Below are positions 1-64,000 of a DNA stretch of 64,000 nt, piece by piece (the first letter of the stretch is position 1; every line of letters starts with the position of its first letter). The position numbers were made by a program, and so were the translations under genes. The DNA lies in NCBI GenBank assembly GCA_020161145.1, contig JAIUPQ010000002.1, positions 1-64,000 on the forward strand, in the 5' to 3' direction. This DNA is from Pseudomonadota bacterium. Its GTDB lineage: Bacteria > Pseudomonadota > Gammaproteobacteria > Burkholderiales > Burkholderiaceae_C. The notes under the pieces were generated by a model, which made no database searches, was not told where the DNA came from, and saw only the letters and a program-made list of their open reading frames with translations.

Positions 1-235
1 GCAGGGGCGCGGCCGGGGACTGGATGCCCAGCAAAGCAGGGTTGGGCGAAGGCGGTGCCGCCAGCGCCGGGCTGACATAGAGCATGCCGCTGAAGACCAG
101 CAGCAACAGCCCGCGCGCGCGGGCCACGCCGCCCTTGCCCCGGCCGCGGGCATGTTCGGCCACGGCCACCCAGGTGCAGCTGGCGGCTCGCCAGACGAGA
201 CGGAAGGCGCGGTTGGCGCTGGCGTGGTGGTGCAT
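1..235 (-). CDS. N-terminal fragment of an ESPR-type autotransporter or hemagglutinin-like adhesin (runs off the left edge)
   Basis: Reading leftward from the ATG at 233-235, the first 30 residues match the extended signal peptide region (ESPR) of large type V secreted proteins: NRAFRLVW, then WVAVAEHARGRGK. A hydrophobic core (LLLLVFSGMLYVSPALAA) and a likely signal peptidase site follow. The ESPR is known to slow Sec export of very long autotransporters and two-partner secretion exoproteins. Only 78 codons are in the window, so the passenger and translocation type cannot be told. It is the only secreted giant-protein signal in the window and its neighbours (nitric oxide genes) suggest no link. 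Confidence 0.7.
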   Translation of the reverse strand, partial: MHHHASANRAFRLVWRAASCTWVAVAEHARGRGKGGVARARGLLLLVFSGMLYVSPALAAPPSPNPALLGIQSPAAPL

Positions 236-440
236 GGCGCCCTGCTTCAGAACCGAAATGGGGAGGAAGCCAGCTTGGGGCTGGTGGGGGGGCGAACCGG
301 GCAGGCGCGCGCCAAGCCCATCCATAGCCATGCGTTGTGCACGTTGTCTCCTCGTATGCTGCCTTGTGTAACAGCGGCATTTCACGGGGAGACTGAAGTC
401 GGTGATCGTGAGAAAAGTAGGGGAGCCTGGAGAAAGCGCC

Positions 441-460
441 GAGCCGTCTGTCTACGGCTT
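441..460 (-). terminator. possible terminator hairpin after the nnrS operon
   Basis: AGCCGT (442-447) and ACGGCT (454-459) form a 6-bp stem with a 6-nt loop, 40 nt past the stop codon at 499. On the minus strand it is followed by a weak T-rich run (CTTTCT). The stem is good but the U-tract is poor, so intrinsic termination is only possible. The rest of the intergenic stretch 236-498 shows nothing else that I recognise. Confidence 0.3.
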
Positions 461-498
461 GCTTGCCTCCGCAGGCGCCGCCCCTGGGGTGCGCCGCC

Positions 499-1530
499 TC
501 AGCGCCCGCGCACGGCGCGCACCATGACCAGCGCGAATGCCACCAACGCCAGCGCCTGGGCGCTGGCCGCTGCCGCCAGCAAGTTGGGCCAGCCGGCCAG
601 CGTGGCGGCGGTGCGCAGCGCCACGCCCAGGCTCATCAGCGCCACCGGCGCCATGGCCCATGGGGTGTAGGCGGGCCGCAGCCGCGCCAGCGCGGTCAGC
701 ATGATGGGTGCGTGGGCAAACACCATGGCCCAGACGAAACCCAGCCACAGCACGTGCCAGGCGGCGGCCCGGCCCGCCAGGCCCAGGGCGGCCGCCACGG
801 CCAGCCAGGCCAGGCCCACCATCAGGCAACGCGCGGTGTGGCGTGGCCAGCCCGGGGCGCGCCAGGCGCGCAGGCCGATGTCGAAGCGCGCCAGCCAGGC
901 GGCCAGCCCCAATGCGGCGGCCCACCACAGCGGCAAGGCCAGGTCTGGGGCCGGCCGGACCAGCGCCACGCTGAGCAGCACGGCCAGCCACAGCAGCACG
1001 AAGGTGCGCCGGCTCCAGGGGGGCAGATTGGCCAGCGCAGTGAGTTCGCGCCGCTCGCCGGCCACGGTGAGCAGGATGAAGGCACTCCAGCCCAGCCGCG
1101 CGGCAGCGTCTTCGCCGGCGGCCCATCCGGTGGTGCCGACCAGCAGCGCCAGCGTGGCCGAGGCCTCGACGGCCAGCGGCAGGCTGACCTTGCGGTGGTG
1201 GGCGGCCCAGGCGTAGAGCAGGGCGAGGCCGGCGGCGCTGGCGGCCCAGGTCAGTCCGGTCAGCGCGGTCTGCGTGGGCAGCAGCACCAGCAGCCAGCCG
1301 GCCAGTGCCGCGCTGACGGGCACCCACAGGCCGCGCTGCAGGGCCACCGCGCGTTCCAGCGCGATCACGCTGCCGAAGAAGCCGGCCATCATCAGCGCGC
1401 CGTGGTGCGGCAGCAGCGCCAGCGCCAACGGGTGGGTGAACACCCCCAGGCGGGCCAGGCCACCGACGAGGCCGGCGATGAGGTTGCTGGCCGCCAACAA
1501 GGCCAGCAGCGCGAGCGCGAGGCGGCTCAC
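499..1530 (-). CDS. multi-pass membrane protein of the nnrS operon
   Basis: The 343-residue protein is almost wholly hydrophobic, with about ten predicted membrane segments. An early HHGALMMAGFFGSVIALERA segment recalls the histidine-containing first helices of NnrS. It starts 13 nt after the DUF59 gene ends, so it is the third gene of nnrS - DUF59 - this gene, divergent from norCBQD. A role in nitric oxide tolerance is inferred from this operon only; no catalytic motif is certain. It could be a shortened NnrS paralogue or an unrelated haem-copper-associated membrane protein. Confidence 0.75.
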   Translation of the reverse strand: MSRLALALLALLAASNLIAGLVGGLARLGVFTHPLALALLPHHGALMMAGFFGSVIALERAVALQRGLWVPVSAALAGWLLVLLPTQTALTGLTWAASAAGLALLYAWAAHHRKVSLPLAVEASATLALLVGTTGWAAGEDAAARLGWSAFILLTVAGERRELTALANLPPWSRRTFVLLWLAVLLSVALVRPAPDLALPLWWAAALGLAAWLARFDIGLRAWRAPGWPRHTARCLMVGLAWLAVAAALGLAGRAAAWHVLWLGFVWAMVFAHAPIMLTALARLRPAYTPWAMAPVALMSLGVALRTAATLAGWPNLLAAAASAQALALVAFALVMVRAVRGR

Positions 1531-1543
1531 CGGAGGCCGCGGT

Positions 1544-1843
1544 TCAAGCCCAGCCCAGCCGCTGGCGCAGTGCGGGGGCCATGCGGTCGGGCGACCAGGG
1601 CGTGTCCCAATCCATCTGCACGCTGACCGTCACGTCGGCCGGGGCGATGGCGGCCAATGCGGCCTGGGCGTCTTCCAGCAGCGCATCGGCCATGGGGCAG
1701 GTGGCGCTGGTGGGGATGAGCGTGACCTGCCACCGCCCGGGGTCGCAGGCGACGGCGGCCACCAGACCCAGGTCGATGATGGATTCGGCCAGCTCGGGGT
1801 CGGGCACGCGGGCCAGCGCGGCGCGGATGGCGGCCTCGCTCAT
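1544..1843 (-). CDS. DUF59/MIP18-type Fe-S cluster assembly factor
   Basis: A 99-residue protein with the DUF59 pattern: an early DPEL segment, IIDLGLV, and a short TSATCPM segment holding the family's single conserved cysteine (Cys49). Relatives (PaaD, SufT, CIA2) help mature Fe-S proteins. The ATG at 1841-1843 overlaps the last bases of nnrS, which indicates translational coupling. In a nitric oxide operon the likely job is repair or assembly of NO-damaged Fe-S centres; this is inference. Much longer upstream reading in this frame is only the opposite-frame shadow of nnrS. Confidence 0.8.
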   Translation of the reverse strand: MSEAAIRAALARVPDPELAESIIDLGLVAAVACDPGRWQVTLIPTSATCPMADALLEDAQAALAAIAPADVTVSVQMDWDTPWSPDRMAPALRQRLGWA

Positions 1844-3015
1844 CCGGGCCTGCCGTCGAGCCGGGGGCGCATCAGGATGGGTGTGTAGTGCACCAGGTAG
1901 AGCGCAAACGCGGCGGCCCACAGCAGGCTGGCCGTGCTGCTGGCGCCCACCAGCAGCGCCGGTGCCAGCAGCGGCACGAGGACGCGCGCCGCAGCGGCCA
2001 GCGCCATGCAGACGTAGGCGGCGGTTTCCCACGGCCCCGCCCGCAACGGGCGGGCGGTGTGGCCCAGTGCGGTGCGCGTCATCATGCCCAGCGTCATGCC
2101 GCCGATGGCGCCGACGGTGAGGGCGTGGGTGGCCAGGCTGGGCAGGATCCAGCCCGCGTCGCCCGCCGCGCGCAGCAGCAGATGCACCACCAGCCACGCA
2201 TAGGCCAGATGCAGCACCCACACCAGCGGCACGCCGCGCGTGCGCAGCGGCTGCCACAGCGCCAGCCGCGCGGCGTGCAGCAGGGCGGCGGCGGTCAACA
2301 GCGCGGCGCGCGGCCAGACCAGCCAGGCCGGCTCACCCAGCACGGCAGCCGCCACGTCCAGCGCCAGCACCGCCCACAGCGCGGCCAGCGCGACCTGCTC
2401 CAGCCGGGGCTCGCGCCGCGCCTGCATGCCCGGCACGCCGTTGTTGGAGAACATGGGGATGACGCGCCCGCCCATGACGGCCATCATCAGCACCACCGCG
2501 TCCAGCGCCACCGTGGGCACCGTGCCGCGCCAGGCCAGTGCCGCCACGCCAATCAACACCAGCAGGCCGACGAAGAAGTCGTTGCGCCGGTTGGCGTTGC
2601 CGCGCAGCGCGCGCCACAGGCCCCAGGCGGCGGCCCAGGCAAAGGCGGCGTTGAGCAGGGCGGCTGCCAGTGGCCAGGGGGTGAGGCCGGCCACGCGCGC
2701 GGCCACCCACAGCGCGGCCAGCGCCGCCAGCGCGCCGCCGCTGGGCGTGGGCTGGCCCGACCAGTTGCGCCCGGCGGTAAAGAGAAACCCCACCACCACG
2801 GCCAGGGTATAGCCGAACACCATCTCGCGCGCATGCCAGCCGCTGGTCAGCCCCGGCAGGGCGATCCAGCCGGCAAACTGCGCCGCCCACAGCGGCACGG
2901 CCAGCAGCGCCCACAGCGCCGCCAGCAGGTAAAACGGGCGAAAGCCCAAGGCCCACAGCGCCAGGCCCTTGGGCGGGGTGCGCGGCGCGGGTTCCAGAAG
3001 TTCGATGAAAGCCAT
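1840..3015 (-). CDS. nnrS: NnrS family haem/copper membrane protein
   Basis: A 391-residue, roughly twelve-helix protein. It carries the NnrS hallmarks near the N-terminus: WHAREMVFGY, then VGFLFTAGRNWSGQPTPSG. NnrS proteins relieve nitrosative stress in denitrifiers and pathogens. The ATG at 3013-3015 (MAFIELLEPAPR) is chosen because a start further upstream (3108) would run through the regulator palindrome at 3052-3065. A TAGAGT element at 3023-3028 fits a -10 box. If so, the mRNA would have almost no leader. It is first in an operon with the DUF59 and membrane proteins and divergent from norC. Confidence 0.9.
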   Translation of the reverse strand: MAFIELLEPAPRTPPKGLALWALGFRPFYLLAALWALLAVPLWAAQFAGWIALPGLTSGWHAREMVFGYTLAVVVGFLFTAGRNWSGQPTPSGGALAALAALWVAARVAGLTPWPLAAALLNAAFAWAAAWGLWRALRGNANRRNDFFVGLLVLIGVAALAWRGTVPTVALDAVVLMMAVMGGRVIPMFSNNGVPGMQARREPRLEQVALAALWAVLALDVAAAVLGEPAWLVWPRAALLTAAALLHAARLALWQPLRTRGVPLVWVLHLAYAWLVVHLLLRAAGDAGWILPSLATHALTVGAIGGMTLGMMTRTALGHTARPLRAGPWETAAYVCMALAAAARVLVPLLAPALLVGASSTASLLWAAAFALYLVHYTPILMRPRLDGRPG

Positions 3016-3051
3016 GGCCGCCACTCTAGCCGCAGGTGGCCTGACCCTTTC

Positions 3052-3065
3052 TTGAACGGGTTCAA
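3052..3065. promoter_or_regulatory. Dnr/FNR-type operator between nnrS and norC
   Basis: TTGAACGGGTTCAA is a perfect TTGA-N6-TCAA dyad in the divergent intergenic region. Its centre (3058.5) lies 41.5 bp from a plausible norC transcription start near 3100, with TAGGCT at 3088-3093 as -10. It lies the same distance from a plausible nnrS start near 3017. That is the class II activator position on both sides. The Crp/Fnr protein at 7672 has the ExxSR helix expected to read TTGA. Confidence 0.75.
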
Positions 3066-3131
3066 GGTTTGCCAAGCCGGGCCCGGATAGGCTGCCGGGT
3101 GTTTCCAATCAACAAGCCGGAGGGGCCAGTC

Positions 3132-4998
<1,867 letters not shown>

Positions 4999-4999
<1 letters not shown>

Positions 5000-5796
5000 T
5001 GAACGCCAGCGACAGGCCGCTGCCCTATTACGCCCCGCAGGGCGATGAGGTGGCGGTCTTCGAGCAGGCTCATGCGCAGCGGCTGCCGCTGCTGCTCAAA
5101 GGCCCCACGGGCTGCGGCAAGACGCGCTTCGTCGAGCACATGGCGGCCCGGCTGGGGCGCCCGCTGATCACCGTGGCCTGCCACGACGACCTCTCGGCCG
5201 CCGACCTGGTGGGCCGCCATCTGATCGACGACCACGGCACGCGCTGGCAGGACGGCCCGCTGGCGCGGGCGGTGCGCAGCGGCGCCATCTGCTACCTGGA
5301 CGAGGTGGTGGAGGCGCGCAAAGACACCACGGTGGTGCTGCACCCGCTGGCGGACGATCGCCGCATCCTGCCCATCGAGCGCACCGGCGAGCAGTTGGTG
5401 GCGCCGCCCGCGTTCATGCTGGTCATCTCCTACAACCCCGGCTACCAGAACGCGCTCAAGGGGCTCAAGCCCAGCACGCGCCAGCGCTTCGTGGCCCTGG
5501 CCATGGACTACCCGGCGCCGGAGATCGAGGCCGCCATCGTGCAGACCGAGACGGGCCTGCCCGCAGCGGCCGCGCAGCAGCTGGTGCGCCTGGCGCGCGC
5601 GCTGCGGCGGCTGACCGATCACGACCTGGAAGAGACCGCCAGCACCCGGCTGCTGGTGATGGCCGGGCGGCTGATGGCCGGCGGCCTGCCGTTCGACGTG
5701 GCCTGCCGCAGCGCGCTGATCGAGCCGCTGACCGACGAGCCCGCCACCGCCGCCGCGCTGGCCGAGGTGGTGGCCGCCGTGGCCGACATCGGCTGA
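4999..5796 (+). CDS. norQ: NorQ/NirQ AAA+ (MoxR-type) activation ATPase
   Basis: 265 residues. Walker A is GPTGCGKT (Gly35-Thr42) and Walker B is ICYLDE (Asp101-Glu102). Family members work with the VWA protein NorD to insert or activate the non-haem iron of NorB. The ATG shares its A with the norB stop codon (TGATG), so translation is probably coupled; a GTG three bases earlier is the alternative start. It lies between norB and norD as in most cNOR operons. Confidence 0.95.
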
Positions 5797-5806
5797 TGGC
5801 GGGCTG

Positions 5807-7615
5807 ATGGAAGAGTGGGTCGGCGCACGCTGGCACCGGCTCGTCACGCGGCTGGCCGATGCCCAGCATCCCGAGGCTGCCGTGGCGCTGGCCGAGGTGC
5901 AACCGATGCTGGGCGTGCTGTTCCGTGCTGGCGGCGGCGCGCCTGCGGTGCGCATCGCCAGCGCCGCCGAACAGGCTGTCGGTGGCCGTCGCACCTGGCT
6001 GCAGCGCGTGGCCGGCACCGGCCTGCGCGCGGCGCGGGCGCAGGTGGGCACCGAGGTGCTGGCCCTGCCCGAGCGCGTGGCCGTGTTTGCCGAGCCGGCC
6101 CTCAACCGCGCGCTCTACCTGTGGCTGGCCGCGCTGGCCGCCCACTGGCCAGAAGATGAGGTCGACTGGCTGCGCGCCAACTGCCGCGCCACCCAGGCCA
6201 CGCTGGCGGCGTGGCCGGGTCTGCGTGCCCGCCATGCGGCGCTGGTGGCCACCACGTTGACCCAGCGCGGCCCGCCGCAGACCGCCGCTGAAGCGGCCGT
6301 CCAGGCCGCGCTGCGCGGCGAGCCCACCAGCCAACCCGTGCGCCCGGCCGAGGTGGCGCCCGTCTGGCTGTGGCTGGAGACCGCGCCCGCCACGGCCGCA
6401 CTGGCGCGTGACGGTGGCGACGACGAGGCCGGCGAGGGCCAGCGGCCCAGCCAGGACGGCGGCCAGCGCCGCCGCGCCGCCCAGGCCGTGCAAGACCAGC
6501 GGCAGGGCTCACCGCTGGTGATGATGTTCCGCGCCGAGTCGCTGCTGTCGTGGGGCGAGTTCATCAAGCTCGACCGCGCCAGCGATGACGAGGACGATGG
6601 CAACGCCGTCGCGGCGGCTGACGACATGGACCAGTTGGCCATCACCCAGGGCGGCCAGACGCTGGCGGCGCGCGTCAAGTTCGACCTTGATCTGCCTTCG
6701 GCCGCGCACGACGACGCACCGCTGGGCGAGGGCCAGCGTCTGCCCGAGTGGGACTGGCGCCGCCGCGTGCTGCTGCCCGACCACTGCGCGGTGCAGGTGC
6801 GCGTGGCGCGCGAGGCGCCGCCCTTCGTGCCCACGCCTGCGCTGGCGCGCACCGCGCAGCGCATCCACCGCCGCATGGCCGTGCTGCGGCCCGCGCCGGC
6901 GCTGCTGCGCCGGCAGGAGGACGGCGACGCCATCGACCTCGACGCCTGGGTGGACTGGTTTGCCGAGGGCCGCCACGGCCCGCGCAGCGACAGCCCGCCC
7001 GTCTACCTGCGTCGCGCCCGCAGTCAGCGCAGCCTGGCCACGCTGCTGCTGGCCGACCTCTCGCTGTCCACCGACGCCCACGTCAGCGACAGCGAGCGCG
7101 TCATCGACGTGATCCGTGACGCGCTCTACGTCTTTGGCGAGGCGCTGGCCGCCAGTGGCGACGCGTTCGAGATGCTGGGCTTTTCGTCGGTGCGGCGCCA
7201 GCACGTGCGCATCAACCACCTGAAGGGTTTTGGCGAGCGTTGGGACGCGACGGCCCAGGCCCGTGTGGGTGCCATCAAACCGGGCTACTACACCCGCATG
7301 GGCGCCGCCATCCGCCACGCCACGGCGCGGCTGGCCCAGCGGCCCGAACGCCAGCGGCTGCTGCTCATCCTCACCGACGGCAAGCCCAGCGACCTGGACC
7401 ACTACGAAGGCCGCTGGGGGCTGGAAGACACCCGCCACGCCCTGGCTGAGGCGCGGCGCGAAGGGTTGACGCCGTTTGCCGTCAGCATTGACGCCCATTC
7501 CAGCGCCGACCTGCCGCGCCTCTTCGGTGTGCGCGGCCATGCGTTTGTGCGGCGGCCCCATGAACTGGTGCAGCGGCTGGCCTTGATTCATGCCGACCTG
7601 ACGCGAAGCCCCTGA
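5807..7615 (+). CDS. norD: NorD, VWA-domain partner of NorQ
   Basis: 602 residues. The N-terminal half is a helical family-specific region. An acidic linker follows (residues about 200-285, with DDEDDG). The C-terminal von Willebrand A domain has an intact MIDAS, DLSLST (Asp417, Ser419, Ser421), and a later LTDGKPSD. NorD is required for active nitric oxide reductase in Paracoccus and Pseudomonas. It starts 10 nt after norQ and ends the norCBQD operon. Confidence 0.95.
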   Translation: MEEWVGARWHRLVTRLADAQHPEAAVALAEVQPMLGVLFRAGGGAPAVRIASAAEQAVGGRRTWLQRVAGTGLRAARAQVGTEVLALPERVAVFAEPALNRALYLWLAALAAHWPEDEVDWLRANCRATQATLAAWPGLRARHAALVATTLTQRGPPQTAAEAAVQAALRGEPTSQPVRPAEVAPVWLWLETAPATAALARDGGDDEAGEGQRPSQDGGQRRRAAQAVQDQRQGSPLVMMFRAESLLSWGEFIKLDRASDDEDDGNAVAAADDMDQLAITQGGQTLAARVKFDLDLPSAAHDDAPLGEGQRLPEWDWRRRVLLPDHCAVQVRVAREAPPFVPTPALARTAQRIHRRMAVLRPAPALLRRQEDGDAIDLDAWVDWFAEGRHGPRSDSPPVYLRRARSQRSLATLLLADLSLSTDAHVSDSERVIDVIRDALYVFGEALAASGDAFEMLGFSSVRRQHVRINHLKGFGERWDATAQARVGAIKPGYYTRMGAAIRHATARLAQRPERQRLLLILTDGKPSDLDHYEGRWGLEDTRHALAEARREGLTPFAVSIDAHSSADLPRLFGVRGHAFVRRPHELVQRLALIHADLTRSP

Positions 7616-7671
7616 GACGAGAGGTGGGTTTGCTCGGGTTTACCCCGTAGCGCAGCCGAGGCTGAGACAAT

Positions 7672-8385
7672 ATGGACATGGATATTCGCTCGTTCGACAT
7701 CCCCCGTTACCTGAGCACGCTGCCCCTGTTTCAGGACACGGTGCCGGCTGCGCTGGAGCGGGTGGCGAGCGGCTGCCAATTGCGCCGGCTGTCGCGCGGT
7801 GAAGACGTGTTCTGCATGGGTCAGCCCTGCGACGAAATGCACGTCACCGTCACCGGTCTGGTCAAGCTCTTTGGCCTCTCACCGGCGGGGCACGAAAAAG
7901 TCATCGAGCTGTGCGGCCCCGGCCAGAGCTTTGCCGAGGCGCTGATGTTCATGGGCCGGCCCTACATCATCAACGCCCAGACGCTGGCCGACAGCCTGGT
8001 GCTCAGTGTGGGCAAAGGGGCGGTGGTGTCCGAGATCGAGCGCGACGCGCGCTTTGCCATGCACATGCTCTCGGGCATCTCGCGCCGGCTGCACGGCCTG
8101 GTGCAGGACGTGCAGGCTTACGCGCTCAACAGCGGCATGCAGCGCGTCATCGGCTACCTGTTGCAAGGGGCGGCCGGCGACGAGAGCGACGAGGTCGTCG
8201 TCGCCACCGGCCCGCTGCTGGTGGCCCTGCCGGCCAGCAAGGCCACCATTGCCTCACGCCTGTCCATCACGCCCGAGTACTTCTCGCGCGTGCTGCACGA
8301 GCTGGAGGCCAACGGTTTGATCGAGATCGACAAGCGCGACATCCGCATCCCCGACCCCGAGCGGCTGGCGCGGCATCAGCCCTGA
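7672..8385 (+). CDS. dnr: Crp/Fnr family regulator, Dnr-like
   Basis: 237 residues. An N-terminal cyclic-nucleotide-binding fold (about 20-140) is followed by a dimer helix and a C-terminal winged helix. The recognition helix holds TPEYFSRVL, i.e. the ExxSR motif that reads TTGA half-sites in FNR and Dnr. The N-terminal cysteine cluster of FNR is missing, so it is probably an NO/haem sensor of the Dnr/NnrR group and not an O2-sensing Fe-S protein. It is separate from norD by 56 nt with no clear operator of its own. Expected target: the dyad at 3052-3065. ATGs at 7672 and 7678 are both possible starts. Confidence 0.9.
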   Translation: MDMDIRSFDIPRYLSTLPLFQDTVPAALERVASGCQLRRLSRGEDVFCMGQPCDEMHVTVTGLVKLFGLSPAGHEKVIELCGPGQSFAEALMFMGRPYIINAQTLADSLVLSVGKGAVVSEIERDARFAMHMLSGISRRLHGLVQDVQAYALNSGMQRVIGYLLQGAAGDESDEVVVATGPLLVALPASKATIASRLSITPEYFSRVLHELEANGLIEIDKRDIRIPDPERLARHQP

Positions 8386-8534
8386 CGCTTGCTGGCCTCG
8401 CGCGCCTCGTCTTCGTGCATGTGGCGCAGAAAGTAGCGCACGAAGAACACCCCCATGCCGAGCATGAAGGCAATGCCGCCCAGGCTCATCAACGCCACGT
8501 CGGTCATCAGCAGGGCACTCATGGTGCTGTCCAT
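8376..8534 (-). CDS. small single-pass membrane protein, DUF3149-like
   Basis: A 52-residue frame from the ATG at 8532-8534. The sequence has a short N-terminus and one membrane helix (LMSLGGIAFMLGMGVFFVRY). A charged tail RHMHEDEAREASK follows. The LGMxVFFxRxFLxxMHED pattern is typical of the small DUF3149 proteins of Betaproteobacteria, of unknown function. It is convergent with dnr and overlaps its last 10 bases. The hydrophobicity plus the conserved tail make it real in spite of its size. Confidence 0.75.
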   Translation of the reverse strand: MDSTMSALLMTDVALMSLGGIAFMLGMGVFFVRYFLRHMHEDEAREASKRQG

Positions 8535-8622
8535 GGGGTGGGCTCCATCGATGTGGTTGCGATGGTTTCATTGGACGCCTGACCTGCGCAGGGGGTGTTG
8601 ACGTGGCGCAAGGCCAGCGGCA

Positions 8623-8853
8623 TCACTGGGGCGTGTGGTGTCTGCCCTCGTCTGCCAGTGCCGCATCGATCAATGCCCGCAGCGCCCTGAGCGCCTCGGG
8701 GTCCAGTACGGCCGAGACGCGCACATGCTCTTCAAGGCGGCGTGCGCCGGGCGTGCAGGTGGTCAGCAGCAGGTGGGCCTGGCTGTCCGCCACGGGTGTG
8801 AGGCTGGCGCGCAGCGTGTGGGCGCTGCCCTGGTGCAAGGTGATGTGAGCCAT
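8623..8853 (-). CDS. hypothetical 76-residue protein
   Basis: Starts at the ATG 8851-8853 (MAHITLHQGS). It has no signal peptide or membrane segment. The C-terminal half is helical and acidic/alanine-rich, ending GRHHTPQ. I do not recognise the family. A G-rich tract lies about 15 nt before the start, and an inverted repeat (CAGACG 8874-8879 with CGTCTG 8887-8892) is just upstream. It is 157 nt past the envelope operon on the same strand and may be co-transcribed with it. A longer reading to 9078 is less likely because it has no candidate ribosome site. Confidence 0.5.
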   Translation of the reverse strand: MAHITLHQGSAHTLRASLTPVADSQAHLLLTTCTPGARRLEEHVRVSAVLDPEALRALRALIDAALADEGRHHTPQ

Positions 8854-9010
8854 GGGCTTGTCTTCATTCCCCCCAGACGCTGAGAACGTCTGCTGTGTGG
8901 GGTGGGAAGCACAGCCAGGACGCTTTAGCCATGCATTTGTTGCGCGCCCAGGCAAGTAGTCGGATAAATCCGGCGCGGCTGGCAGAGTCGCCAGCAAGAC
9001 CCACACTATA

Positions 9011-9424
9011 TCAGCCGCCGCCCGAAGCGCTGCGCCCGGTACTGCCAAAGCCGCCGCGCCCCTGGACGGTGCCGGCATAGCGGCCCGGTTGGGCGGCGAT
9101 CTGGTTGGGCGTCAGCGTCTGCTGGGTGATGCCGGCCGCGTGCAGCGGTGTGCCGCTTTGTTGGGTGACGCGGCCGTCGTAGTGGTAGACGCTGCCGCTG
9201 CGGGTGTAGTAGGGGCCCCACCAGCGGGTGACGACGTGGCCGCCGCCGTCGCGCTCGGTCAACGCCTCGCATTCGGCGTCGCTGCGCCAGTCCTGCAGGC
9301 AGGCCTCGCGGCTGGCGTAGTGGGCGCGCGCGACGTCTTGCGGCTGGTCTTGCGGGTTGGGGCCGCAGCCCGTCAGCGGCGCGGCGATCAGCACCAGCGC
9401 CAGCCGGCCTTGTTTGCTGTCCAT
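9011..9424 (-). CDS. YgiB/DUF1190-like lipoprotein
   Basis: 137 residues. The N-terminus MDSKQGRLALVLIAAPLTGC is a lipoprotein signal with the acylated cysteine at position 20. The mature part has paired cysteines in a CLQDW...ECEALTE block, as in YgiB, then a Gly/Ser/Gln-rich tail ending GFGSTGRSASGGG. YgiB-type proteins accompany YgiC-type ATP-grasp enzymes; their function is unknown. Last gene of the four-gene operon that starts at 12267, only 2 nt after the DUF350 gene. Confidence 0.75.
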   Translation of the reverse strand: MDSKQGRLALVLIAAPLTGCGPNPQDQPQDVARAHYASREACLQDWRSDAECEALTERDGGGHVVTRWWGPYYTRSGSVYHYDGRVTQQSGTPLHAAGITQQTLTPNQIAAQPGRYAGTVQGRGGFGSTGRSASGGG

Positions 9425-9426
9425 GG

Positions 9427-9825
9427 TCAGTAGGTCAGGCAGGCGGCGTTGATCAGGCCCAGGCCCGCGGCCAGCGCCCCCAGCACCTGGCCGGCGGCGG
9501 CGTTGTCGGCCTCGATCTGGGTCCGCAAGTCCTTGAAGACCAGGCGCTGCAGCAGCCACCACAGCAGCAGCTGTGCGGCCAGCGCCAGCAGGGCCCAGCC
9601 CATCAGGTCCAGCAGCGAGACGGCGTTGGCGGCCAGGCTGGCCAGCGGCAGCGCCAGCCCCAGCGCAGCGCCCGAGAGGCTGTGCGCGGCGGCGCGGTTG
9701 CCGCCGCGCACCAGGGCCAGTTCGTGATAGGGCGTGATGCGCACGTAGATGGCCAGGCTGGCCGCCCAGGCCAGCAAGGTGATGGCGAAGTAGAGGGCGA
9801 AGTTCAGGGGCAGGGGAGTGTTCAT
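9427..9825 (-). CDS. DUF350 (YjfL-type) inner-membrane protein
   Basis: 132 residues with four predicted membrane helices. The pattern (LNFALYFAITLLAW, then charged RITPYHELALVRGGN, then two more hydrophobic pairs) fits DUF350, which is found beside YgiC/YjfC ATP-grasp ligases in many Proteobacteria. The start codon overlaps the ygiC stop by one base (ATGA). Function is unknown; a channel-like or membrane-anchoring role for the ligase product is only a guess. Confidence 0.85.
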   Translation of the reverse strand: MNTPLPLNFALYFAITLLAWAASLAIYVRITPYHELALVRGGNRAAAHSLSGAALGLALPLASLAANAVSLLDLMGWALLALAAQLLLWWLLQRLVFKDLRTQIEADNAAAGQVLGALAAGLGLINAACLTY

Positions 9826-11027
9826 CAGTCGAACCAATGCGGCACGAAGTAGGCGCTGTTGCTGGTGATGGGGGTGAGGTCTTCGCGCAGGCACAGGCCG
9901 CAGGCGGCATCGCCCACGACCCAGGTGCCCAGCACGGTGTGGATGCGCTCGCGCGGGCCGTGCATGAAGCTGGCCTCGGGCGCGGGGTAGCTGGCCAGCG
10001 GCGCCAGCGCCTGCCAGATGTGGCGCTGGGCGCCGTAGTCGCCGCCGGTGGACAGCGTGACCGCGCCGCCTTGCACGATGTCGATGTTGGCGCCTTCGCG
10101 CGCCAGCAGCGGCTTTTTGACGCGGGGCTGGCCGGCCAGCGGTGCGGGGCTGAAGTAGGCGGGCAGCAAGTTGGGATGGCCCGGGTGGGCCTCCCACAGC
10201 AGGGGCAGCAGCGCCTTGTTGGAAAGCACCTGCTTCCAGGGCGGCTCCAGCCAGCGCGTGGGGCTGGTCAGCAGGTGGGCGCCCAGCGGCTCGGCCACCA
10301 TCCACTCCCAGGGGTAGAGCTTGAAGCAGGTGGCGATGGGGGCGCCCTGGGCGTCGGCGTACCAGCCGTCGCTGCCTAGGCCGATCTCGCCCATGTCCAG
10401 CATGGCGGCATGCCAGCCGGCCTGCACGGCCACGTCCAGCAGGTATTCGGTGTTGCCCACATCTTCGAGCGAGTCGTAGAGGCAGGCCAGGTGCAGGCGC
10501 GCGTCAGGGCGCCGGCTGCGGATGGCTGCCAGCCGCGCCACCAGGGCCTCGTGCACCGAGTTGAACTGGTCGGCACCGGGGTGCACGTCCTGCTTCCAGT
10601 GCCACTGCGCGACGGCGGTTTCGATCAGCGAGGTGGGCGTGTCGGCGTTGTACTCGAGCAGCTTGGGCGGGCCGCTGCCGTCCCAGGCCAGGTCGAAGCG
10701 GCCATAGAGGTGGGGGTCTTGCCGCACCCAGCTGGCCTCGACCAGTGCCTGGGCGTCGCCGGCGATGTCCAGCCGGCCGAGGTCGCCGGCGCGGATGATC
10801 TCGCCCACCAGCGCCAGGCACATGGCGTGCAACTCGGTGGTGGCGTCGTCGAGGGTGTCGATCTGCGCGGCGCTGAAGCGGTAGGCCACGTCCTCGCGCC
10901 AGTAGGCAAAGCGCGGCTCGCTGGCCTGCACGTCTTCGCCCTCGGGGTTGATGCTGTGAAAACGGAAGCCCTGGGCGTCCAGGCGCCGGCGCCAGTCGGT
11001 GCGCGGCGTCTGGGGCAGCCGTTGCAC
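9825..11027 (-). CDS. ygiC: glutathionylspermidine-synthase-like ATP-grasp ligase (YgiC/YjfC)
   Basis: 400 residues, the length of the YgiC/YjfC family. Typical motifs are GRFDLAWDGSGPPKLLEYNAD (substrate/Mg binding loop), a lysine in KKPLLAREGANIDIV (nucleotide binding), and a C-terminal GxWVVGD. It has no amidase domain, unlike E. coli Gss. The family couples ATP hydrolysis to amide-bond formation; the true substrate of YgiC is not known. Second gene of the PQQ propeller - ygiC - DUF350 - ygiB operon, starting 1 nt after the upstream gene. Confidence 0.85.
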   Translation of the reverse strand: MQRLPQTPRTDWRRRLDAQGFRFHSINPEGEDVQASEPRFAYWREDVAYRFSAAQIDTLDDATTELHAMCLALVGEIIRAGDLGRLDIAGDAQALVEASWVRQDPHLYGRFDLAWDGSGPPKLLEYNADTPTSLIETAVAQWHWKQDVHPGADQFNSVHEALVARLAAIRSRRPDARLHLACLYDSLEDVGNTEYLLDVAVQAGWHAAMLDMGEIGLGSDGWYADAQGAPIATCFKLYPWEWMVAEPLGAHLLTSPTRWLEPPWKQVLSNKALLPLLWEAHPGHPNLLPAYFSPAPLAGQPRVKKPLLAREGANIDIVQGGAVTLSTGGDYGAQRHIWQALAPLASYPAPEASFMHGPRERIHTVLGTWVVGDAACGLCLREDLTPITSNSAYFVPHWFD

Positions 11028-11028
11028 G

Positions 11029-12267
11029 TCAGGGTGCCGGGAGGCTGAAGACGTAGAGGCTGCCCTGGTTGGTGGCGACCTGCACGCGGCCCTGGCCCAC
11101 GGTCAGTTGCACATGGGAGCCGTACAGGTAGCTGCCCGGCGCTTTGACGCTGGCGCCGGTGCGGCCGTCAAGCATGCCCAGCCGCAGGTTGGCCACGCCT
11201 TCCAGGCCCATATAGGCCACGCCGCCGCCCACCGCCACCAGATTGGAGGCCAGGCTCTGGCCCGGCAGCGTGCGGCTCCAGTGCACGGCGCCGGTGGCGG
11301 CGTCCAGCGCCACCACGGTGCTGGACTGGCTGATGAACAGCGTCTTGAGGCCGGCCGCCGGCGGCTCGGGGATGTAGCCGGCCATCTGGGTCTGCCACAG
11401 CAGCGTGCCGGTGGCGGCATCCAGCGCGCGCACCAGGCCGCTGCTGGTGGTGACGATGAGGCGACCGTCCATCAGCATGGGCGCATGCCAGCTGTTGAAC
11501 TGGCCCAGCGAGTGGCGCCAGACGCGGGCGCCGGTGGCGGCGTCGAAGGCCTGGACGATGCGCTCGTCGTCGCCATCCGTCCAGGTGCTGACAAAGACCT
11601 TGCCCTGGCCCACGGTGGCGGCGTTGTTCAGCCGCCCGTCGGTGCTGGCCTGCCACAGTTGCGCGCCGGTGGTGGCGTCAAAGGCGTAGACGCTGGAGCG
11701 GCCATCGGTCACGTACAGCCGCCGACCCACCAGCGTGGGGTTCTCGAAGCCCAGCGACTCGGCGTCGTCCACCCGGGTCTCCCACAGCGTGGCGCCGGTG
11801 GTGGGGTGCAGGGCCATCACATAGGCGCCCAGCTCGAAATAGCCGCCCCAGTAGTCGAAGCGGCGCTGGGTGGTGACGAAAATGGCGCGCGCGCTGACGG
11901 CCACGTTGCCGCACTCGCCGCCGGGCAGGTCGGTGCGGCTCCACAAGGCGGCGCCGGTGACGCCGTCGCTGGCCGTGATGCGCGAGAGGTTGTTGCAGCT
12001 GTACAGCGTGCCCTCGCCCGTTTGCGACGCGGCGCCCACATAGAACTGGCCTTGCTTGACACTGGCCGTTGGCTTCAGGCGTGCAAAGCTGCGCAGGTTG
12101 ATGGCCCGCTCATCCATGTTGCGCCAGGTGTGGGCGGCGTCGTGGCCATCCTGCGGCCAGGCGGAGGTGGCCTCGGTTGGCGCCCCGGCGGGTGCCGCCA
12201 TGGCCGCAACCAGACCAAGCGAGGCGACGAGGCCGGCAACCGCCCGGCGAGCGAAAGTGGCGAACAT
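11029..12267 (-). CDS. exported PQQ-type beta-propeller protein (BamB-like repeats)
   Basis: 412 residues with a cleavable signal peptide (hydrophobic stretch VAGLVASLGLVAAMAAPAGA). At least six repeats of the form AxDAxTGAxLWxxxxxG run from about residue 75 to the end, so an eight-bladed quinoprotein-like propeller is expected. PQQ-ligand and calcium residues of true dehydrogenases are not evident, so it is probably a binding scaffold. It starts the envelope operon and is separated from ygiC by 1 nt. No lipobox is seen, unlike BamB. Confidence 0.8.
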   Translation of the reverse strand: MFATFARRAVAGLVASLGLVAAMAAPAGAPTEATSAWPQDGHDAAHTWRNMDERAINLRSFARLKPTASVKQGQFYVGAASQTGEGTLYSCNNLSRITASDGVTGAALWSRTDLPGGECGNVAVSARAIFVTTQRRFDYWGGYFELGAYVMALHPTTGATLWETRVDDAESLGFENPTLVGRRLYVTDGRSSVYAFDATTGAQLWQASTDGRLNNAATVGQGKVFVSTWTDGDDERIVQAFDAATGARVWRHSLGQFNSWHAPMLMDGRLIVTTSSGLVRALDAATGTLLWQTQMAGYIPEPPAAGLKTLFISQSSTVVALDAATGAVHWSRTLPGQSLASNLVAVGGGVAYMGLEGVANLRLGMLDGRTGASVKAPGSYLYGSHVQLTVGQGRVQVATNQGSLYVFSLPAP

Positions 12268-12329
12268 GGGCAGTGCGTCCGAAAAGAGGTGCGGCGATGC
12301 TACTTGCTGTTACAGCATGCCGCCAATCC

Positions 12330-14345
12330 CTAACTTGGCTGAATGCCCTTAAGGCCTGCCAAGGTCTGCTGCAAAAACAACACCGTGGCGTAGAACTGGA
12401 AGTCGGCGTTTTCCTTGCGCGCAAAGCCGTGGCCTTCGTTGGCGGCCAGCAGGTACCAGACGGGCGTGCCGTTGGCGCGGGCCTTGGCCACGATCTGTTC
12501 GGCCTCGGTCCAGGGCACGCGGGGGTCGTTCTTGCCCTGGATGACGAACAGCGGTTTGGTGATGCGGCTGGCGTTGGTCAGCGGCGAGATGCGCGTCTGC
12601 AGCGCGCGCATGGCGGGGTCGCGCTCGTCGCCGTACTCGACGCGGCGCAGGTCGCGCCGGTAGCTCTCGGTGCTCTCCAGGAAGGTGACGAAGTGCGAGA
12701 TGCCCACCACGTCGATGGCGCCCACGATGCGCTCGGGGTAGTGCACGCTGGTGGCCAGGCTCATGTAGCCGCCATAGCTGCCGCCGGCCACCACCACGCG
12801 GCTGGCGTCCAGGTCGGGCTGGGTGGCGATCCAGTCGAAGAGGGCGCCGATGTCCTTGACCGAGTCCTCGCGCAGCGCGCCGTTGTCCAGTTGCAAAAAG
12901 GTGCGGCCATAGCCGCTGGAGCCGCGCACATTGGGTTGCAGCACGGCCACGCCCAGCTCTTCGAGCAGGTAGTTCCAGCGGCCCATGAAGCCCACCGTGG
13001 CCTGCCCTTCAGGGCCGCCGTGGATCAGCATGTAGACGGGGCGCTTGCCCGGGAACCGGGCCGGGTCGGGCCGGGTCAGCAGGCCCGAGATGGTGCGGCC
13101 GTCAAAGCTCTTCCAGCGCACCACCTGCTGCGGCCTGAAGTGGGCGGTATCGACGCCGGGCGGGGTGACGGCGCGCGTCCACTGCGTCAGCGTGCCGTCG
13201 GCCGCGCGGCTGTAGATCTGGCCGGGGCCGGCGGCGCCGTCCACCGTGAGGGCCAGTTCACCGCTGGCGGGATGGAAGCGCGCGGGCCTGGCGCCGCCCT
13301 CGGGCAACCCGGCCAACGGCAGTTCGCGGCCACTGGCCACGTCAAAGAGGCGCAGCACCGACAGGCCGTCCTCGTTGCTGGCGGCGGCCAGCCAGCGGCC
13401 ATCGGCGCTCAGGTCGGCGCGCTCCACATCCCATGGCACATGGGCCGACAGCGGCGTGAAGGCGCCCGTGGCCAGGTCCAGCCGCGCCAGTTGGCGGAAT
13501 TCGCCGCCCTGGTCGGTGGCCAGCAGCAGCGCGCGGCCGTCGGCGGTGAAATCCACCGCCCCGTAGGTTGCGGCGCCCTGGCCCTCGCGTGGCAGCAAGC
13601 GGGTGCGCTGGCCGCTGGCCACGTCCAGCAGCCACAGCCTTGATTCAGTGGCTGAGACGTACTCGTCCAGCACCAGTTGGCGGTTGCCGGGAGCGACCGC
13701 ATCCACGCCCCAACCGCCGCCGGGCAATTCGGCCAGCACGCGCCGTCCGGCGGGCTGCTCGGGATCCAGCACGGACAGCGTGGTGGTGATCTGTGCGCGG
13801 CTGCCCTGCGCGGCCGTGCGATCCAGCGGCACCGACAGCAGCAGCAGACGCGACGGCTGCCCTGCCTCGGGGCGCAGCCAGCCGCCAAAAGCATGGCGGG
13901 CGTCGGGGTCGGTCAGCGGCGTGGTGGCGCGGCTGGTGGGGTCCAGCCGCAGCAACTGGTTGACCTCGTTGCCGCCGCTGGCGCGCTGAAAGACGATGTA
14001 GCGGCCGGCGCTGGGCTCCCAGTAGCCCCGGCTGACCGGCTCGGGGCTGCTGGTCAGCGGCTCCAGCGCCCCCATCGGCGTGCGCAGCCGAAACAGCTGC
14101 GTCGTGCTGGTGCCAGGGGCGCGGTGGGCCACCAGCAGCTCGCGCTGCGTGGGGTGCCAGTCGGCCACGCCATGGCCGGCAAACTCGGTGTAGCGGGCCA
14201 CGGCCTGCACCAGCGTTTGCGGCACCGGCGGAATGCCTTCGGCGCGCAGATTCGGGTTGGGGGCCAGCACGGCATCGCCGGGCGGGACATGGGCGCAGGC
14301 GGCCAGCAGCAGGGCGGCGAGCGCGGCGGTGAGGGAGTGGCGCAT
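12330..14345 (-). CDS. S9 family prolyl oligopeptidase-like lipoprotein
   Basis: 671 residues from the ATG at 14343-14345. The N-terminus has a lipobox (LLLAAC, Cys17). A WD-like beta-propeller covers about residues 60-400 and an alpha/beta-hydrolase domain the C-terminus. The catalytic serine lies in GGSYGGYMS (Ser523). Aspartate and histidine follow in GKNDPRVPW and NEGHGF. This resembles acylaminoacyl/dipeptidyl peptidases anchored to a membrane facing the periplasm. It is divergent from the DUF808 gene with only 25 bp between starts; the neighbouring propeller operon begins 62 nt after its stop. Confidence 0.9.
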   Translation of the reverse strand: MRHSLTAALAALLLAACAHVPPGDAVLAPNPNLRAEGIPPVPQTLVQAVARYTEFAGHGVADWHPTQRELLVAHRAPGTSTTQLFRLRTPMGALEPLTSSPEPVSRGYWEPSAGRYIVFQRASGGNEVNQLLRLDPTSRATTPLTDPDARHAFGGWLRPEAGQPSRLLLLSVPLDRTAAQGSRAQITTTLSVLDPEQPAGRRVLAELPGGGWGVDAVAPGNRQLVLDEYVSATESRLWLLDVASGQRTRLLPREGQGAATYGAVDFTADGRALLLATDQGGEFRQLARLDLATGAFTPLSAHVPWDVERADLSADGRWLAAASNEDGLSVLRLFDVASGRELPLAGLPEGGARPARFHPASGELALTVDGAAGPGQIYSRAADGTLTQWTRAVTPPGVDTAHFRPQQVVRWKSFDGRTISGLLTRPDPARFPGKRPVYMLIHGGPEGQATVGFMGRWNYLLEELGVAVLQPNVRGSSGYGRTFLQLDNGALREDSVKDIGALFDWIATQPDLDASRVVVAGGSYGGYMSLATSVHYPERIVGAIDVVGISHFVTFLESTESYRRDLRRVEYGDERDPAMRALQTRISPLTNASRITKPLFVIQGKNDPRVPWTEAEQIVAKARANGTPVWYLLAANEGHGFARKENADFQFYATVLFLQQTLAGLKGIQPS

Positions 14346-14370
14346 GGCGCGCACTGTACGATGCGTCCCC

Positions 14371-15267
14371 ATGGCAACCAGTCTTTTCATGCTGCTCGAC
14401 GACATCGCCACCATGCTGGACGATGTGGCCTTGCTGACCAAGGTGGCGGCGCGCAAGACCGCCGGCGTGCTGGGCGACGACCTGGCGCTCAATGCGCAGC
14501 AGGTGGCCGGCGTCTCGGCGGAGCGCGAGTTGCCGGTGGTCTGGGCGGTGGCCAAGGGCTCGTTCGTCAACAAGCTCATCCTGGTGCCACTGGCGCTGGT
14601 CATCAGCGCGCTGGCGCCCTGGGCGGTGACGCCGCTGCTGATGGTGGGCGGTGCCTTTCTCTGCTACGAAGGCATGGAGAAGGTGGCGCACAAGCTGCTG
14701 CACAGCGCCGCCGAAGACGACGCCCGGCATGCCGGGCTGACCGAGGCGCTGAGCGACCCCGGCGTGGATCTGGCCGCCTACGAGAAAGACAAGATCAAAG
14801 GCGCCGTGCGCACCGATTTCATCCTCTCGGCCGAAATCGTCACCATCGCGCTGGGCACGGTGGCGGGGCAGCCGCTGGCCACGCGCATCGGCGTGCTGTC
14901 GGCCATTGCCCTGGCCATGACGGTGGGCGTCTACGGTCTGGTGGCGGCCATCGTCAAACTCGACGACGCCGGCCTGGTGCTGCTCCAGAGCCCCCGCGCC
15001 GGCCTGCGCCGGTTGGGCCAGGGTCTGCTCAATCTGGCGCCCAAGCTGATGCGCTTTCTGGCCGTGGCCGGCACGGTGGCCATGTTCCTCGTGGGTGGCG
15101 GCATCGTGGTGCACGGCTGGCCCTGGCTGCACCACCTGGTGGCGCCCTGGCTGGAGACGGGCGGCTGGCTGGCCGAGATGGGCATCAACCTGGTGGTGGG
15201 GGCGCTGGTGGGTGCAGCGCTGCTGCTGGTCGTGACGGTGGTGGGGAAGCTGCGCAAGCAGGATTGA
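14371..15267 (+). CDS. DUF808 (YedI-like) membrane protein
   Basis: 298 residues. It opens with the family signature SLFMLLDDIATMLDDVA, followed by KTAGVLGDDLALNAQQV and GGAFLCYEGMEKVAHK. Several membrane helices follow. DUF808 proteins are inner-membrane proteins of unknown function. The ATG at 14371 lies only 25 bp from the divergent peptidase start, so promoter elements must overlap the coding ends. Confidence 0.9.
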   Translation: MATSLFMLLDDIATMLDDVALLTKVAARKTAGVLGDDLALNAQQVAGVSAERELPVVWAVAKGSFVNKLILVPLALVISALAPWAVTPLLMVGGAFLCYEGMEKVAHKLLHSAAEDDARHAGLTEALSDPGVDLAAYEKDKIKGAVRTDFILSAEIVTIALGTVAGQPLATRIGVLSAIALAMTVGVYGLVAAIVKLDDAGLVLLQSPRAGLRRLGQGLLNLAPKLMRFLAVAGTVAMFLVGGGIVVHGWPWLHHLVAPWLETGGWLAEMGINLVVGALVGAALLLVVTVVGKLRKQD

Positions 15268-15297
15268 CCGCAGGTTGGCGCGTTCGACAATACGACC

Positions 15298-15633
15298 ATG
15301 ACGCGTGACGCCTTGCCCCCATTGCCCGAAGCCTTGCGTGCACAGCAGGCGGCTGTAGCGCAGCTGTGCCAACGGCTGGGTGTGCGCAACCTGGAGGTGT
15401 TCGGCTCTGCAGCGCAAGGGCAGTTCCAGCCTGGGCGCAGCGACTACGATTTCCTGGTCGAGTGGGATGAGCAAGTGCCGGGGTCGCGCGCCCAGCGGCT
15501 GATCGATCTGGCGGAGAGTCTGGAGCAGTTGCTGGGCAGCAAGGTCGATCTGCTCAACCCCAAGTACATTCGCAACCCATGGCTGGCCCATGAGGTCAAC
15601 CGCACCCGGCGCCCGTTCCACCATGGCGCTTGA
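15298..15633 (+). CDS. mntA: MntA-type nucleotidyltransferase antitoxin
   Basis: 111 residues of the minimal nucleotidyltransferase fold. The active site FGSAAQG...SDYDFLVEW gives GS (36-37), an 11-residue spacer and DxD (Asp49, Asp51), with a later acidic KVDLL. MntA proteins silence HepT by AMPylating its active-site tyrosine. It overlaps hepT by 11 bp. The spacer is one residue longer than the usual GSX10DXD. Confidence 0.9.
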   Translation: MTRDALPPLPEALRAQQAAVAQLCQRLGVRNLEVFGSAAQGQFQPGRSDYDFLVEWDEQVPGSRAQRLIDLAESLEQLLGSKVDLLNPKYIRNPWLAHEVNRTRRPFHHGA

Positions 15634-15973
15634 CCGCCGTCCCAAATGGCTGTTCGACGCCGTGATGGCCGTTGAGGCCGCACAGGCATTCGTGGTGGGC
15701 CTTGATCTGCCCGGATACGAGGCATCGCTGTTGGTGCGGTCAGCGGTTGAAAGGCAACTGGAAATCCTGGGCGAGGCCGGAGTGCGCTTGTTGCGGGACG
15801 ACCCCACCCTGACGGAGCAGGTACCTGCGCTAAGACTGGCGATCGGCCTGCGCAACCGCATCATCCATGGCTATGACACGGTGGACGATGAAACCGTCTG
15901 GCGTACGGTGCAAGACGATTTGCCTGCGTTGGGCACGCAGTTGCGGGCTATGTTGCCGCAGCCACCCACGTGA
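15623..15973 (+). CDS. hepT: HepT-type ribonuclease toxin (DUF86)
   Basis: 116 residues. All-helical HEPN fold with the RNase motif RX4HXY intact: Arg77, His82, Tyr84 (RNRIIHGY). The ATG at 15623 lies inside mntA. The tyrosine is the AMPylation target in characterised pairs. The toxin stop codon overlaps the GTG start of greB by 4 bp, which places a toxin-antitoxin pair and an RNA polymerase factor in one translational unit. Confidence 0.9.
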   Translation: MALDRRPKWLFDAVMAVEAAQAFVVGLDLPGYEASLLVRSAVERQLEILGEAGVRLLRDDPTLTEQVPALRLAIGLRNRIIHGYDTVDDETVWRTVQDDLPALGTQLRAMLPQPPT

Positions 15974-16557
15974 GCAAGGCCTTCACCCGCGAAGCCGATG
16001 CGCCCGACGACGACGGCGATGACGGCCCGGCGCTGCCACCGCTGCCGGCGGGGGCCAAGAACTACATCACGCCGGCCGGCTATGCGCGGCTGCATGGCGA
16101 GCTGATGCAGCTCATCGACGCCGAGCGGCCCAAGGTGGTGGAGGTGGTGCACTGGGCGGCGGCCAATGGCGACCGCTCGGAGAACGGCGACTACCTCTAT
16201 GGCAAGAAGCGGCTGCGCGAAATCGATCGCCGCATCCGCTTTCTGACCAAGCGGCTGGACATCGCCGAGCGGGTGGACCCGTCGGTCCACCATGGCAACG
16301 ATCAGATCTTCTTTGGCGCCACCGTCACCTACGAGACCGAGGCCGGCGAGCAGCGCACCATCACCATCAAAGGCCTCGACGAGGTCGATCACCTGGCCGG
16401 CGAGGTCAGCTGGGTCTCGCCGGTGGCGCGAGCGCTGCTCAAGGCGCGCGAGGGCGATGCGGTGCGGCTGGCCACGCCCGGCGGCGTGCAGGAGTTGACC
16501 GTGCTGGCCGTCAGCTACCCGGCGCCGGGGGCGTCGCCCAGTCTGCCGGGGGCGTGA
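15970..16557 (+). CDS. greB: transcript cleavage factor GreB
   Basis: 195 residues. The N-terminal coiled coil carries the active tip NGDRSENGDYLYGKKRLREID; the C-terminal FKBP-like domain follows (EGDAVRLATPGG). GreB stimulates cleavage of backtracked RNA by RNA polymerase. Compared with E. coli GreB it has about 30 extra acidic residues at the N-terminus (DAPDDDGDD), common in Betaproteobacteria. The GTG start at 15970 overlaps hepT; no strong ribosome site is seen, so translation may rely on coupling. The 3' end overlaps the convergent acetyltransferase gene by 47 bp. Confidence 0.93.
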   Translation: MSKAFTREADAPDDDGDDGPALPPLPAGAKNYITPAGYARLHGELMQLIDAERPKVVEVVHWAAANGDRSENGDYLYGKKRLREIDRRIRFLTKRLDIAERVDPSVHHGNDQIFFGATVTYETEAGEQRTITIKGLDEVDHLAGEVSWVSPVARALLKAREGDAVRLATPGGVQELTVLAVSYPAPGASPSLPGA

Positions 16558-17116
16558 ACGCGGGGTTCAGCCGCTGCGCCAGCCGGTGGTCGCGCCAGGC
16601 GCCGTCGATGTAGAGGTAGTGCGGCGCCAGGCCAATGTCGGCAAACCCCAGTCGCTGCAGCACGGCGCCGCTGCGCTGGTTCTCGGGTCGCCAGGCGGCC
16701 TGCAGCCGGTGCAGGTTGACGCGCGGTGAAAACACCTCGTCGACCACGGCAGACAGGGCCTCGTGCATCAGCCCCTGGCCTTGAAGCGCCGCGTCCAGCG
16801 CATAGCCCAGATGGGCGCTGCAAAAAGGCCCGCGCTCGATGGCGCTGACGTGGGCACTGCCCACCACCTGGCCCTCGTGCACCAGCCACCAGCGCAGCGC
16901 GCTGCCCAGGCGGAAGTTCTCCGTGGCCTTGGCCACGCGCACGGCTTGCACGGCCTCAGTGAAAAAGTGCGCCGGCGTGGGTGGATCCCAGGGCGCGAGG
17001 TGGCGGCGGTTGCGGCGGTAAAAGTCCGCCACGGCCGCGCCCAGTGCGGCGTCGTCGGCCACCAGCGCCAGCCGCGCCGTGGCGATGCGCGGGCGCGGCG
17101 CAGACCCTTCAATCAC
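16511..17116 (-). CDS. GNAT acetyltransferase, RimJ/RimL type
   Basis: 201 residues. The fold is that of N-terminal protein acetyltransferases: IATARLALV at the start, [19 protein letters not shown] for acetyl-CoA binding and [16 protein letters not shown] near the end. It starts with GTG at 17114-17116, overlapping yajQ by 8 bp, so it is probably co-transcribed with yajQ. Substrate unknown. Confidence 0.85.
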
Positions 17117-17603
17117 GAAAGTTGCTGTAGGTCAGCGGCGTGTCCGCCACCTCTTTTTTCAGCAACGCAATGGCCGTCTGCAAGTCGTCGCGGTTCTTGC
17201 CCGTCACGCGCACCGTATCGCCCTGGATGGCGGCCTGCACCTTGAGCTTGCTGGCCTTGATCTGGCCGACGATTTTCTTGGCCAGATCGGACTCGATGCC
17301 GGCCTTGACCTTCCAGGTCTGCTTGACCTTGTCGCCGCCCATCTTCTCGATCTTGCCGCTGCGATCGAAGTAGGTCAGCTCCACCTTGCGCTTGGTCAGC
17401 TTGTCCACCAGCACCTGGGTCACCTGCTCGATCTGGAAATCGCTGTCGCCGCGCAGCTCGATCAACCCGTCCTTGTCCTTGTACTCGATGGCGGCGGCGG
17501 TGCCTTTGAAGTCAAAGCGGGTGGTGATCTCCTTGGCCGTGTTGTCCACGGCGTTGCGGATCTCGACCTTGTTGGGTTCCAGCACGGCATCAAAACTGGG
17601 CAT
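17109..17603 (-). CDS. yajQ: YajQ family nucleotide-binding protein
   Basis: 164 residues, full length. Starts [20 protein letters not shown] and ends with the conserved LTYSNFRD. YajQ proteins bind nucleotides; some homologues are cyclic-di-GMP effectors. GGAG about 10 nt before the ATG at 17601-17603 supports this start; an earlier ATG at 17606-17608 is out of frame. The downstream GNAT gene overlaps it. One copy of the 79-bp repeat lies in its upstream region. Confidence 0.95.
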
Positions 17604-17663
17604 ACATGTTCTCCTGGGCAATGGGTGCCATACCCTTGGCATGGCACTGCCCATCCCGGTGAT

Positions 17664-17742
17664 TGCCGTGGATCCGGCTTCGCCGGTCCACTGGCAGTGC
17701 CCCCTTGAGGGGGCGCGATCTGCGATCGCGTAGGGGGTGGGC
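17664..17742 (+). repeat. 79-bp three-hairpin intergenic repeat, copy 1
   Basis: Three hairpins lie in a row. GGATCCGGC (17670-17678) pairs with GCCGGTCC (17682-17689), with one bulge. GCCCCC (17699-17704) pairs with GGGGGC (17709-17714) over a TTGA loop. GCGATC (17715-17720) pairs with GATCGC (17724-17729). A second copy with four mismatches is at 18823. It lies between the divergent yajQ and murB, so a terminator role is unlikely for this copy. Confidence 0.8.
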
Positions 17743-17766
17743 TTGTCTTGAGTCGAAAATTGTCCC

Positions 17767-18780
17767 ATGCAGCATCACGTGAGTCTCAAACCCTTCAACA
17801 CCTTCGGCCTGCCGGCCACGGCGCGTCGCATGGCGGTCATCACCTCGGACGCCGACGTGCGCCGCGTGCTCGATGACCCCAGGCTGGGTCGTGCGCCCAA
17901 GTTCGTGTTGGGCGGCGGCTCCAACGTGGTGTTCACGCGCGACCTCATCGACGAGGTGGTGCTCAAGGTGGAGGTGGCCGGCATGGCCGTGGTGGATGAC
18001 GGCGCTCGGGCTGCCATCGTCGAGGTGGGCGCAGGCGAGCGTTGGCACGACGTGGTGTGCTGGACGCTGGCGCAAGGCCTGCCCGGCCTGGAGAACCTGG
18101 CACTGATTCCGGGCACGGCTGGCGCCGCGCCGGTGCAGAACATCGGTGCCTACGGGCTGGAGTTGCAAGACCGCTTCCACAGCCTGGACGCCGTCGATCT
18201 GGTCACCGGCCGCGCCGTCACGCTGGATGCCGCGCGCTGCGAGTTCGGCTACCGCGACAGCGTGTTCAAGCGGGCGCTGGCCGGCCGCGCCGTCATCACC
18301 CGCGTGCGCCTGGCGCTGCCCAAGCCCTGGCAGCCGGTGCTGGGCTATCTGGACCTGGCGCGCAAGCAGCAGGAGACGGGCGTGGCCGAACCCGATGCAC
18401 AAACGATCTTCGACTGGGTCTGCGCCATCCGCCGCGCCAAGCTGCCCGACCCGGCCGACATCGGCAACGCCGGCAGCTTCTTCAAAAACCCCATCGTCAG
18501 CCCCGAGCAGTGCCAGGACATCATCGGCCGCGACCCGCACGTGGTGCACTACCTGTTGCCCGATGGCCGCTACAAGCTGGCCGCCGGCTGGCTGATCGAC
18601 GCCTGCGGCTGGAAGGGCAAGACCATAGGCCACGCCGGCGTCTACGCGCAGCAGGCGCTGGTGCTGGTCAACCGGGGCGGCGCCAGCGGCGCCGAGGTGC
18701 GCACGCTGGCCACCGCCATCCAGGAAAGCGTCTATGGCCGTTTCGGCATCCGGCTGGAAGCTGAGCCGGTCATCATCTGA
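17767..18780 (+). CDS. murB: UDP-N-acetylenolpyruvoylglucosamine reductase (type I MurB)
   Basis: 337 residues. FAD-binding [11 protein letters not shown], then [17 protein letters not shown], the type I YRDSVFK loop, NAGSFFKNP with the catalytic serine, and a C-terminal glutamate in EAEPV. It reduces UDP-GlcNAc-enolpyruvate to UDP-MurNAc in peptidoglycan synthesis. Flanked on both sides by the same 79-bp repeat. The start [14 protein letters not shown] agrees with family starts. Confidence 0.96.
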
Positions 18781-18822
18781 GCGCAGCGCCACGGCTCGCA
18801 CACCACGGTTCAGCCCGGTAAC

Positions 18823-18901
18823 TGCCGTGGATCCGGCTTTGCCGGTCCACCAGCAGTGCCCCCTTGAGGGGGCGCGATCTGTGATCGCGTAGGGGGTGGG
18901 C
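18823..18901 (+). repeat. 79-bp three-hairpin intergenic repeat, copy 2
   Basis: Same orientation as copy 1 and identical at 75 of 79 positions. The stem bases of all three hairpins are kept and two of the changes fall in hairpin loops (TTC to TTT, TGC to TGT). It sits between the convergent ends of murB and the Mpo1-like gene, where it could serve as a two-way terminator or a mRNA 3'-end block. Confidence 0.8.
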
Positions 18902-18904
18902 CTT

Positions 18905-19423
18905 CTATTGCGCCGCGAGGTCGCGCAGCCGCGTCGGCCCGGCGCCGGTCTCGATGGTGGCCTTCAGCGGCAGCAGCCGGCCGATGGCGAACAGCGCCTC
19001 GGCGGTGATGAACATGGGGCCCACCAGCAGGCCGCGCAAGTCGTCCATGAATGCGGGTTTGCGGCCTTCGTAATAGTGGCCGACGAACTGGAACACCCAG
19101 CCCACGCCGAACAACGCCAGGCCCCAGGTCAGCGGTGAGCCCCAATCGGCCACCACGGCGCCCGCCAGCAGCAGCAAGCCGTTGATGACGGCCGTGGCCA
19201 GCGCCAGCGGCAGATGGCCTTGGCCCACCATCCACAGCGTGGCGGCGGCCCAGGCCACCATGGCAGGCGTAAGGCCTTGCCACAGCTCGGGCTGGGCCAG
19301 CAGCACGCCCAGTGACAGCACGATCAGCGGGATGCCGATGAAGTGGGTGGCGATGTTGCGGGGGTCGCGGTGGTAGCGTGCGTAATGCACCAAGTGGCGC
19401 TCGGCGGCGGTCAGCGTATCCAT
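18905..19423 (-). CDS. Mpo1-like (DUF962) membrane protein
   Basis: 172 residues, four to five membrane helices. Family motifs: YHRDPRNIATHFIGIPLI near the start, and VFQFVGHYYEGRKPA in the middle, whose histidines match the iron ligands of yeast Mpo1 dioxygenase. Mpo1 oxidises 2-hydroxy fatty acids; activity here is an inference. The ATG at 19421-19423 is chosen because the protein then starts at the usual family N-terminus. Confidence 0.85.
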   Translation of the reverse strand: MDTLTAAERHLVHYARYHRDPRNIATHFIGIPLIVLSLGVLLAQPELWQGLTPAMVAWAAATLWMVGQGHLPLALATAVINGLLLLAGAVVADWGSPLTWGLALFGVGWVFQFVGHYYEGRKPAFMDDLRGLLVGPMFITAEALFAIGRLLPLKATIETGAGPTRLRDLAAQ

Positions 19424-19511
19424 GGCGCCATCGTAGCCCCATTGCGCCCTCGGCGCGAGCCCTGTTTTCCAGCAGAATCGGCGCTTTGCGAACCCCAAGG
19501 ACACGCCTCGC

Positions 19512-20081
<570 letters not shown>

Positions 20082-20108
20082 CGCCATCTGGCCTGAGGAG
20101 TACCCCCC

Positions 20109-20978
20109 ATGCGTTGGCAAGGCAATCGGCAGAGCGACAACATTGAAGACCGGCGCGGCGATGGCGGCGGTGGCGGCGGCCTGCCCGTGGGGCGCGGCGG
20201 CCTGTCTATCGGCGGCGTGCTGGTGGCGTTGGTGGTGGCCTGGCTCTTGGGCATCAACCCGCTGACGGTGCTGGGCCTGATGGGCGAGGGGGGCGTGGCG
20301 GCGCCCACCCAGTCGGCACCGGGCCCGGTGGGCAAGGACGAGGCCACCCAGTTCGTGCGCACCGTGCTGGCCAGCACCGAAGACGTCTGGGGCCCACAGT
20401 TCAAGGCCCGGGGCGCGAGCTACCGGCCCCCCACGCTGGTGCTGTTCCGTGGCCGCACGACCACCGCCTGCGGCCAGGGCCAGGCGGCCATGGGGCCGTT
20501 CTATTGCCCGGCCGACGAGAAGGTCTACATCGACCTGGTTTTTTTCGACACCTTGCGCAGCCGCCTGGGCGCCCCGGGCGACTTTGCCCAGGCCTATGTC
20601 ATCGCCCACGAGGTGGGCCACCACGTGCAGAACCTGATGGGCCTGACGGCCGAGGTCGATCGCGCCCGTCGGCAGTCGTCCGAGGCCGAGGCCAACCAGA
20701 TGTCGGTGCGGCTGGAGTTGCAGGCCGACTGCCTGGCCGGCATCTGGGCCCACGACGCCGAGGCGGCCCAGCGCATCCTGGAGCAGGGCGACGTGGAAGA
20801 GGCGCTGAACGCCGCCACGCGCATCGGCGACGACACGCTGGCGCGCGAGGCTGGCGGTGCCGTCGCGCCCGACAGTTTCACCCACGGCACCAGCGCCCAG
20901 CGCGCGCGCTGGCTGCAAACCGGTCTGCAGACGGGCGATCTGCAGCAGTGCGACACCTTCGCCGCACGCAACCTGTGA
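20109..20978 (+). CDS. ypfJ: neutral zinc metallopeptidase, YpfJ family
   Basis: 289 residues. The start [17 protein letters not shown] is the family signature. A Gly-rich segment and one membrane helix (about 38-60) follow. The zinc site is [12 protein letters not shown] and a distal acidic region [10 protein letters not shown] likely gives the third ligand. Predicted membrane-anchored with the catalytic domain outside the cytoplasm. Substrate unknown. Lies between dcd and a CoA-transferase gene, 7 nt before the latter. Confidence 0.92.
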
Positions 20979-20985
20979 GGCGGCC

Positions 20986-22881
20986 ATGAAAGACCTGCGC
21001 ACCAGTGGCAAGCAGGTCAGCGCGGCGGACGCCGTGGCGCTGATCCGCGATGGCGACACGCTGGCCACCAGCGGCTTCGTCGGCATCGGCTTTGCCGAGA
21101 ACCTGGCCGTGGCGCTGGAGCGCCGCTTTCTCGACACCGCCACGCCGCAGGGCCTGACGCTGGTCTACGCGGCCGGCCAGGGCGACGGCGGCGAGCGCGG
21201 CCTCAACCACCTGGCGCACCCGGGTCTGGTGGCAGCCGTGGTGGGCGGCCACTGGGGCCTGTGCCCCAAGCTGCAGGCCATGGCGGTGGCGGGTCAGATC
21301 GACGCCTGGAACCTGCCGCAAGGCGTGCTCTCGCACCTGTTTCGCGACATCGCTGCCGGCAAGCCCGGCCACCTCTCGCGCGTGGGCCTGGGCACGTTCG
21401 TGGATCCGCTGCATGGCGGCGGCAAGCTCAACGCCCGCACCACCACCGAGCGCGTGAAGCGCATCGAGTTGGACGGCGAGACCTTTCTTTTCTACAAGGC
21501 CTTTCCCATCGACGTGGCCTTCATCCGCGCCACCACCGCCGACGTGCACGGCAACCTCACCATGGAGCGCGAGGCGCTGACGCTGGAGTCGCTGGCCATT
21601 GCCATGGCCGCGCACAACTCGGGCGGCATCGTCATCGCGCAGGTGGAGCGGCTGGCCGACGCCGGTGCGCTGCCGCCGCGCCAGGTCAAGGTGCCTGGCG
21701 TGCTGGTCGATTGCGTGGTGGTGGCCGAGCGGCCCGAATACCACTGGCAGACGTTTGCCGAACCCTACAGCGCTGCCTTTGCCGGCGAGTTCCGCGTGCC
21801 CGCCGCCAGCCTGCCCGAGCTGCCGCCCAGTGAGCGCAAAGTCATCGCTCGCCGCGCCGCGCTGGAGCTCACGCCCAATGCCGTGGTCAACCTGGGCATC
21901 GGCATGCCCGAGGGTGTGGCCGCCGTGGCCGCCGAAGAGGGCGTCATCGATTTGATGACCCTCACCGCCGAGCCCGGCGTGGTGGGCGGCATTCCGGCCG
22001 GGGGGCTGAACTTCGGCGCCGCCATCAACACCCAGGCCGTCATCGACCAGCCCTACCAGTTCGACTTCTACGACGGCGGCGGGCTGGACATCGCCTTTCT
22101 GGGCCTGGCCCAGGCCGACGCCGAGGGCAACCTCAACGTCAGCAAATTCGGCCCCCGGCTGGCCGGCGCCGGCGGCTTCATCAACATCAGCCAGAACGCC
22201 CAGCGCGTGGTCTTCATGGGCAGCTTCATGGCCGGGGCGCAGCGCAAGTTCGTGCAGCGCGTGGAGCACCGCACCTTTGCCGCCGCCGAGGCGCTGCGGC
22301 GCGGCCAGCCGGTGCTCTACGTCACCGAGCGCGGCGTCTTCCGGCTGGTGGACGGCGGGCTGGAGCTGATCGAGATCGCCCCCGGGCTCGATCTGGCGCG
22401 CGACCTGCTGGCCCACATGGACTTTCGCCCCCGCGTGGCCGCCGATCTGCGCCAGATGGACGCCGCCCTCTTTGCCGACGCGCCCATGAACCTGCGCGAG
22501 CGGCTGACCGCGCGGCCGCTGGCCCAGCGCTTTGCCTACGACGCCCAGGCGCGCATCATGTACATCAACTTCGAGCGCCTCACCGTGCGCACACCCGCCG
22601 ACGTGGCGGCCGTGCGCGCCGAGATCGAGCGCCACATGGCGCCCATCGGCGAGCGCGTGTGGGGCGTGGTCAATTACGACCACTTCCACCTGGCGCCCGA
22701 ACTCGAAGACGCCTGGGGCGCCATGGTCAGCGACATGGTCGCGCGCTATTACGCCAACGTCACGCGCTACACCACCTCGGGCTTTTTGCGCGCCAAACTG
22801 GGCCCGGCGCTGGCCAAGCGCGGCGTGGCGCCGCACATCTACGAAACCGCCGAAGAGGCCCGTCGGCACGTGCGGGGGTAA
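20986..22881 (+). CDS. acyl-CoA:acetate/3-ketoacid CoA-transferase-like protein with C-terminal extension
   Basis: 631 residues. Alpha-type (about 1-270) and beta-type (about 280-520) CoA-transferase domains are fused. The likely catalytic glutamate is Glu329 in [11 protein letters not shown], and [10 protein letters not shown] lies just before it. The last 110 residues (from [11 protein letters not shown]) form an extra region with STAS-like pattern. Propionate or acetate:acyl-CoA transfer is likely; exact substrates cannot be read. The ATG at 20986 lies 7 nt after ypfJ. Confidence 0.85.
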
Positions 22882-22885
22882 AGCC

Positions 22886-23380
22886 ATGCGCCACATTCGC
22901 CCCCTCGACCCCGCCAGTGCCGCCGAGATCGACCTGGTGGCCCAGCGCATGCGTGCCACGCTGATCGAGGTCGAAGGCGAGGCGGTGGGCGAGGCGCTCT
23001 ACACGCTGGACTGGCTGCGCGAGCGCGTGCGCCAGCATCTGGTGCCGGACGCGGCGGTGTGGCTGCTGGAGGTGGACGGCGCCATCGCCGGCCACACCAT
23101 CGTGCGCCGGGAGACGGACGGCGCGGGCCATGCCTTCGGCCTCATCTCCACCACCTATGTGCTGCCGGCCGTGCGCCGGCAAGGCCATGCGGCGGCACTG
23201 CTGGCGGCGGGGGAGGCCTGGATGCAGACGCAGGACCTGGCACGCAGCGCCACCTGGACGTCGGTCACCAACACCGCGCTGATCGCGCTCTACACCGCCC
23301 AGGGTTACCGCGAGGCCGAGCGCGGCACGCATCCGCAGACCGGCACCACCATGGTGAGGCTGGCGCGGGCGCTGGCCTGA
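22886..23380 (+). CDS. GNAT family N-acetyltransferase
   Basis: 164 residues. The acetyl-CoA motif A is degenerate but present (VLPAVRRQGHAAALLAAGE), followed by NTALIALYTAQGYRE, typical of GNAT motif B. It starts 4 nt after the CoA-transferase stop and is probably in the same operon. Substrate unknown. Confidence 0.8.
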   Translation: MRHIRPLDPASAAEIDLVAQRMRATLIEVEGEAVGEALYTLDWLRERVRQHLVPDAAVWLLEVDGAIAGHTIVRRETDGAGHAFGLISTTYVLPAVRRQGHAAALLAAGEAWMQTQDLARSATWTSVTNTALIALYTAQGYREAERGTHPQTGTTMVRLARALA

Positions 23381-23381
23381 T

Positions 23382-24083
23382 CTACGGGGCCAGTCGCAGC
23401 CACACCCGGCCGGGCTCCCGCTCCACCACCACCGCACCGGCCTCCAGCCGGTAGGTCAGCGGGCAATGCACGCGGGGGTTGGTGAGCACGACCGGGTTCA
23501 GCACGGCGTGGCAATCGGTGCCCGGCAGCCGCACCGAATCGGTGACCAGGCCGGGCTGGCCCTCGGTGTGCAGCCGGGCGCCCAGGGCCTGGGCCGCCGT
23601 GTAGTCGCTGGGGTGAACCAGTTCCGGGTGGGCCGCCAGCAGCGGGCGCAGATCGACCAGCGTGGCCTGGCAGGCCACGCGGTGCACGCGCCGCTCGATG
23701 CGCACGCCCTCGCGGGCAAAGCCGGCGTCGGCCAGCAGGCCATGCACCCAGTGGTGCACGGTTTCGTACACCGTGGTCTTGAGGTGCGTGCAGCCGTACC
23801 AGACACCGAACTGGCCGCTGGAGAAGCGGCTGCCCTGCGGGTGGGCAAACGGCCAGCCAATGACGGTTTGCCACTGCGCGTCCTCAAAAGGGCGGTGGAT
23901 GACGGGCGTGGCCGACACATAGGGCGCGGGCTTGACGGCCCGCTCCACCTGCTGCGCGGTGGCCCAGTCGGTGGGCTCGTGGCTCAAGTCGTCGTAGAGG
24001 TCTTGCGGCGCGTGGATGGCCACGATGTTGCGATAGAGGTCGCCGCGCACCTCGGCCAGCGCGGCGCCGGTGAGCGGCACCAT
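23382..24083 (-). CDS. RES-domain toxin
   Basis: 233 residues. The RES fold is seen from LYRNIVAIHAP through SSGQFGVWYGCTHLKTTVYE (the conserved Y-E segment) to a distal serine-containing TDSVRLPG. RES toxins deplete NAD+ or ADP-ribosylate PRPP synthetase. The ATG at 24081-24083 overlaps the antitoxin stop by one base. It is convergent with the GNAT gene, with one base between them. The order antitoxin then toxin is that of Xre-RES pairs. Confidence 0.85.
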   Translation of the reverse strand: MVPLTGAALAEVRGDLYRNIVAIHAPQDLYDDLSHEPTDWATAQQVERAVKPAPYVSATPVIHRPFEDAQWQTVIGWPFAHPQGSRFSSGQFGVWYGCTHLKTTVYETVHHWVHGLLADAGFAREGVRIERRVHRVACQATLVDLRPLLAAHPELVHPSDYTAAQALGARLHTEGQPGLVTDSVRLPGTDCHAVLNPVVLTNPRVHCPLTYRLEAGAVVVEREPGRVWLRLAP

Positions 24084-24478
24084 CACTGCCCGCGTGCGCG
24101 ATCGAGGTAGGCGCGCACGCGCAGCAGGCCGGCAAAACCCCACTCGCGCACCACATCCACCGGCGTCAGGTTGTCGAAGGCGCGGTTGCGCGCCGTCATC
24201 CAGCGGTAGGCCAGATCGCGGTCGTGCGGGAACAGCAGGCGCAGGTTTTTGTGGATGCCCAGCAGATGGCCCACGCGCTCGTACTGGTCGCGGCTGGTGC
24301 CGATGGGGTCGCCCTTGCGGTAGCGCGCCAGCGCCGCGCGGTTGCCCGGCGCCAGGCCCAGCAACATGGTCTGGTCGTCGGTGGCCAGTTGCCAGTGGTC
24401 CAGCAGCGCCATCACCATGCGCGCCAGCGCGCTGCGGTCGGCGGGTGCGTCGGGGGCAGGAGCTGGCAAGGCAATCAT
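24083..24478 (-). CDS. Xre/MbcA/ParS-type antitoxin of the RES pair
   Basis: 131 residues. The N-terminal two-thirds is a helical Xre-like DNA-binding part (LALARY...[19 protein letters not shown]). The C-terminal toxin-binding segment ([26 protein letters not shown]) is the DUF2384 signature that plugs the RES active site. First gene of the operon; an operator lies immediately upstream. Confidence 0.88.
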
Positions 24479-24484
24479 GGCGCG

Positions 24485-24522
24485 AGTCTACCCGGTATGT
24501 ACGATTAAAACAAATATTGTTT
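24485..24522 (-). promoter_or_regulatory. promoter and operator of the Xre-RES operon
   Basis: On the minus strand TTGTTT (24508-24513) and TAGACT (24485-24490) are spaced by 17 bp, a good sigma70 arrangement. The -35 lies inside a dyad AAACAA-ATA-TTGTTT (24508-24522), the best candidate for autorepression by the antitoxin. From the -10 the transcript should start at or next to the ATG (24478), so the mRNA may be leaderless. The AT-rich patch stands out in the GC-rich surroundings. Confidence 0.6.
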
Positions 24523-24550
24523 CTATCGCCACGCCTGCCGACGCGCCTCG

Positions 24551-26194
24551 TCAGCTTGCGCGGCAGCTTGCGTGGATGTCCAGCGCAGGTTGATAGACGC
24601 TGGTCTGCACGCCCAGCAGGCCCAGCACGCTGTGGAAGTAGTTGTCGTGGCTGACGGGCTCGTCCGCCTTGGCGCGCAGGCAGGCGGTGGTGATGCCGCT
24701 TTGCTGCTGGAACTGCGGCGACAGCCAGGTGATCCAGGGCACGTGTTTTTGCGCGTCGGGGGCAAAGCGGTAGGGCAGGCCGTGCAGGTAGACGTTGTTC
24801 TCGCCCAGCGACTCGCCGTGGTCGGAGAGGTAGACCAGCAGCGGCGCGTGGCCGCCCTGGCGCTTGAGCCAGTTGATGCTGGCGGCCAGGAAGTGGTCGG
24901 TGTAGCGCAGCGTGTTGTCGTAGGCGTTGACGATCTGCTCGCGCGCGCACTGCTGCAGCGCGCTGGTGGTGCACTCGGGCGTGAAGGCCTTGAGCGCCGG
25001 CGGCGAGCGCTTGTAATACGCCGGGCCGTGGCTGCCCATCTGGTGCATGAACACCACCACGCCGCGCGCGCGCCGCTCGGCCGGCAGCGCCGCAATGCGC
25101 GCGTCCAGCCCCTGCAGCATCACCTCATCCAGGCACTCGCCGCTGGCGTCGCACCAGGCGGAGTCGTGCAGCGTCTTGGCGTCCACCGTGGGCACACGGG
25201 TACAGACGCCTTTGCAGCCACCCGCCTGGTTGTCGATCCACAGCACGGCCAGACCGGCGCGCTGCAACGCATCCACCAGCCCCTCGCTGTTGGACTTGCG
25301 CTGGTCGAATGCCTCGCGCCCCAGCGCCGAGAACATGCAGGGCACCGAGGTGGCGGTGTTGGTGCCGCAGGACCAGGCGTTGCGCAGGCTGGCCACATCC
25401 TCGCCGGCCAGTTGCGGCGTGGTCGGGCGGGCGTAGCCATTGAGGCCGATGTGGTCGGCACGCGCCGTCTCGCCCACCACGAACAGCGCCAGTGGCGGCT
25501 TGTCGCCGGCACGCGGCGGCGTCAGCCGCGCATCCTCGGCCAGCGGCAGCACCGGGCCGGCGCCCCGGTCGGCCGGGCGCACGGCCACCAGCGCCAGCGC
25601 ATAAAACCCGTTCAGCGGGTTGATCAGGTAGCGCATCTGCGTGTGGTTGCGCATCACCGACGAGAAGTCCTGAAACACCAGCAACAGCGTCGCCACCGCC
25701 ACCACCACGGCCCCCACCATCTGGGCCAGGTTGTGCCACACCAGGCGTTTGGCACGCGGCCAGACCACCGGCTGGCGCCACAGCCACACGGCGGGCAGCA
25801 CTCCCAGCAGCAGGACGGTCAGCAGCATGCGCCCGTTCATCAGCTCGCGCGCCTCGCGGCTGTCGGTCTGCAGCACGTTGACCATCATGGTGCGGTCGAT
25901 CACCACCCCATAAGCGTGCATGAAGTAGGCACCGGATGCGGCGGCCAGCAGGCAGACCGTCAGCGCCGGCTTGAGCGTCCAGCGCCAGGTCAGCAGCGCC
26001 AGCAGCAGCATCAGCCCGGCACCGATGATGACGGCGAACGCCGCCCCGAACAGCACCCCGCGCAGGCCGCTCACCTCGGGCAGGCGAGCCAGTTGGCTCC
26101 ACAGTGGCCAGTTGCCCAGGCTGATCAGCCACAGCACGCAAATCAGGGTCAGGGCCAGCGGGCCCATGGGGGGGAGTCGAAGCAGATGGCGCAT
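24551..26194 (-). CDS. eptA: phosphoethanolamine transferase, EptA/MCR family
   Basis: 547 residues. Five N-terminal membrane helices, then the periplasmic sulfatase-like domain from about residue 210. Motifs: VVGETARADH (metal Glu), CGTNTATSVPCMFS with nucleophile Thr280, YLSDHGESLGE and HDNYFHS (zinc ligands), plus paired cysteines. The family moves phosphoethanolamine from phosphatidylethanolamine to lipid A, which can lower polymyxin susceptibility. Family membership is clear; acceptor specificity is inferred. No two-component regulator is adjacent. Confidence 0.92.
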   Translation of the reverse strand: MRHLLRLPPMGPLALTLICVLWLISLGNWPLWSQLARLPEVSGLRGVLFGAAFAVIIGAGLMLLLALLTWRWTLKPALTVCLLAAASGAYFMHAYGVVIDRTMMVNVLQTDSREARELMNGRMLLTVLLLGVLPAVWLWRQPVVWPRAKRLVWHNLAQMVGAVVVAVATLLLVFQDFSSVMRNHTQMRYLINPLNGFYALALVAVRPADRGAGPVLPLAEDARLTPPRAGDKPPLALFVVGETARADHIGLNGYARPTTPQLAGEDVASLRNAWSCGTNTATSVPCMFSALGREAFDQRKSNSEGLVDALQRAGLAVLWIDNQAGGCKGVCTRVPTVDAKTLHDSAWCDASGECLDEVMLQGLDARIAALPAERRARGVVVFMHQMGSHGPAYYKRSPPALKAFTPECTTSALQQCAREQIVNAYDNTLRYTDHFLAASINWLKRQGGHAPLLVYLSDHGESLGENNVYLHGLPYRFAPDAQKHVPWITWLSPQFQQQSGITTACLRAKADEPVSHDNYFHSVLGLLGVQTSVYQPALDIHASCRAS

Positions 26195-26271
26195 GGGCGC
26201 GGATTGTCCGGGATGCGGCGCCCGCTCCTACACTGCGCCGCTGTGATGACGAACGCGGTTGCATTCCCGGT

Positions 26272-26649
26272 ATGAAACGCCCCCTCTGGCTGGTTGGCGG
26301 CGCACTGGCGCTGGCCCTGGGCGTGGTGGGCATTGCGCTGCCGCTGCTGCCCACCACCCCCTTCGTGCTGCTGGCGGCCTACTGCTTTGCGCGCGGCAAC
26401 CCGCGCTGGGCCGCATGGCTGCTGGCCCACCCGCGCTTCGGCCCCATGGTGCGTGAGTGGCAGGCCCACCGCGCCGTGCCGCGCCGGGCCAAATGGCTGG
26501 CCTGGAGCATGATGGCCGTCAGCTGCGGCCTCACCGCCTGGGTCGTGCGCTGGCCTTGGGGCTTGCTGCCACTGCCCATCTGCCTGGCCGTGGGCGTGTG
26601 GCTGGCCACGCTGCCCGACGCGCGGGAAACGCCTGACAGCCTCGGCTGA
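26272..26649 (+). CDS. DUF454 (YbaN-like) membrane protein
   Basis: 125 residues. Signature LGVVGIALPLLPTTPFVLLAAYCFARG followed by WLLAHPRFGPMVREW, then two more membrane helices. Function unknown. Starts 77 bp from the divergent eptA gene. Confidence 0.88.
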   Translation: MKRPLWLVGGALALALGVVGIALPLLPTTPFVLLAAYCFARGNPRWAAWLLAHPRFGPMVREWQAHRAVPRRAKWLAWSMMAVSCGLTAWVVRWPWGLLPLPICLAVGVWLATLPDARETPDSLG

Positions 26650-26685
26650 GGCCCCGGCTGAGCCCACCCCAGCCGCATCTGTTTA

Positions 26686-26701
26686 CTGTATATTTATACA
26701 G
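26686..26701 (+). promoter_or_regulatory. LexA (SOS) box of the imuA operon
   Basis: CTGTATATTTATACAG matches the LexA consensus CTG-N10-CAG, including the TA-rich core. Its last base is the G of the assigned GTG start of imuA. Position and sequence make the mutasome operon SOS-controlled. The overlap also leaves the true imuA start uncertain. Confidence 0.9.
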
Positions 26702-27441
26702 TGAATAGACGTGCTGACTCTACCCTGCCCCGCACCGTCTGGCGCGCCGCCACCACGCCCGTGGCTGCGCCGGGCCAGGCCGTGCGCGCCAGCGGTTTTG
26801 CCGCGCTGGACGCCGTGCTGCCCGGCGGCGGCTGGCCTTGCGGCGCGCTGACCGACTGGCTGCTGGACGGCCCCGCCGCGCTGGTCTGGCGGCTCGCGGC
26901 ACCTGCGCTGGCCCGGCTGGCGCGCACGGGCAGCGCGCCGCCGCGCGTGGCGTTGATCGGCCCGCCCCAGGCCCCGCATGCGCCGGGGCTGGGGCCGTGC
27001 CTGCCGCTGTGGATAGACGCACCGCGCACCGCCGAGCGGCTCTGGGCCGCCGAACAGGTGCTGGCCGCCCACGCCTGCGTCGCCGTGCTGGTGTGGCTGA
27101 CCGATGCCCGCCCCGAGGCGCTGCGCCGGCTGCACCTGCGTGCCGGCCATGGCCAGGCGCTGCTGCTGGCCTGCCGCCCGGCCCACGCCGCCGCCCAACC
27201 CTGCGCCGCGCCGCTGCGGCTGCACCTGAGCGCCGCCGAGCCCTGGTGGCTGGACGTGCATCTGTTCAAACGCCCCGGCCCGCCGCTGGCGCAGCCGCTG
27301 CGCCTGCCCTCGGTGCCACCCGTGCTGGCGGCGCGCATGGCGCCGGCCTGGCGCCACGGCCCCGGCCACACGGGGCAGCCCGCCCAACCTCAGGAAGCCA
27401 CCGATGTGGTGCGCCTTGATCCCCCACGCCGGCGCGCCTGA
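26701..27441 (+). CDS. imuA: ImuA, RecA-like mutasome protein
   Basis: 246 residues. ASGFAALDAVLPGGGWPCGALTDWLL is the SulA/RecA-like start typical of ImuA, and the following core resembles RecA without a clear Walker A. ImuA links RecA to ImuB during SOS mutagenesis. The GTG start overlaps the LexA box; in-frame options further in are few, so the exact start is unsure. It overlaps imuB by 38 bp. Confidence 0.88.
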   Translation: MNRRADSTLPRTVWRAATTPVAAPGQAVRASGFAALDAVLPGGGWPCGALTDWLLDGPAALVWRLAAPALARLARTGSAPPRVALIGPPQAPHAPGLGPCLPLWIDAPRTAERLWAAEQVLAAHACVAVLVWLTDARPEALRRLHLRAGHGQALLLACRPAHAAAQPCAAPLRLHLSAAEPWWLDVHLFKRPGPPLAQPLRLPSVPPVLAARMAPAWRHGPGHTGQPAQPQEATDVVRLDPPRRRA

Positions 27442-28618
27442 GGCCACTGCCGCGCTGGCGCTGTGGGCCTTGAGCTTCACCCCGCGCGTGGCCTGCGAAG
27501 GCGGTGCCGTGCTGCTGGACACCCGGGGTTGCACGCGGCTGTGGGGCGGCGCGCGGGCCATGCGGGCGCGGCTGGCGCGCGAGGCGCCAGGGCTGGGCGC
27601 GGCGCGCTGGGCCTGGGGCGCCACCGGCCTGGCCGCACTGGCCCGCGCCCGGGCCGGCGTGCCCGACGACGCGCCGCTGGCGCCGCTGCCGCTGCACCTG
27701 CTGGACGCCGCCGCGCCCCACCGTGTGGCCCTGGGCCAGGTGGGCTGCCGCACGCTGGGCCAGTTGCAGGCGCTGCCCCGCGCTGGCGTGGCGCGCCGCT
27801 GGGGCCAGCCGCTGCTGGACGCGCTGGACCGCCTGCAGGGGCAGCAGCCCGAGGCCTACCGCTGGGTGCAGCCTCCCGACACCTTTGCCGCCAGCCTGGA
27901 GCTGGCCACCAGCGTGGCCGCCGCACCCGCCCTGGTGTTTGCCGCCCAGCGGCTGCTGGGCCAGTTGCAGGGCTGGCTCACCGCGCGCGGCCTGGGCGCC
28001 GTGGCGCTGCAGCTGAGCTGGCGCCACGAGGGCGGTCCGCAGCGCCGCCCGCCCGACGGCGACCTGCACTGGGGCGTGGGCCAGCCCACGCGCGACGCCG
28101 CCCACCTGGGCAAGCTGCTGGCCGAGCACCTGGCGCGGGTGCGTTTGCGCGCACCGGTGGCCGCGCTGACGCTGCGCGCGCCCGGCGTGCAGCCGCTGGT
28201 GGGCGCCAACGCCCAGCTGTGGCCGCAAGACCCGGCGCAGGCGCGGCTGGCCGACACCGACTGGGCGCCCATGCTGGAGCGGCTGTCCGCGCGGCTGGGG
28301 CCGCAGCAGGTGCGGCTGCCGGTGGCGGTGGACGACCAGCGCCTCTCGGCCCGCCACCGCTGGGCCAGCGCGCTGGCCACGACGGCCCGGCCGCTGCCGC
28401 CGCCGGCCCACCCCGAGCCCGCGTTCGTCCTGCCCACGCCGCAGCCCCTGGCCCAGCCGCCGCGCCGCCTGGCCGGCCCCCAGCGGCTGGACGACGGCTG
28501 GTGGGCCGGTGCGGGCTGCCACGAGGCGCGCGACTACTGGCTGGCCCACGACCCTGAGCTGGGCCTGGTGTGGCTGTACGAGGCCGCCGGCCGCTGGCAT
28601 CTGCACGGGTATTTCTGA
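27404..28618 (+). CDS. imuB: ImuB, non-catalytic Y-family polymerase homologue
   Basis: 404 residues. Y-family fold is seen in LLDTRGCTRLWGG (palm), AWGATGLAALARA and LPLHLLDA...VGCRTLGQLQALPRAGVARRWGQ (fingers/HhH). The acidic catalytic residues of DinB/UmuC are absent at the N-terminus, as in all ImuB. ImuB acts as hub between DnaE2, the sliding clamp and ImuA. The ATG at 27404 has AGGA about 10 nt before it. The stop overlaps the dnaE2 start (TGATG). Confidence 0.92.
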   Translation: MWCALIPHAGAPEATAALALWALSFTPRVACEGGAVLLDTRGCTRLWGGARAMRARLAREAPGLGAARWAWGATGLAALARARAGVPDDAPLAPLPLHLLDAAAPHRVALGQVGCRTLGQLQALPRAGVARRWGQPLLDALDRLQGQQPEAYRWVQPPDTFAASLELATSVAAAPALVFAAQRLLGQLQGWLTARGLGAVALQLSWRHEGGPQRRPPDGDLHWGVGQPTRDAAHLGKLLAEHLARVRLRAPVAALTLRAPGVQPLVGANAQLWPQDPAQARLADTDWAPMLERLSARLGPQQVRLPVAVDDQRLSARHRWASALATTARPLPPPAHPEPAFVLPTPQPLAQPPRRLAGPQRLDDGWWAGAGCHEARDYWLAHDPELGLVWLYEAAGRWHLHGYF

Positions 28619-31600
28619 TGCCGCCCGACTACGCCGAGCTGGGCTGCCAGAGCCACTTCAGCTTCCTCGTCGGCGCCAGCGCGCCGGCCGAGCTGGTGGC
28701 CCGCGCGCAGCAACTGGGCTACCGCGCGCTGGCCGTGACCGACACCTGCTCGCTGGCCGGCGTGGTGCGCGCCCACGTGGCGGCCAAGGCGGCGGGGCTG
28801 CACCTGCTGGTGGGTGCCAGCTTCGAGGCCGGCGGCGCGCTGCCGCTGCACCTGACCGTGCTGGCCGAGACGGCCGCCGGCTACGCCGCGCTGTGCCGGC
28901 GCATCACCCTGCTGCGCCGCCGCGCGCCCAAGGGCAGCTACAGCGCCACCGTGGCCGACCTGACCGAGCTGCCCGGCTGCCTGGCCATTGCCACCCCGCC
29001 GCGCGGCCAGGGCGCGGCACCGGCCCACGCCGCTGCGCGCTGGCTGGCGGCGCATTGGCGCGGCTGCGGCTGGCTGGGCGTGACGCACGAGGGCCGGCTG
29101 GACGACGCCCAGGCCCTGCACCACGCGCGCCAGGCCGCCGCCCACCACGGCGTGCCGCTGACCGCCATGGGCCACGCCCAGATGCACGCGCGCAGCCGCA
29201 AGCCGCTGCACGACGTGCTGACCGCCACCCGGCTGGGCCGGCCGCTGGCCGCCTGCGGCAGCGCGCTGGCCGCCAACGCCGAGCGCCATCTGCGCCGCCG
29301 CGAGCGGCTGGCCGAACTGTTCGAACCCGACCTGCTGGCCGCCACCGTGCACATTGCCGCGCGCTGCACCTTCAGCCTCGATGCGCTGCGCTACCAATAC
29401 CCGCACGAGGTGGTGCCCGCCGGCCACACGCCCACCAGCTGGCTGCGCACGGTCACCTGGCAGGGCGCGGCGCGGCGCTGGCCCCAGGGCGTGGCCGCGC
29501 GCGAACGCCGGCAGATCGAACACGAGCTGGCGCTGATTGCCGACATGGGCTACGAGCCCTACTTCCTCACCGTCTACGACATCGTGGCCTTTGCGCGCGG
29601 GCAGGGCATCCTCTGCCAGGGGCGCGGCTCGGCCGCCAACAGCGCCGTGTGCTTCTGCCTGGGCATCACCGAGGTGGACCCGGCGCAGACCACGCTGCTG
29701 TTCGAGCGCTTCATCTCGCGCGAGCGCGGCGAGCCGCCCGACATCGACGTGGACTTCGAGCACCAGCGGCGCGAGGAAGTCATCCAGCACCTGTATGCCA
29801 CATACGGCCGCGACCGCGCCGCGCTCACCGCCACCGTCATCCGCTACCGCTCGCGCAGCGCCGTGCGCGACGTGGGCAAGGCGCTGGGCCTCGCGCCGGC
29901 GGCGCTGGCCACGCTCACCCCCTCGCGCCACGACGATGGCCTGCTGCCCGACGAGCGGCTGACCGCCGCCGGGCTGGACCCGCACAGCCCCACCGCCCAC
30001 CAGCTGCGCACATTGGTGCGGCAGTTGCTGGGCACGCCGCGTCACCTCTCGCAGCACACCGGCGGCTTCGTGCTCACGCACACGCCGCTGGCCGAGCTGG
30101 TGCCCATCGAAAACGCCGCCATGCCCGGCCGCACCGTCATCGAATGGGACAAGGACGACCTCGACGCCATGGGCTTCATGAAAGTGGACGTGCTGGCGCT
30201 GGGCATGCTCAGTGCCATCCGCCGCGCGCTGGCGCTGATCCCCAACGGGCCGGCCTGCCTGGCCGACATCCCACAGGACGACGGCCCCACCTACGACATG
30301 GTGTGCGCCGCCGACACCGTGGGCGTGTTCCAGATCGAAAGCCGCGCCCAGATGAGCATGCTGCCGCGCCTGCGGCCCCGCACCTGGTACGACCTGGTCA
30401 TCGAAGTGGCGCTGGTGCGCCCCGGCCCCATCCAGGGCGGCGCCGTCCACCCCTATCTGCAGCGGCGGCAAGGGCTGGAGCCTGTCACCTACCCCAGCGA
30501 TGCGCTGCGCGAAGCCCTGGGTCGCACGCTGGGCGTGCCCGTGTTCCAGGAGCAGTGCATGCAGATTGCCATCCTGGCGGCTGGCTTCACCGCCAGCGAG
30601 GCCGACGGCCTGCGCCGCGCCATGGCCGCCTGGCGCCACGAAGGCAGCCTGCACGTGTGGGAGCGCCGCCTCAAGGACGGCCTGCGCGCCCATGGCTACA
30701 GCGACGAATTCGCCCACAACCTCTACGAGCAGATCAAGGGCTTTTCCAGCTACGGCTTCCCCGAATCGCACGCCGCCAGCTTCGCCACCCTGGTCTACGC
30801 CAGCGCCTGGATCAAATGCCACCACCCGGCCGTCTTCCTCGTGGCCTTGCTCAACAGCCAGCCACTGGGCTTTTACACCCCCAGCCAGTTGGTGCAGGAC
30901 GCGCAGCGCCACGGCGTGCTGGTGCAGCCCGTGGACATTGCGCACAGCACCTGGGCTGCCCGCCTCGAAGGCGCCGCCGTGCGCCTGGGCTTTGCGCTGG
31001 TCGATGGCCTGGGCCAGGCCGCCGCCCAGCGCGTGCAGGCCGCGCGCGACCAGGCACCCTTCACCAGCGTGGGCGACCTCACGCGCCGCGCTGCGCTGGG
31101 CACCCGCGAGGTGCAAGCCCTGGCCGCCGCCGACGCCCTCACGCCGCTGGCCGGCCACCGCCGCCAGCAGGTCTGGCAGGCAGCGGGCCAGCAGCACACG
31201 CCCGCCTTGCTGCGCACCGCCCCCGTGCGCGAGCCCGCGCTGCACCTGGCCCCCGCGCCTGAAGGCGAGGCCGTCACCTGGGACTACGCCGCCACCGGCC
31301 TCACGCTGCGCAGCCACCCCATGGCGCTGCTGCGCCCCCATTTCACCGACTGCCTCACGGCCGAACAGCTGCACCAGCAACCCGACCGCCGCCTCGTGCG
31401 CACCGCAGGCCTGGTCACGCTGCGCCAGCGGCCACCCACCGCCAAAGGCGTCATGTTCATCACGCTGGAGGACGAAACCGGCGTCACCCAGGTGGTGGTC
31501 TGGCCTCGCCTGCGCGAGCGCCTGGCCGGCGTCTGGCGCGGCCGCCTGCTCACCGTGCGCGGCGTCTGGCAGCGGCAGCAGGGGGCGTGCAATTTGATTG

Positions 31601-31668
31601 CGGGGTACGCGCGGGATGGGTCGGGGTGGTTGGGGGAGCTGGGGGTGCAGAGCCGGGATTTCTTTTGA
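28618..31668 (+). CDS. dnaE2: error-prone DNA polymerase DnaE2 (ImuC)
   Basis: 1016 residues. N-terminal PHP domain (YAELGCQSHFSFLVGAS), C-family palm with RGSAANS and PPDIDVDFEHQRR holding the catalytic aspartates. Then come the fingers, tandem HhH, and an OB-fold near the C-terminus (RTAGLVTLRQRPPTAKG). It does translesion synthesis as the polymerase of the mutasome. ATG at 28618 overlaps the imuB stop. The shorter length compared with DnaE1 and the imuAB context set it apart from the replicative enzyme. The 167 bp after it hold GC-rich inverted segments but no gene. Confidence 0.95.
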   Translation: MPPDYAELGCQSHFSFLVGASAPAELVARAQQLGYRALAVTDTCSLAGVVRAHVAAKAAGLHLLVGASFEAGGALPLHLTVLAETAAGYAALCRRITLLRRRAPKGSYSATVADLTELPGCLAIATPPRGQGAAPAHAAARWLAAHWRGCGWLGVTHEGRLDDAQALHHARQAAAHHGVPLTAMGHAQMHARSRKPLHDVLTATRLGRPLAACGSALAANAERHLRRRERLAELFEPDLLAATVHIAARCTFSLDALRYQYPHEVVPAGHTPTSWLRTVTWQGAARRWPQGVAARERRQIEHELALIADMGYEPYFLTVYDIVAFARGQGILCQGRGSAANSAVCFCLGITEVDPAQTTLLFERFISRERGEPPDIDVDFEHQRREEVIQHLYATYGRDRAALTATVIRYRSRSAVRDVGKALGLAPAALATLTPSRHDDGLLPDERLTAAGLDPHSPTAHQLRTLVRQLLGTPRHLSQHTGGFVLTHTPLAELVPIENAAMPGRTVIEWDKDDLDAMGFMKVDVLALGMLSAIRRALALIPNGPACLADIPQDDGPTYDMVCAADTVGVFQIESRAQMSMLPRLRPRTWYDLVIEVALVRPGPIQGGAVHPYLQRRQGLEPVTYPSDALREALGRTLGVPVFQEQCMQIAILAAGFTASEADGLRRAMAAWRHEGSLHVWERRLKDGLRAHGYSDEFAHNLYEQIKGFSSYGFPESHAASFATLVYASAWIKCHHPAVFLVALLNSQPLGFYTPSQLVQDAQRHGVLVQPVDIAHSTWAARLEGAAVRLGFALVDGLGQAAAQRVQAARDQAPFTSVGDLTRRAALGTREVQALAAADALTPLAGHRRQQVWQAAGQQHTPALLRTAPVREPALHLAPAPEGEAVTWDYAATGLTLRSHPMALLRPHFTDCLTAEQLHQQPDRRLVRTAGLVTLRQRPPTAKGVMFITLEDETGVTQVVVWPRLRERLAGVWRGRLLTVRGVWQRQQGACNLIAGYARDGSGWLGELGVQSRDFF

Positions 31669-31835
31669 GCGCCCCCAGGTCCCCGCTGCGCTCAGCCCGC
31701 CCCCGCCGCGTTGTCCAGCGGGCGCGGGATTTCGGTAGCCCTACGTTCCCTCGATGACCTGTGGGTACAACCGGATTGTGAACTTGCCTATTGCAGGCCT
31801 ACCCTTCCAGAACAACGACACCCGAGGAGCCCCCC

Positions 31836-34247
31836 ATGAACCGCCTGCCTGCAGCCATCGGCGCGCTGCGCCAGCCCTGGTTCCGATGGGCCGCTGCCTT
31901 GGGTCTGGCCTTGCTCACCGGCTGCAGCGGTCAGGACGAGCCCATGCCGTCCGTGGGGTCCGCGCACCTGGGCTTGGCCGGCGCCGATGCCGACCGCAAC
32001 GGCGTGCGCGACGACGTGGACGCCACCCTGGCGCGGTTGACCGCCACACGGCCGGGCCTGCGCGCTCGCGCGCTGGCGCTGGCCCAGACTGAACAGGCCT
32101 TGCTCGACCTGGGCAACGCGACCGCCCGCAGCGACTACCTGACGGCCGCGCGCTGCAGCGGGGTGCCGGAGGCGGTGGCCGACGCGTTGAGCACCGCGTT
32201 GCTGGCGACTCCCGCCCAGCGCGCGCGCCAGGCCAGCTTGCTGGCCGGAGCGGCCGTGCCGGTGGGCGGTTGCGACGAGCCCCTCGCGTCGCAGGCGGCG
32301 GTCACGCCGGTGCTCTACGTCAACAGCGTGAGCACCTCGCTGGCCCAAGCCATGGCCGACGCCAAGGCGCTGGCGGCGGTGCTTGACGCCTCGCGCCTGC
32401 ACCAGGCGGCGCCGCGGACGTTCGCCGTCACGCTGGTCTACAACCCGCTGGGCTGGGGCGGCGGCGTCGGCGTCGGCGGCCCCCATGCCACGCAGCAGGA
32501 CGCGCAGGAGACCTTCCTGCTGAAGACGGCTGAAGAGCACCATCTGACCGAACTGACCCGCCTGCTGCTCGCGCACGACAGTCTGGCGCCGCAGATGGAG
32601 GTGAGCGCCGCTGTCCGCGTGCTGGCCTACCTTGACGACATGACGCCGGGCGAAAACTCGCTGGAAGCCACCGGCGCGGTGGACGATGTCGGCATGGCCA
32701 GCGCCCAGGCCGCTGCGCGCGCCCTCAGCGCGCAGATGGCGACCCAGCCCGGCGCCATCGTCGTCGCCCACGGCGAGGGCAATCTGCTGGCCAATCTGGC
32801 CTGGGCTGAACGCGCGGCGCAGAGCGGTAACGCCATCGCCGCCCAGGCGCGCGTGGTGAACGTGGGCAACGCGGCGCGACTGGCCATCAACCGCCTGGAC
32901 CTCACGCACGCGGGCGACCGCGCGGTGCGGGTGCAACTCGCTGGCTTGCCCTACCCGCGCGGGAACTGGACAGGCGCCACCCGCACCACGCCCGACTGCA
33001 GCGGCAGCTATTGCGCGTTCCAGTCGGCCGAGCCCACGTTCGATGCGGGCAGCGGGCCGGCATTGGCGCACGGTTTCCGCTCGTTCTACCTCTCGGAGGC
33101 CTCGCTGCCCACGCCCCTGCAAGATTGGGGCGTGCCCTACACGCCGGGCGCGGTGGCCGCGCGCGACCGGCTCGAAGACCTGGTCTACGCCGCTGCCGCC
33201 TCCATGCAACGGCTGACGCTGAGCTACACCAGCCGCGTGCCGCACAGTGGCGTCCAGGCCGATGACTGCATGGGCCTGGGTGTGCAGGCGCCCGTGCCCT
33301 GCGCCAGCGCCAGCGCGGTGGCCTACAGTGGAGCCGGCCGGCAGGACGGCATGAACGTGCTGGTCAATCCCAAGCGTTACGCATTCGTGCCCAACCCGGC
33401 CGGCGGCCATTTCGACCGCACCGAGTGCATCCAGGACGAGATCACCGGGCTGATGTGGGAGGGCAAGACAGCCAGCGGTGTGCGCGCGGGCAGCAACCGC
33501 TACACGCGCTTTAGCGGCCCGGGCACGGCCCACGAATACGTGGACATCGTCAACGCCAGCGGCCTGTGCGGCCACAGCGACTGGCGCCTGCCCATCGCGG
33601 CCGAACTGATGGGCCTGCTGAACTTCGATTGGCTGGACCGCCCGACCGCCACCCATGCCTATTGGCTTCCCAATACGGCTGAGTGGGACACCTGGACGTC
33701 ACCCGCCGACCGTTATCACAGCGGCGCCGCCTGGACGGTGGATTTCCTGGCCTCCGGAACCCGTCCGCGTGCGAAGCAATCCTTGCTGGCCGTGCGGTTG
33801 GTACGAGGGGGACCGCCGGCCGACGCCGATCGCTACACCTACAGCGCCGACGGCAGCGAAGTCACCGACACCGTTACTGGCCTGACCTGGCGCCGCTGCC
33901 CTGAGGGCAAGAACTGGGACGGCGGGACCTGCAGCGGTCAGGCGACCAAATACACTTTGCACGGCGCGATGGCCCATGCGCTGACCCAGCCCGGCTGGCG
34001 CGTGCCGCACATTGGCGAGTTGCTGACGCTGGTCATCCGCACGCAGGACTTTGCCACCGACTTCGGACCCACCATCGACCGCACCGCCTTCCCCGACACC
34101 GGCCTTTACTCCTATTGGTCAAGCACGCAATACAGCAGACTCTGGGATGCCGCGCAGACGGTGAATTTCAAGTTCGGTATCAACGAAACGAACCTATGCA
34201 GGGAATGCGACCAGGATACGCGGTTGAGGCTGGTACGGGCGCAGTGA
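31836..34247 (+). CDS. lipoprotein with degenerate alpha/beta-hydrolase-like region and two DUF1566 domains
   Basis: 803 residues. Lipoprotein signal with LALLTGC. Residues about 160-400 look like a lipase-type hydrolase (VLYVNSV..., IVVAHGEGNLLANLA), but the usual serine of HSQGN-type elbows is glycine here. Two DUF1566/Lcl-like modules follow. The first runs from ECIQDEITGLMWEGK to SDWRLPIAAELMGLL. The second runs from VTDTVTGLTWRRCPEG to GWRVPHIGELLTLV. DUF1566 is found in surface proteins. GAGGAG supports the ATG at 31836. Monocistronic by spacing. No function can be given. Confidence 0.75.
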   Translation: MNRLPAAIGALRQPWFRWAAALGLALLTGCSGQDEPMPSVGSAHLGLAGADADRNGVRDDVDATLARLTATRPGLRARALALAQTEQALLDLGNATARSDYLTAARCSGVPEAVADALSTALLATPAQRARQASLLAGAAVPVGGCDEPLASQAAVTPVLYVNSVSTSLAQAMADAKALAAVLDASRLHQAAPRTFAVTLVYNPLGWGGGVGVGGPHATQQDAQETFLLKTAEEHHLTELTRLLLAHDSLAPQMEVSAAVRVLAYLDDMTPGENSLEATGAVDDVGMASAQAAARALSAQMATQPGAIVVAHGEGNLLANLAWAERAAQSGNAIAAQARVVNVGNAARLAINRLDLTHAGDRAVRVQLAGLPYPRGNWTGATRTTPDCSGSYCAFQSAEPTFDAGSGPALAHGFRSFYLSEASLPTPLQDWGVPYTPGAVAARDRLEDLVYAAAASMQRLTLSYTSRVPHSGVQADDCMGLGVQAPVPCASASAVAYSGAGRQDGMNVLVNPKRYAFVPNPAGGHFDRTECIQDEITGLMWEGKTASGVRAGSNRYTRFSGPGTAHEYVDIVNASGLCGHSDWRLPIAAELMGLLNFDWLDRPTATHAYWLPNTAEWDTWTSPADRYHSGAAWTVDFLASGTRPRAKQSLLAVRLVRGGPPADADRYTYSADGSEVTDTVTGLTWRRCPEGKNWDGGTCSGQATKYTLHGAMAHALTQPGWRVPHIGELLTLVIRTQDFATDFGPTIDRTAFPDTGLYSYWSSTQYSRLWDAAQTVNFKFGINETNLCRECDQDTRLRLVRAQ

Positions 34248-34431
34248 GTGGGATGCTGAACGCGCAATAACGCCAGAAGTTGTGTACGCAACGATTCACG
34301 ACCCAACGTCCGCAATTCGGGTCCGTCTGATGTTGCGGAGCTGCCTCGCCAACGCCATGCGACGCCTTCGGTGCCTTTGGCGCTTTTGGCTTTTGGGGCA
34401 GGGAAAGGCGTCACCTTAATCCAAGTTAAGG

Positions 34432-34457
34432 AATGAGAAGGATTCTCATTTGAGAAT
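34432..34457 (+). promoter_or_regulatory. overlapping Fur boxes upstream of feoAB
   Basis: AATGAGAAGGATTCTCATT (34432-34450) is a perfect 8-3-8 dyad like the Fur consensus. It overlaps a second dyad, ATTCTCA-TT-TGAGAAT (34442-34457), so two Fur dimers could bind. The rest of the 239-bp stretch 34248-34486 shows no gene that I can support. Confidence 0.8.
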
Positions 34458-34486
34458 GCGACCTGATGCCCCTCAGGTTGCCGCCC

Positions 34487-34756
34487 ATGCCCCCCGCCCC
34501 TTACTCCCTCGCCACCGCGCCACTCACCGCGCCCCATTGGGTGCAGGCGGTGCAGCCGCCGCCCGGCGCGCCGGAGTGGTTGCGCTGGCTGGAGGACATC
34601 GGCTTTCTGCCCGGCGAGCGGGTGTGCGTGTTGTCGCGCGCCCAGCCGGGGGACGATCCGATGCGGGTGCGCATCGGCCAGTCCACGTTTGCGCTGCGGC
34701 GGGCTGAGGCGGCTTGTGTGGCGGTGATGCCGGTGCCCTGTGGCCAGCCCGTCTGA
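34487..34756 (+). CDS. feoA: FeoA ferrous iron transport accessory protein
   Basis: 89 residues from the ATG at 34487; an ATG at 34466 would add seven residues but lies only 9 nt after the Fur boxes. SH3-like core: WLRWLEDIGFLPGERVCVLSRA followed by VRIGQSTFALRRAEAACV. FeoA supports FeoB-mediated Fe2+ uptake. It overlaps feoB by 17 bp. No feoC is present after feoB. Confidence 0.88.
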   Translation: MPPAPYSLATAPLTAPHWVQAVQPPPGAPEWLRWLEDIGFLPGERVCVLSRAQPGDDPMRVRIGQSTFALRRAEAACVAVMPVPCGQPV

Positions 34757-36629
34757 AGCGGTCATTCACGTCCACCCGGCCGGCCCGCTGCTGGCGCTGG
34801 TGGGCAACCCCAATACGGGCAAGACGGCGCTGTTCAACCGGCTGACGGGCAGCCGCCAGAAGGTGGCCAACTACGCGGGCGTGACGGTGGAGCGCAAGGA
34901 AGGGCGGTTGCACCTGACGGACGCGGCCGGTGCGGCGCGCACGGTGCGGGTGCTGGACCTGCCCGGCACCTACAGCCTCTATCCGCGCTCACCGGATGAG
35001 CGCGTGACCTGCGATGTGCTGGCCGGCCAGGCGCTGGGCGAGCGGCAGCCCGATGCGTTGGTTTGCGTGCTGGACGCCACCAACCTGCGCCGCTCGTTGC
35101 GGCTGGTGCTGGCCGTGCAGCGGCTGGGCCTGCCCATGGTGGTGGTGGTGAACATGATGGACAAGGCCGCGGCCAGCGGCATCGCCATCGACACCGAGCG
35201 GCTGGCCGCGCTGCTGGGGGTGCCGGTGGTGGCCACGGCGGCCAAGCGGGGTGAGGGGATGGCCGCCCTGGTGGCGGCGCTGGCCGCGCCGGATTGGCGC
35301 GCGGCCATGCCGCCAGCGCCCGTGGCCGAGCACCCGGCGCTGGCCGATGCGGCGCGCGTGCAAGCCATGCTGGGTGAGTTGGGCCTGGCCGATCAGAGCA
35401 CCGCCAGCCAGAGCGACCGCATCGACCGCGTGGTGCTGCACCCGGTGGTCGGCCCGCTGCTGCTGGCGCTGTTGCTGTTCGTGCTGTTCCAGGCGGTGTA
35501 TGCGGGGGCGGAGCCGGCCAAAGCGGTGATCGAGGCGGTGCTGGCGGCGATGGCGGGGTGGGTGGAGGCCTGGCTGCCGGCGGGCTGGCTGCGCAGCCTG
35601 ATCAACGACGGCTTGCTGGCCGGTGTGGGCGGCGTGCTGACGTTCTTGCCGCAAATCCTGATTCTGTTTGCCTTCATCCTGGTGCTGGAGGAGTCGGGCT
35701 ATCTGCCGCGCGCGGCCTATCTGCTCGACAGGCTGATGGGCAGTGTGGGGCTGTCGGGGCGCAGCTTCATTCCGCTGCTGTCCAGCTTTGCTTGCGCCAT
35801 TCCGGGCATCATGGCCACGCGCTCGATTGCCCATCCGCGCGACCGGCTGGTCACGATCATGATTGCGCCGCTGATGACGTGCTCGGCGCGGCTGCCGGTG
35901 TATGCGCTGCTGATTGGTGCCTTTGTGCCGGCGCGGCGGCTGGTGCTGGGGCTGTCGCTGCAGGGGGTGGTGCTGTTCGTGCTGTACCTGGCGGGCATCG
36001 TGGGCGCCATGGCGGTGGCCTGGGTGCTCAAGGTGTGCACGCGCAGCGGCCGGCAGGTGCGGCCGCTGATGATGGAGTTGCCGCACTACCACTGGCCCGA
36101 TGCGCGCAGCGTGCTGCTGGGGCTGTGGCAGCGCACGGTGATCTTCGTGCGCCGCGTGGGCACCACCATCTTGTTTTTCACGCTGGCGCTGTGGCTGTTG
36201 GCGTCGTTTCCGCTGCCACCCGACGGCGCCACGGGGCCGGCCATTCAATACAGCATCGCGGGCCAGATCGGGCATTTCATTGCACCGCTGTTCGAGCCCA
36301 TTGGCTTCAACTGGCAGATCAGCCTGGCGCTGATTCCGGGCATGGCCGCGCGCGAGATTGCCATCAGCGCGCTGGGTACGGTCTATGCGCTTTCAGGTGA
36401 TGGCGATGCGCAGCGGCTGGGGCAGATCGTGGCCCAGCAGTGGAGCGCGGCCACCGCCTATGCGCTGCTGGCCTGGTATGTGTTTGCGCCGCAGTGCCTG
36501 TCCACGCTGGCGGTGGTGCGGCGCGAGACGGGCGGCTACACGGCGCCGGCCATCATGCTGGCCTATCTGTTTGCGCTGGCCTATGCGGCGGCCTTTGTCA
36601 CCTATAGGTTGGCGTCTGCAATCTCATAG
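34740..36629 (+). CDS. feoB: FeoB ferrous iron transporter
   Basis: 629 residues. N-terminal G domain with G1 GNPNTGKT (22-29), G3 DLPGTYSL and G4 NMMD. Two Gate/nucleoside-recognition membrane repeats follow (EESGYLPRAAYLLDRLMGSVGLSGRSFIP and MTCSARLPVYALLIGAF). Shorter than E. coli FeoB (773), lacking part of the C-terminal tail, as common in Betaproteobacteria. GTG start at 34740 inside feoA. Fur-controlled by the boxes at 34432. Confidence 0.95.
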   Translation: MASPSEAVIHVHPAGPLLALVGNPNTGKTALFNRLTGSRQKVANYAGVTVERKEGRLHLTDAAGAARTVRVLDLPGTYSLYPRSPDERVTCDVLAGQALGERQPDALVCVLDATNLRRSLRLVLAVQRLGLPMVVVVNMMDKAAASGIAIDTERLAALLGVPVVATAAKRGEGMAALVAALAAPDWRAAMPPAPVAEHPALADAARVQAMLGELGLADQSTASQSDRIDRVVLHPVVGPLLLALLLFVLFQAVYAGAEPAKAVIEAVLAAMAGWVEAWLPAGWLRSLINDGLLAGVGGVLTFLPQILILFAFILVLEESGYLPRAAYLLDRLMGSVGLSGRSFIPLLSSFACAIPGIMATRSIAHPRDRLVTIMIAPLMTCSARLPVYALLIGAFVPARRLVLGLSLQGVVLFVLYLAGIVGAMAVAWVLKVCTRSGRQVRPLMMELPHYHWPDARSVLLGLWQRTVIFVRRVGTTILFFTLALWLLASFPLPPDGATGPAIQYSIAGQIGHFIAPLFEPIGFNWQISLALIPGMAAREIAISALGTVYALSGDGDAQRLGQIVAQQWSAATAYALLAWYVFAPQCLSTLAVVRRETGGYTAPAIMLAYLFALAYAAAFVTYRLASAIS

Positions 36630-37030
36630 CTGCTGGTCACGGTGGCCGTCTTGGCCAGCATGATGGTGGCCGAGCAGTACTTCTCTTTCGACAGCGCAAT
36701 GGCCCGCTCCACGGCGGCTGGCGGCAGCGCGGTGCCGGTCACCGTGTAGTGCAGGTGGATGGCGGTGTAGACCTTGGGGTCGGTGTCGGCCCGCGTGCCG
36801 TTCACGTGGACGCGGCAGCCGGTGACGGCGTGGCGGCCGCGCGTGAGGATTTGCACCACGTCAAAGCCGCTGCAGCCGCCTGCGCCGGCCAGCAGCAGCT
36901 CCATGGGCCTTGCGCCGGTGTTGTGGCCGCCGGCGCTGGGGGCACCGTCCATGGCCAGGGTGTGGCCGCTGCCGGTCTGGGCGGTGAAGGCCATGCCGCC
37001 GGGGCCGCCCCATTCCACTGTGCACTCCAT
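36602..37030 (-). CDS. OsmC family peroxidase-like protein (YhfA type)
   Basis: 142 residues. Conserved cysteines lie in GAGGCSGFDVVQIL and EKYCSATIML, the redox pair of Ohr/OsmC enzymes. The ARPMELLLAGAGGC segment fits the YhfA subgroup. Convergent with feoB and overlapping its last 28 bp. Role in thiol peroxide stress is inferred from family. Confidence 0.9.
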   Translation of the reverse strand: MECTVEWGGPGGMAFTAQTGSGHTLAMDGAPSAGGHNTGARPMELLLAGAGGCSGFDVVQILTRGRHAVTGCRVHVNGTRADTDPKVYTAIHLHYTVTGTALPPAAVERAIALSKEKYCSATIMLAKTATVTSSYEIADANL

Positions 37031-37048
37031 GGCTGTGCTCCTTTTTAG

Positions 37049-39190
37049 CTAGTACCGCAGGCTGGCCTCGATGCCCACTGCGAAGTTGCGCCCGGGCGCC
37101 GTTTCGAAGAAACGGCCGTTGCCCTCGTTGACGATGACCGAGCCGGCGTAGCGCTGGTCCAGCAGGTTGTCCACACGCAGAAACTGGCGCCAGGTCCAGG
37201 CGCCTACTTTCTGCGTGAAGCGGGCGCTCAGGTTGATGAGGGCATAGCCGGCGGCGTGGTCGCTGTGGCGGTCGTCCGTCCAGACGGCGCTGGCAAACGG
37301 CAGCTCGGCCGTGAAGCTGACGCCGGGCATGGGTTGGGGCTGCCAGGTCAGCGCCAGGCGGCCGGCCAGCCTGGGCAGCGCGGGCATGGTGCTGCCGGCC
37401 GCAATGGGCACGTTGGGGGTGGCGCAGGGGCTGGCGGTGCAGGTCAGAAAGCCGTCCACATAGGTGGCGCGCATCCAGGTGAGCGCGGCGGCGGCCTGCA
37501 AGGTGCCGCCGCCGGCGGCGTCCAGTTCCCACTCGCCGTCGCCGGACAGCTCCAGCCCCAGGCGGCGGGTGGCGCCCGCGTTCTGGTAGGTGGCGCGGCC
37601 CCCCCGGTTGGTGGCCACGGCGATTTCGTCGGTGGTGCGGATGTGGAACGCGGTGGCGCTCCAGGCCCCCCAGGCGCCGCGGCCGCGCAGGCCGGCTTCC
37701 ACCTGGGTGCTGGTGGCGGCGCGCAGGTCGGTGTTCATGCCGCTGGTGCCGTCGGGGCGGTAGGCCACTTCATTGAGCGTGGGCGTCTCCAGGCCGCGCC
37801 CGGCGCTGATGAAGGCTTGCAACTCGGGCGCCAGCGCCAGCCTCAGGCCCAGCGTGGGCTGGGTGGCGCTGTAGCGCACGCGGCCCGAGTCGTCGCCGTT
37901 GCCGGGGGCGATGTAGCGGTCGGCGCTGGAGAGGGTGACGCGGGTGCTGCGCACGCCACCGGCCAGCGTCAGCGCGTCGGCTGTCCACTCGAACTGGGCG
38001 TAGGGGCTGGTGGATTCGGCGCGGTTGGTTTCGTCGCGCCGCAGCAGGCCTTGCACGCCCAGTTGCTCGGGGGCGCTGGCCGGGCCGGTGTAGTTGTTGT
38101 AGCCCAGCCGGTCTTCGCGCTGGTCGTCTTGTTGCACGCCGGCCAGTACGCGCCAGGGCTGGCTGTGCCAGACCCAGCGCAGGTTGGCGCCGTGGTGGTT
38201 GCGGTCCAGCTCGAACATGCCGCCGCCGCTGCCCGGCGCGTTCTGCGCGCCCACCGGGATGGCCTGGTACTGGGTCAGCGTGCGTGTGCCGGCGTAGGCC
38301 ATGGCCTCCAGCGCATGGCCGCCGCCCAGTTGCTGCTGCAGCGCGGCACCGCCCTGGTTGAGCTGCACCCATTTGCGGGTGTTGAAGCTGAGCGCGACGG
38401 GCGTGGTCTGGAAGGGGTCGGCGTCCCATTCGGCGCGGGTCAGGCCCAGCGGGTCTTGGGCGCGGCTGACCTGGCGCATGGCCAGCAGCGTGAGCTTGCC
38501 GCCGTCCCAGCGGGTGCCCAGCTTGGCGTAGCCGGTGGCGCGGCTGGCCTCGGCCTGCGGGCGCAGGCCGTCGGTGGCCATGGCGCTGGCGTCCACCAGG
38601 TAGTGCCAACTGCCCATGGCGCCGCTGGCCTGGGTGCTGGCGCGCCACAGGCCTTGCTCACCCAGGGCCAGGCCGCTGCGCCACTCGTGGCCATGCGCGG
38701 CACCTTCCGCCGTGGTCAGGGCGATGACACCGCCCGAGGCGTTGCCGAACAGCGCGGCAAACGGGCCGCGGATGACGTCGATGCGGTCGGCCGCCGAGAG
38801 CGGAAAGCCGGCGCTCTGGCCCTGGCCATCGGGCGAGGAGATGGGGATACCATCCACGTAGAGCCGCAGCCCGCGCACGCCGAAGGGCGCGCGGGCGCCA
38901 AAGCCGCGCATGGAGATTTGCAGGTCTTGCGCGTAGTTGCCCCGCTCGCGCACGATGAGGCCGGGCACCAGGCCCAGGCCTTCGCCCAGGTTGATCTGCA
39001 TCTGGCCGTGGCGGATCTGCTCGCCATCCACGCTGTTGAAGGTGGCCGGACTGGTCCAGGGCAGGGTGCCCACGCGCTCGCCCGTGACCACCACGGTCTG
39101 CTGGGTGGCGGTATCGGCTTGGGCCGGCTGGGCCAGGGCGGGCCCTGCAGCCAATGCGGCGGCAAGCCCGAGCGGTAGGGCGTTGGACAT
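37049..39190 (-). CDS. TonB-dependent outer membrane receptor
   Basis: 713 residues. Signal peptide ending in PALAQ, a TonB-box-like TVVVTGER, plug domain with ISMRGFGARAPFGVRGLRLYVDGIP and RIDVIRGPFAALFGNASGGVI, then a 22-strand barrel ending in NFAVGIEASLRY (terminal aromatic). Ligand probably a ferric siderophore or other metal complex, by family and nearness to feoAB; not provable here. The ATG at 39188-39190 lies 18 nt after the tRNA gene on the same strand, and no Fur box is seen directly before it. Confidence 0.9.
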   Translation of the reverse strand: MSNALPLGLAAALAAGPALAQPAQADTATQQTVVVTGERVGTLPWTSPATFNSVDGEQIRHGQMQINLGEGLGLVPGLIVRERGNYAQDLQISMRGFGARAPFGVRGLRLYVDGIPISSPDGQGQSAGFPLSAADRIDVIRGPFAALFGNASGGVIALTTAEGAAHGHEWRSGLALGEQGLWRASTQASGAMGSWHYLVDASAMATDGLRPQAEASRATGYAKLGTRWDGGKLTLLAMRQVSRAQDPLGLTRAEWDADPFQTTPVALSFNTRKWVQLNQGGAALQQQLGGGHALEAMAYAGTRTLTQYQAIPVGAQNAPGSGGGMFELDRNHHGANLRWVWHSQPWRVLAGVQQDDQREDRLGYNNYTGPASAPEQLGVQGLLRRDETNRAESTSPYAQFEWTADALTLAGGVRSTRVTLSSADRYIAPGNGDDSGRVRYSATQPTLGLRLALAPELQAFISAGRGLETPTLNEVAYRPDGTSGMNTDLRAATSTQVEAGLRGRGAWGAWSATAFHIRTTDEIAVATNRGGRATYQNAGATRRLGLELSGDGEWELDAAGGGTLQAAAALTWMRATYVDGFLTCTASPCATPNVPIAAGSTMPALPRLAGRLALTWQPQPMPGVSFTAELPFASAVWTDDRHSDHAAGYALINLSARFTQKVGAWTWRQFLRVDNLLDQRYAGSVIVNEGNGRFFETAPGRNFAVGIEASLRY

Positions 39191-39208
39191 GGTGCAGGGC
39201 AAAGGGAT

Positions 39209-39287
39209 TGGTAGGCCGCCCGTGAGTCGAACACGGCACCAACAGATTATGAGTCTGCTGCTCTAACCAAGCATGAGCTAGCGGCCC
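39209..39287 (-). tRNA. tRNA with CAU anticodon, probably elongator tRNA-Met
   Basis: Folds as a full cloverleaf: acceptor GGGCCGC with GCGGCCT, D arm GCTC/GAGC, anticodon loop CTCATAA, T arm CCGTG TTCGACT CACGG, discriminator A and encoded CCA at 39209-39211. The D loop has 11 nt. CAU could also be tRNA-Ile2 if modified to lysidine; elongator Met is the more likely call. Confidence 0.9.
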
Positions 39288-39297
39288 GCAGCAGGGG

Positions 39298-39303
39298 ATT
39301 ATG
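39298..39303 (-). promoter_or_regulatory. possible -10 box of the tRNA gene
   Basis: CATAAT on the minus strand, 11 nt before the tRNA 5' end. No convincing -35 at 17 bp. If real, the downstream receptor gene could be read from the same promoter. Confidence 0.35.
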
Positions 39304-39397
39304 GCTGTCCGGGGTTCCTAGGGTACGGACGGGTGGCTGCCGGTTCGCGGTTGCGGTAAAAGGCGGTCACGACGTCCACAGCCAGAGGAGACAAGCC

Positions 39398-42300
39398 ATG
39401 GACATGGATCGCAGGCAATTCCTGCGGGTGAGCGCGGCGGGCCTGGTGGGCTCCAGCCTGGTGGCCCTGGGCTTTTCGCCGACGGCGGCACTGGCCGAGA
39501 CGCGCCAGTACAAGCTGGCAGGCGCCCGCGAGACGCGCAACACCTGCACCTATTGCTCGGTGGGCTGTGGGCTGCTGATGTACAGCCTGGGCGACGGCGC
39601 CAAGAACGCGCTGGCCGACGTCATCCACATCGAGGGCGACCCCGACCACCCGGTCAGCCGGGGCAGCTTGTGCCCCAAGGGCGCGGGTCTGCTGGACTTC
39701 GTGCACAGCCCCTCGCGACTGCAGCACCCGGCCGTGCGTGAGCCCGGCAGCAAGGCCTGGAAGCGCTTGAGCTGGGATGAGGCGCTGGACCGCATCGCCG
39801 CGCTGATGAAGGCCGATCGCGATGCCCACTTCCAGGCCCGCAATGCCGACGACCAGGTGGTCAACCGCTGGACCACCACCGGCATGCTGGCGGCCTCGGC
39901 CTCGTCCAACGAGGCGGGCTACATCACCCACAAGGTGATGCGAAGTCTGGGGTTGCTGGTCTTTGACAATCAGGCCAGGGTCTGACATGGCCCGACGGTA
40001 GCCGGTCTGGCTCCGACGTTTGGCCGAGGCGCGATGACCAACCACTGGGAGGACATCAAGAACGCCGACGTGATTCTGGTGATGGGCGGCAACGCCGCCG
40101 AGGCCCACCCCGTGGGCTTCAAGTGGGCCATCGAGGCGCGCAACCACAACAAGGCGCGGCTGGTGGTGGTGGATCCGCGCTTCACGCGCTCGGCCGCCAT
40201 GGCCGATTTCTACGCACCGGTGCGCGCCGGCTCGGACATTGCCTTTCTGGGCGGCGTGATCCGCTACCTGCTGGCCAACGGCCGCATCCAGACCGAGTAC
40301 GTGCGCCATTACACCAACGCGCCGTTCATCGTCGGTGAGGCCTACCAGTTCAACGACGGCATCTTCTCGGGCTACAACGAGGACAAGCGCAGCTACGACC
40401 CGGCCAGCTGGGCCTACGAGAAGGACGAAGCGGGCTTTGCCAAGGTCGACATGACCATGGAACACCCGCGCTGCGTGCTGCAAATCCTCAAGCGCCATTA
40501 CGCGGCCTACACGCCCGAGATGGTCAGCACCATCTGCGGCACCAAGACCGAGGACTTTCTCAAGGTCTGCGAGACCATCGCCAGCACCGCCACGCCTGCG
40601 CGCACCATGACCATCATGTACGCGCTGGGCTGGACGCAGCACAGCACCGGCTCGCAGATGCTGCGCACCGGGGCGATGATGCAGCTGCTGCTGGGCAACA
40701 TCGGCGTGGCCGGCGGTGGCATGAACGCGCTGCGCGGCCACAGCAACATCCAGGGCCTCACCGACCTGGGCCTGCTGTCCACCAACCTGCCGGGCTACCT
40801 CTCGCTGGCCAAAGACAGCGAGCAGGCGCTGGATGGCTACCTGCAGGCACGCTCCACCAAGCCGGTGCGTCCGGGCCAGACCAGCTACTGGCAGAACTAC
40901 CCCAAGTTCTTCGTCAGCCTGCAAAAAGCCTGGTGGGGCGATGCGGCCCGGGCCGACAACCAATGGGCTTACGACTACCTGCCCAAGGCCGACGTGCTCT
41001 ACGACGTGCTGCGCGCGTTCGAGCTGATGAACCAGGGCAAGCTCAACGGCTACATCTGCCAGGGCTTCAACCCGGTGGCCTCGTTCCCGCACAAGGCCAA
41101 GGTGGTGGCCGGGCTTTCCAAGCTCAAGTTCCTGGTCACCATGGACCCGCTGAACACCGAGACGGCCGAGTTCTGGGCCAACCACGGCGAGTTCAACGAC
41201 GTCAAGAGCGAAGACATCCAGACCACGGTGTTCCGGCTGCCCACCACCTGTTTTGCCGAGGACGAGGGCTCCATCACCAACTCCGGGCGCTGGTTGCAAT
41301 GGCACTGGAAGGCCGCGCCGCCACCCGGCGAGGCGCGCACCGACATCGACGTCATGGCCGAGTTGTTCGTGCGGCTGCGGGCGCTGTACAGGAAAGACGG
41401 CGGCGCCTTCCCCGACCCCATCCTCAACCTGACCTGGCCGTACAAAGTGCCTTCGGCACCGGGCCCCGATGAACTTGCCCGCGAGTACAACGGCAAGGCC
41501 CTGGCCGACGTCACCGACCCCACCGACGCCACCAAGGTGCTGGCCAAGGCCGGCGAGCAACTGGCCACCTTCGGCCATCTGCGCGACGACGGCAGCACGG
41601 CCAGCGGCTGCTGGATTTACTGCGGCGCCTGGACTCAGGCCGGCAACCAGATGGCCCGGCGCGACAACAGCGACCCCTGGAACATCGGCCAGACGCTGGC
41701 CTGGGCCTGGGCCTGGCCGGCCAACCGGCGCATCCTCTACAACGGCGCCAGCACCGACCCGGCCACCGGCAAACCCTGGCGCGCCGACAAGCCGCTGGTG
41801 GGCTGGAGCGGCAAGAGCTGGGGCGGTGCCGACGTGCCCGACATCGGCCTGACGGCCGACCCGGCGGCCCGCGACCCGGTGCGGCCCTTCATCATGACCG
41901 CCGAAGGCGTGGCCCGCCTCTTTGCCCCCACCGGCCTGGCCGACGGCCCGCTGCCCACGCATTACGAGCCGTTCGAGTCGCCGCTGGATGCCAACCCGCT
42001 GTTCCCGGGCAACCCCAAGGCCAAGACCAACCCGGCGGCTCGGGTGTTCAAGGCCGACCGCGAAGCCATGGGCACGTCCAAGGACTTCCCCTACGTGGCC
42101 ACCAGCTACCGCCTCACCGAGCACTTCCACTACTGGACCAAGCACGCCCACATCAACGCCGTGCTGCAGCCCGAGCAGTTCGTCGAGATCAGCGAGGCGC
42201 TGGCGCAGGAAAAAGGCATCGCCCATGGCAGCCGCGTCAAGGTCTCGTCGCTGCGCGGCGCCATCACGGCCGTGGCCGTGGTCACCAAGCGCATCCCGGT

Positions 42301-42472
42301 GCTGGAGTGCGACGGGCGCAAGGTGCACACCGTGGGCCTGCCCAACCACTGGGGCTTCATCGGTCAGGCGCGGCCGGGCCATCTGGTCAACACGCTGACG
42401 CCGTTCGTGGGCGATGCCAACACGCAGACGCCTGAATACAAGGCGTTCACCGTGAACATCGAGAAGGCCTAA
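39398..42472 (+). CDS. fdnG: selenocysteine-containing formate dehydrogenase alpha subunit (UGA read as Sec)
   Basis: 1024 residues when the in-frame TGA at 39983-39985 is read as selenocysteine 196, the same position as in E. coli FdnG. Tat signal RRQFLR, [4Fe-4S] cysteines in CTYCSVGCG and SLCPKGA, Sec in NQARV-U-HGPTVAGLAPTFGRG. Then come the molybdopterin domains (MGGNAAEAHPVGFKW, VVDPRFTRSA) and the C-terminal MGD domain ending in LVNTLTPFVGDANTQTPEY. Periplasmic formate oxidation coupled to quinone reduction through FdnH and FdnI. AGAGGAG precedes the ATG at 39398. An in-place SECIS hairpin and selA, selB and tRNA-Sec downstream support Sec and not a broken gene. Confidence 0.97.
39983..40018 (+). 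promoter_or_regulatory. SECIS element directing selenocysteine at the fdnG UGA
   Basis: Counting the U of UGA as 1, the hairpin has a bulged U at 17 (39999), an upper stem AGCC/GGCT (40000-40003 with 40009-40012) and loop GGUCU with G23 and U24. These are the bases contacted by SelB in E. coli fdhF. The lower stem pairs CGG with CCG and CG with CG around one A-A mismatch. Confidence 0.9.
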
Positions 42473-42481
42473 GGAGCGCAC

Positions 42482-43354
42482 ATGTCTTCATTGCAATCCC
42501 TGGACATCGCCAAGCGCTCGGCCACCACCACGCCCACGCCCGATGCACGCGCGGCCATCCCGCAGGTGGCCAAACTGATCGACGTCTCCAGCTGCATCGG
42601 CTGCAAGGCCTGCCAGTCGGCCTGCATGGAGTGGAACGACTTGCGCGACGAGGTGGGCCACAACCACGGCACCTACGACAACCCCAACGACCTCACCCCG
42701 CAGTCCTGGACGGTGATGCGGTTTTCGGAGGTGGAAGTCACCGAGGGCCGGCTGGAGTGGCTGATCCGCAAAGACGGCTGCATGCACTGCGAAGACCCGG
42801 GCTGCCTCAAGGCCTGCCCTTCGCCGGGCGCCATCGTCAAGTACACCAACGGCATCGTGGACTTCATCAGCGAGCACTGCATCGGCTGTGGCTACTGCGT
42901 CAAGGGCTGCCCGTTCGACGTGCCGCGCATCAGCGAGAAAGACCACAAGGCCTACAAATGCTCGCTGTGCGCCGACCGCGTGGCGGTGGGCCAGGAGCCG
43001 GCTTGCGCCAAGGCCTGCCCCACCGGCGCCATCCGTTTCGGCAGCAAGGAGGACATGCTGGACTACGGCGCCGGCCGCGTGGCCGAGTTGCAGACCCGGG
43101 GCTACGACAAGGCCGCCGTCTACGACCCCCAGGGCGTGGGCGGCACCCACGTGGTCTACGTGCTGCAGCACGGCGACAAGCCCGAGCTGTACGCCGGGCT
43201 GGCCGCCGCGCCGCGCATCAGCCCGCTGGTGGGGCTGTGGAAGGGCGCCGCCAAGCCCCTGGCCCTGGCGGCCATGGTGGGCGCGGCCGTGGTCGGCTTC
43301 TTCCACCACATGAAGCAAGGCCCCCTGGAAGTGCCCGAGGAGGATGAAGCATGA
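42482..43354 (+). CDS. fdnH: formate dehydrogenase iron-sulfur subunit
   Basis: 290 residues. Four [4Fe-4S] cysteine sets: [35 protein letters not shown] and [20 protein letters not shown]. One C-terminal membrane helix (about 255-275) anchors it at the periplasmic side. Electron wire from FdnG to FdnI. The ATG lies 9 nt after fdnG. The stop overlaps fdnI by 4 bp. Confidence 0.96.
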
Positions 43355-43980
43355 GCACGCGATACATCCAGCGCTACACCGACAACCAGCGCATCAACCA
43401 CTGGCTGGTGGTGTTGCTGTTCGGCCTGGCGGGTTTTTCGGGGCTGGCGCTGTTTCACCCCAGCCTGTTCTTCCTCACCCAGCTCTTTGGTGGGCCGCAG
43501 TGGACGCGCATCCTGCATCCGTATCTGGGCATTGGCGTCGTCTTGCTGTTCCTGTTGATGTTCGTGGCCTTGCGGGGCGCCAACCTCTGGCGCCGCGAGG
43601 ACACCGAATGGATCAAGGCCGCGCCCGAGCTGGTGTTGCACGGCGATGAATCTGGCATGCCCGCCGTGGGCAAGTACAACGCCGGGCAGAAGCTGGTGTT
43701 CTGGAGCATGAGCATCTGCCTGACGGTGCTGCTGCTCACTGGCGTGCTGTTCTGGCAGGCCTGGTTCGCCAACAGCGTGCCCATCGGCTTGCAGCGCGTG
43801 GCCGTCGTGCTGCATGCGCTGGCGGCCTTCGTCATGTCGCTGACGGCGGTGGTGCACATCTACGCCGCCATCTGGGTCAAGGGCACGCTGCGCGCCATGA
43901 CCCAGGGCTCGGTCAGCAGCGGTTGGGCCAAGCACCACCACCTGCTGTGGTGGCGCGAAAAGGTGGGGCGGCCGGAGTAG
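43351..43980 (+). CDS. fdnI: formate dehydrogenase cytochrome b556 subunit
   Basis: 209 residues with four membrane helices. Haem b ligand candidates are the histidines in [32 protein letters not shown] and VVHIYAAIW. It passes electrons from FdnH to the quinone pool. Ends the structural part of the operon; fdhE follows after 51 nt. Confidence 0.95.
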
Positions 43981-44031
43981 GGGCTTGGGCGGGTACGATC
44001 CATCGGCGTGCCCCCAGACCTCTTGCCCGCC

Positions 44032-45009
44032 ATGACCCACCCCCCGACCACCCGCCTGCGCACCCCAGAAGAAATCGCCCTGAATGCCGGCGCCGACTGG
44101 CCCCGGCTGCGGCTGCCCGACCCCGACGTTTTCGCTGAGCGCGCGCTGCGGCTGCGGCAGTTGGCGGCGGGTCACGCCCTGCGCGACTACCTGCTGCTGC
44201 TGGCCGTGGTGGCCGAGGCCCAGCACGCGCGCCTGGCCACCTACCCCGGCGTGCCCCTGCCCACGCCGGCCCAGGCCGATGCCGCCGCCCACGCCGGTGC
44301 GCCGCTGCTGGCCACCACCACCTGGCCGCGCGATGCCGCCTGGCGCAGCCAGCTGCGCGGGCTGCTGGGCGAAGTGCTGGCGAACCTGCCCGCCGACAGC
44401 CCGGCCCGGGCGGGCGTGCAGGCCGTGCAAGCCCTGCCCGATGCCGACCTGGAGCAGCAGGCCGACCGCCTGCTGGCCGGGCGCACGCAAGGCCTGGATC
44501 TGGCCGGGGCGCCGCTGATTGCGGCCGGCCTGCAACTGCATTGGACGCATCTGGTGCGCGCCAGTGCCGGCGCGCTGACGCAGCCCTTCGGCATGCCGGA
44601 TGACGCCACCCGCTGCCCCTGCTGCGGCAGCCCGCCGGCCGCCAGCATCGTGCGCATCGGCGGCGCGGTGGATGGCCACCGCTACCTGCATTGCACGCTG
44701 TGCAGCGCGCAGTGGCATCTGGTGCGCGTCAAGTGCGCGCACTGCCTGGGCACCAGCGGCATCCAGTACCAGGCCTTGCAGGCCGTGGACGCAAAGGCCA
44801 GCCCGCAGCGCGCCCCCGTGCAGGCCGAAACCTGCGACACCTGCGGCCACTACCTGAAGATTCTGCACATGACGGCCGACCCGCAGGTGGAGCCGCTGGC
44901 CGACGACCTGGCCACGCTGACGCTGGACCTGCTGGTGGGCGAGGCCGGCTATGCCCCCGCCGGCCACAACCTGTTGCTGCTGTTCGGCGAAGAAGACGCG
45001 GCGCCATGA
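44032..45009 (+). CDS. fdhE: formate dehydrogenase accessory protein FdhE
   Basis: 325 residues from the ATG at 44032; a GTG at 44008 is an alternative. Rubredoxin-like cysteine pairs: CPCCGSPPA, HCTLCSAQWHLVR, KCAHCLGTSG and CDTCGHYLKI. FdhE is needed for maturation of respiratory formate dehydrogenases after Tat targeting. Its stop overlaps selA by 4 bp, so Sec synthesis is coupled to the enzyme operon. Confidence 0.92.
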   Translation: MTHPPTTRLRTPEEIALNAGADWPRLRLPDPDVFAERALRLRQLAAGHALRDYLLLLAVVAEAQHARLATYPGVPLPTPAQADAAAHAGAPLLATTTWPRDAAWRSQLRGLLGEVLANLPADSPARAGVQAVQALPDADLEQQADRLLAGRTQGLDLAGAPLIAAGLQLHWTHLVRASAGALTQPFGMPDDATRCPCCGSPPAASIVRIGGAVDGHRYLHCTLCSAQWHLVRVKCAHCLGTSGIQYQALQAVDAKASPQRAPVQAETCDTCGHYLKILHMTADPQVEPLADDLATLTLDLLVGEAGYAPAGHNLLLLFGEEDAAP

Positions 45010-46445
45010 CCGCGCCGCCTTCGCCATCCGTGGTTCACGGTGCGCCGGCCCAGCCCCAGGACTTGCCTGCCACCGATCGCCTGTTGCGCCATGCCGCCGT
45101 GCAGCCGCTGCTGGCTGACCATGGCCACACCTTGGTGGCCGATGAGGCGCGCGTGCTGCTGGCCGCGTGCCGGGCCGAGGCCGTGGCGGGCACGCTGGAC
45201 CGCGCGCAGGCCGCGTCCGATGCGCTGGCCCAGGCCCTGGCCGCGCGCATCGCCGCGCGGCTGGCGCCGCGCATGCGGCCGGTGCTCAACCTGACCGGCA
45301 CCGTCATCCACACCAACCTGGGCCGCGCCGTGCTGGCCGACGTGGCGCTGGATCACGTGGCAGCCACCTTGCGCGGCCCCAACAACCTGGAGTACGACCT
45401 GACCACGGGCGGGCGCGGCGACCGTGACAGCCTGGTCGAAGACCTGCTGTGCACGCTCACTGGCGCCGAGGCCGCCACCGTGGTCAACAACAACGCGGCC
45501 GCCGTCGTGCTGACGCTGGCGGCGCTGGCCGGCGGGCGCGAGGCCATCGTCTCGCGCGGCGAGCTGGTCGAGATCGGCGGCGCCTTCCGCATGCCCGACG
45601 TGATGGCTGCGGCCGGCGCGCACATGGTCGAGGTCGGCACCACCAACCGCACCCACGCCCAGGACTACGCGCGCGCCATCACCGAGCGCACGGCGGTGCT
45701 GCTCAAGGTGCACACCAGCAACTACGCCGTGCAGGGTTTCACCGCCGCCGTGGACGAAGAGGCGCTGGCCCCCATCGCCCATGCGCATGGCCTGGCGCTG
45801 GTCACCGACCTGGGCAGCGGCGCGCTGGTGGACATGAGCCGCTGGGGCCTGCCGCGCGAGCCCCTGCCGCAAGACATGCTGGGCGCCGGCTGCGACGTCG
45901 TCACCTTCAGCGGCGACAAGCTGCTGGGCGGCCCGCAGGCCGGCCTCATCGTCGGCCGCCAGGACGCCATTGCGCGCATCCGCCGCCATCCGCTCAAGCG
46001 CGCGCTGCGGCTGAGCAAGCTGCCGCTGGCTGCGCTCGAAGCCACGCTGCGCCTCTACCTGCAACCCGAGCGGCTGACGCAGGCGCTGCCCACGCTGCGC
46101 CTGCTGACGCGCCCGCTGGCCGACATCGAGGCCGTGGCCCGCACCGTGCAGCCCGTGCTGCAGGCCGCGCTGGGTGAGGGCTGGCGGGTGGTGCCGGTGG
46201 CACTGCAAAGCCAGATCGGCTCGGGCTCGCTGCCCATCGACCGCCTGCCTTCGGCGGGCCTGGCCATCGCGCCGCAAACGCCCCGCAAAGGGCGGGCGCT
46301 GGACGCGCTGGCGGCCGCGCTGCGCGCGCTGCCCGTGCCGGTGATCGGCCGCGTGGCCGACGACCGCCTGCTGCTGGACCTGCGTGGCCTGGAGGACGCG
46401 CACGCACTGACCAGCCAGTTGCACGCCCTGGTCGTCGCCCCATGA
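45006..46445 (+). CDS. selA: L-seryl-tRNA(Sec) selenium transferase
   Basis: 479 residues. PLP lysine is Lys305 in TFSGDKLLGGPQAG. Other family blocks are LNLTGTVIHTNLGRAVL, VNNNAAAVVLTL and RGELVEIGGAFRMPDVM. It converts Ser-tRNA(Sec) to Sec-tRNA(Sec) using selenophosphate. Starts in the ATGA overlap with fdhE and overlaps selB by 4 bp. Confidence 0.96.
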   Translation: MTAPPSPSVVHGAPAQPQDLPATDRLLRHAAVQPLLADHGHTLVADEARVLLAACRAEAVAGTLDRAQAASDALAQALAARIAARLAPRMRPVLNLTGTVIHTNLGRAVLADVALDHVAATLRGPNNLEYDLTTGGRGDRDSLVEDLLCTLTGAEAATVVNNNAAAVVLTLAALAGGREAIVSRGELVEIGGAFRMPDVMAAAGAHMVEVGTTNRTHAQDYARAITERTAVLLKVHTSNYAVQGFTAAVDEEALAPIAHAHGLALVTDLGSGALVDMSRWGLPREPLPQDMLGAGCDVVTFSGDKLLGGPQAGLIVGRQDAIARIRRHPLKRALRLSKLPLAALEATLRLYLQPERLTQALPTLRLLTRPLADIEAVARTVQPVLQAALGEGWRVVPVALQSQIGSGSLPIDRLPSAGLAIAPQTPRKGRALDALAAALRALPVPVIGRVADDRLLLDLRGLEDAHALTSQLHALVVAP

Positions 46446-48325
46446 TCGTCGGCACCGCAGGCCACATCGACCACGGCAAGACCACGCTGGTGCGTGCGCT
46501 CACCGGCGTGGACACCGACCGGCTGGCCGAAGAAAAGCGGCGCGGCATCAGCATCGAGCTGGGCTACGCCTTCATGGCCGGCCCCGACGGCACGCGCATC
46601 GGCTTTGTGGATGTGCCCGGTCACGAGCGGTTGGTGCACACCATGCTGGCCGGCGCCACCGGGCTGGATCTGGCGCTGCTGCTGGTGGCGGCCGACGATG
46701 GTGTGATGCCGCAGACGCGCGAGCACCTGGCCGCACTGGTGTTGCTGGGCCTGCCGCGGGCCATCGTGGCCTTGACCAAGACCGACCGCGTCAGCCCCGA
46801 ACGCCTGGTCGAGGTGCAGGCCCAGGTGCAGGTGCTGCTGGCGGACACGCCGCTGGCCGGCTCGCCCATGGTGCCGGTGTCGGCCACCACTGGCGTGGGG
46901 CTGGACGCGCTGCGGGCGCGGCTGCTTGATGCCGCCCGCAGCCCCACGGTGCGTCCGCTGGGCGCGGCCTTCCGCCTGGCCATCGATCGCGCCTTCGCAT
47001 TGCCCGGGGCCGGCACCGTGGTCACCGGCAGCGTGCATGCCGGGCGCGTGCAGGTGGGCGATGAGTTGGTGCTGGTGCCGGGCGGCAGCCGCGTGCGCGT
47101 GCGCAGCGTCCATGCCCAGAACCAGGCCACCGAGGCCGCGGAGGCCGGGCAACGCGCCGCACTGGCGCTGGTGGGCGTGGCGCACGACGCGGTCGCGCGC
47201 GGGCAATGGGTGGTGGCGCCCGAGGCCGCGCTGCACACCGACCGGCTCGACGCCTGGCTCACCGTCTGGCCCGGCGAGGCCCGCCCGCTGCGCTCGGGCG
47301 CCCCCGTGCACGTGCACCTGGGCGCGGCGGCCGTCATGGCCAGCGTGGCCGTGCTGGAGGCGGGCGACGCGCTGGCACCCGGCGCCAGCGGCTGGGTGCA
47401 GTTGGTGCTGCGCCAGCCCATGGGCGCCTGGGCCGGCGACCGCGTGGTGCTGCGCGACGCCGCCGCCAGCCGCATGGTGGCCGGCGGCGTGGTGCACGAC
47501 CCGCATGCGCCCGCACGCTACCGCCGCACGCCGCAGCGGCTGAGCCAGCTGGCGGCGCTGGCACTGCCCACGCCGGCGGCGCGACTGGCCGCGCTGCTGG
47601 ACGCGTCACCCAACGGCCTGGACGCTGCGCGCCTGGGCGCAGCCCACGGGGCGGCGCTGGCGCCGCCGCCCGATGCACTGGCCCAGGACGGCTGGCTGCT
47701 GGCCGCCCGCCATGCCGATGCGGCTGCAGCGCTGGTGCTGGCCACGCTGGCGGCCCACCACGCCCGCCAGCCCGACGAGCCCGGCCCCGATGCCGCCCGG
47801 CTGCGGCGGCTGGCCTTGCCCCGGTTGGCGGCGCCGCTGTGGCCGGCGCTGCTGGCCGGCTTGCGCGGCGCGGGCCAGGTGATGGTGGCTGGTGCCTTCG
47901 TGCAACTGCCTGCCCATGCGGTGGCCTTGTCGGCGGCCGAGCGGCGGCTGGCACAGCAGGTGGCGGCGTCGCTGGCCACCGCTGGCTTCGAGGGCGCCTG
48001 GGTGCGCGACCTGGCCCGCGACGCCGGCCAGCCCGAGGCGCTGACCCGCCTGACGCTGGCCCGGCTGGCGCAGCGCGGCGAGTTGCACCAGATCGTCAAA
48101 GACCTTTACCTGCCGCCGGCCACCCTGCAACGCCTGGTCGCCTTGGCCCGCGATGTGGCGGCGTCACAAGGCGGCGCGCTCACGGCGGCGCGGTTTCGCG
48201 ACGCCACCGGGCTGGGCCGCAAGCGGGCCATTCAGGTGCTGGAGTACTTCGACCGCGTGGGGCTGACGCGCCGCGTGGGCGACGCGCATCGGCTGCGCCC
48301 GCAGGCTGGCCTGTTACTCGGCTAG
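46442..48325 (+). CDS. selB: selenocysteine-specific elongation factor SelB
   Basis: 627 residues. GTPase motifs [18 protein letters not shown] and TKTD; then three beta-barrel domains and C-terminal winged helices that bind SECIS (ending [25 protein letters not shown]). It brings Sec-tRNA to the ribosome at the UGA. Last protein gene of the fdn-sel block, 31 nt before tRNA-Sec. Confidence 0.96.
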
Positions 48326-48356
48326 AGTCGGCGCTTTTCTTTTTTGCCTTTGCAGT

Positions 48357-48451
48357 GGAGGGGCAACGGTCCTGGTGGGCCGGCCGGGCTTCAAACCCGG
48401 TGGGTGGCGCCACGCGCCGCCGGGTGGGTTCGACTCCCATGCCCCTCCGCC
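48357..48451 (+). tRNA. selC: tRNA-Sec (UCA anticodon)
   Basis: Eight-bp acceptor stem GGAGGGGC (48357-48364) with GCCCCTCC (48441-48448), long variable arm, anticodon TCA at 48391-48393 in loop CTTCAAA, T loop GGTTCGACTCC, discriminator G. The genome gives GCC then C, so the final A of CCA is not encoded. Lies just after selB, in the same orientation. Confidence 0.95.
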
Positions 48452-48512
48452 CTCGCCAGGGCTGACAGGACGGATGCATGGCGCTTTTGAACCCCCTGCA
48501 GGTGCGACCCGC

Positions 48513-49175
48513 ATGAACCCCTCCAGCTGGATGCCGCCCGTGGCCTGGAGCCTTTCTCACGCCCAGACGGTGATCGAGGCGGCGGCCACCGTGGCCTTTG
48601 CCGCCTCGGGCCTGCTGGAGGCGGCGCGCAAGCGGCTGGACGTGGTGGGCGTGTGCGTGGTGGCCGGTCTGGCCGCGTTTGGCGGCGGCACGCTGCGCGA
48701 CGTGCTGCTGGACCGGCGGCCGTTCTTCTGGGTGGCGCACGCCAACTGGTTGTGGGTGCTGCTGGTGGCCTGTGTGGCGGCCATGTGGCTGCTGCGCGCC
48801 CGCCACGTGCCCATCACCCAGCGCGCCATGCAATGGCCCGATGCGCTGGGCCTGGGCCTGTTCAGTGCCAGCGGCACCCAGATCGCGCTGCAAATGAGCC
48901 TGCCGCCGCTGGTGGCGGTGCTGATGGGTGTGGTCACGGCGGTGTGCGGCGGCATGCTGCGCGACATCGTCATCAACGAGATTCCCACCGCGCTCTACGA
49001 CCGGCGCCCCTATGCCGTCTGTGCGTTCGCCGGTGGCTGGGTGCTGGTGGGCCTCAACCACCTGCGCATGGACGATGCCTGGGCGCTGCCGCTGGCGGCG
49101 GCCACAGCCACGCTGCTGCGGGTGGCCGGCATGCTGACCGAGGTGAGGCTGCCAAGCTGGCGCGAGGACTTGTAG
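48513..49175 (+). CDS. TRIC/UPF0126 family membrane channel (YicG-like)
   Basis: 220 residues, seven membrane helices in two repeats. Each repeat holds the family motif: GLAAFGGGTLRDVLLDRRPFFW and TAVCGGMLRDIVINEIPTAL. Bacterial homologues form trimeric monovalent cation channels. Start ATG 48513 (MNPSSW) avoids reading through the tRNA-Sec gene. Confidence 0.9.
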   Translation: MNPSSWMPPVAWSLSHAQTVIEAAATVAFAASGLLEAARKRLDVVGVCVVAGLAAFGGGTLRDVLLDRRPFFWVAHANWLWVLLVACVAAMWLLRARHVPITQRAMQWPDALGLGLFSASGTQIALQMSLPPLVAVLMGVVTAVCGGMLRDIVINEIPTALYDRRPYAVCAFAGGWVLVGLNHLRMDDAWALPLAAATATLLRVAGMLTEVRLPSWREDL

Positions 49176-49188
49176 CGGCCCACCGCGC

Positions 49189-50019
49189 TCAGGCGCCGGT
49201 GGCCACCGGGCGCGCCGGGTCGGCCGACCACTCGCTCCACGAGCCGGGGTAGAGCGCCGCGCCAGGCAGGCCGGCAATGGCCATGGCCAGCAGGTTGTGG
49301 CAGGCCGTCACGCCCGAGCCGCATTGGTGCACCTGCTTTGCCGGTTCACCCAGCGCGGCGAAGGCGGCGCGCAATTCGGCCGCCGGCTTGAAGCGGCTGT
49401 CGGCCTGCAGGTTGTCTTTGTAGAAGCGGTTGACGGCACCGGGGATGTGGCCGGCGCGGCTGTCCAGTGGCTCGGTCTCGCCGCGGTAGCGCTCGCCCGC
49501 ACGGGCATCCACCACGGTGTAGCCCGCCAGCGCATCGGCCTGCCGTGTGGGCATGGCCGGTTGCGGCTGCGCGGGGTAGGGCAGGGCGCCCTCGCGCAGC
49601 GGCGGCACTTCGGTGGTGAGCGCACCGCCTGCGGCCAGCCAGGCGGGCAGGCCGCCGTCCAGCACGGCCACGGCCTCGTGGCCCAGCCAGCGCAGCAGCC
49701 ACCAGGCGCGTGCGGCATACATGCCGCCGTCGGCGTCGTAGGCCACCACGCGGCTGGTGGGGGTGATGCCCCAGGCGGCCACGCGCTGCGCGAAAGCGGT
49801 GCGATCGGGCAGCGGGTGGCGCCCGCCCACGCGCGGGCCAGCCGGGTGTTTGGGGCCGCTCAAATCCTGCTCCAGATGGGCGTAGTGGGCGCCCGGCACA
49901 TGGCCCTCGGCATAGGCGCGTGCGCCCGCGCCCGGGTCGATCAGGTTGTAGCGGCAATCCAGCCAGACGATGGCCGGGTCTTGCCCTGCAGCGGCGGTGG
50001 TGATCAGCGGGGTGTTCAT
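49189..50019 (-). CDS. sseA: 3-mercaptopyruvate/thiosulfate sulfurtransferase (tandem rhodanese)
   Basis: 276 residues, two rhodanese domains. The catalytic loop is CGSGVTA in the C-terminal domain, closer to mercaptopyruvate sulfurtransferase (CGSGVTA) than to thiosulfate:cyanide rhodanese (CRKGVT). The N-terminal domain has VVAYDADGGMYAARAWWLLR and GHEAVAVLDGG. The start overlaps the upstream exporter gene by 4 bp. Confidence 0.92.
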   Translation of the reverse strand: MNTPLITTAAAGQDPAIVWLDCRYNLIDPGAGARAYAEGHVPGAHYAHLEQDLSGPKHPAGPRVGGRHPLPDRTAFAQRVAAWGITPTSRVVAYDADGGMYAARAWWLLRWLGHEAVAVLDGGLPAWLAAGGALTTEVPPLREGALPYPAQPQPAMPTRQADALAGYTVVDARAGERYRGETEPLDSRAGHIPGAVNRFYKDNLQADSRFKPAAELRAAFAALGEPAKQVHQCGSGVTACHNLLAMAIAGLPGAALYPGSWSEWSADPARPVATGA

Positions 50020-50924
50020 GTGGCAACTGTCGCATGGCGCAGCCGGGTGGCCCACAGGCCGGCGACGACGATGAGGCCGATGCCCGCCAGGCTGGGCGCC
50101 GACAGCCGCTCGCCAAACAGCGCGAGGCCAAAGCCGAACGAGAACGCAATGCCCAGGTAGTTGAGGCTGGCGTTGGCCAGCGGCTGACCGATGGCGTAGG
50201 CGCGCGTCATCATCATCTGCGCCGCCGTGGCCAGCACGCCGGTGCCGATGAGCGCCGCCAGGCCGCCAGGCGTGTGGCTTTGAAAGCCATGGCCCAGCGT
50301 CAGCAGCACGCCCACCACGGCACTGGCCAGCGAGAAGTAAAAGACCACGCGGTACTCGGGCTCGCCCGCCCGGCCCAGCGCACCGACTTGCAGATAGGCC
50401 AGCGCCGCCAGCATGCCCGAGGCCAGGCCGGCGCCGGCGGCCAGGTACTGGCTGGCCACAAAGCTGGGTCGCAGCACCAGCGTGACGCCGGCAAAGCCCA
50501 GCAGCACGGCGCCCACCAGCGCCGGATGCACTTTTGGCGCGCGACCGGCCCAGGCGGCCAGCACCAGGAATGCCGCCATCCAGACCGAGGACATGTAGTT
50601 CAGCGTGACCGCCGTGGCCAGTGGCAGGTGTGCCATGGCGAAAAACCACAGCACCAGCGCCGCCACACCGGCCACGCCGCGCCCCAGGTGCATCAGCGGC
50701 ACGGTGGTGCGCAGGCTGCCGCCGCGCCACAGCGTGAGGGCGGCGATGACGATGAAGCCGACCATGCCCCGGTAAAAGACGATCTCGCCCGTGCCATAGC
50801 GCGCCGACGCCAGCTTGACGCAGGCGGCCATGGCGGCAAACAGCAAGGTGGCACCCACCATCAGCCAGGCGGCATGGTGGCGAACACGGGCAAGACGGGC
50901 CAGCGGCATGGGGCCAATGTGCAA
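50016..50924 (-). CDS. EamA/DMT family transporter
   Basis: 302 residues, ten membrane helices in two EamA repeats (FYRGMVGFIVIAALTLW and ANASLNYLGIAFSFGFGLALFGE). Substrate unknown; family exports amino acids or metabolites. Translationally overlapped with the sulfurtransferase, so a sulfur-compound link is possible but inferred. An internal ATG at 50909 is an alternative start. Confidence 0.9.
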   Translation of the reverse strand: MHIGPMPLARLARVRHHAAWLMVGATLLFAAMAACVKLASARYGTGEIVFYRGMVGFIVIAALTLWRGGSLRTTVPLMHLGRGVAGVAALVLWFFAMAHLPLATAVTLNYMSSVWMAAFLVLAAWAGRAPKVHPALVGAVLLGFAGVTLVLRPSFVASQYLAAGAGLASGMLAALAYLQVGALGRAGEPEYRVVFYFSLASAVVGVLLTLGHGFQSHTPGGLAALIGTGVLATAAQMMMTRAYAIGQPLANASLNYLGIAFSFGFGLALFGERLSAPSLAGIGLIVVAGLWATRLRHATVAT

Positions 50925-50975
50925 GCGGCCACCGGAATCGGTGGCCGCTGAGGGTTGAGGGTCAGATGGTGGGGG

Positions 50976-53036
50976 TCAGACCGGCGGCGTCCACAGGGGG
51001 CTCGAATCGACCCAGGTGACGTAATAGCCGCCGTCATAGCCTTCGACTTTGCTGTACACCAGTACAAAGGTCTTGTTGCCCACCTCAGCCAGTTTGCGCC
51101 AGGTGCGATAGACGTAGACCGTACAGACTTGGTCCGGCGGGCAAGTGCCCGCGATGCTGTTATCAGGCAGCCGGTAGGTGGTCATGGCGATCTCGCCGTT
51201 GGCGGTGACCTGCCAGCTCACGGGGCGGCCCATTCGCGGCGTTTCGCCCAGATTGACGTTGAAGAAGCCGCCACTGCGGTCCGCATTGAGCGCCATGCCT
51301 TGGTGCAGGTAAGACACGAGATTGCCGGGCAGCGCATACAGCCACTGTTGCGCCGCAGTGGCGGCGGTAAATGCAGCGCCAGCGGTCTGTTTGACGACCA
51401 TGCAGTCGCACTGTGTGGTGGTGGAGGCGGCGGCACCACCGACGCCAGGGCTGGTCAGGCGGATCAGCCAACGCTCTTCGCCGTCTGCGTCACGCGAGAG
51501 CCGGGAGAGAGTCTGCACTTCGCCGGTGGCATAGGTCAGCGTCAGCGCGGTATCGGTGCGGGCCCAGGTCAACGCGATCTGCGTGCGCTGCAGGCTACCG
51601 GTGCCATTGGCGTTCAGCACCAGGGTGTCGGCGTCGAACTTGCCGCCATTGGCGGCGGGCGGCGTCCACACGCCCGCGTAGGCGCCGCTGGTCAGCTCGG
51701 CCGCAGTGGGGGCCAACAGCGACGCCATGCTCTGGTAGCTGGACGCATACCAGGCGGGGGGCAGTGCCAGGCCAACGCCATCCACGCCGGTGAACTGCCA
51801 GGCGGTCACGCCAGAGGTCTCCGAACCCACGTTGCGACGGGCCTTCAATGCCGTGACGCTGGCGTTTATGAAACCTCCATAACCAGTTGGCACGGACAGG
51901 GTCTGCGGGGCGGCGAAGGTCAGCGTCAGCAGGCCATCACTCACCGCCCAGCGGGCGGGCATGCTGTCGTCAAGCAGGGCAGTGCCGTCCGTGCGCAGCG
52001 TCCACAGCATGGGCGACCGCTGTTGGCCATCGCGCAGTGTGTAGACGGTAAGGCTGCTCTGTGTGGGCTCTGCGTTAAAAGGTACGGTTTGCGAGGCGTC
52101 GATCTTGACGGCGGCGATATCCGCGTCCAGCGCGTTGGCACGGGTCACCAGCTGGGCCGCCACCAAGTTGGTATAGGCTGTTTGGTTGCTCACCAGCGCC
52201 GCCGTGTCGGTGATGCCGGCCGGCAATGCCACCGTGCCGGCCATGATCTGGCGGATGGTGGCGGCGCGCTGCATCAGCGTGTTGCCTTCCACCAGCACGT
52301 TGGCCGCATTCAGCGCCGCCTGGGTGGTGGGCTCGGTGCCGCCGTTGGCCAAGGTGGCCAATGCCGTGCGGGCGGTGGAGAGCGATCCCAGCTTGAGCAC
52401 CGAGTCGAAGCCACTGTCGAGTTGATTGCCCATGTTGGTGGCGCGCGTGGCAAAGGTAGCGACTTCACCCACCAGACTGCGCAGCTTGATGCCAGAGGCG
52501 TCGCCGCTACCTTGGGCAGTCAGCGTGATGAACTGGTTGCCAGTCGTGGCCGTGATGGGCAGCGAATAGCTGCCGTCGGCGGCGGCGGTGGTGGTGAAGG
52601 TCTGGCTGCCGACCTGGGCCGTGACCACGGGGCTGGCCAAGCCGACAGCGCGGCCGATGAGGGTGATCTGGCCCTGCACGGCAATGCTGACGGTGCCCGT
52701 GGCCTGGCCGTTAAAGCGGTCTTTGGCCACGTAGGTGAACTGATCGACCCCGATGTAGCTGGTGTGCGGCCGGTAGACGATTTTGCCGTCCGTGATGGTC
52801 ACGCTGCCGTTGGTGGGCTGGGTGGTGGAGAACAGTTGCAGGGCGTCGCCGTCGGCATCGGTGTCGTTGGCCAGCACGTCCAGCGTCACGCCGGTGGAGT
52901 TCCAGGCGATGGTGGCGCTGTCGGCTCCAGCCACCGGGGCGTGGTTGCTGACGGTGTCGCTGCCGCCGCCGCAGGCGGCCAGCAGCAGGCCGAGGCCGCA
53001 GACGGCCAGGGCACGGGAATGCAGGAGGTGGGACAT
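50976..53036 (-). CDS. large lipoprotein with VCBS/cadherin-like N-terminal domain
   Basis: 686 residues. Lipobox LLLAAC then GGGSD. Residues about 30-115 form a Big/cadherin-like module (VLANDTDADGDALQLF, PTNGSVTITDGKIVYRP) typical of surface proteins. The rest is Ser/Thr/Ala-rich and beta-prone with no recognised family. GGAGTCCCC before the ATG at 53034-53036 supports this start. A TATAGT -10 and an Fnr-type dyad lie upstream. Function unknown. Confidence 0.8.
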   Translation of the reverse strand: MSHLLHSRALAVCGLGLLLAACGGGSDTVSNHAPVAGADSATIAWNSTGVTLDVLANDTDADGDALQLFSTTQPTNGSVTITDGKIVYRPHTSYIGVDQFTYVAKDRFNGQATGTVSIAVQGQITLIGRAVGLASPVVTAQVGSQTFTTTAAADGSYSLPITATTGNQFITLTAQGSGDASGIKLRSLVGEVATFATRATNMGNQLDSGFDSVLKLGSLSTARTALATLANGGTEPTTQAALNAANVLVEGNTLMQRAATIRQIMAGTVALPAGITDTAALVSNQTAYTNLVAAQLVTRANALDADIAAVKIDASQTVPFNAEPTQSSLTVYTLRDGQQRSPMLWTLRTDGTALLDDSMPARWAVSDGLLTLTFAAPQTLSVPTGYGGFINASVTALKARRNVGSETSGVTAWQFTGVDGVGLALPPAWYASSYQSMASLLAPTAAELTSGAYAGVWTPPAANGGKFDADTLVLNANGTGSLQRTQIALTWARTDTALTLTYATGEVQTLSRLSRDADGEERWLIRLTSPGVGGAAASTTTQCDCMVVKQTAGAAFTAATAAQQWLYALPGNLVSYLHQGMALNADRSGGFFNVNLGETPRMGRPVSWQVTANGEIAMTTYRLPDNSIAGTCPPDQVCTVYVYRTWRKLAEVGNKTFVLVYSKVEGYDGGYYVTWVDSSPLWTPPV

Positions 53037-53120
53037 CAGGGGACTCCGATGACGAAGCAGGCAGTTGGGGCGTGCGCGGCACCGAATCGCAAGACTTAAG
53101 TGCACGAACGACAAAAAATT

Positions 53121-53180
53121 ACTATACCGTCCCCCAGATGTCACGCCCGGGCCCGGTTCGTGTCATTTGACGCAGATCAA
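53121..53180 (-). promoter_or_regulatory. possible Fnr/Dnr-dependent promoter of the lipoprotein gene
   Basis: TTGACGCAGATCAA (53167-53180) keeps both TTGA and TCAA and 9 of 10 FNR consensus bases. On the minus strand TATAGT (53121-53126) gives a start near 53114, with the dyad centred about 60 bp upstream, near the class I position. The dyad overlaps the trpS stop codon. One match like this could occur by chance in 64 kb. Confidence 0.4.
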
Positions 53181-54139
53181 TGCGGCCCGAGGTGCAGCGC
53201 GCGGCGCACGTGCTTCATGGTCTCGCGGGCCACGCCACGGGCGCGCTCGGTGCCCAGCTCCAGCAGCCATTGCACCTGCTTGGGCTGGGCCAGGTAGGCG
53301 TCGGCGCGCGCGCGGATGGGTGCCTGCTCGCGCACGATGGCCTCGATCAGCGGCTGTTTGCAGCTCAGGCAGTCGGCAGCCCCTTCGGTGCAGCGGCGGC
53401 CCAGCTCCTGGTGCGTGGCGGCGTCCAGATAGGTGTGCTGCAGCGCGAACACGCCGCACTGCGCGGGCATGCCGGGCGTGGTGGGGGCGGCGCGCACCTT
53501 GGTGGTGACCACCTCGGGCGTGTCGCGCATGGCGATGGCGTTGCCGGCGCGGCTGCTCATCTTGCGGCCGTCCAGGCCGGGCAGGTAGCCGGTGTTGGTT
53601 ACCAGCAGGCGCGGCTCGGTGAGCACCGGCACGCCGGCCTCGCCATGGGCACCGTTGAAATGATGGGCAATGCGCCGCGTCAGCTCGATCAGCGGCTCCT
53701 GGTCTTCGGCCACGGGCACGAAGTCGGCGCGGTGGATCAGGATGTCGGCTGCCTGCAGCAGCGGGTAGGCCAGTTGGCCGAAGGTGCCCGCTTCGGCCGC
53801 GCCGGGCAACTCGCGCAGCCAGGTCTGAGGGGTCACCATGCCCAGCAGGGTGAACAGCTCGGCATGCTCGGGCAGCCGGCTTTGCAGAAACAAGGTGCTG
53901 CGCGCGGGATCGATGCCGGCGGCCAGCCAGTCCACCACCATGTCGTAGATGTGGGCCTCCAGCCGGGGCTCGTCCGATTGCGGGGCGTCGGTCAGCGCAT
54001 GCCAGTCGGCGACGAAGAAAAAGCAGTCGTGGTCGGGTTGCAGCCGCACCCAGTTCTTGAGCACGCCGTGGTAGTGGCCAAGGTGCAGGGCGCCCATGGG
54101 GCGCATGGCAGAGAGAACGCGGGGCGGTTGGGGGCGCAT
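53177..54139 (-). CDS. trpS: tryptophanyl-tRNA synthetase
   Basis: 320 residues from the ATG at 54137-54139; an ATG at 54161-54163 would add eight residues. HIGH motif MGALHLGHYHG and KMSKS motif GRKMSSR. AQCGVFALQHTY and ADCLSCKQPLIE follow as in the compact bacterial class. Charges tRNA-Trp. Divergent from purN. Confidence 0.94.
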   Translation of the reverse strand: MRPQPPRVLSAMRPMGALHLGHYHGVLKNWVRLQPDHDCFFFVADWHALTDAPQSDEPRLEAHIYDMVVDWLAAGIDPARSTLFLQSRLPEHAELFTLLGMVTPQTWLRELPGAAEAGTFGQLAYPLLQAADILIHRADFVPVAEDQEPLIELTRRIAHHFNGAHGEAGVPVLTEPRLLVTNTGYLPGLDGRKMSSRAGNAIAMRDTPEVVTTKVRAAPTTPGMPAQCGVFALQHTYLDAATHQELGRRCTEGAADCLSCKQPLIEAIVREQAPIRARADAYLAQPKQVQWLLELGTERARGVARETMKHVRRALHLGPH

Positions 54140-54187
54140 GGGACGGCGAGGCAAAGCGCGCATTTTCGCAGCGCTACCATGCCGGCC

Positions 54188-54820
54188 ATGAAACGCATCG
54201 TCATTCTGATTTCCGGTCGCGGCAGCAACATGCAGGCCATCGTCGAGCGCTGCCGCAGCGAGGGCTGGCCGGCCGAAGTGGTGGCGGTGCTGAGCAACCG
54301 GCCGGGTGCGGCGGGGCTGGCCTGGGCGGCGCAGCAAGGCGTGGGCACGGGCGCGGTGGACCACAAGGCCTACGCCAGCCGCGAGGCGTTTGACGGCGCG
54401 CTGATGCAGGCCATCGACGCCCAGGCGCCCGATCTGGTGGTGCTGGCCGGTTTCATGCGGGTGCTGACGCCGGCCTTTGTGGCGCATTACGCGGGGCGGT
54501 TGCTCAATATTCACCCCTCATTGCTGCCGGCCTTCCCGGGCCTGCACACCCACCGCCGCGCGCTGGAGACGGGCTGCAAGGTGGCGGGCGCCACGGTGCA
54601 TTTCGTGACGGCTGAACTGGACCATGGCCCCATCGTCGCCCAGGCGGCGGTGGCGGTGCGGCCGGACGACGACGAGGACAGTTTGGCCGCGCGCGTGCTG
54701 GCGCAGGAGCATGTGATCTACCCGCAGGCCGTGCGCTGGTTCGTCGAAGGCGCGCTGGCGCTGGAGGGCAACCAGGTGCGCCAACGCGGCGGTGCCGAGC
54801 AGGCGGTGCTGGCGAGCTGA
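54188..54820 (+). CDS. purN: phosphoribosylglycinamide formyltransferase
   Basis: 210 residues. Starts KRIVILISGRGSNMQAIVE. Catalytic set: NIHPSLLPAFPGLHTH (Asn and His) and HFVTAELDHGPIVAQ (Asp). Third step of purine synthesis with 10-formyl-THF. ATG at 54188 is preferred over 54179 by family starts. The 3' end overlaps the convergent DUF2917 gene by about 100 bp. Confidence 0.95.
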   Translation: MKRIVILISGRGSNMQAIVERCRSEGWPAEVVAVLSNRPGAAGLAWAAQQGVGTGAVDHKAYASREAFDGALMQAIDAQAPDLVVLAGFMRVLTPAFVAHYAGRLLNIHPSLLPAFPGLHTHRRALETGCKVAGATVHFVTAELDHGPIVAQAAVAVRPDDDEDSLAARVLAQEHVIYPQAVRWFVEGALALEGNQVRQRGGAEQAVLAS

Positions 54821-55017
54821 CAGCATGCGCGGCCGTCCAGCGCCTCGATGACCACATGGCGGCGCGCGGGCAGCGGCAGGGTCTGGCCGGGGGCGAGCAG
54901 GTGGTCGGCTGCGTCGCCTTCGATGGTGATCCAGACGTGGCCTTGAGTGACGTGCAGCGTGCGCGGCTGAGGCAGTCGCAGCGAGCGCGGGGTGGGCAGG
55001 GTCAAGGTGTCGGTCAT
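54718..55017 (-). CDS. DUF2917 protein
   Basis: 99 residues from the ATG 55015-55017. Core PRTLHVTQGHVWITIEGDAADHLLAPGQTLPLPARRHVVIEAL is the DUF2917 pattern, a small beta-rich domain of unknown function often next to regulators. The last 30 residues lie over purN and are less family-like; the true protein may matter only up to there. Divergent from the first MocR gene, whose operators lie between. Confidence 0.7.
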   Translation of the reverse strand: MTDTLTLPTPRSLRLPQPRTLHVTQGHVWITIEGDAADHLLAPGQTLPLPARRHVVIEALDGRACCQLASTACSAPPRWRTWLPSSASAPSTNQRTACG

Positions 55018-55102
55018 GGTGGGGCTCCGCAGCACAGGGGGTGCCCCATCGTGGCCGGCCATCGCCCTTGCCGCCAGATCCAGCGGCCGCGTTTGTGCAG
55101 CG

Positions 55103-55184
55103 GTACAGCCGGCGCAGGCGCTGCGTCTGTACTGGCCGGCCAGGGCGCCATCTGTATGCCCACCGCTCCGGGCGATCGATACAG
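55103..55184. promoter_or_regulatory. putative MocR operator array
   Basis: Four half-sites: GTACAG (55103-55108), CTGTAC (55127-55132), CTGTAT (55152-55157) and ATACAG (55179-55184). The middle two form a direct repeat 25 bp apart, as MocR dimers often bind. The array lies between DUF2917 and the MocR gene starting at 55194. Confidence 0.5.
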
Positions 55185-55193
55185 AATCGCCGC

Positions 55194-56627
55194 ATGCCGG
55201 GTTCCCGTGACGACACCTTGTTTGGCCGCATCGCCGATGGGCTGGCCCAGGCCATCCGCAGCGGCGCCCTGACCAGCGGCGAGCGCCTGCCCTCGGTGCG
55301 CGAGTTGGCGCGCCGCCACGGTGTCAGCCTGTCCACCGCGGTGCAGGCGCTGCGCACGCTGGAAGACGCACGGCTGGTGCAGGCCCGGCCACGTTCGGGC
55401 TATTTCGTCGCGCCGCGGCCGCGCGCCCTGCCCAGGCCGGCTGAGTCCTCGCCGCCGCGCGAAAGCCTGCTGGTGGAGCGCAGCACCCTGGCGCAGTTCG
55501 TGCTGGCCAAGGAAGCGGATCCGGCCGTCACCTCGTTTGGCCTGGCCTACCCCGGGGCCGATCTGTTCGACCACACGCTGCTGCGCAAGGCCGTGATGCG
55601 CGCCGCACAGCGCCAGGGCGCCAGCCTGCTGCACGGCGCACCCGGCATTGGCGTCGAGCCGCTGCGCCGCGCCATTGCCCGCCATCTGCTGCGGCTGGGC
55701 TCCACGGTGGCGCCCGAAGGCATCGTCATCACCCACGGCACGCTGGAGGCGGTGACGCTGGCGCTGCGCGCGGTGACGCAGCCGGGCGACGTGGTGGCCG
55801 TGGAGTCGCCCAGCTATGCCGGCCTGCTGCACATCCTGGAGCAGTTGGGGCTGCGCGCGCTGGAGATTCCCACCTGCCCCAGTGAAGGCCTTTCGCTGTC
55901 GGCGCTGGAGCTGGCGCTGCGCACGCAGCCCGTCAAGGCCTTGCTGTGTGTGCCCACGCTGTCCAACCCCACCGGCGCCTGCATGGCGCAGACGCGCCGC
56001 CAACGGCTGGTGCGGCTGCTGAGCACGCACGGGGTGCCGCTGGTGGAGGACGTGGTCTGGAACGACCTGACCGAAACCGATGCCCAGCGTCGCACCGTCC
56101 ACAGTCACGATGCGGGCGGTGGCACGCTGCTGTGTGGCTCGTTCACCAAGACACTGGCGCCGGGCCTGCGGCTGGGCTTTGTCGCCACCGGGCGCTGGCA
56201 TGCGCGCATCCAGGGCATGAAGCTCGCCACCTCGGGTGGGCAGACGGCGGTGATGGAGTACGCGCTGGCCGACTTGCTGGCCCAGCGCGGCCTGGAGGCC
56301 CATTACCGCCGCCTGCGTCAGCGCATCGGCGCGCGGATGGACGAGACGCGCGAATTGATCGCGCGCCATTTCCCGGCTGGCACGCGGGTGACCGACCCCG
56401 CCGGGGGCTACCTGCTGTGGCTGGAGTTGCCGGGCCAGGTGGACACGCTGGCGCTGCTGCGCCATAGCCTGGCCGAGGGCATCTGCTTTGCGCCCGGCGC
56501 CATGTTCAGCGCCAGCGATCGCTTCGACCACTGCCTGCGGCTGGCCGTGGGCGCCAACTGGGATACGCGCCGCCGCGCCGCGCTGGCGCGCATCGGGGCG
56601 CTGGCGACGCGGATGGGGTCAGGCTGA
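55194..56627 (+). CDS. MocR family regulator (GntR winged helix plus aminotransferase-like domain), first copy
   Basis: 477 residues. N-terminal GntR helix-turn-helix (LPSVRELARRHGVSLSTAVQALRTLEDARLVQARPRSGYFV), then a fold type I aminotransferase-like domain with PLP lysine in CGSFTKTLAPGLRLGF. MocR proteins bind PLP or an amine to control metabolism genes. Its end overlaps the convergent second MocR gene by 9 bp. Likely targets: itself and DUF2917. Confidence 0.92.
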   Translation: MPGSRDDTLFGRIADGLAQAIRSGALTSGERLPSVRELARRHGVSLSTAVQALRTLEDARLVQARPRSGYFVAPRPRALPRPAESSPPRESLLVERSTLAQFVLAKEADPAVTSFGLAYPGADLFDHTLLRKAVMRAAQRQGASLLHGAPGIGVEPLRRAIARHLLRLGSTVAPEGIVITHGTLEAVTLALRAVTQPGDVVAVESPSYAGLLHILEQLGLRALEIPTCPSEGLSLSALELALRTQPVKALLCVPTLSNPTGACMAQTRRQRLVRLLSTHGVPLVEDVVWNDLTETDAQRRTVHSHDAGGGTLLCGSFTKTLAPGLRLGFVATGRWHARIQGMKLATSGGQTAVMEYALADLLAQRGLEAHYRRLRQRIGARMDETRELIARHFPAGTRVTDPAGGYLLWLELPGQVDTLALLRHSLAEGICFAPGAMFSASDRFDHCLRLAVGANWDTRRRAALARIGALATRMGSG

Positions 56628-58004
56628 CAGCAGCTTCCAGAACGCCGCATCCTGCGCCGTGGCAAAGTTGATGCGCATCAGCGAGCCGGCGCGGCGGGTG
56701 GGCGAGAAAAGGGCGCCGGGTGCGGTCAGCCAGCCGGCATCGTGGGCGGCCAGGGCGAATGCCTCGCTGTCGCGGCCGATGTCCACCCAGCCGAACAGCC
56801 CTTGCGGCGGTGCAACCAGGCGCGCGCCCGCGTCCTCGGCCAGCCGCACCGTGCGCTCGCGGGCGGCGGCCAGCCGCTCGTTGACCCGCTCGATGTGCCG
56901 CGCCAGCGCCCGCTCGGCCAGGCAATGGGCCAGCAGGCGCTCGGTCAGCGGGCTGGTGGTCAGGGTGGACAGCAGCTTGTGCTCGGTCAGCCGCGCCACC
57001 ACCGCCGGCGCGGCGGCCAGCCAGCCCACGCGCCAGGCGGGCGTCAACACCTTGGAGAAACTGCCCACATGGATGGTGCGGGCCAGGCCGTCCAGGCTGC
57101 TCATGCGCGGCGCATGCGCCGGCGCGAAGGCGGCGTAGCAATCGTCCTCGACGACGAAAAAGTCGTGCCGCGCCGCCAGTTGCAACACCTGGTGCGCGGC
57201 CGTCGCCGTCAGGCAGGCCCCGGTGGGGTTGTGCAGCACCGAGACGGTGACGTAGGCGCGTGGTGCATGGGCTTGGGCCAGGCGCTGCATCACGGCCAGG
57301 TCGGGCCCGTCCACGCCGCGCGGCACCGGCAGCAGGCGCATACCCGCCTGCGTCAGCCGGGCGTACTCGATGGACCAGCCGGGGTCATCGACCAGCACCG
57401 TGTCGCCTGGCCGCAGCAGGCAGCGGGTGACGAGATCCAGCGCGTGCGTGGCGCCAGTGGTGGTCAGGATCTGTGCCGGCGTGGCGCGGATGCCATGGCC
57501 GGCCAGCCGCTCGGCCAGCCGCTCGCGCAGCAGCGTGTCGCCAGCCGGCTCGCCATAGTGTCGCAGCACCTCGTCCGCGCCCTCGCGCAGCACGCGACGC
57601 AGCGCGGTGCGCAGCACCTCGCTGTCCAGCCAGTCGGGCGGCAGCGTGCCCTGACCCGGCGCGCGGCGGTGGCGCGCCTCGAACATGCCGCGCATCAGCG
57701 CCGTGGCGCTGGCGGGTGGGTGGCTGGGCGGCGGCTCAGCCGCCCGGGCACGGCCGGGCGCAGGTTCGCGCACGTAAAAGCCGCGCTGGGCCCGGGCTTC
57801 CACGCAGCCCCAGGCCACCAGTTGGTCGTAAGCCGCGACCACGGTGCCCGGATTGATGCCATGCTGCGCGGCCGCCGCGCGCACCGACGGCAGTCGCGCA
57901 CCCGGCAACGCCACGCGCTGGCGGATGCGTTCGGCCCAGTGCTGAGCCAGTTGGGTGTGCAGCGCCTCGGCTGCACCCTTGAGCAGTTGGGGTGTGTCGC
58001 TCAT
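56619..58004 (-). CDS. MocR family regulator, second copy
   Basis: 461 residues. GntR domain (LPSVRAAAAQHGINPGTVVAAYDQLVAWGCVEARAQRGFYV), then aminotransferase-like domain with PLP lysine in GSFSKVLTPAWRVGWL. Divergent from an EamA exporter plus aminotransferase operon, its likely target, across a clear dyad at 58012-58044. The ATG at 58002-58004 avoids running into that dyad. Confidence 0.92.
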   Translation of the reverse strand: MSDTPQLLKGAAEALHTQLAQHWAERIRQRVALPGARLPSVRAAAAQHGINPGTVVAAYDQLVAWGCVEARAQRGFYVREPAPGRARAAEPPPSHPPASATALMRGMFEARHRRAPGQGTLPPDWLDSEVLRTALRRVLREGADEVLRHYGEPAGDTLLRERLAERLAGHGIRATPAQILTTTGATHALDLVTRCLLRPGDTVLVDDPGWSIEYARLTQAGMRLLPVPRGVDGPDLAVMQRLAQAHAPRAYVTVSVLHNPTGACLTATAAHQVLQLAARHDFFVVEDDCYAAFAPAHAPRMSSLDGLARTIHVGSFSKVLTPAWRVGWLAAAPAVVARLTEHKLLSTLTTSPLTERLLAHCLAERALARHIERVNERLAAARERTVRLAEDAGARLVAPPQGLFGWVDIGRDSEAFALAAHDAGWLTAPGALFSPTRRAGSLMRINFATAQDAAFWKLLSA

Positions 58005-58011
58005 CAAGGTG

Positions 58012-58044
58012 ATACAGATCAAGCGGTGTGCCGGTTATCTGTAT
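58012..58044. promoter_or_regulatory. putative MocR operator between MocR and EamA genes
   Basis: ATACAGAT (58012-58019) and ATCTGTAT (58037-58044) form a perfect 8-bp inverted repeat with 17 bp between. The same CTGTAT core occurs in the array upstream of the other MocR gene. Lies in the divergent region of 77 bp. Confidence 0.6.
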
Positions 58045-58081
58045 TGGTTGTGTGCTGGTTCCGCATCCTACAGTCCTGGGC

Positions 58082-59011
58082 ATGACCGCACAAGCCGCCA
58101 CCCTGCCCAGCGCACGCGACGAGAACGTCGGCATGGCGCTGGGCCTCGCCGCCGTCATGCTGTTCGCATTGACGATTCCGATGACGCGCATGGCATCGCT
58201 GGCGCTGCCGCCGGTGTTCGTGGGGGCGGGTCGCGCGGCGCTGTCGGGCCTGCTGGCGGCGGGCTATCTGTGGGCCGTGGGCGCGCGCTGGCCGCGCGGC
58301 GGCGAATGGGGGCTGATTGCCTGGATGGCGCTGGGCGGCGTCTTCGGCTGGACGGGGCTGATGGCCATTGCGGTGCGCTATGTGGATGCCGTCCATGCCT
58401 CGGTGGTCAGCGGCATCATCCCGTTGGCCACGGCGCTGCTGGCGGCGGTGTGGGCGGGGCAGCGGCCCAGCCGGGGCTTCTGGGCCTGCGCGGCGGGGGC
58501 GGCGCTGGTGGTGGTGGGGTATGCACTGCTGCGCAGCGGGGGGCGGTTGCATGCGGCCGATGCGCTGCTGCTGGCGGCCGTGCTGCTGTGTGCGCTGGGC
58601 TACGTGGCGGGTGCACGGCTGGCGCGCACCATGCCGGCGGCGCAAGTGGGCTCGTGGGTGTTGGCGCTGTGCCTGCCCGTCTCGCTGCCGCTGGCGGCCT
58701 ACACCTGGCCCCAGGCGCCGGCGCCGTGGTCGGCCTGGGGCGCGTGGCTGTACGTGTCCATCGTGTCGGCGTGGCTGGGCATGTTTGTCTGGTACCGCGC
58801 GTTGGCGTTGGGCGGCGCGGTGCGGGTCTCGCAGACGCAGGCGGTGCAGCCGTTTGCCTCCATGCTGCTGGCGGCCTTGTTGCTGGGCGAGCGCCTCGAC
58901 GCGCTGACGCTGGCCTGCGGCGTGGCGGTGGTGGGGCTGGTGGTGCTGGGGCGGCGCATGCCTGTTCGACAATCTCTTCACCCCGACTCCACAGCGAGAC
59001 CTGCCCCATGA
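58082..59011 (+). CDS. EamA/DMT family exporter
   Basis: 309 residues, ten membrane helices, two EamA repeats (GLAAVMLFALTIPMTRMA; VSIVSAWLGMFVWYRALALGG). Overlaps the aminotransferase gene by 4 bp. With an adjacent MocR regulator and aminotransferase, it could export an amino acid or amine; this is inferred. Confidence 0.9.
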   Translation: MTAQAATLPSARDENVGMALGLAAVMLFALTIPMTRMASLALPPVFVGAGRAALSGLLAAGYLWAVGARWPRGGEWGLIAWMALGGVFGWTGLMAIAVRYVDAVHASVVSGIIPLATALLAAVWAGQRPSRGFWACAAGAALVVVGYALLRSGGRLHAADALLLAAVLLCALGYVAGARLARTMPAAQVGSWVLALCLPVSLPLAAYTWPQAPAPWSAWGAWLYVSIVSAWLGMFVWYRALALGGAVRVSQTQAVQPFASMLLAALLLGERLDALTLACGVAVVGLVVLGRRMPVRQSLHPDSTARPAP

Positions 59012-60195
59012 GCACGCCCTGGCATCTGGCGCAACGCGCCGCGCGCATGAACCCTTCGGTGATCCGCGAGATCCTCAAGGTGGCCGAGAAGCCGGGGCTG
59101 CTGTCCATGGCCGGCGGCCTGCCTTCGGCCGACACGTTTCCGGTCGAGGAGCTCAAGGCGGCCTGTGACCGGGTGCTGACCGATGCACCGGCCGAGGCCT
59201 TGCAGTACGCGGCCAGCGAGGGCTATGCACCGCTGCGCGAATGGGTGTGTCAGCGCGTGGCGCGGCTGGGCATCCGGGCCACACCCGACCAGGTGCTGGT
59301 CACCAGCGGCTCGCAGCAGGGGCTGGATCTGATGGGCAAGGTCATGATCGACGCGGGCGCACCGGTGGCCGTGGAAACCCCCACTTACCTGGGGGCGCTA
59401 CAGGCCTTCACGCCGTATGAGCCGCGCTACGTGAGCCTGGCCGGCGACGAGGAAGGCGTGCGCGCCGAGGCCATTGCCGAGCTGCCCCGCACGGCGCCGG
59501 GCACCCGCCTGGCCTACCTGCTGCCCAACTACCAGAATCCCACCGGCCGCCTGATGGGCCTGGCGCGCCGCCAGGCCGTGATGGCCGCCGCGCAGCAGGC
59601 CGGCGTGCCGGTGATCGAGGACAACCCCTACGGCGACCTCTGGTACGACGCCGAGCCGCTGCCGTCACTGGCGTCGCTGTGGCCGGACGGCACGGTCTAC
59701 CTGGGCTCGTTCTCCAAAATCCTCACGCCGGGCTTCCGGCTGGGCTTCATCGTGGCGCCCAAGGTGCTGTACCCCAAGCTGTTGCAGGCCAAGCAGGCGG
59801 CCGATCTGCACACGCCGGGCTTCAACCAGCGGGTGGTGCACGAGGTCATCCGCAATGGCTTTCTGGATGCCCACATCCCGCGCATCCGCGCCCGCTACAA
59901 GGCCAACCGCGATGCCATGGCGGCGGCGCTGCGCCAGCACCTGCCGGCCGGCAGCCAGTGGCAGGTGCCGCAGGGCGGCATGTTCTTCTGGGTCCGCCTG
60001 CCCGAGGGGCTGGATGCCATCGCGCTGCTGGAGCCGGCCGTGGCGGCCGGCATGGCCTACGTGCCCGGCACGCCGTTCTACGCAGGCGAGCCCGATGCGC
60101 GCACGCTGCGGCTGTCGTTCGTCACGCTGACGCCTGCACAGATCGAACAGGGCGTGGCCACGCTGGGACGGGTGTTGCGCGAGGCGCAGGGGTGA
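59008..60195 (+). CDS. PLP-dependent aminotransferase, 2-aminoadipate/LysN-like
   Basis: 395 residues, class I/II fold without the GntR domain. AGGLPSADTFPVEEL at the start, YLLPNYQNPTGR, IEDNPYGDLWYD, PLP lysine in GSFSKILTPGFRLGFI, and PQGGMFFWVRLPEG. Closest to 2-aminoadipate or aromatic/branched aminotransferases. Operon with the EamA exporter. Confidence 0.9.
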   Translation: MSTPWHLAQRAARMNPSVIREILKVAEKPGLLSMAGGLPSADTFPVEELKAACDRVLTDAPAEALQYAASEGYAPLREWVCQRVARLGIRATPDQVLVTSGSQQGLDLMGKVMIDAGAPVAVETPTYLGALQAFTPYEPRYVSLAGDEEGVRAEAIAELPRTAPGTRLAYLLPNYQNPTGRLMGLARRQAVMAAAQQAGVPVIEDNPYGDLWYDAEPLPSLASLWPDGTVYLGSFSKILTPGFRLGFIVAPKVLYPKLLQAKQAADLHTPGFNQRVVHEVIRNGFLDAHIPRIRARYKANRDAMAAALRQHLPAGSQWQVPQGGMFFWVRLPEGLDAIALLEPAVAAGMAYVPGTPFYAGEPDARTLRLSFVTLTPAQIEQGVATLGRVLREAQG

Positions 60196-60211
60196 GGTGA
60201 AACCTGCGCCC

Positions 60212-60826
60212 TCACCACAGCGACGCTGCGGCCCGCGCGGGCCAATCCGCGTCGTAGCGCGCACCGTCGATGCGGGCGCCCGACAGCCGCTCCAGCACCT
60301 GCCCGGGTGTGGGCACTTCGCCGGGCGGGACGTGGTGCGCGGCGTCCCACAGCCGGGCTCGCACGATGGCCCGCGCGCATTGGAAGTAGGTCTGCTCAAT
60401 GTGGATCAGCAGCACGGTGCGCGGCAGGTGGCCGTCCACGGCGAACGAGGCCCGCAGCGCGGCGTCGTCGGTGATGGCCGCCCGGCCATTGACGCGAAAC
60501 GTGGTGCCGCTGCCGGGGATCAAGAACAGCAGCGCTACTTGGGGGTTGCGCACGATGTTGCGCAGGCTGTCGATGCGGTGGTTGCCCTTGCGGTCGGGCA
60601 ATGCCAGCGTGCGCTCGTCCAGCACGCGCACAAAGCCGGGCGCATCGCCGCGCGGGCTGCAGTCCAGCCCTTCGGGGCCATTGGTGGCCAGCGCGACGAA
60701 GGGCGACAGCTCGATGTAGCGCCGGTATTCGGGAATCAGCCGGTCCAGTTCTTTGACGGTAGACGCTTCGGTGGGCGCCGGCTGGTAGAGCGCTTCAAGC
60801 GCATCGAGTGACGTGATGGTGTGCAT
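60212..60826 (-). CDS. pyridoxamine 5'-phosphate oxidase-family flavoprotein
   Basis: 204 residues of the FMN-binding split barrel: FVALATNGPEGLDCSPRGDAPGFVRVLDERTLALPDRKGN, then NPQVALLFLIPG and FRVNGRAAITDD. The pattern fits the MSMEG_1061-type family, of uncertain substrate, and not true PdxH. Divergent from the AlaX gene. Confidence 0.85.
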   Translation of the reverse strand: MHTITSLDALEALYQPAPTEASTVKELDRLIPEYRRYIELSPFVALATNGPEGLDCSPRGDAPGFVRVLDERTLALPDRKGNHRIDSLRNIVRNPQVALLFLIPGSGTTFRVNGRAAITDDAALRASFAVDGHLPRTVLLIHIEQTYFQCARAIVRARLWDAAHHVPPGEVPTPGQVLERLSGARIDGARYDADWPARAAASLW

Positions 60827-60898
60827 GGCAATGGGCGTGCGACGACCACCTCACCATAGCAGGGGCGCCGCGCGCCCGTTGATTTGACAGAGGTTTGC

Positions 60899-61630
60899 AT
60901 GGATGCCACCCAAGAGCTGTTTCGCGATGACGCCACGCTGCGCGCCTGCCAGGCCCGCATCGTCGCCACCACGCCGGAGGCCGTGATCCTGGATTGCACC
61001 GTGTTCTACCCGCAAGGGGGCGGGCAGGCCGGGGATGCGGGCGAGATCGAACTGGCCGATGGCCTGCGGCTGGCCGTCGTGGACACGCGCAAGGGCAAAG
61101 ACGCGCAGGCCGGCGCCATCCTGCATCTCGTCGCGCCGGCGCAGCAGGCGCTGCTGGCCGGCCTTGCATTGGGGGCGCCGGTCACGGCCCGCATCGATGC
61201 CGCCCGGCGCGACGCCCACCGACGCTTCCACACGGCCACCCATTTGCTGTGCGCGCTGGTGCCGCATCCGGTGGACGGCTGCTCCATCACCGCCGGCTAT
61301 GCCCGGCTGGACTTCCACATGACCGACTTGCTGGACAAGGACATGCTGACGGCCGGCCTGACCCGCCTCGTTGCCGAGGCCCGGCCGGTCACCACGCGTT
61401 GGATCAGCGACGCCGAGCTCGACGCCAACCCGCAACTGGTGCGCAGCATGAGCGTGCAGCCGCCGCGCGGCTCGGGCCGGGTGCGGCTGGTCGAAGTGGC
61501 CGGGGTGGACTTGCAGCCCTGCGGGGGCACCCACGTGGCCAACACGGCCGAGATCGGTGCGGTGGTGGTGACCAAGATCGAGAAGAAGAGCGCGCAGACG
61601 CGGCGCGTGGTGCTGGGGCTGGCGGGCTGA
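60899..61630 (+). CDS. alanyl-tRNA editing protein, AlaX type
   Basis: 243 residues. An N-terminal extension FYPQGGGQAGD (the glycine-rich motif), then zinc motif HTATHLL and distal CGGTHV, as in the AlaRS editing domain. It hydrolyses Ser- or Gly-tRNA(Ala). ATG at 60899 lies behind AGAGG; a TTG at 60884 is an alternative. Confidence 0.92.
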   Translation: MDATQELFRDDATLRACQARIVATTPEAVILDCTVFYPQGGGQAGDAGEIELADGLRLAVVDTRKGKDAQAGAILHLVAPAQQALLAGLALGAPVTARIDAARRDAHRRFHTATHLLCALVPHPVDGCSITAGYARLDFHMTDLLDKDMLTAGLTRLVAEARPVTTRWISDAELDANPQLVRSMSVQPPRGSGRVRLVEVAGVDLQPCGGTHVANTAEIGAVVVTKIEKKSAQTRRVVLGLAG

Positions 61631-61632
61631 AG

Positions 61633-62295
61633 TCAGTTGCCCGCGAGCAGCGACGCGCCGATGTTGATGGCAAACGCCAGGATGGTGGCGTTGATGGCGA
61701 AGGCCAGCACCGCATGCAGCAACGCCAGCCGGCGCATGGCTGGGGTGGTGATGGCCACGTCCGAGGTCTGCGCGGCCACCGAGAGCGTCATCGAAAAGTA
61801 AAAGATGTCGCCGTAGCGCGGCGCAAACGCGGGGTCGTCGTCGGGGAAGCGCAGGCCGGCCGGTGGCTCGCGGTGGTAGTAGCGGCTGGCGTAGGAAAAG
61901 GTGAACACCACGGGCAGCAGCAGCCAGCCGCCCACCAGCGTGCCCGCGGCCAGGGTCACCGGCAGCCAGCCACCGTGGCCGCGGGCCAGCTCCAGCACGA
62001 TGGCCACGATGCTGGCCACCGTGGCCGCAATCATCAGGGTGAGCACCATGGCCGCGCCTGGCGCGTGGGCCACAGCCAGGCGGCGCACGCGGTGCACGTC
62101 GGCACGGTGCATCAGCCGCCACGCCAGCAGCAGATACAGCCACAGCCCCAGGTTCCAGCCCAGCAGCAGCGCCTGCGTCACCGGCAGGTAGGGCAGCAGC
62201 AGGGCGCCCACCCCCAGGCCGAGCGCAAAGGCGGCGACCAGGCGGATCCGCGCCTGCACCTGCCGCCACCCCGATTGCAGCCACCGATAATCCAT
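61633..62295 (-). CDS. DUF1345 membrane protein
   Basis: 220 residues, about six membrane helices. The segment DIFYFSMTLSVAAQTSDVAITTPAMRRLAL is the family signature and resembles a pore loop. Function unknown. Only 2 bp separate its start from the divergent rsmB start. Confidence 0.88.
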   Translation of the reverse strand: MDYRWLQSGWRQVQARIRLVAAFALGLGVGALLLPYLPVTQALLLGWNLGLWLYLLLAWRLMHRADVHRVRRLAVAHAPGAAMVLTLMIAATVASIVAIVLELARGHGGWLPVTLAAGTLVGGWLLLPVVFTFSYASRYYHREPPAGLRFPDDDPAFAPRYGDIFYFSMTLSVAAQTSDVAITTPAMRRLALLHAVLAFAINATILAFAINIGASLLAGN

Positions 62296-62297
62296 GC

Positions 62298-63557
62298 ATG
62301 CATCCTAATGCCCTGCTGGACCTGACCACCGACCTGCTGCGCCAGGTTCTGACTTTTGCCGCGCCGGCCGACGCCACCGTGTCGGCCTTTTTCCGCCAAC
62401 ACAAGAATCTGGGCGTACGCGAGCGCCATGCACTGGCCGAGACCACCTATGCCGTGCTGCGCGAGCGGCTGGCGCTGGCCCATCTGGCGCAAAGCGGCAG
62501 CGGTGCGCTGGAGCGGCGGCTGGCCGCGCTGGCCTGGCAGGGGCAGCCGCAACTGCTGCGCGGTGCACTGGGGCCGCGCGAACACCAGTGGCTGCAAGAG
62601 GTGAAGGCGATTGACCGCGCGGGCCTGCCCGACAAACTGCGCCACAACCTGCCCGATTGGCTGGCCGCCGCGCTGCAGCGCGAGTACGGCGAGGCGTTCT
62701 GGCCGCTGGTGACGGCGCTGAACGCACCGGCGCCACTGGACTTGCGCGTCAACGCCCTCAAAACCAAGCGCGAGGCCGCCCGGGCCGAGCTGACGGCGGC
62801 CGGGGTGGCGGTGGCCGACACCCCGCATTCGCCCTGGGGGCTGCGGGTGGAGGGCAAACCGGCGCTGCACAAGCTGCCGCTGTTCACGCGCGGCGAGGTG
62901 GAGGTGCAAGACGAGGGCAGCCAGTTGCTGGCCGCGCTGGTGGGCGCCAAGCGCGGCGAGATGGTGACCGACTTCTGTGCCGGTGCTGGCGGCAAGACGC
63001 TGGCGCTGGGCGCGGCCATGCGCGGCACCGGCCGCATCTACGCCATGGACGTCTCCGGCCACCGCCTGGCCAAGCTCAAGCCCAGGCTGGCGCGCAGTGG
63101 CCTGCAAAACGTCTACACCGTGCAGATCGCGCATGAGCGCGATGAGCGCATCAAGCGCCTGGCCGGCAAGATGGACAGGGTGCTGGTCGATGCGCCGTGT
63201 TCGGGCCTGGGCACGCTGCGCCGCAATCCCGACCTGAAGTGGCGCCAGTCGCCCAAGGCCGTGGAGGAGTTGGTGGCCAAGCAGGCGGCCATCCTGGCCA
63301 GCGCGGCGCGGCTGGTCAAGCCGGGCGGGCGGCTGGTCTATGCCACGTGCAGCCTGCTGCGGGCCGAGAACCAGGACCAGGCCGAGGCCTTCAGCGCCGC
63401 CCACCCCGAGTTCACGCTGCTGCCGGCGGCCGAGGCCCTGGCCGCCGCCCAGGTGGCGGCGCCCGAGGCGCTGGTGCAGGGCGACCATCTGGTGTTGCTG
63501 CCGTATGCCCATGGAAGCGACGGCTTTTTCGCCGCTGTGTGGCAGCGCAACACCTAA
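62298..63557 (+). CDS. rsmB: RsmB-type 16S rRNA (cytosine-C5) methyltransferase
   Basis: 419 residues. N-terminal NusB-like helices, then the SAM domain: DFCAGAGGKTLALGAAM, DAPCSGLGTLRRNPDLKW and YATCSLLRAENQDQ (the two catalytic cysteines). m5C967 in 16S rRNA is the expected target; related m5C enzymes cannot be fully excluded. Confidence 0.88.
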   Translation: MHPNALLDLTTDLLRQVLTFAAPADATVSAFFRQHKNLGVRERHALAETTYAVLRERLALAHLAQSGSGALERRLAALAWQGQPQLLRGALGPREHQWLQEVKAIDRAGLPDKLRHNLPDWLAAALQREYGEAFWPLVTALNAPAPLDLRVNALKTKREAARAELTAAGVAVADTPHSPWGLRVEGKPALHKLPLFTRGEVEVQDEGSQLLAALVGAKRGEMVTDFCAGAGGKTLALGAAMRGTGRIYAMDVSGHRLAKLKPRLARSGLQNVYTVQIAHERDERIKRLAGKMDRVLVDAPCSGLGTLRRNPDLKWRQSPKAVEELVAKQAAILASAARLVKPGGRLVYATCSLLRAENQDQAEAFSAAHPEFTLLPAAEALAAAQVAAPEALVQGDHLVLLPYAHGSDGFFAAVWQRNT

Positions 63558-63590
63558 AATTGCAGGCTCTTGCTGAATTGAGGCCCGACG

Positions 63591-64000
63591 TGGACGCATT
63601 GCTGGATTTCGCCGCCAACGGGCTGTTGGGCGCCACCTGGTGGCAGGTGCTGTTGGTCACGTTGGCGTTGACCCACGTGACCATCGTCAGCGTCACGCTC
63701 TACCTGCATCGCGCCCAGGCGCACCGCGCGCTGGATTTGCACCCGTTGGTGGCGCATTTCTTCCGTTTCTGGCTGTGGCTGACCACTGGCATGGTCACCC
63801 ACGAGTGGGTGGCCATTCACCGCAAGCACCACGCCAAATGTGAAACGGCCGACGACCCGCACAGCCCCGTCACCCGGGGTTTGTCGACCGTGCTGGCGCG
63901 TGGCGCCGAGTTGTACCGCAGCGAGGCCGCCAATGCCGAGACGCTGCGCCGCTACAGCCATGGCACGCCCGACGACGCGTTGGAGCGCCGCCTCTACAGC
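63591..64000 (+). CDS. acyl-CoA desaturase / fatty acid desaturase, N-terminal part (runs off the right edge)
   Basis: 136 codons from the GTG at 63591. Membrane helices with the first two histidine boxes of di-iron desaturases: HRAQAHRA (HXXXXH) and HRKHH, the latter after MVTHEWVAI. The third box lies beyond the edge. Likely introduces a double bond into membrane acyl chains. Confidence 0.9.

Follow-up and report, generated by a model that had tools for sequence, protein, structure and literature searches.

A formate dehydrogenase operon with its own selenocysteine-decoding genes in a Burkholderiaceae_C genome, and its probable horizontal acquisition

We analysed the first 64,000 nucleotides of a Burkholderiaceae_C contig (JAIUPQ010000002.1; this whole stretch is called the window), in which a gene block for a selenocysteine (Sec)-dependent formate dehydrogenase and for Sec decoding occupies 39398-48451. 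A sequence-only reading of the window had placed seven genes here in one order on one strand, and all 7/7 are present on the + strand:

39398-42472, + strand: fdnG, formate dehydrogenase-N alpha subunit, 1024 aa, Sec at codon 196 (TIGR01553, 1466 bits against a cut-off of 814)
39980-40038, + strand: SECIS within fdnG, spanning the UGA and the sequence that follows it (Rfam RF01989, SECIS_3, 74.4 bits against 63)
42482-43354, + strand: fdnH, iron-sulfur beta subunit with a C-terminal membrane helix (PF09163; TIGR01582, 438.6 bits against 334.7)
43351-43980, + strand: fdnI, cytochrome b gamma subunit (TIGR01583, 160.8 bits against 115.85)
44032-45009, + strand: fdhE, formate dehydrogenase accessory protein (TIGR01562, 230.5 bits against 187.65)
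45006-46445, + strand: selA, L-seryl-tRNA(Sec) selenium transferase (TIGR00474, 576.4 bits against 267.9)
46442-48325, + strand: selB, Sec-specific elongation factor with C-terminal winged helices (SelB-wing_2, wing_3; TIGR00475, 442.6 bits against 242.25)
48357-48451, + strand: selC, tRNA-Sec with anticodon UCA (TCA in DNA), called by ARAGORN

All six block proteins exceed their NCBIfam equivalog cut-offs, and because the alpha, beta and gamma subunits each score over the curated value, FdnGHI is assigned to formate dehydrogenase N. Nine bases separate fdnG from fdnH, fdnH and fdnI overlap by 4 bp, and 51 bases lie between fdnI and fdhE with the ATG at 44032 taken as the fdhE start (the list of open reading frames instead opens it at a GTG at 44008). 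Overlaps of 4 bp also join fdhE to selA and selA to selB, and the tRNA-Sec starts 31 bases after selB. No sigma-70-like promoter was found for the block, and a weak hairpin over the selB end (48318-48331) was at chance level only; the genes are predicted to be co-transcribed.

The fdnG frame holds a single in-frame TGA, codon 196, at 39983-39985. The stop sits in the motif QAR[VI]-stop-H in 53 of 53 UGA-type FdnG, the window's included, so its position is not due to chance. That it is a plain stop or a sequencing error, and fdnG a pseudogene or two genes, is scarcely credible: the sole point in favour is that the ORF caller breaks fdnG at the UGA, against which stand the shared stop position, a SECIS over the UGA at Rfam level, the adjacent Sec genes and three SelB-less relatives that carry Cys at that very position. 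Among 24 distinct sequences from relatives the apical stem of the SECIS is mostly paired; pair 24-30 is C-G in 17 and A-U in 7, and pair 22-32 is unpaired in 2. The SECIS has an unremarkable fold energy (z -0.21). FdnG had been described as the only Sec client seen, and this agrees with one FdnG match in the genome and one SECIS_3 match among the 150 of 2486 first-look candidates that were scored.

Rfam RF01852 places the tRNA-Sec at 48357-48448 (80.4 bits against a cut-off of 47), with a fold z of -4.55 and, as read by eye, an 8-bp acceptor stem and no encoded CCA. With SelA, a SelB bearing winged helices, a UCA tRNA-Sec, a SECIS behind the UGA and a genomic selD, the genetic parts of the Sec-decoding trait are present. 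The selD gene, the absence of which would have spoken against the sequence-only reading, was found at G000:C10:120475-121398 with 422.9 bits. The block was also called self-contained, a description that does not hold, given that selD is required yet lies on another contig. By function, FdnGHI belongs to the membrane-bound formate dehydrogenases that are exported by the Tat route and feed the electrons of formate into the quinone pool, FdhE is a formate dehydrogenase maturation factor, and SelA converts Ser-tRNA(Sec) and selenophosphate to Sec-tRNA(Sec). In the window's genome the selenophosphate would be supplied by the resident selD, SelB would bring the Sec-tRNA(Sec) to the SECIS hairpin that follows UGA-196, and Sec is predicted to be inserted in FdnG, yielding an enzyme that is probably active.

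Across 200 genomes of the family, SelB and tRNA-Sec accompany FdnG in all 47 genomes with the UGA type (in G071 SelB is in pieces only) and in none of the three with the Cys type. The block lies in one piece in 40 of the 47 and is split between contigs in four, and in three the tRNA-Sec is elsewhere; sel genes scattered in relatives, which would have counted against a linked block, are thus not the pattern, with 44 of 47 keeping the order or showing a contig-end cut only. SelB itself is patchy (52 of 200), whereas selD occurs in 181 of 200 genomes, including 130 of the 148 that lack SelB, and selU is present in the window's own genome. In the family sample, the majority of genomes retain selD together with selU, whether Sec is used or not. 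As SelB is patchy and selD common, the block needs only a resident selD. Because selD is resident and kept alongside selU, a selD-bearing genome could gain the block in one step and could lose it without harm to selU. However, in the passages of Peng et al. 2016 considered here, transfers were more frequent into organisms without another selenium trait, which counts against a strong role of the resident selD.

Within the window's genus, FdnG is found in 8 of 16 genomes and in four forms; for 13 further congeners (G200-G212) the genome-wide search of block genes covered FdnG alone. Four of them (G203, G204, G207 and G208) share one block locus, and the pairs compared show collinearity over 13-15 kb at 91-94%, so within this subgroup the block has been inherited vertically. 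The ~9-kb block in this genus may be read as absent, in different deep versions, decayed, or replaced by a Cys type without sel genes. On this basis, Sec decoding could be a species-level accessory cassette, added to a standing selD and selU background and brought in repeatedly in foreign versions, a reading that we hold at slightly less than even chances. If true, it would mean that the 21st amino acid is gained, lost and swapped over species-level time scales. Forms from the same genus (UGA type, Cys type, none) also allow the worth of Sec to be measured.

In the tree of RpoB, the one species marker used for the ancestry conflict, the 15 tested genus members form one clade with the window included (SH-aLRT 97), whereas in the FdnG tree the window is sister to another genus, coded g16 (SH-aLRT 100; supports in both trees are from a quick method). 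The RpoB tree excludes G016 (a short piece) and retains the partial RpoB of G209; G036, G084, G160 and G210 gave no RpoB match at 1e-100, and for G056 and G196, which each have a second SelB locus, that locus was excluded from every tree. The window's FdnG is 84% identical to that of g16, 68-69% to the UGA types of five congeners and 62.5% to a broken congener form. The pairing of the window with g16 ranks 1 and 2 by FdnG identity and, at 83.8% identity, 40 and 46 of 57 by RpoB. AU tests excluding G037 rejected a congener clade for FdnG (p 1.1e-5 with eight rows, 4e-83 with six rows). On quick trees with five rows each, a congener clade was likewise rejected for SelB (p 2e-9) and SelA (1e-61), and a grouping of the window with g16 was not (0.185 and 0.294). 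These SelA and SelB tests used G203, G204, G207 and G208 as congener rows and excluded G011, G037, G094, G134, G141 and G161; G209, with a SelA and a SelB that group on the side of the window in the trees, stood outside the congener group.

Since its gene-family trees differ from those of the corresponding block in sister species, the block was probably acquired from outside. Horizontal acquisition of the window's block is supported by these comparisons, and we regard it as a complete, probably functional operon that was most likely acquired horizontally and independently of the blocks found in congeners. Its source is most likely a lineage near g16, either as donor of the block or as sharing it; the direction and mechanism of such a transfer are predictions from sequence comparison. 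The earlier suggestion that the block could move as one trait stands in part, in that the ancestry of the window's FdnG, SelA and SelB differs from that of the tested congeners, and falls short in that the FdnG and SelA trees disagree with the SelB tree for some relatives.

The same conflict could arise from vertical inheritance with repeated loss, if a family ancestor carried at least two divergent blocks, different lineages retained different ones and the trees record the sorting of old paralogs. The wide spread of the block, with SelB in 52 of 200 family genomes, and its native composition would fit such a history, which we nevertheless consider unlikely. None of the 200 genomes holds two FdnG of this type (E 1e-100, up to four candidates per genome scored, with a double entry in G091 being one gene in two pieces), numerous independent losses within a single genus of 16 genomes would be required, and the window and g16 are distant by RpoB but nearest by FdnG.

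A rather unlikely but more serious alternative is that fdnGHI-fdhE and selABC moved as separate cassettes, joined by recombination between co-resident blocks. In eight relatives (G004, G018, G072, G120, G136, G147, G178 and G190) FdnG and SelA belong to one class and SelB to the other main branch, and G095 and G196 share the SelB ancestry of g16 and not its FdnG ancestry; parts of the block have thus been exchanged in other members of the family. The window and g16, sisters for FdnG, are also not sisters in the unconstrained SelB and SelA trees. Against separate moves in the window itself, its FdnG, SelA and SelB all reject the tested congeners, and a grouping with g16 is not rejected by its SelA or SelB. 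Furthermore, the SelA and SelB identities to g16, which look low and had suggested separate histories for fdnG and selAB, follow the trend of other pairs: those of the two window-g16 pairs are close to the mean of 171 other pairs with FdnG identity of 81-87%, pairs that are not independent and exclude G016, G037 and G209.

Signs of a mobile element did not appear: no integrase or transposase lies among its six immediate neighbours, no exact copy of at least 14 bases of the tRNA-Met occurs elsewhere in the window as an att-like repeat, and the composition is not foreign (GC 0.710 in the block, 0.707 in the window). Given the native composition, any transfer would be old or from a similar genome. 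The tRNA-Met (39209-39287) was rejected as an att site because no repeat was found and its 3' end faces outward from the block. The right neighbour (48513-49172) and the left TonB receptor were searched for in eight genomes, the window's own included, and the flank ORFs of the window were compared with the block loci of relatives, where most stretches reach a few kb past the block. Within these few kb one distant match was seen, at the Cys-type locus of G126, and the flank genes do not appear jointly in the stretches from G076, a congener lacking the block; no empty site was found in this material.

Escherichia coli has a homologous enzyme and Sec machinery with fdnGHI, selAB and selC at separate places, and three Sec-dependent formate dehydrogenases. 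In the sections of Zhang et al. 2006 (PMC1794560) drawn on here, fdhA adjoins selA-selB-selC in Alpha- and Betaproteobacteria and Pseudomonadales, all then-known Sec decoders of those groups have similar selA-selB-selC operons with fdhA as sole selenoprotein, and co-transfer into genomes already holding selD for selenouridine is proposed. The genes are those of the window's block and the mechanism is no different, so both arrangement and co-transfer have, on that account, been known since 2006; those sections compare phyla and classes, whereas the conflict in the window is between congeneric species. What we add, with no claim to priority, is this conflict of trees inside one genus and the numbers for selD in the role of a resident helper. 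The block makes a testable case of a genetic-code expansion travelling with its sole known client. As described in the part of PMC8124441 consulted, pSymA of Sinorhizobium meliloti and its relatives carry fdoGHI-selABCD, in which a formate dehydrogenase operon is joined to sel genes and for which transfer among Alpha-, Beta- and Gammaproteobacteria had been speculated; that cluster includes selD and is on a megaplasmid, whereas the window's block has no selD within it and lies on a 597-kb contig. A plasmid of Paracoccus sp. Arc7-R13 (NZ_CP034811.1, 199,685 bp) shares the order fdnG-fdxH-gamma-fdhE-selA-selB and the 4-bp selA/selB overlap. Unlike the window's block, the Paracoccus block is plasmid-borne (typed non-mobilizable) and has a putative selenate ABC transporter in front of it, and its SelB is 50.9% identical to the window's. 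The locus of Pseudomonas sp. PD9R (L032), from another class, Gammaproteobacteria, has the same seven-gene order on one strand, with FdnG 64% and SelB 47% identical to those of the window.

Seven genes, fdnG, fdnH, fdnI, fdhE, selA, selB and selC, lie head to tail on one strand of the window, which bears out the order proposed in the sequence-only reading. Codon 196 of fdnG is UGA, at which the ORF list breaks the gene; with UGA read as selenocysteine (Sec) the frame has 1024 residues and its product matches the NCBIfam formate dehydrogenase-N alpha model at 1466 bits (cut-off 814). The products of fdnH, fdnI, fdhE, selA and selB each score above their curated NCBIfam cut-offs, a domain search places winged helices at the SelB C-terminus, and the tRNA-Sec encoded by selC has the anticodon UCA (80.4 bits, cut-off 47). 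The features are:

39209-39287, minus strand, tRNA-Met (CAT), 79 bases, 110 bases ahead of fdnG
39398-48451, plus strand, the block from fdnG to selC
39980-40038, SECIS element covering the UGA of fdnG, Rfam SECIS_3, 74.4 bits (cut-off 63)

The fold energy of the SECIS element is not unusual (z -0.21), and energy alone would have missed it. The apical stem stays largely paired across 24 distinct sequences from 53 genomes, the window's among them; one stem pair switches from C-G to A-U (17 vs 7 sequences) and a different pair is broken in 2 of the 24. Passages of Zhang et al. 2006 (PMC1794560) give selA-selB-selC adjoining fdhA as the rule in Alpha- and Betaproteobacteria and Pseudomonadales, and the block is a further example of that arrangement.

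Across 200 genomes of the family, FdnG of the window's type occurs in 50, with one in-frame UGA in 47 and without it in three. All 47 carry both tRNA-Sec and SelB, and the three genomes with Cys at the Sec position (G126, G170 and G181) have neither. We counted tRNA-Sec as present at 64 bits or more (52 genomes; the next score down is 51.8) and took 42 further genomes, scoring from the curated cut-off of 47 up to 51.8 bits, to be probable cross-matches. SelB exceeds its cut-off in the same 52 genomes, if G071, in which SelB matches as two pieces, is taken as the 52nd; five of them (G011, G037, G094, G134 and G161) have SelB but no FdnG. Gene order, read by tblastn and ARAGORN on fetched stretches, shows the seven genes ordered on one strand in 40 of the 47 UGA-type genomes, some with extra bases inside; in four the block is divided over contigs yet fits the order (G066, G116, G136 and G160), and in three tRNA-Sec lies away from it (G056, G188 and G196). 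At the G056 and G196 loci (L069 and L091) a second SelB adjoins the only strong tRNA-Sec, apart from an fdn-sel block without its own. The Cys-type loci L101 (G170), L102 (G126) and L103 (G181, of the window's genus) have fdnGHI-fdhE with no adjoining sel genes; their Sec-position codon is TGC or TGT, and a fold behind it is still predicted, without a control.

The block itself lacks selD, which the earlier reading had left to be sought elsewhere in the genome; it was found on a different contig (G000:C10:120475-121398, 422.9 bits, cut-off 125), and selU has a match in this genome too. In the family survey selD was detected in 181 genomes (E 1e-60) and selU in 174 (E 1e-30). Genomes with SelB have selD in 51 of 52 cases, the exception being an assembly in 620 contigs (G116), as do 130 of the 148 without SelB, so that selD is slightly commoner with SelB (Fisher p 0.029, kinship uncorrected). 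Because selD is common with or without SelB, selenophosphate supply is the family's background state and the Sec block an accessory part. By match coordinates, at least 11 of the 47 UGA-type genomes have selD no more than 10 kb away from the block (G004, G078, G086, G120, G136, G148, G150, G177, G178, G183 and G190). Romero et al. 2005 (PMC1273633) demonstrated movement of the Sec trait by horizontal transfer, with selD common to Sec and selenouridine, and a section of Zhang et al. 2006 (PMC1794560) proposes stepwise gain on a selD background. An excerpt of Peng et al. 2016 (PMC5029168) reports transfer events to be commoner in organisms without another selenium trait, a pattern that argues against resident selD having a strong role.

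Eight of the 16 genomes of the window's genus, the window's own included, gave an FdnG match; two of the eight without one are less than 90% complete. Five congeners (G202, G203, G204, G207 and G208) have a UGA-type FdnG 68-69% identical to the window's, with the complete seven-gene order in all except G202, whose contig stops after fdhE. G181 has the Cys-type FdnG (63% identity), SelB under the cut-off and no match for either selD or selU. The UGA-type fdnG of G209 is broken: at L115 4179-10582 its fragments are rearranged and selD sits in between, and the genes from fdnH through tRNA-Sec come next in their normal order. This reflects either decay or an assembly fault.

In the RpoB species tree 15 genus members, window included, form one clade (SH-aLRT 97), whereas the FdnG tree pairs the window with two genomes of a different genus, g16, as its sister group (SH-aLRT 100), although these rank 40th and 46th of 57 by RpoB identity to the window. 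Identities to these genomes are as high for FdnG (84.0 and 83.5%) as for RpoB (83.8 and 83.9%). Grouping the window with its congeners is rejected for FdnG, at p 1.1e-5 with all eight sequences and at p 4e-83 when the group is the window plus the five congeners of the 68-69% type; with the window, G203, G204, G207 and G208 it is also rejected for SelB (2e-9) and SelA (1e-61). A window-g16 clade is absent from the free SelB and SelA trees and is not rejected for either (0.185 and 0.294). SelA and SelB identities to g16 (72-74% and 64-67%) lie close to the average values (74.0 and 61.4) for 171 further pairs whose FdnG identity is 81-87%. The simplest reading is that the window species' block arrived from outside the genus as one unit. 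Elsewhere in the family the block is not always kept as a unit, since in eight genomes the trees assign FdnG and SelA to one class and SelB to the other branch.

No transfer mechanism was seen for the block, its composition is native and not foreign, and no repeat of the nearby tRNA-Met was found. Several relatives also have tRNA genes near the block (for example, L027, L064 and L105). The six protein-coding genes nearest the block encode, by family matches, FeoB, OsmC, a TonB receptor whose best match, PqqU, is below cut-off, a membrane protein of family PF03458, a sulfurtransferase-like protein (also below its cut-off) and an EamA transporter. The window's flank genes were not found beside relatives' blocks, apart from one distant match beside the Cys-type locus of G126. 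In the one plasmid region examined, on a 200-kb Paracoccus plasmid typed as non-mobilizable, the arrangement is the same as in the window. SelB matches 211 plasmid records, every one below 60% identity, and at least 80% of the query is covered in 104 of 72,556 records.

Three relatives have a sel locus unlike the window's, in which a tRNA-Sec-like gene with the anticodon GCA (Cys) follows selB (Rfam 67.6-67.9 bits):

L098 (G161), 9745-9841, tRNA-Sec-like gene
L099 (G037), 8064-8160, tRNA-Sec-like gene
L100 (G094), 7806-7902, tRNA-Sec-like gene

It is followed by selA in L098 and L099; the L100 contig stops before that point. L099 and L100 have an opposite-strand formate dehydrogenase with TGC at the Sec codon and a predicted hairpin behind it. 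Judged from sequence, these loci look like cases of Sec insertion at a Cys codon, a phenomenon described before (PMC10778597 and PMC8124441).

In several relatives extra genes separate selA from selB (for example, L050 6618-8006, L056, L088 and L094), named by eye as a Tat-type FAD oxidoreductase, a TlpA-like redoxin and a transglutaminase-like or ferritin-like protein. The oxidoreductase, absent from the window's genome at E 1e-80, occurs in 15 of 52 SelB genomes vs 3 of 148 others (Fisher 1.3e-7, kinship uncorrected). Seven of the 15 have it between selA and selB, and 8 have it elsewhere.
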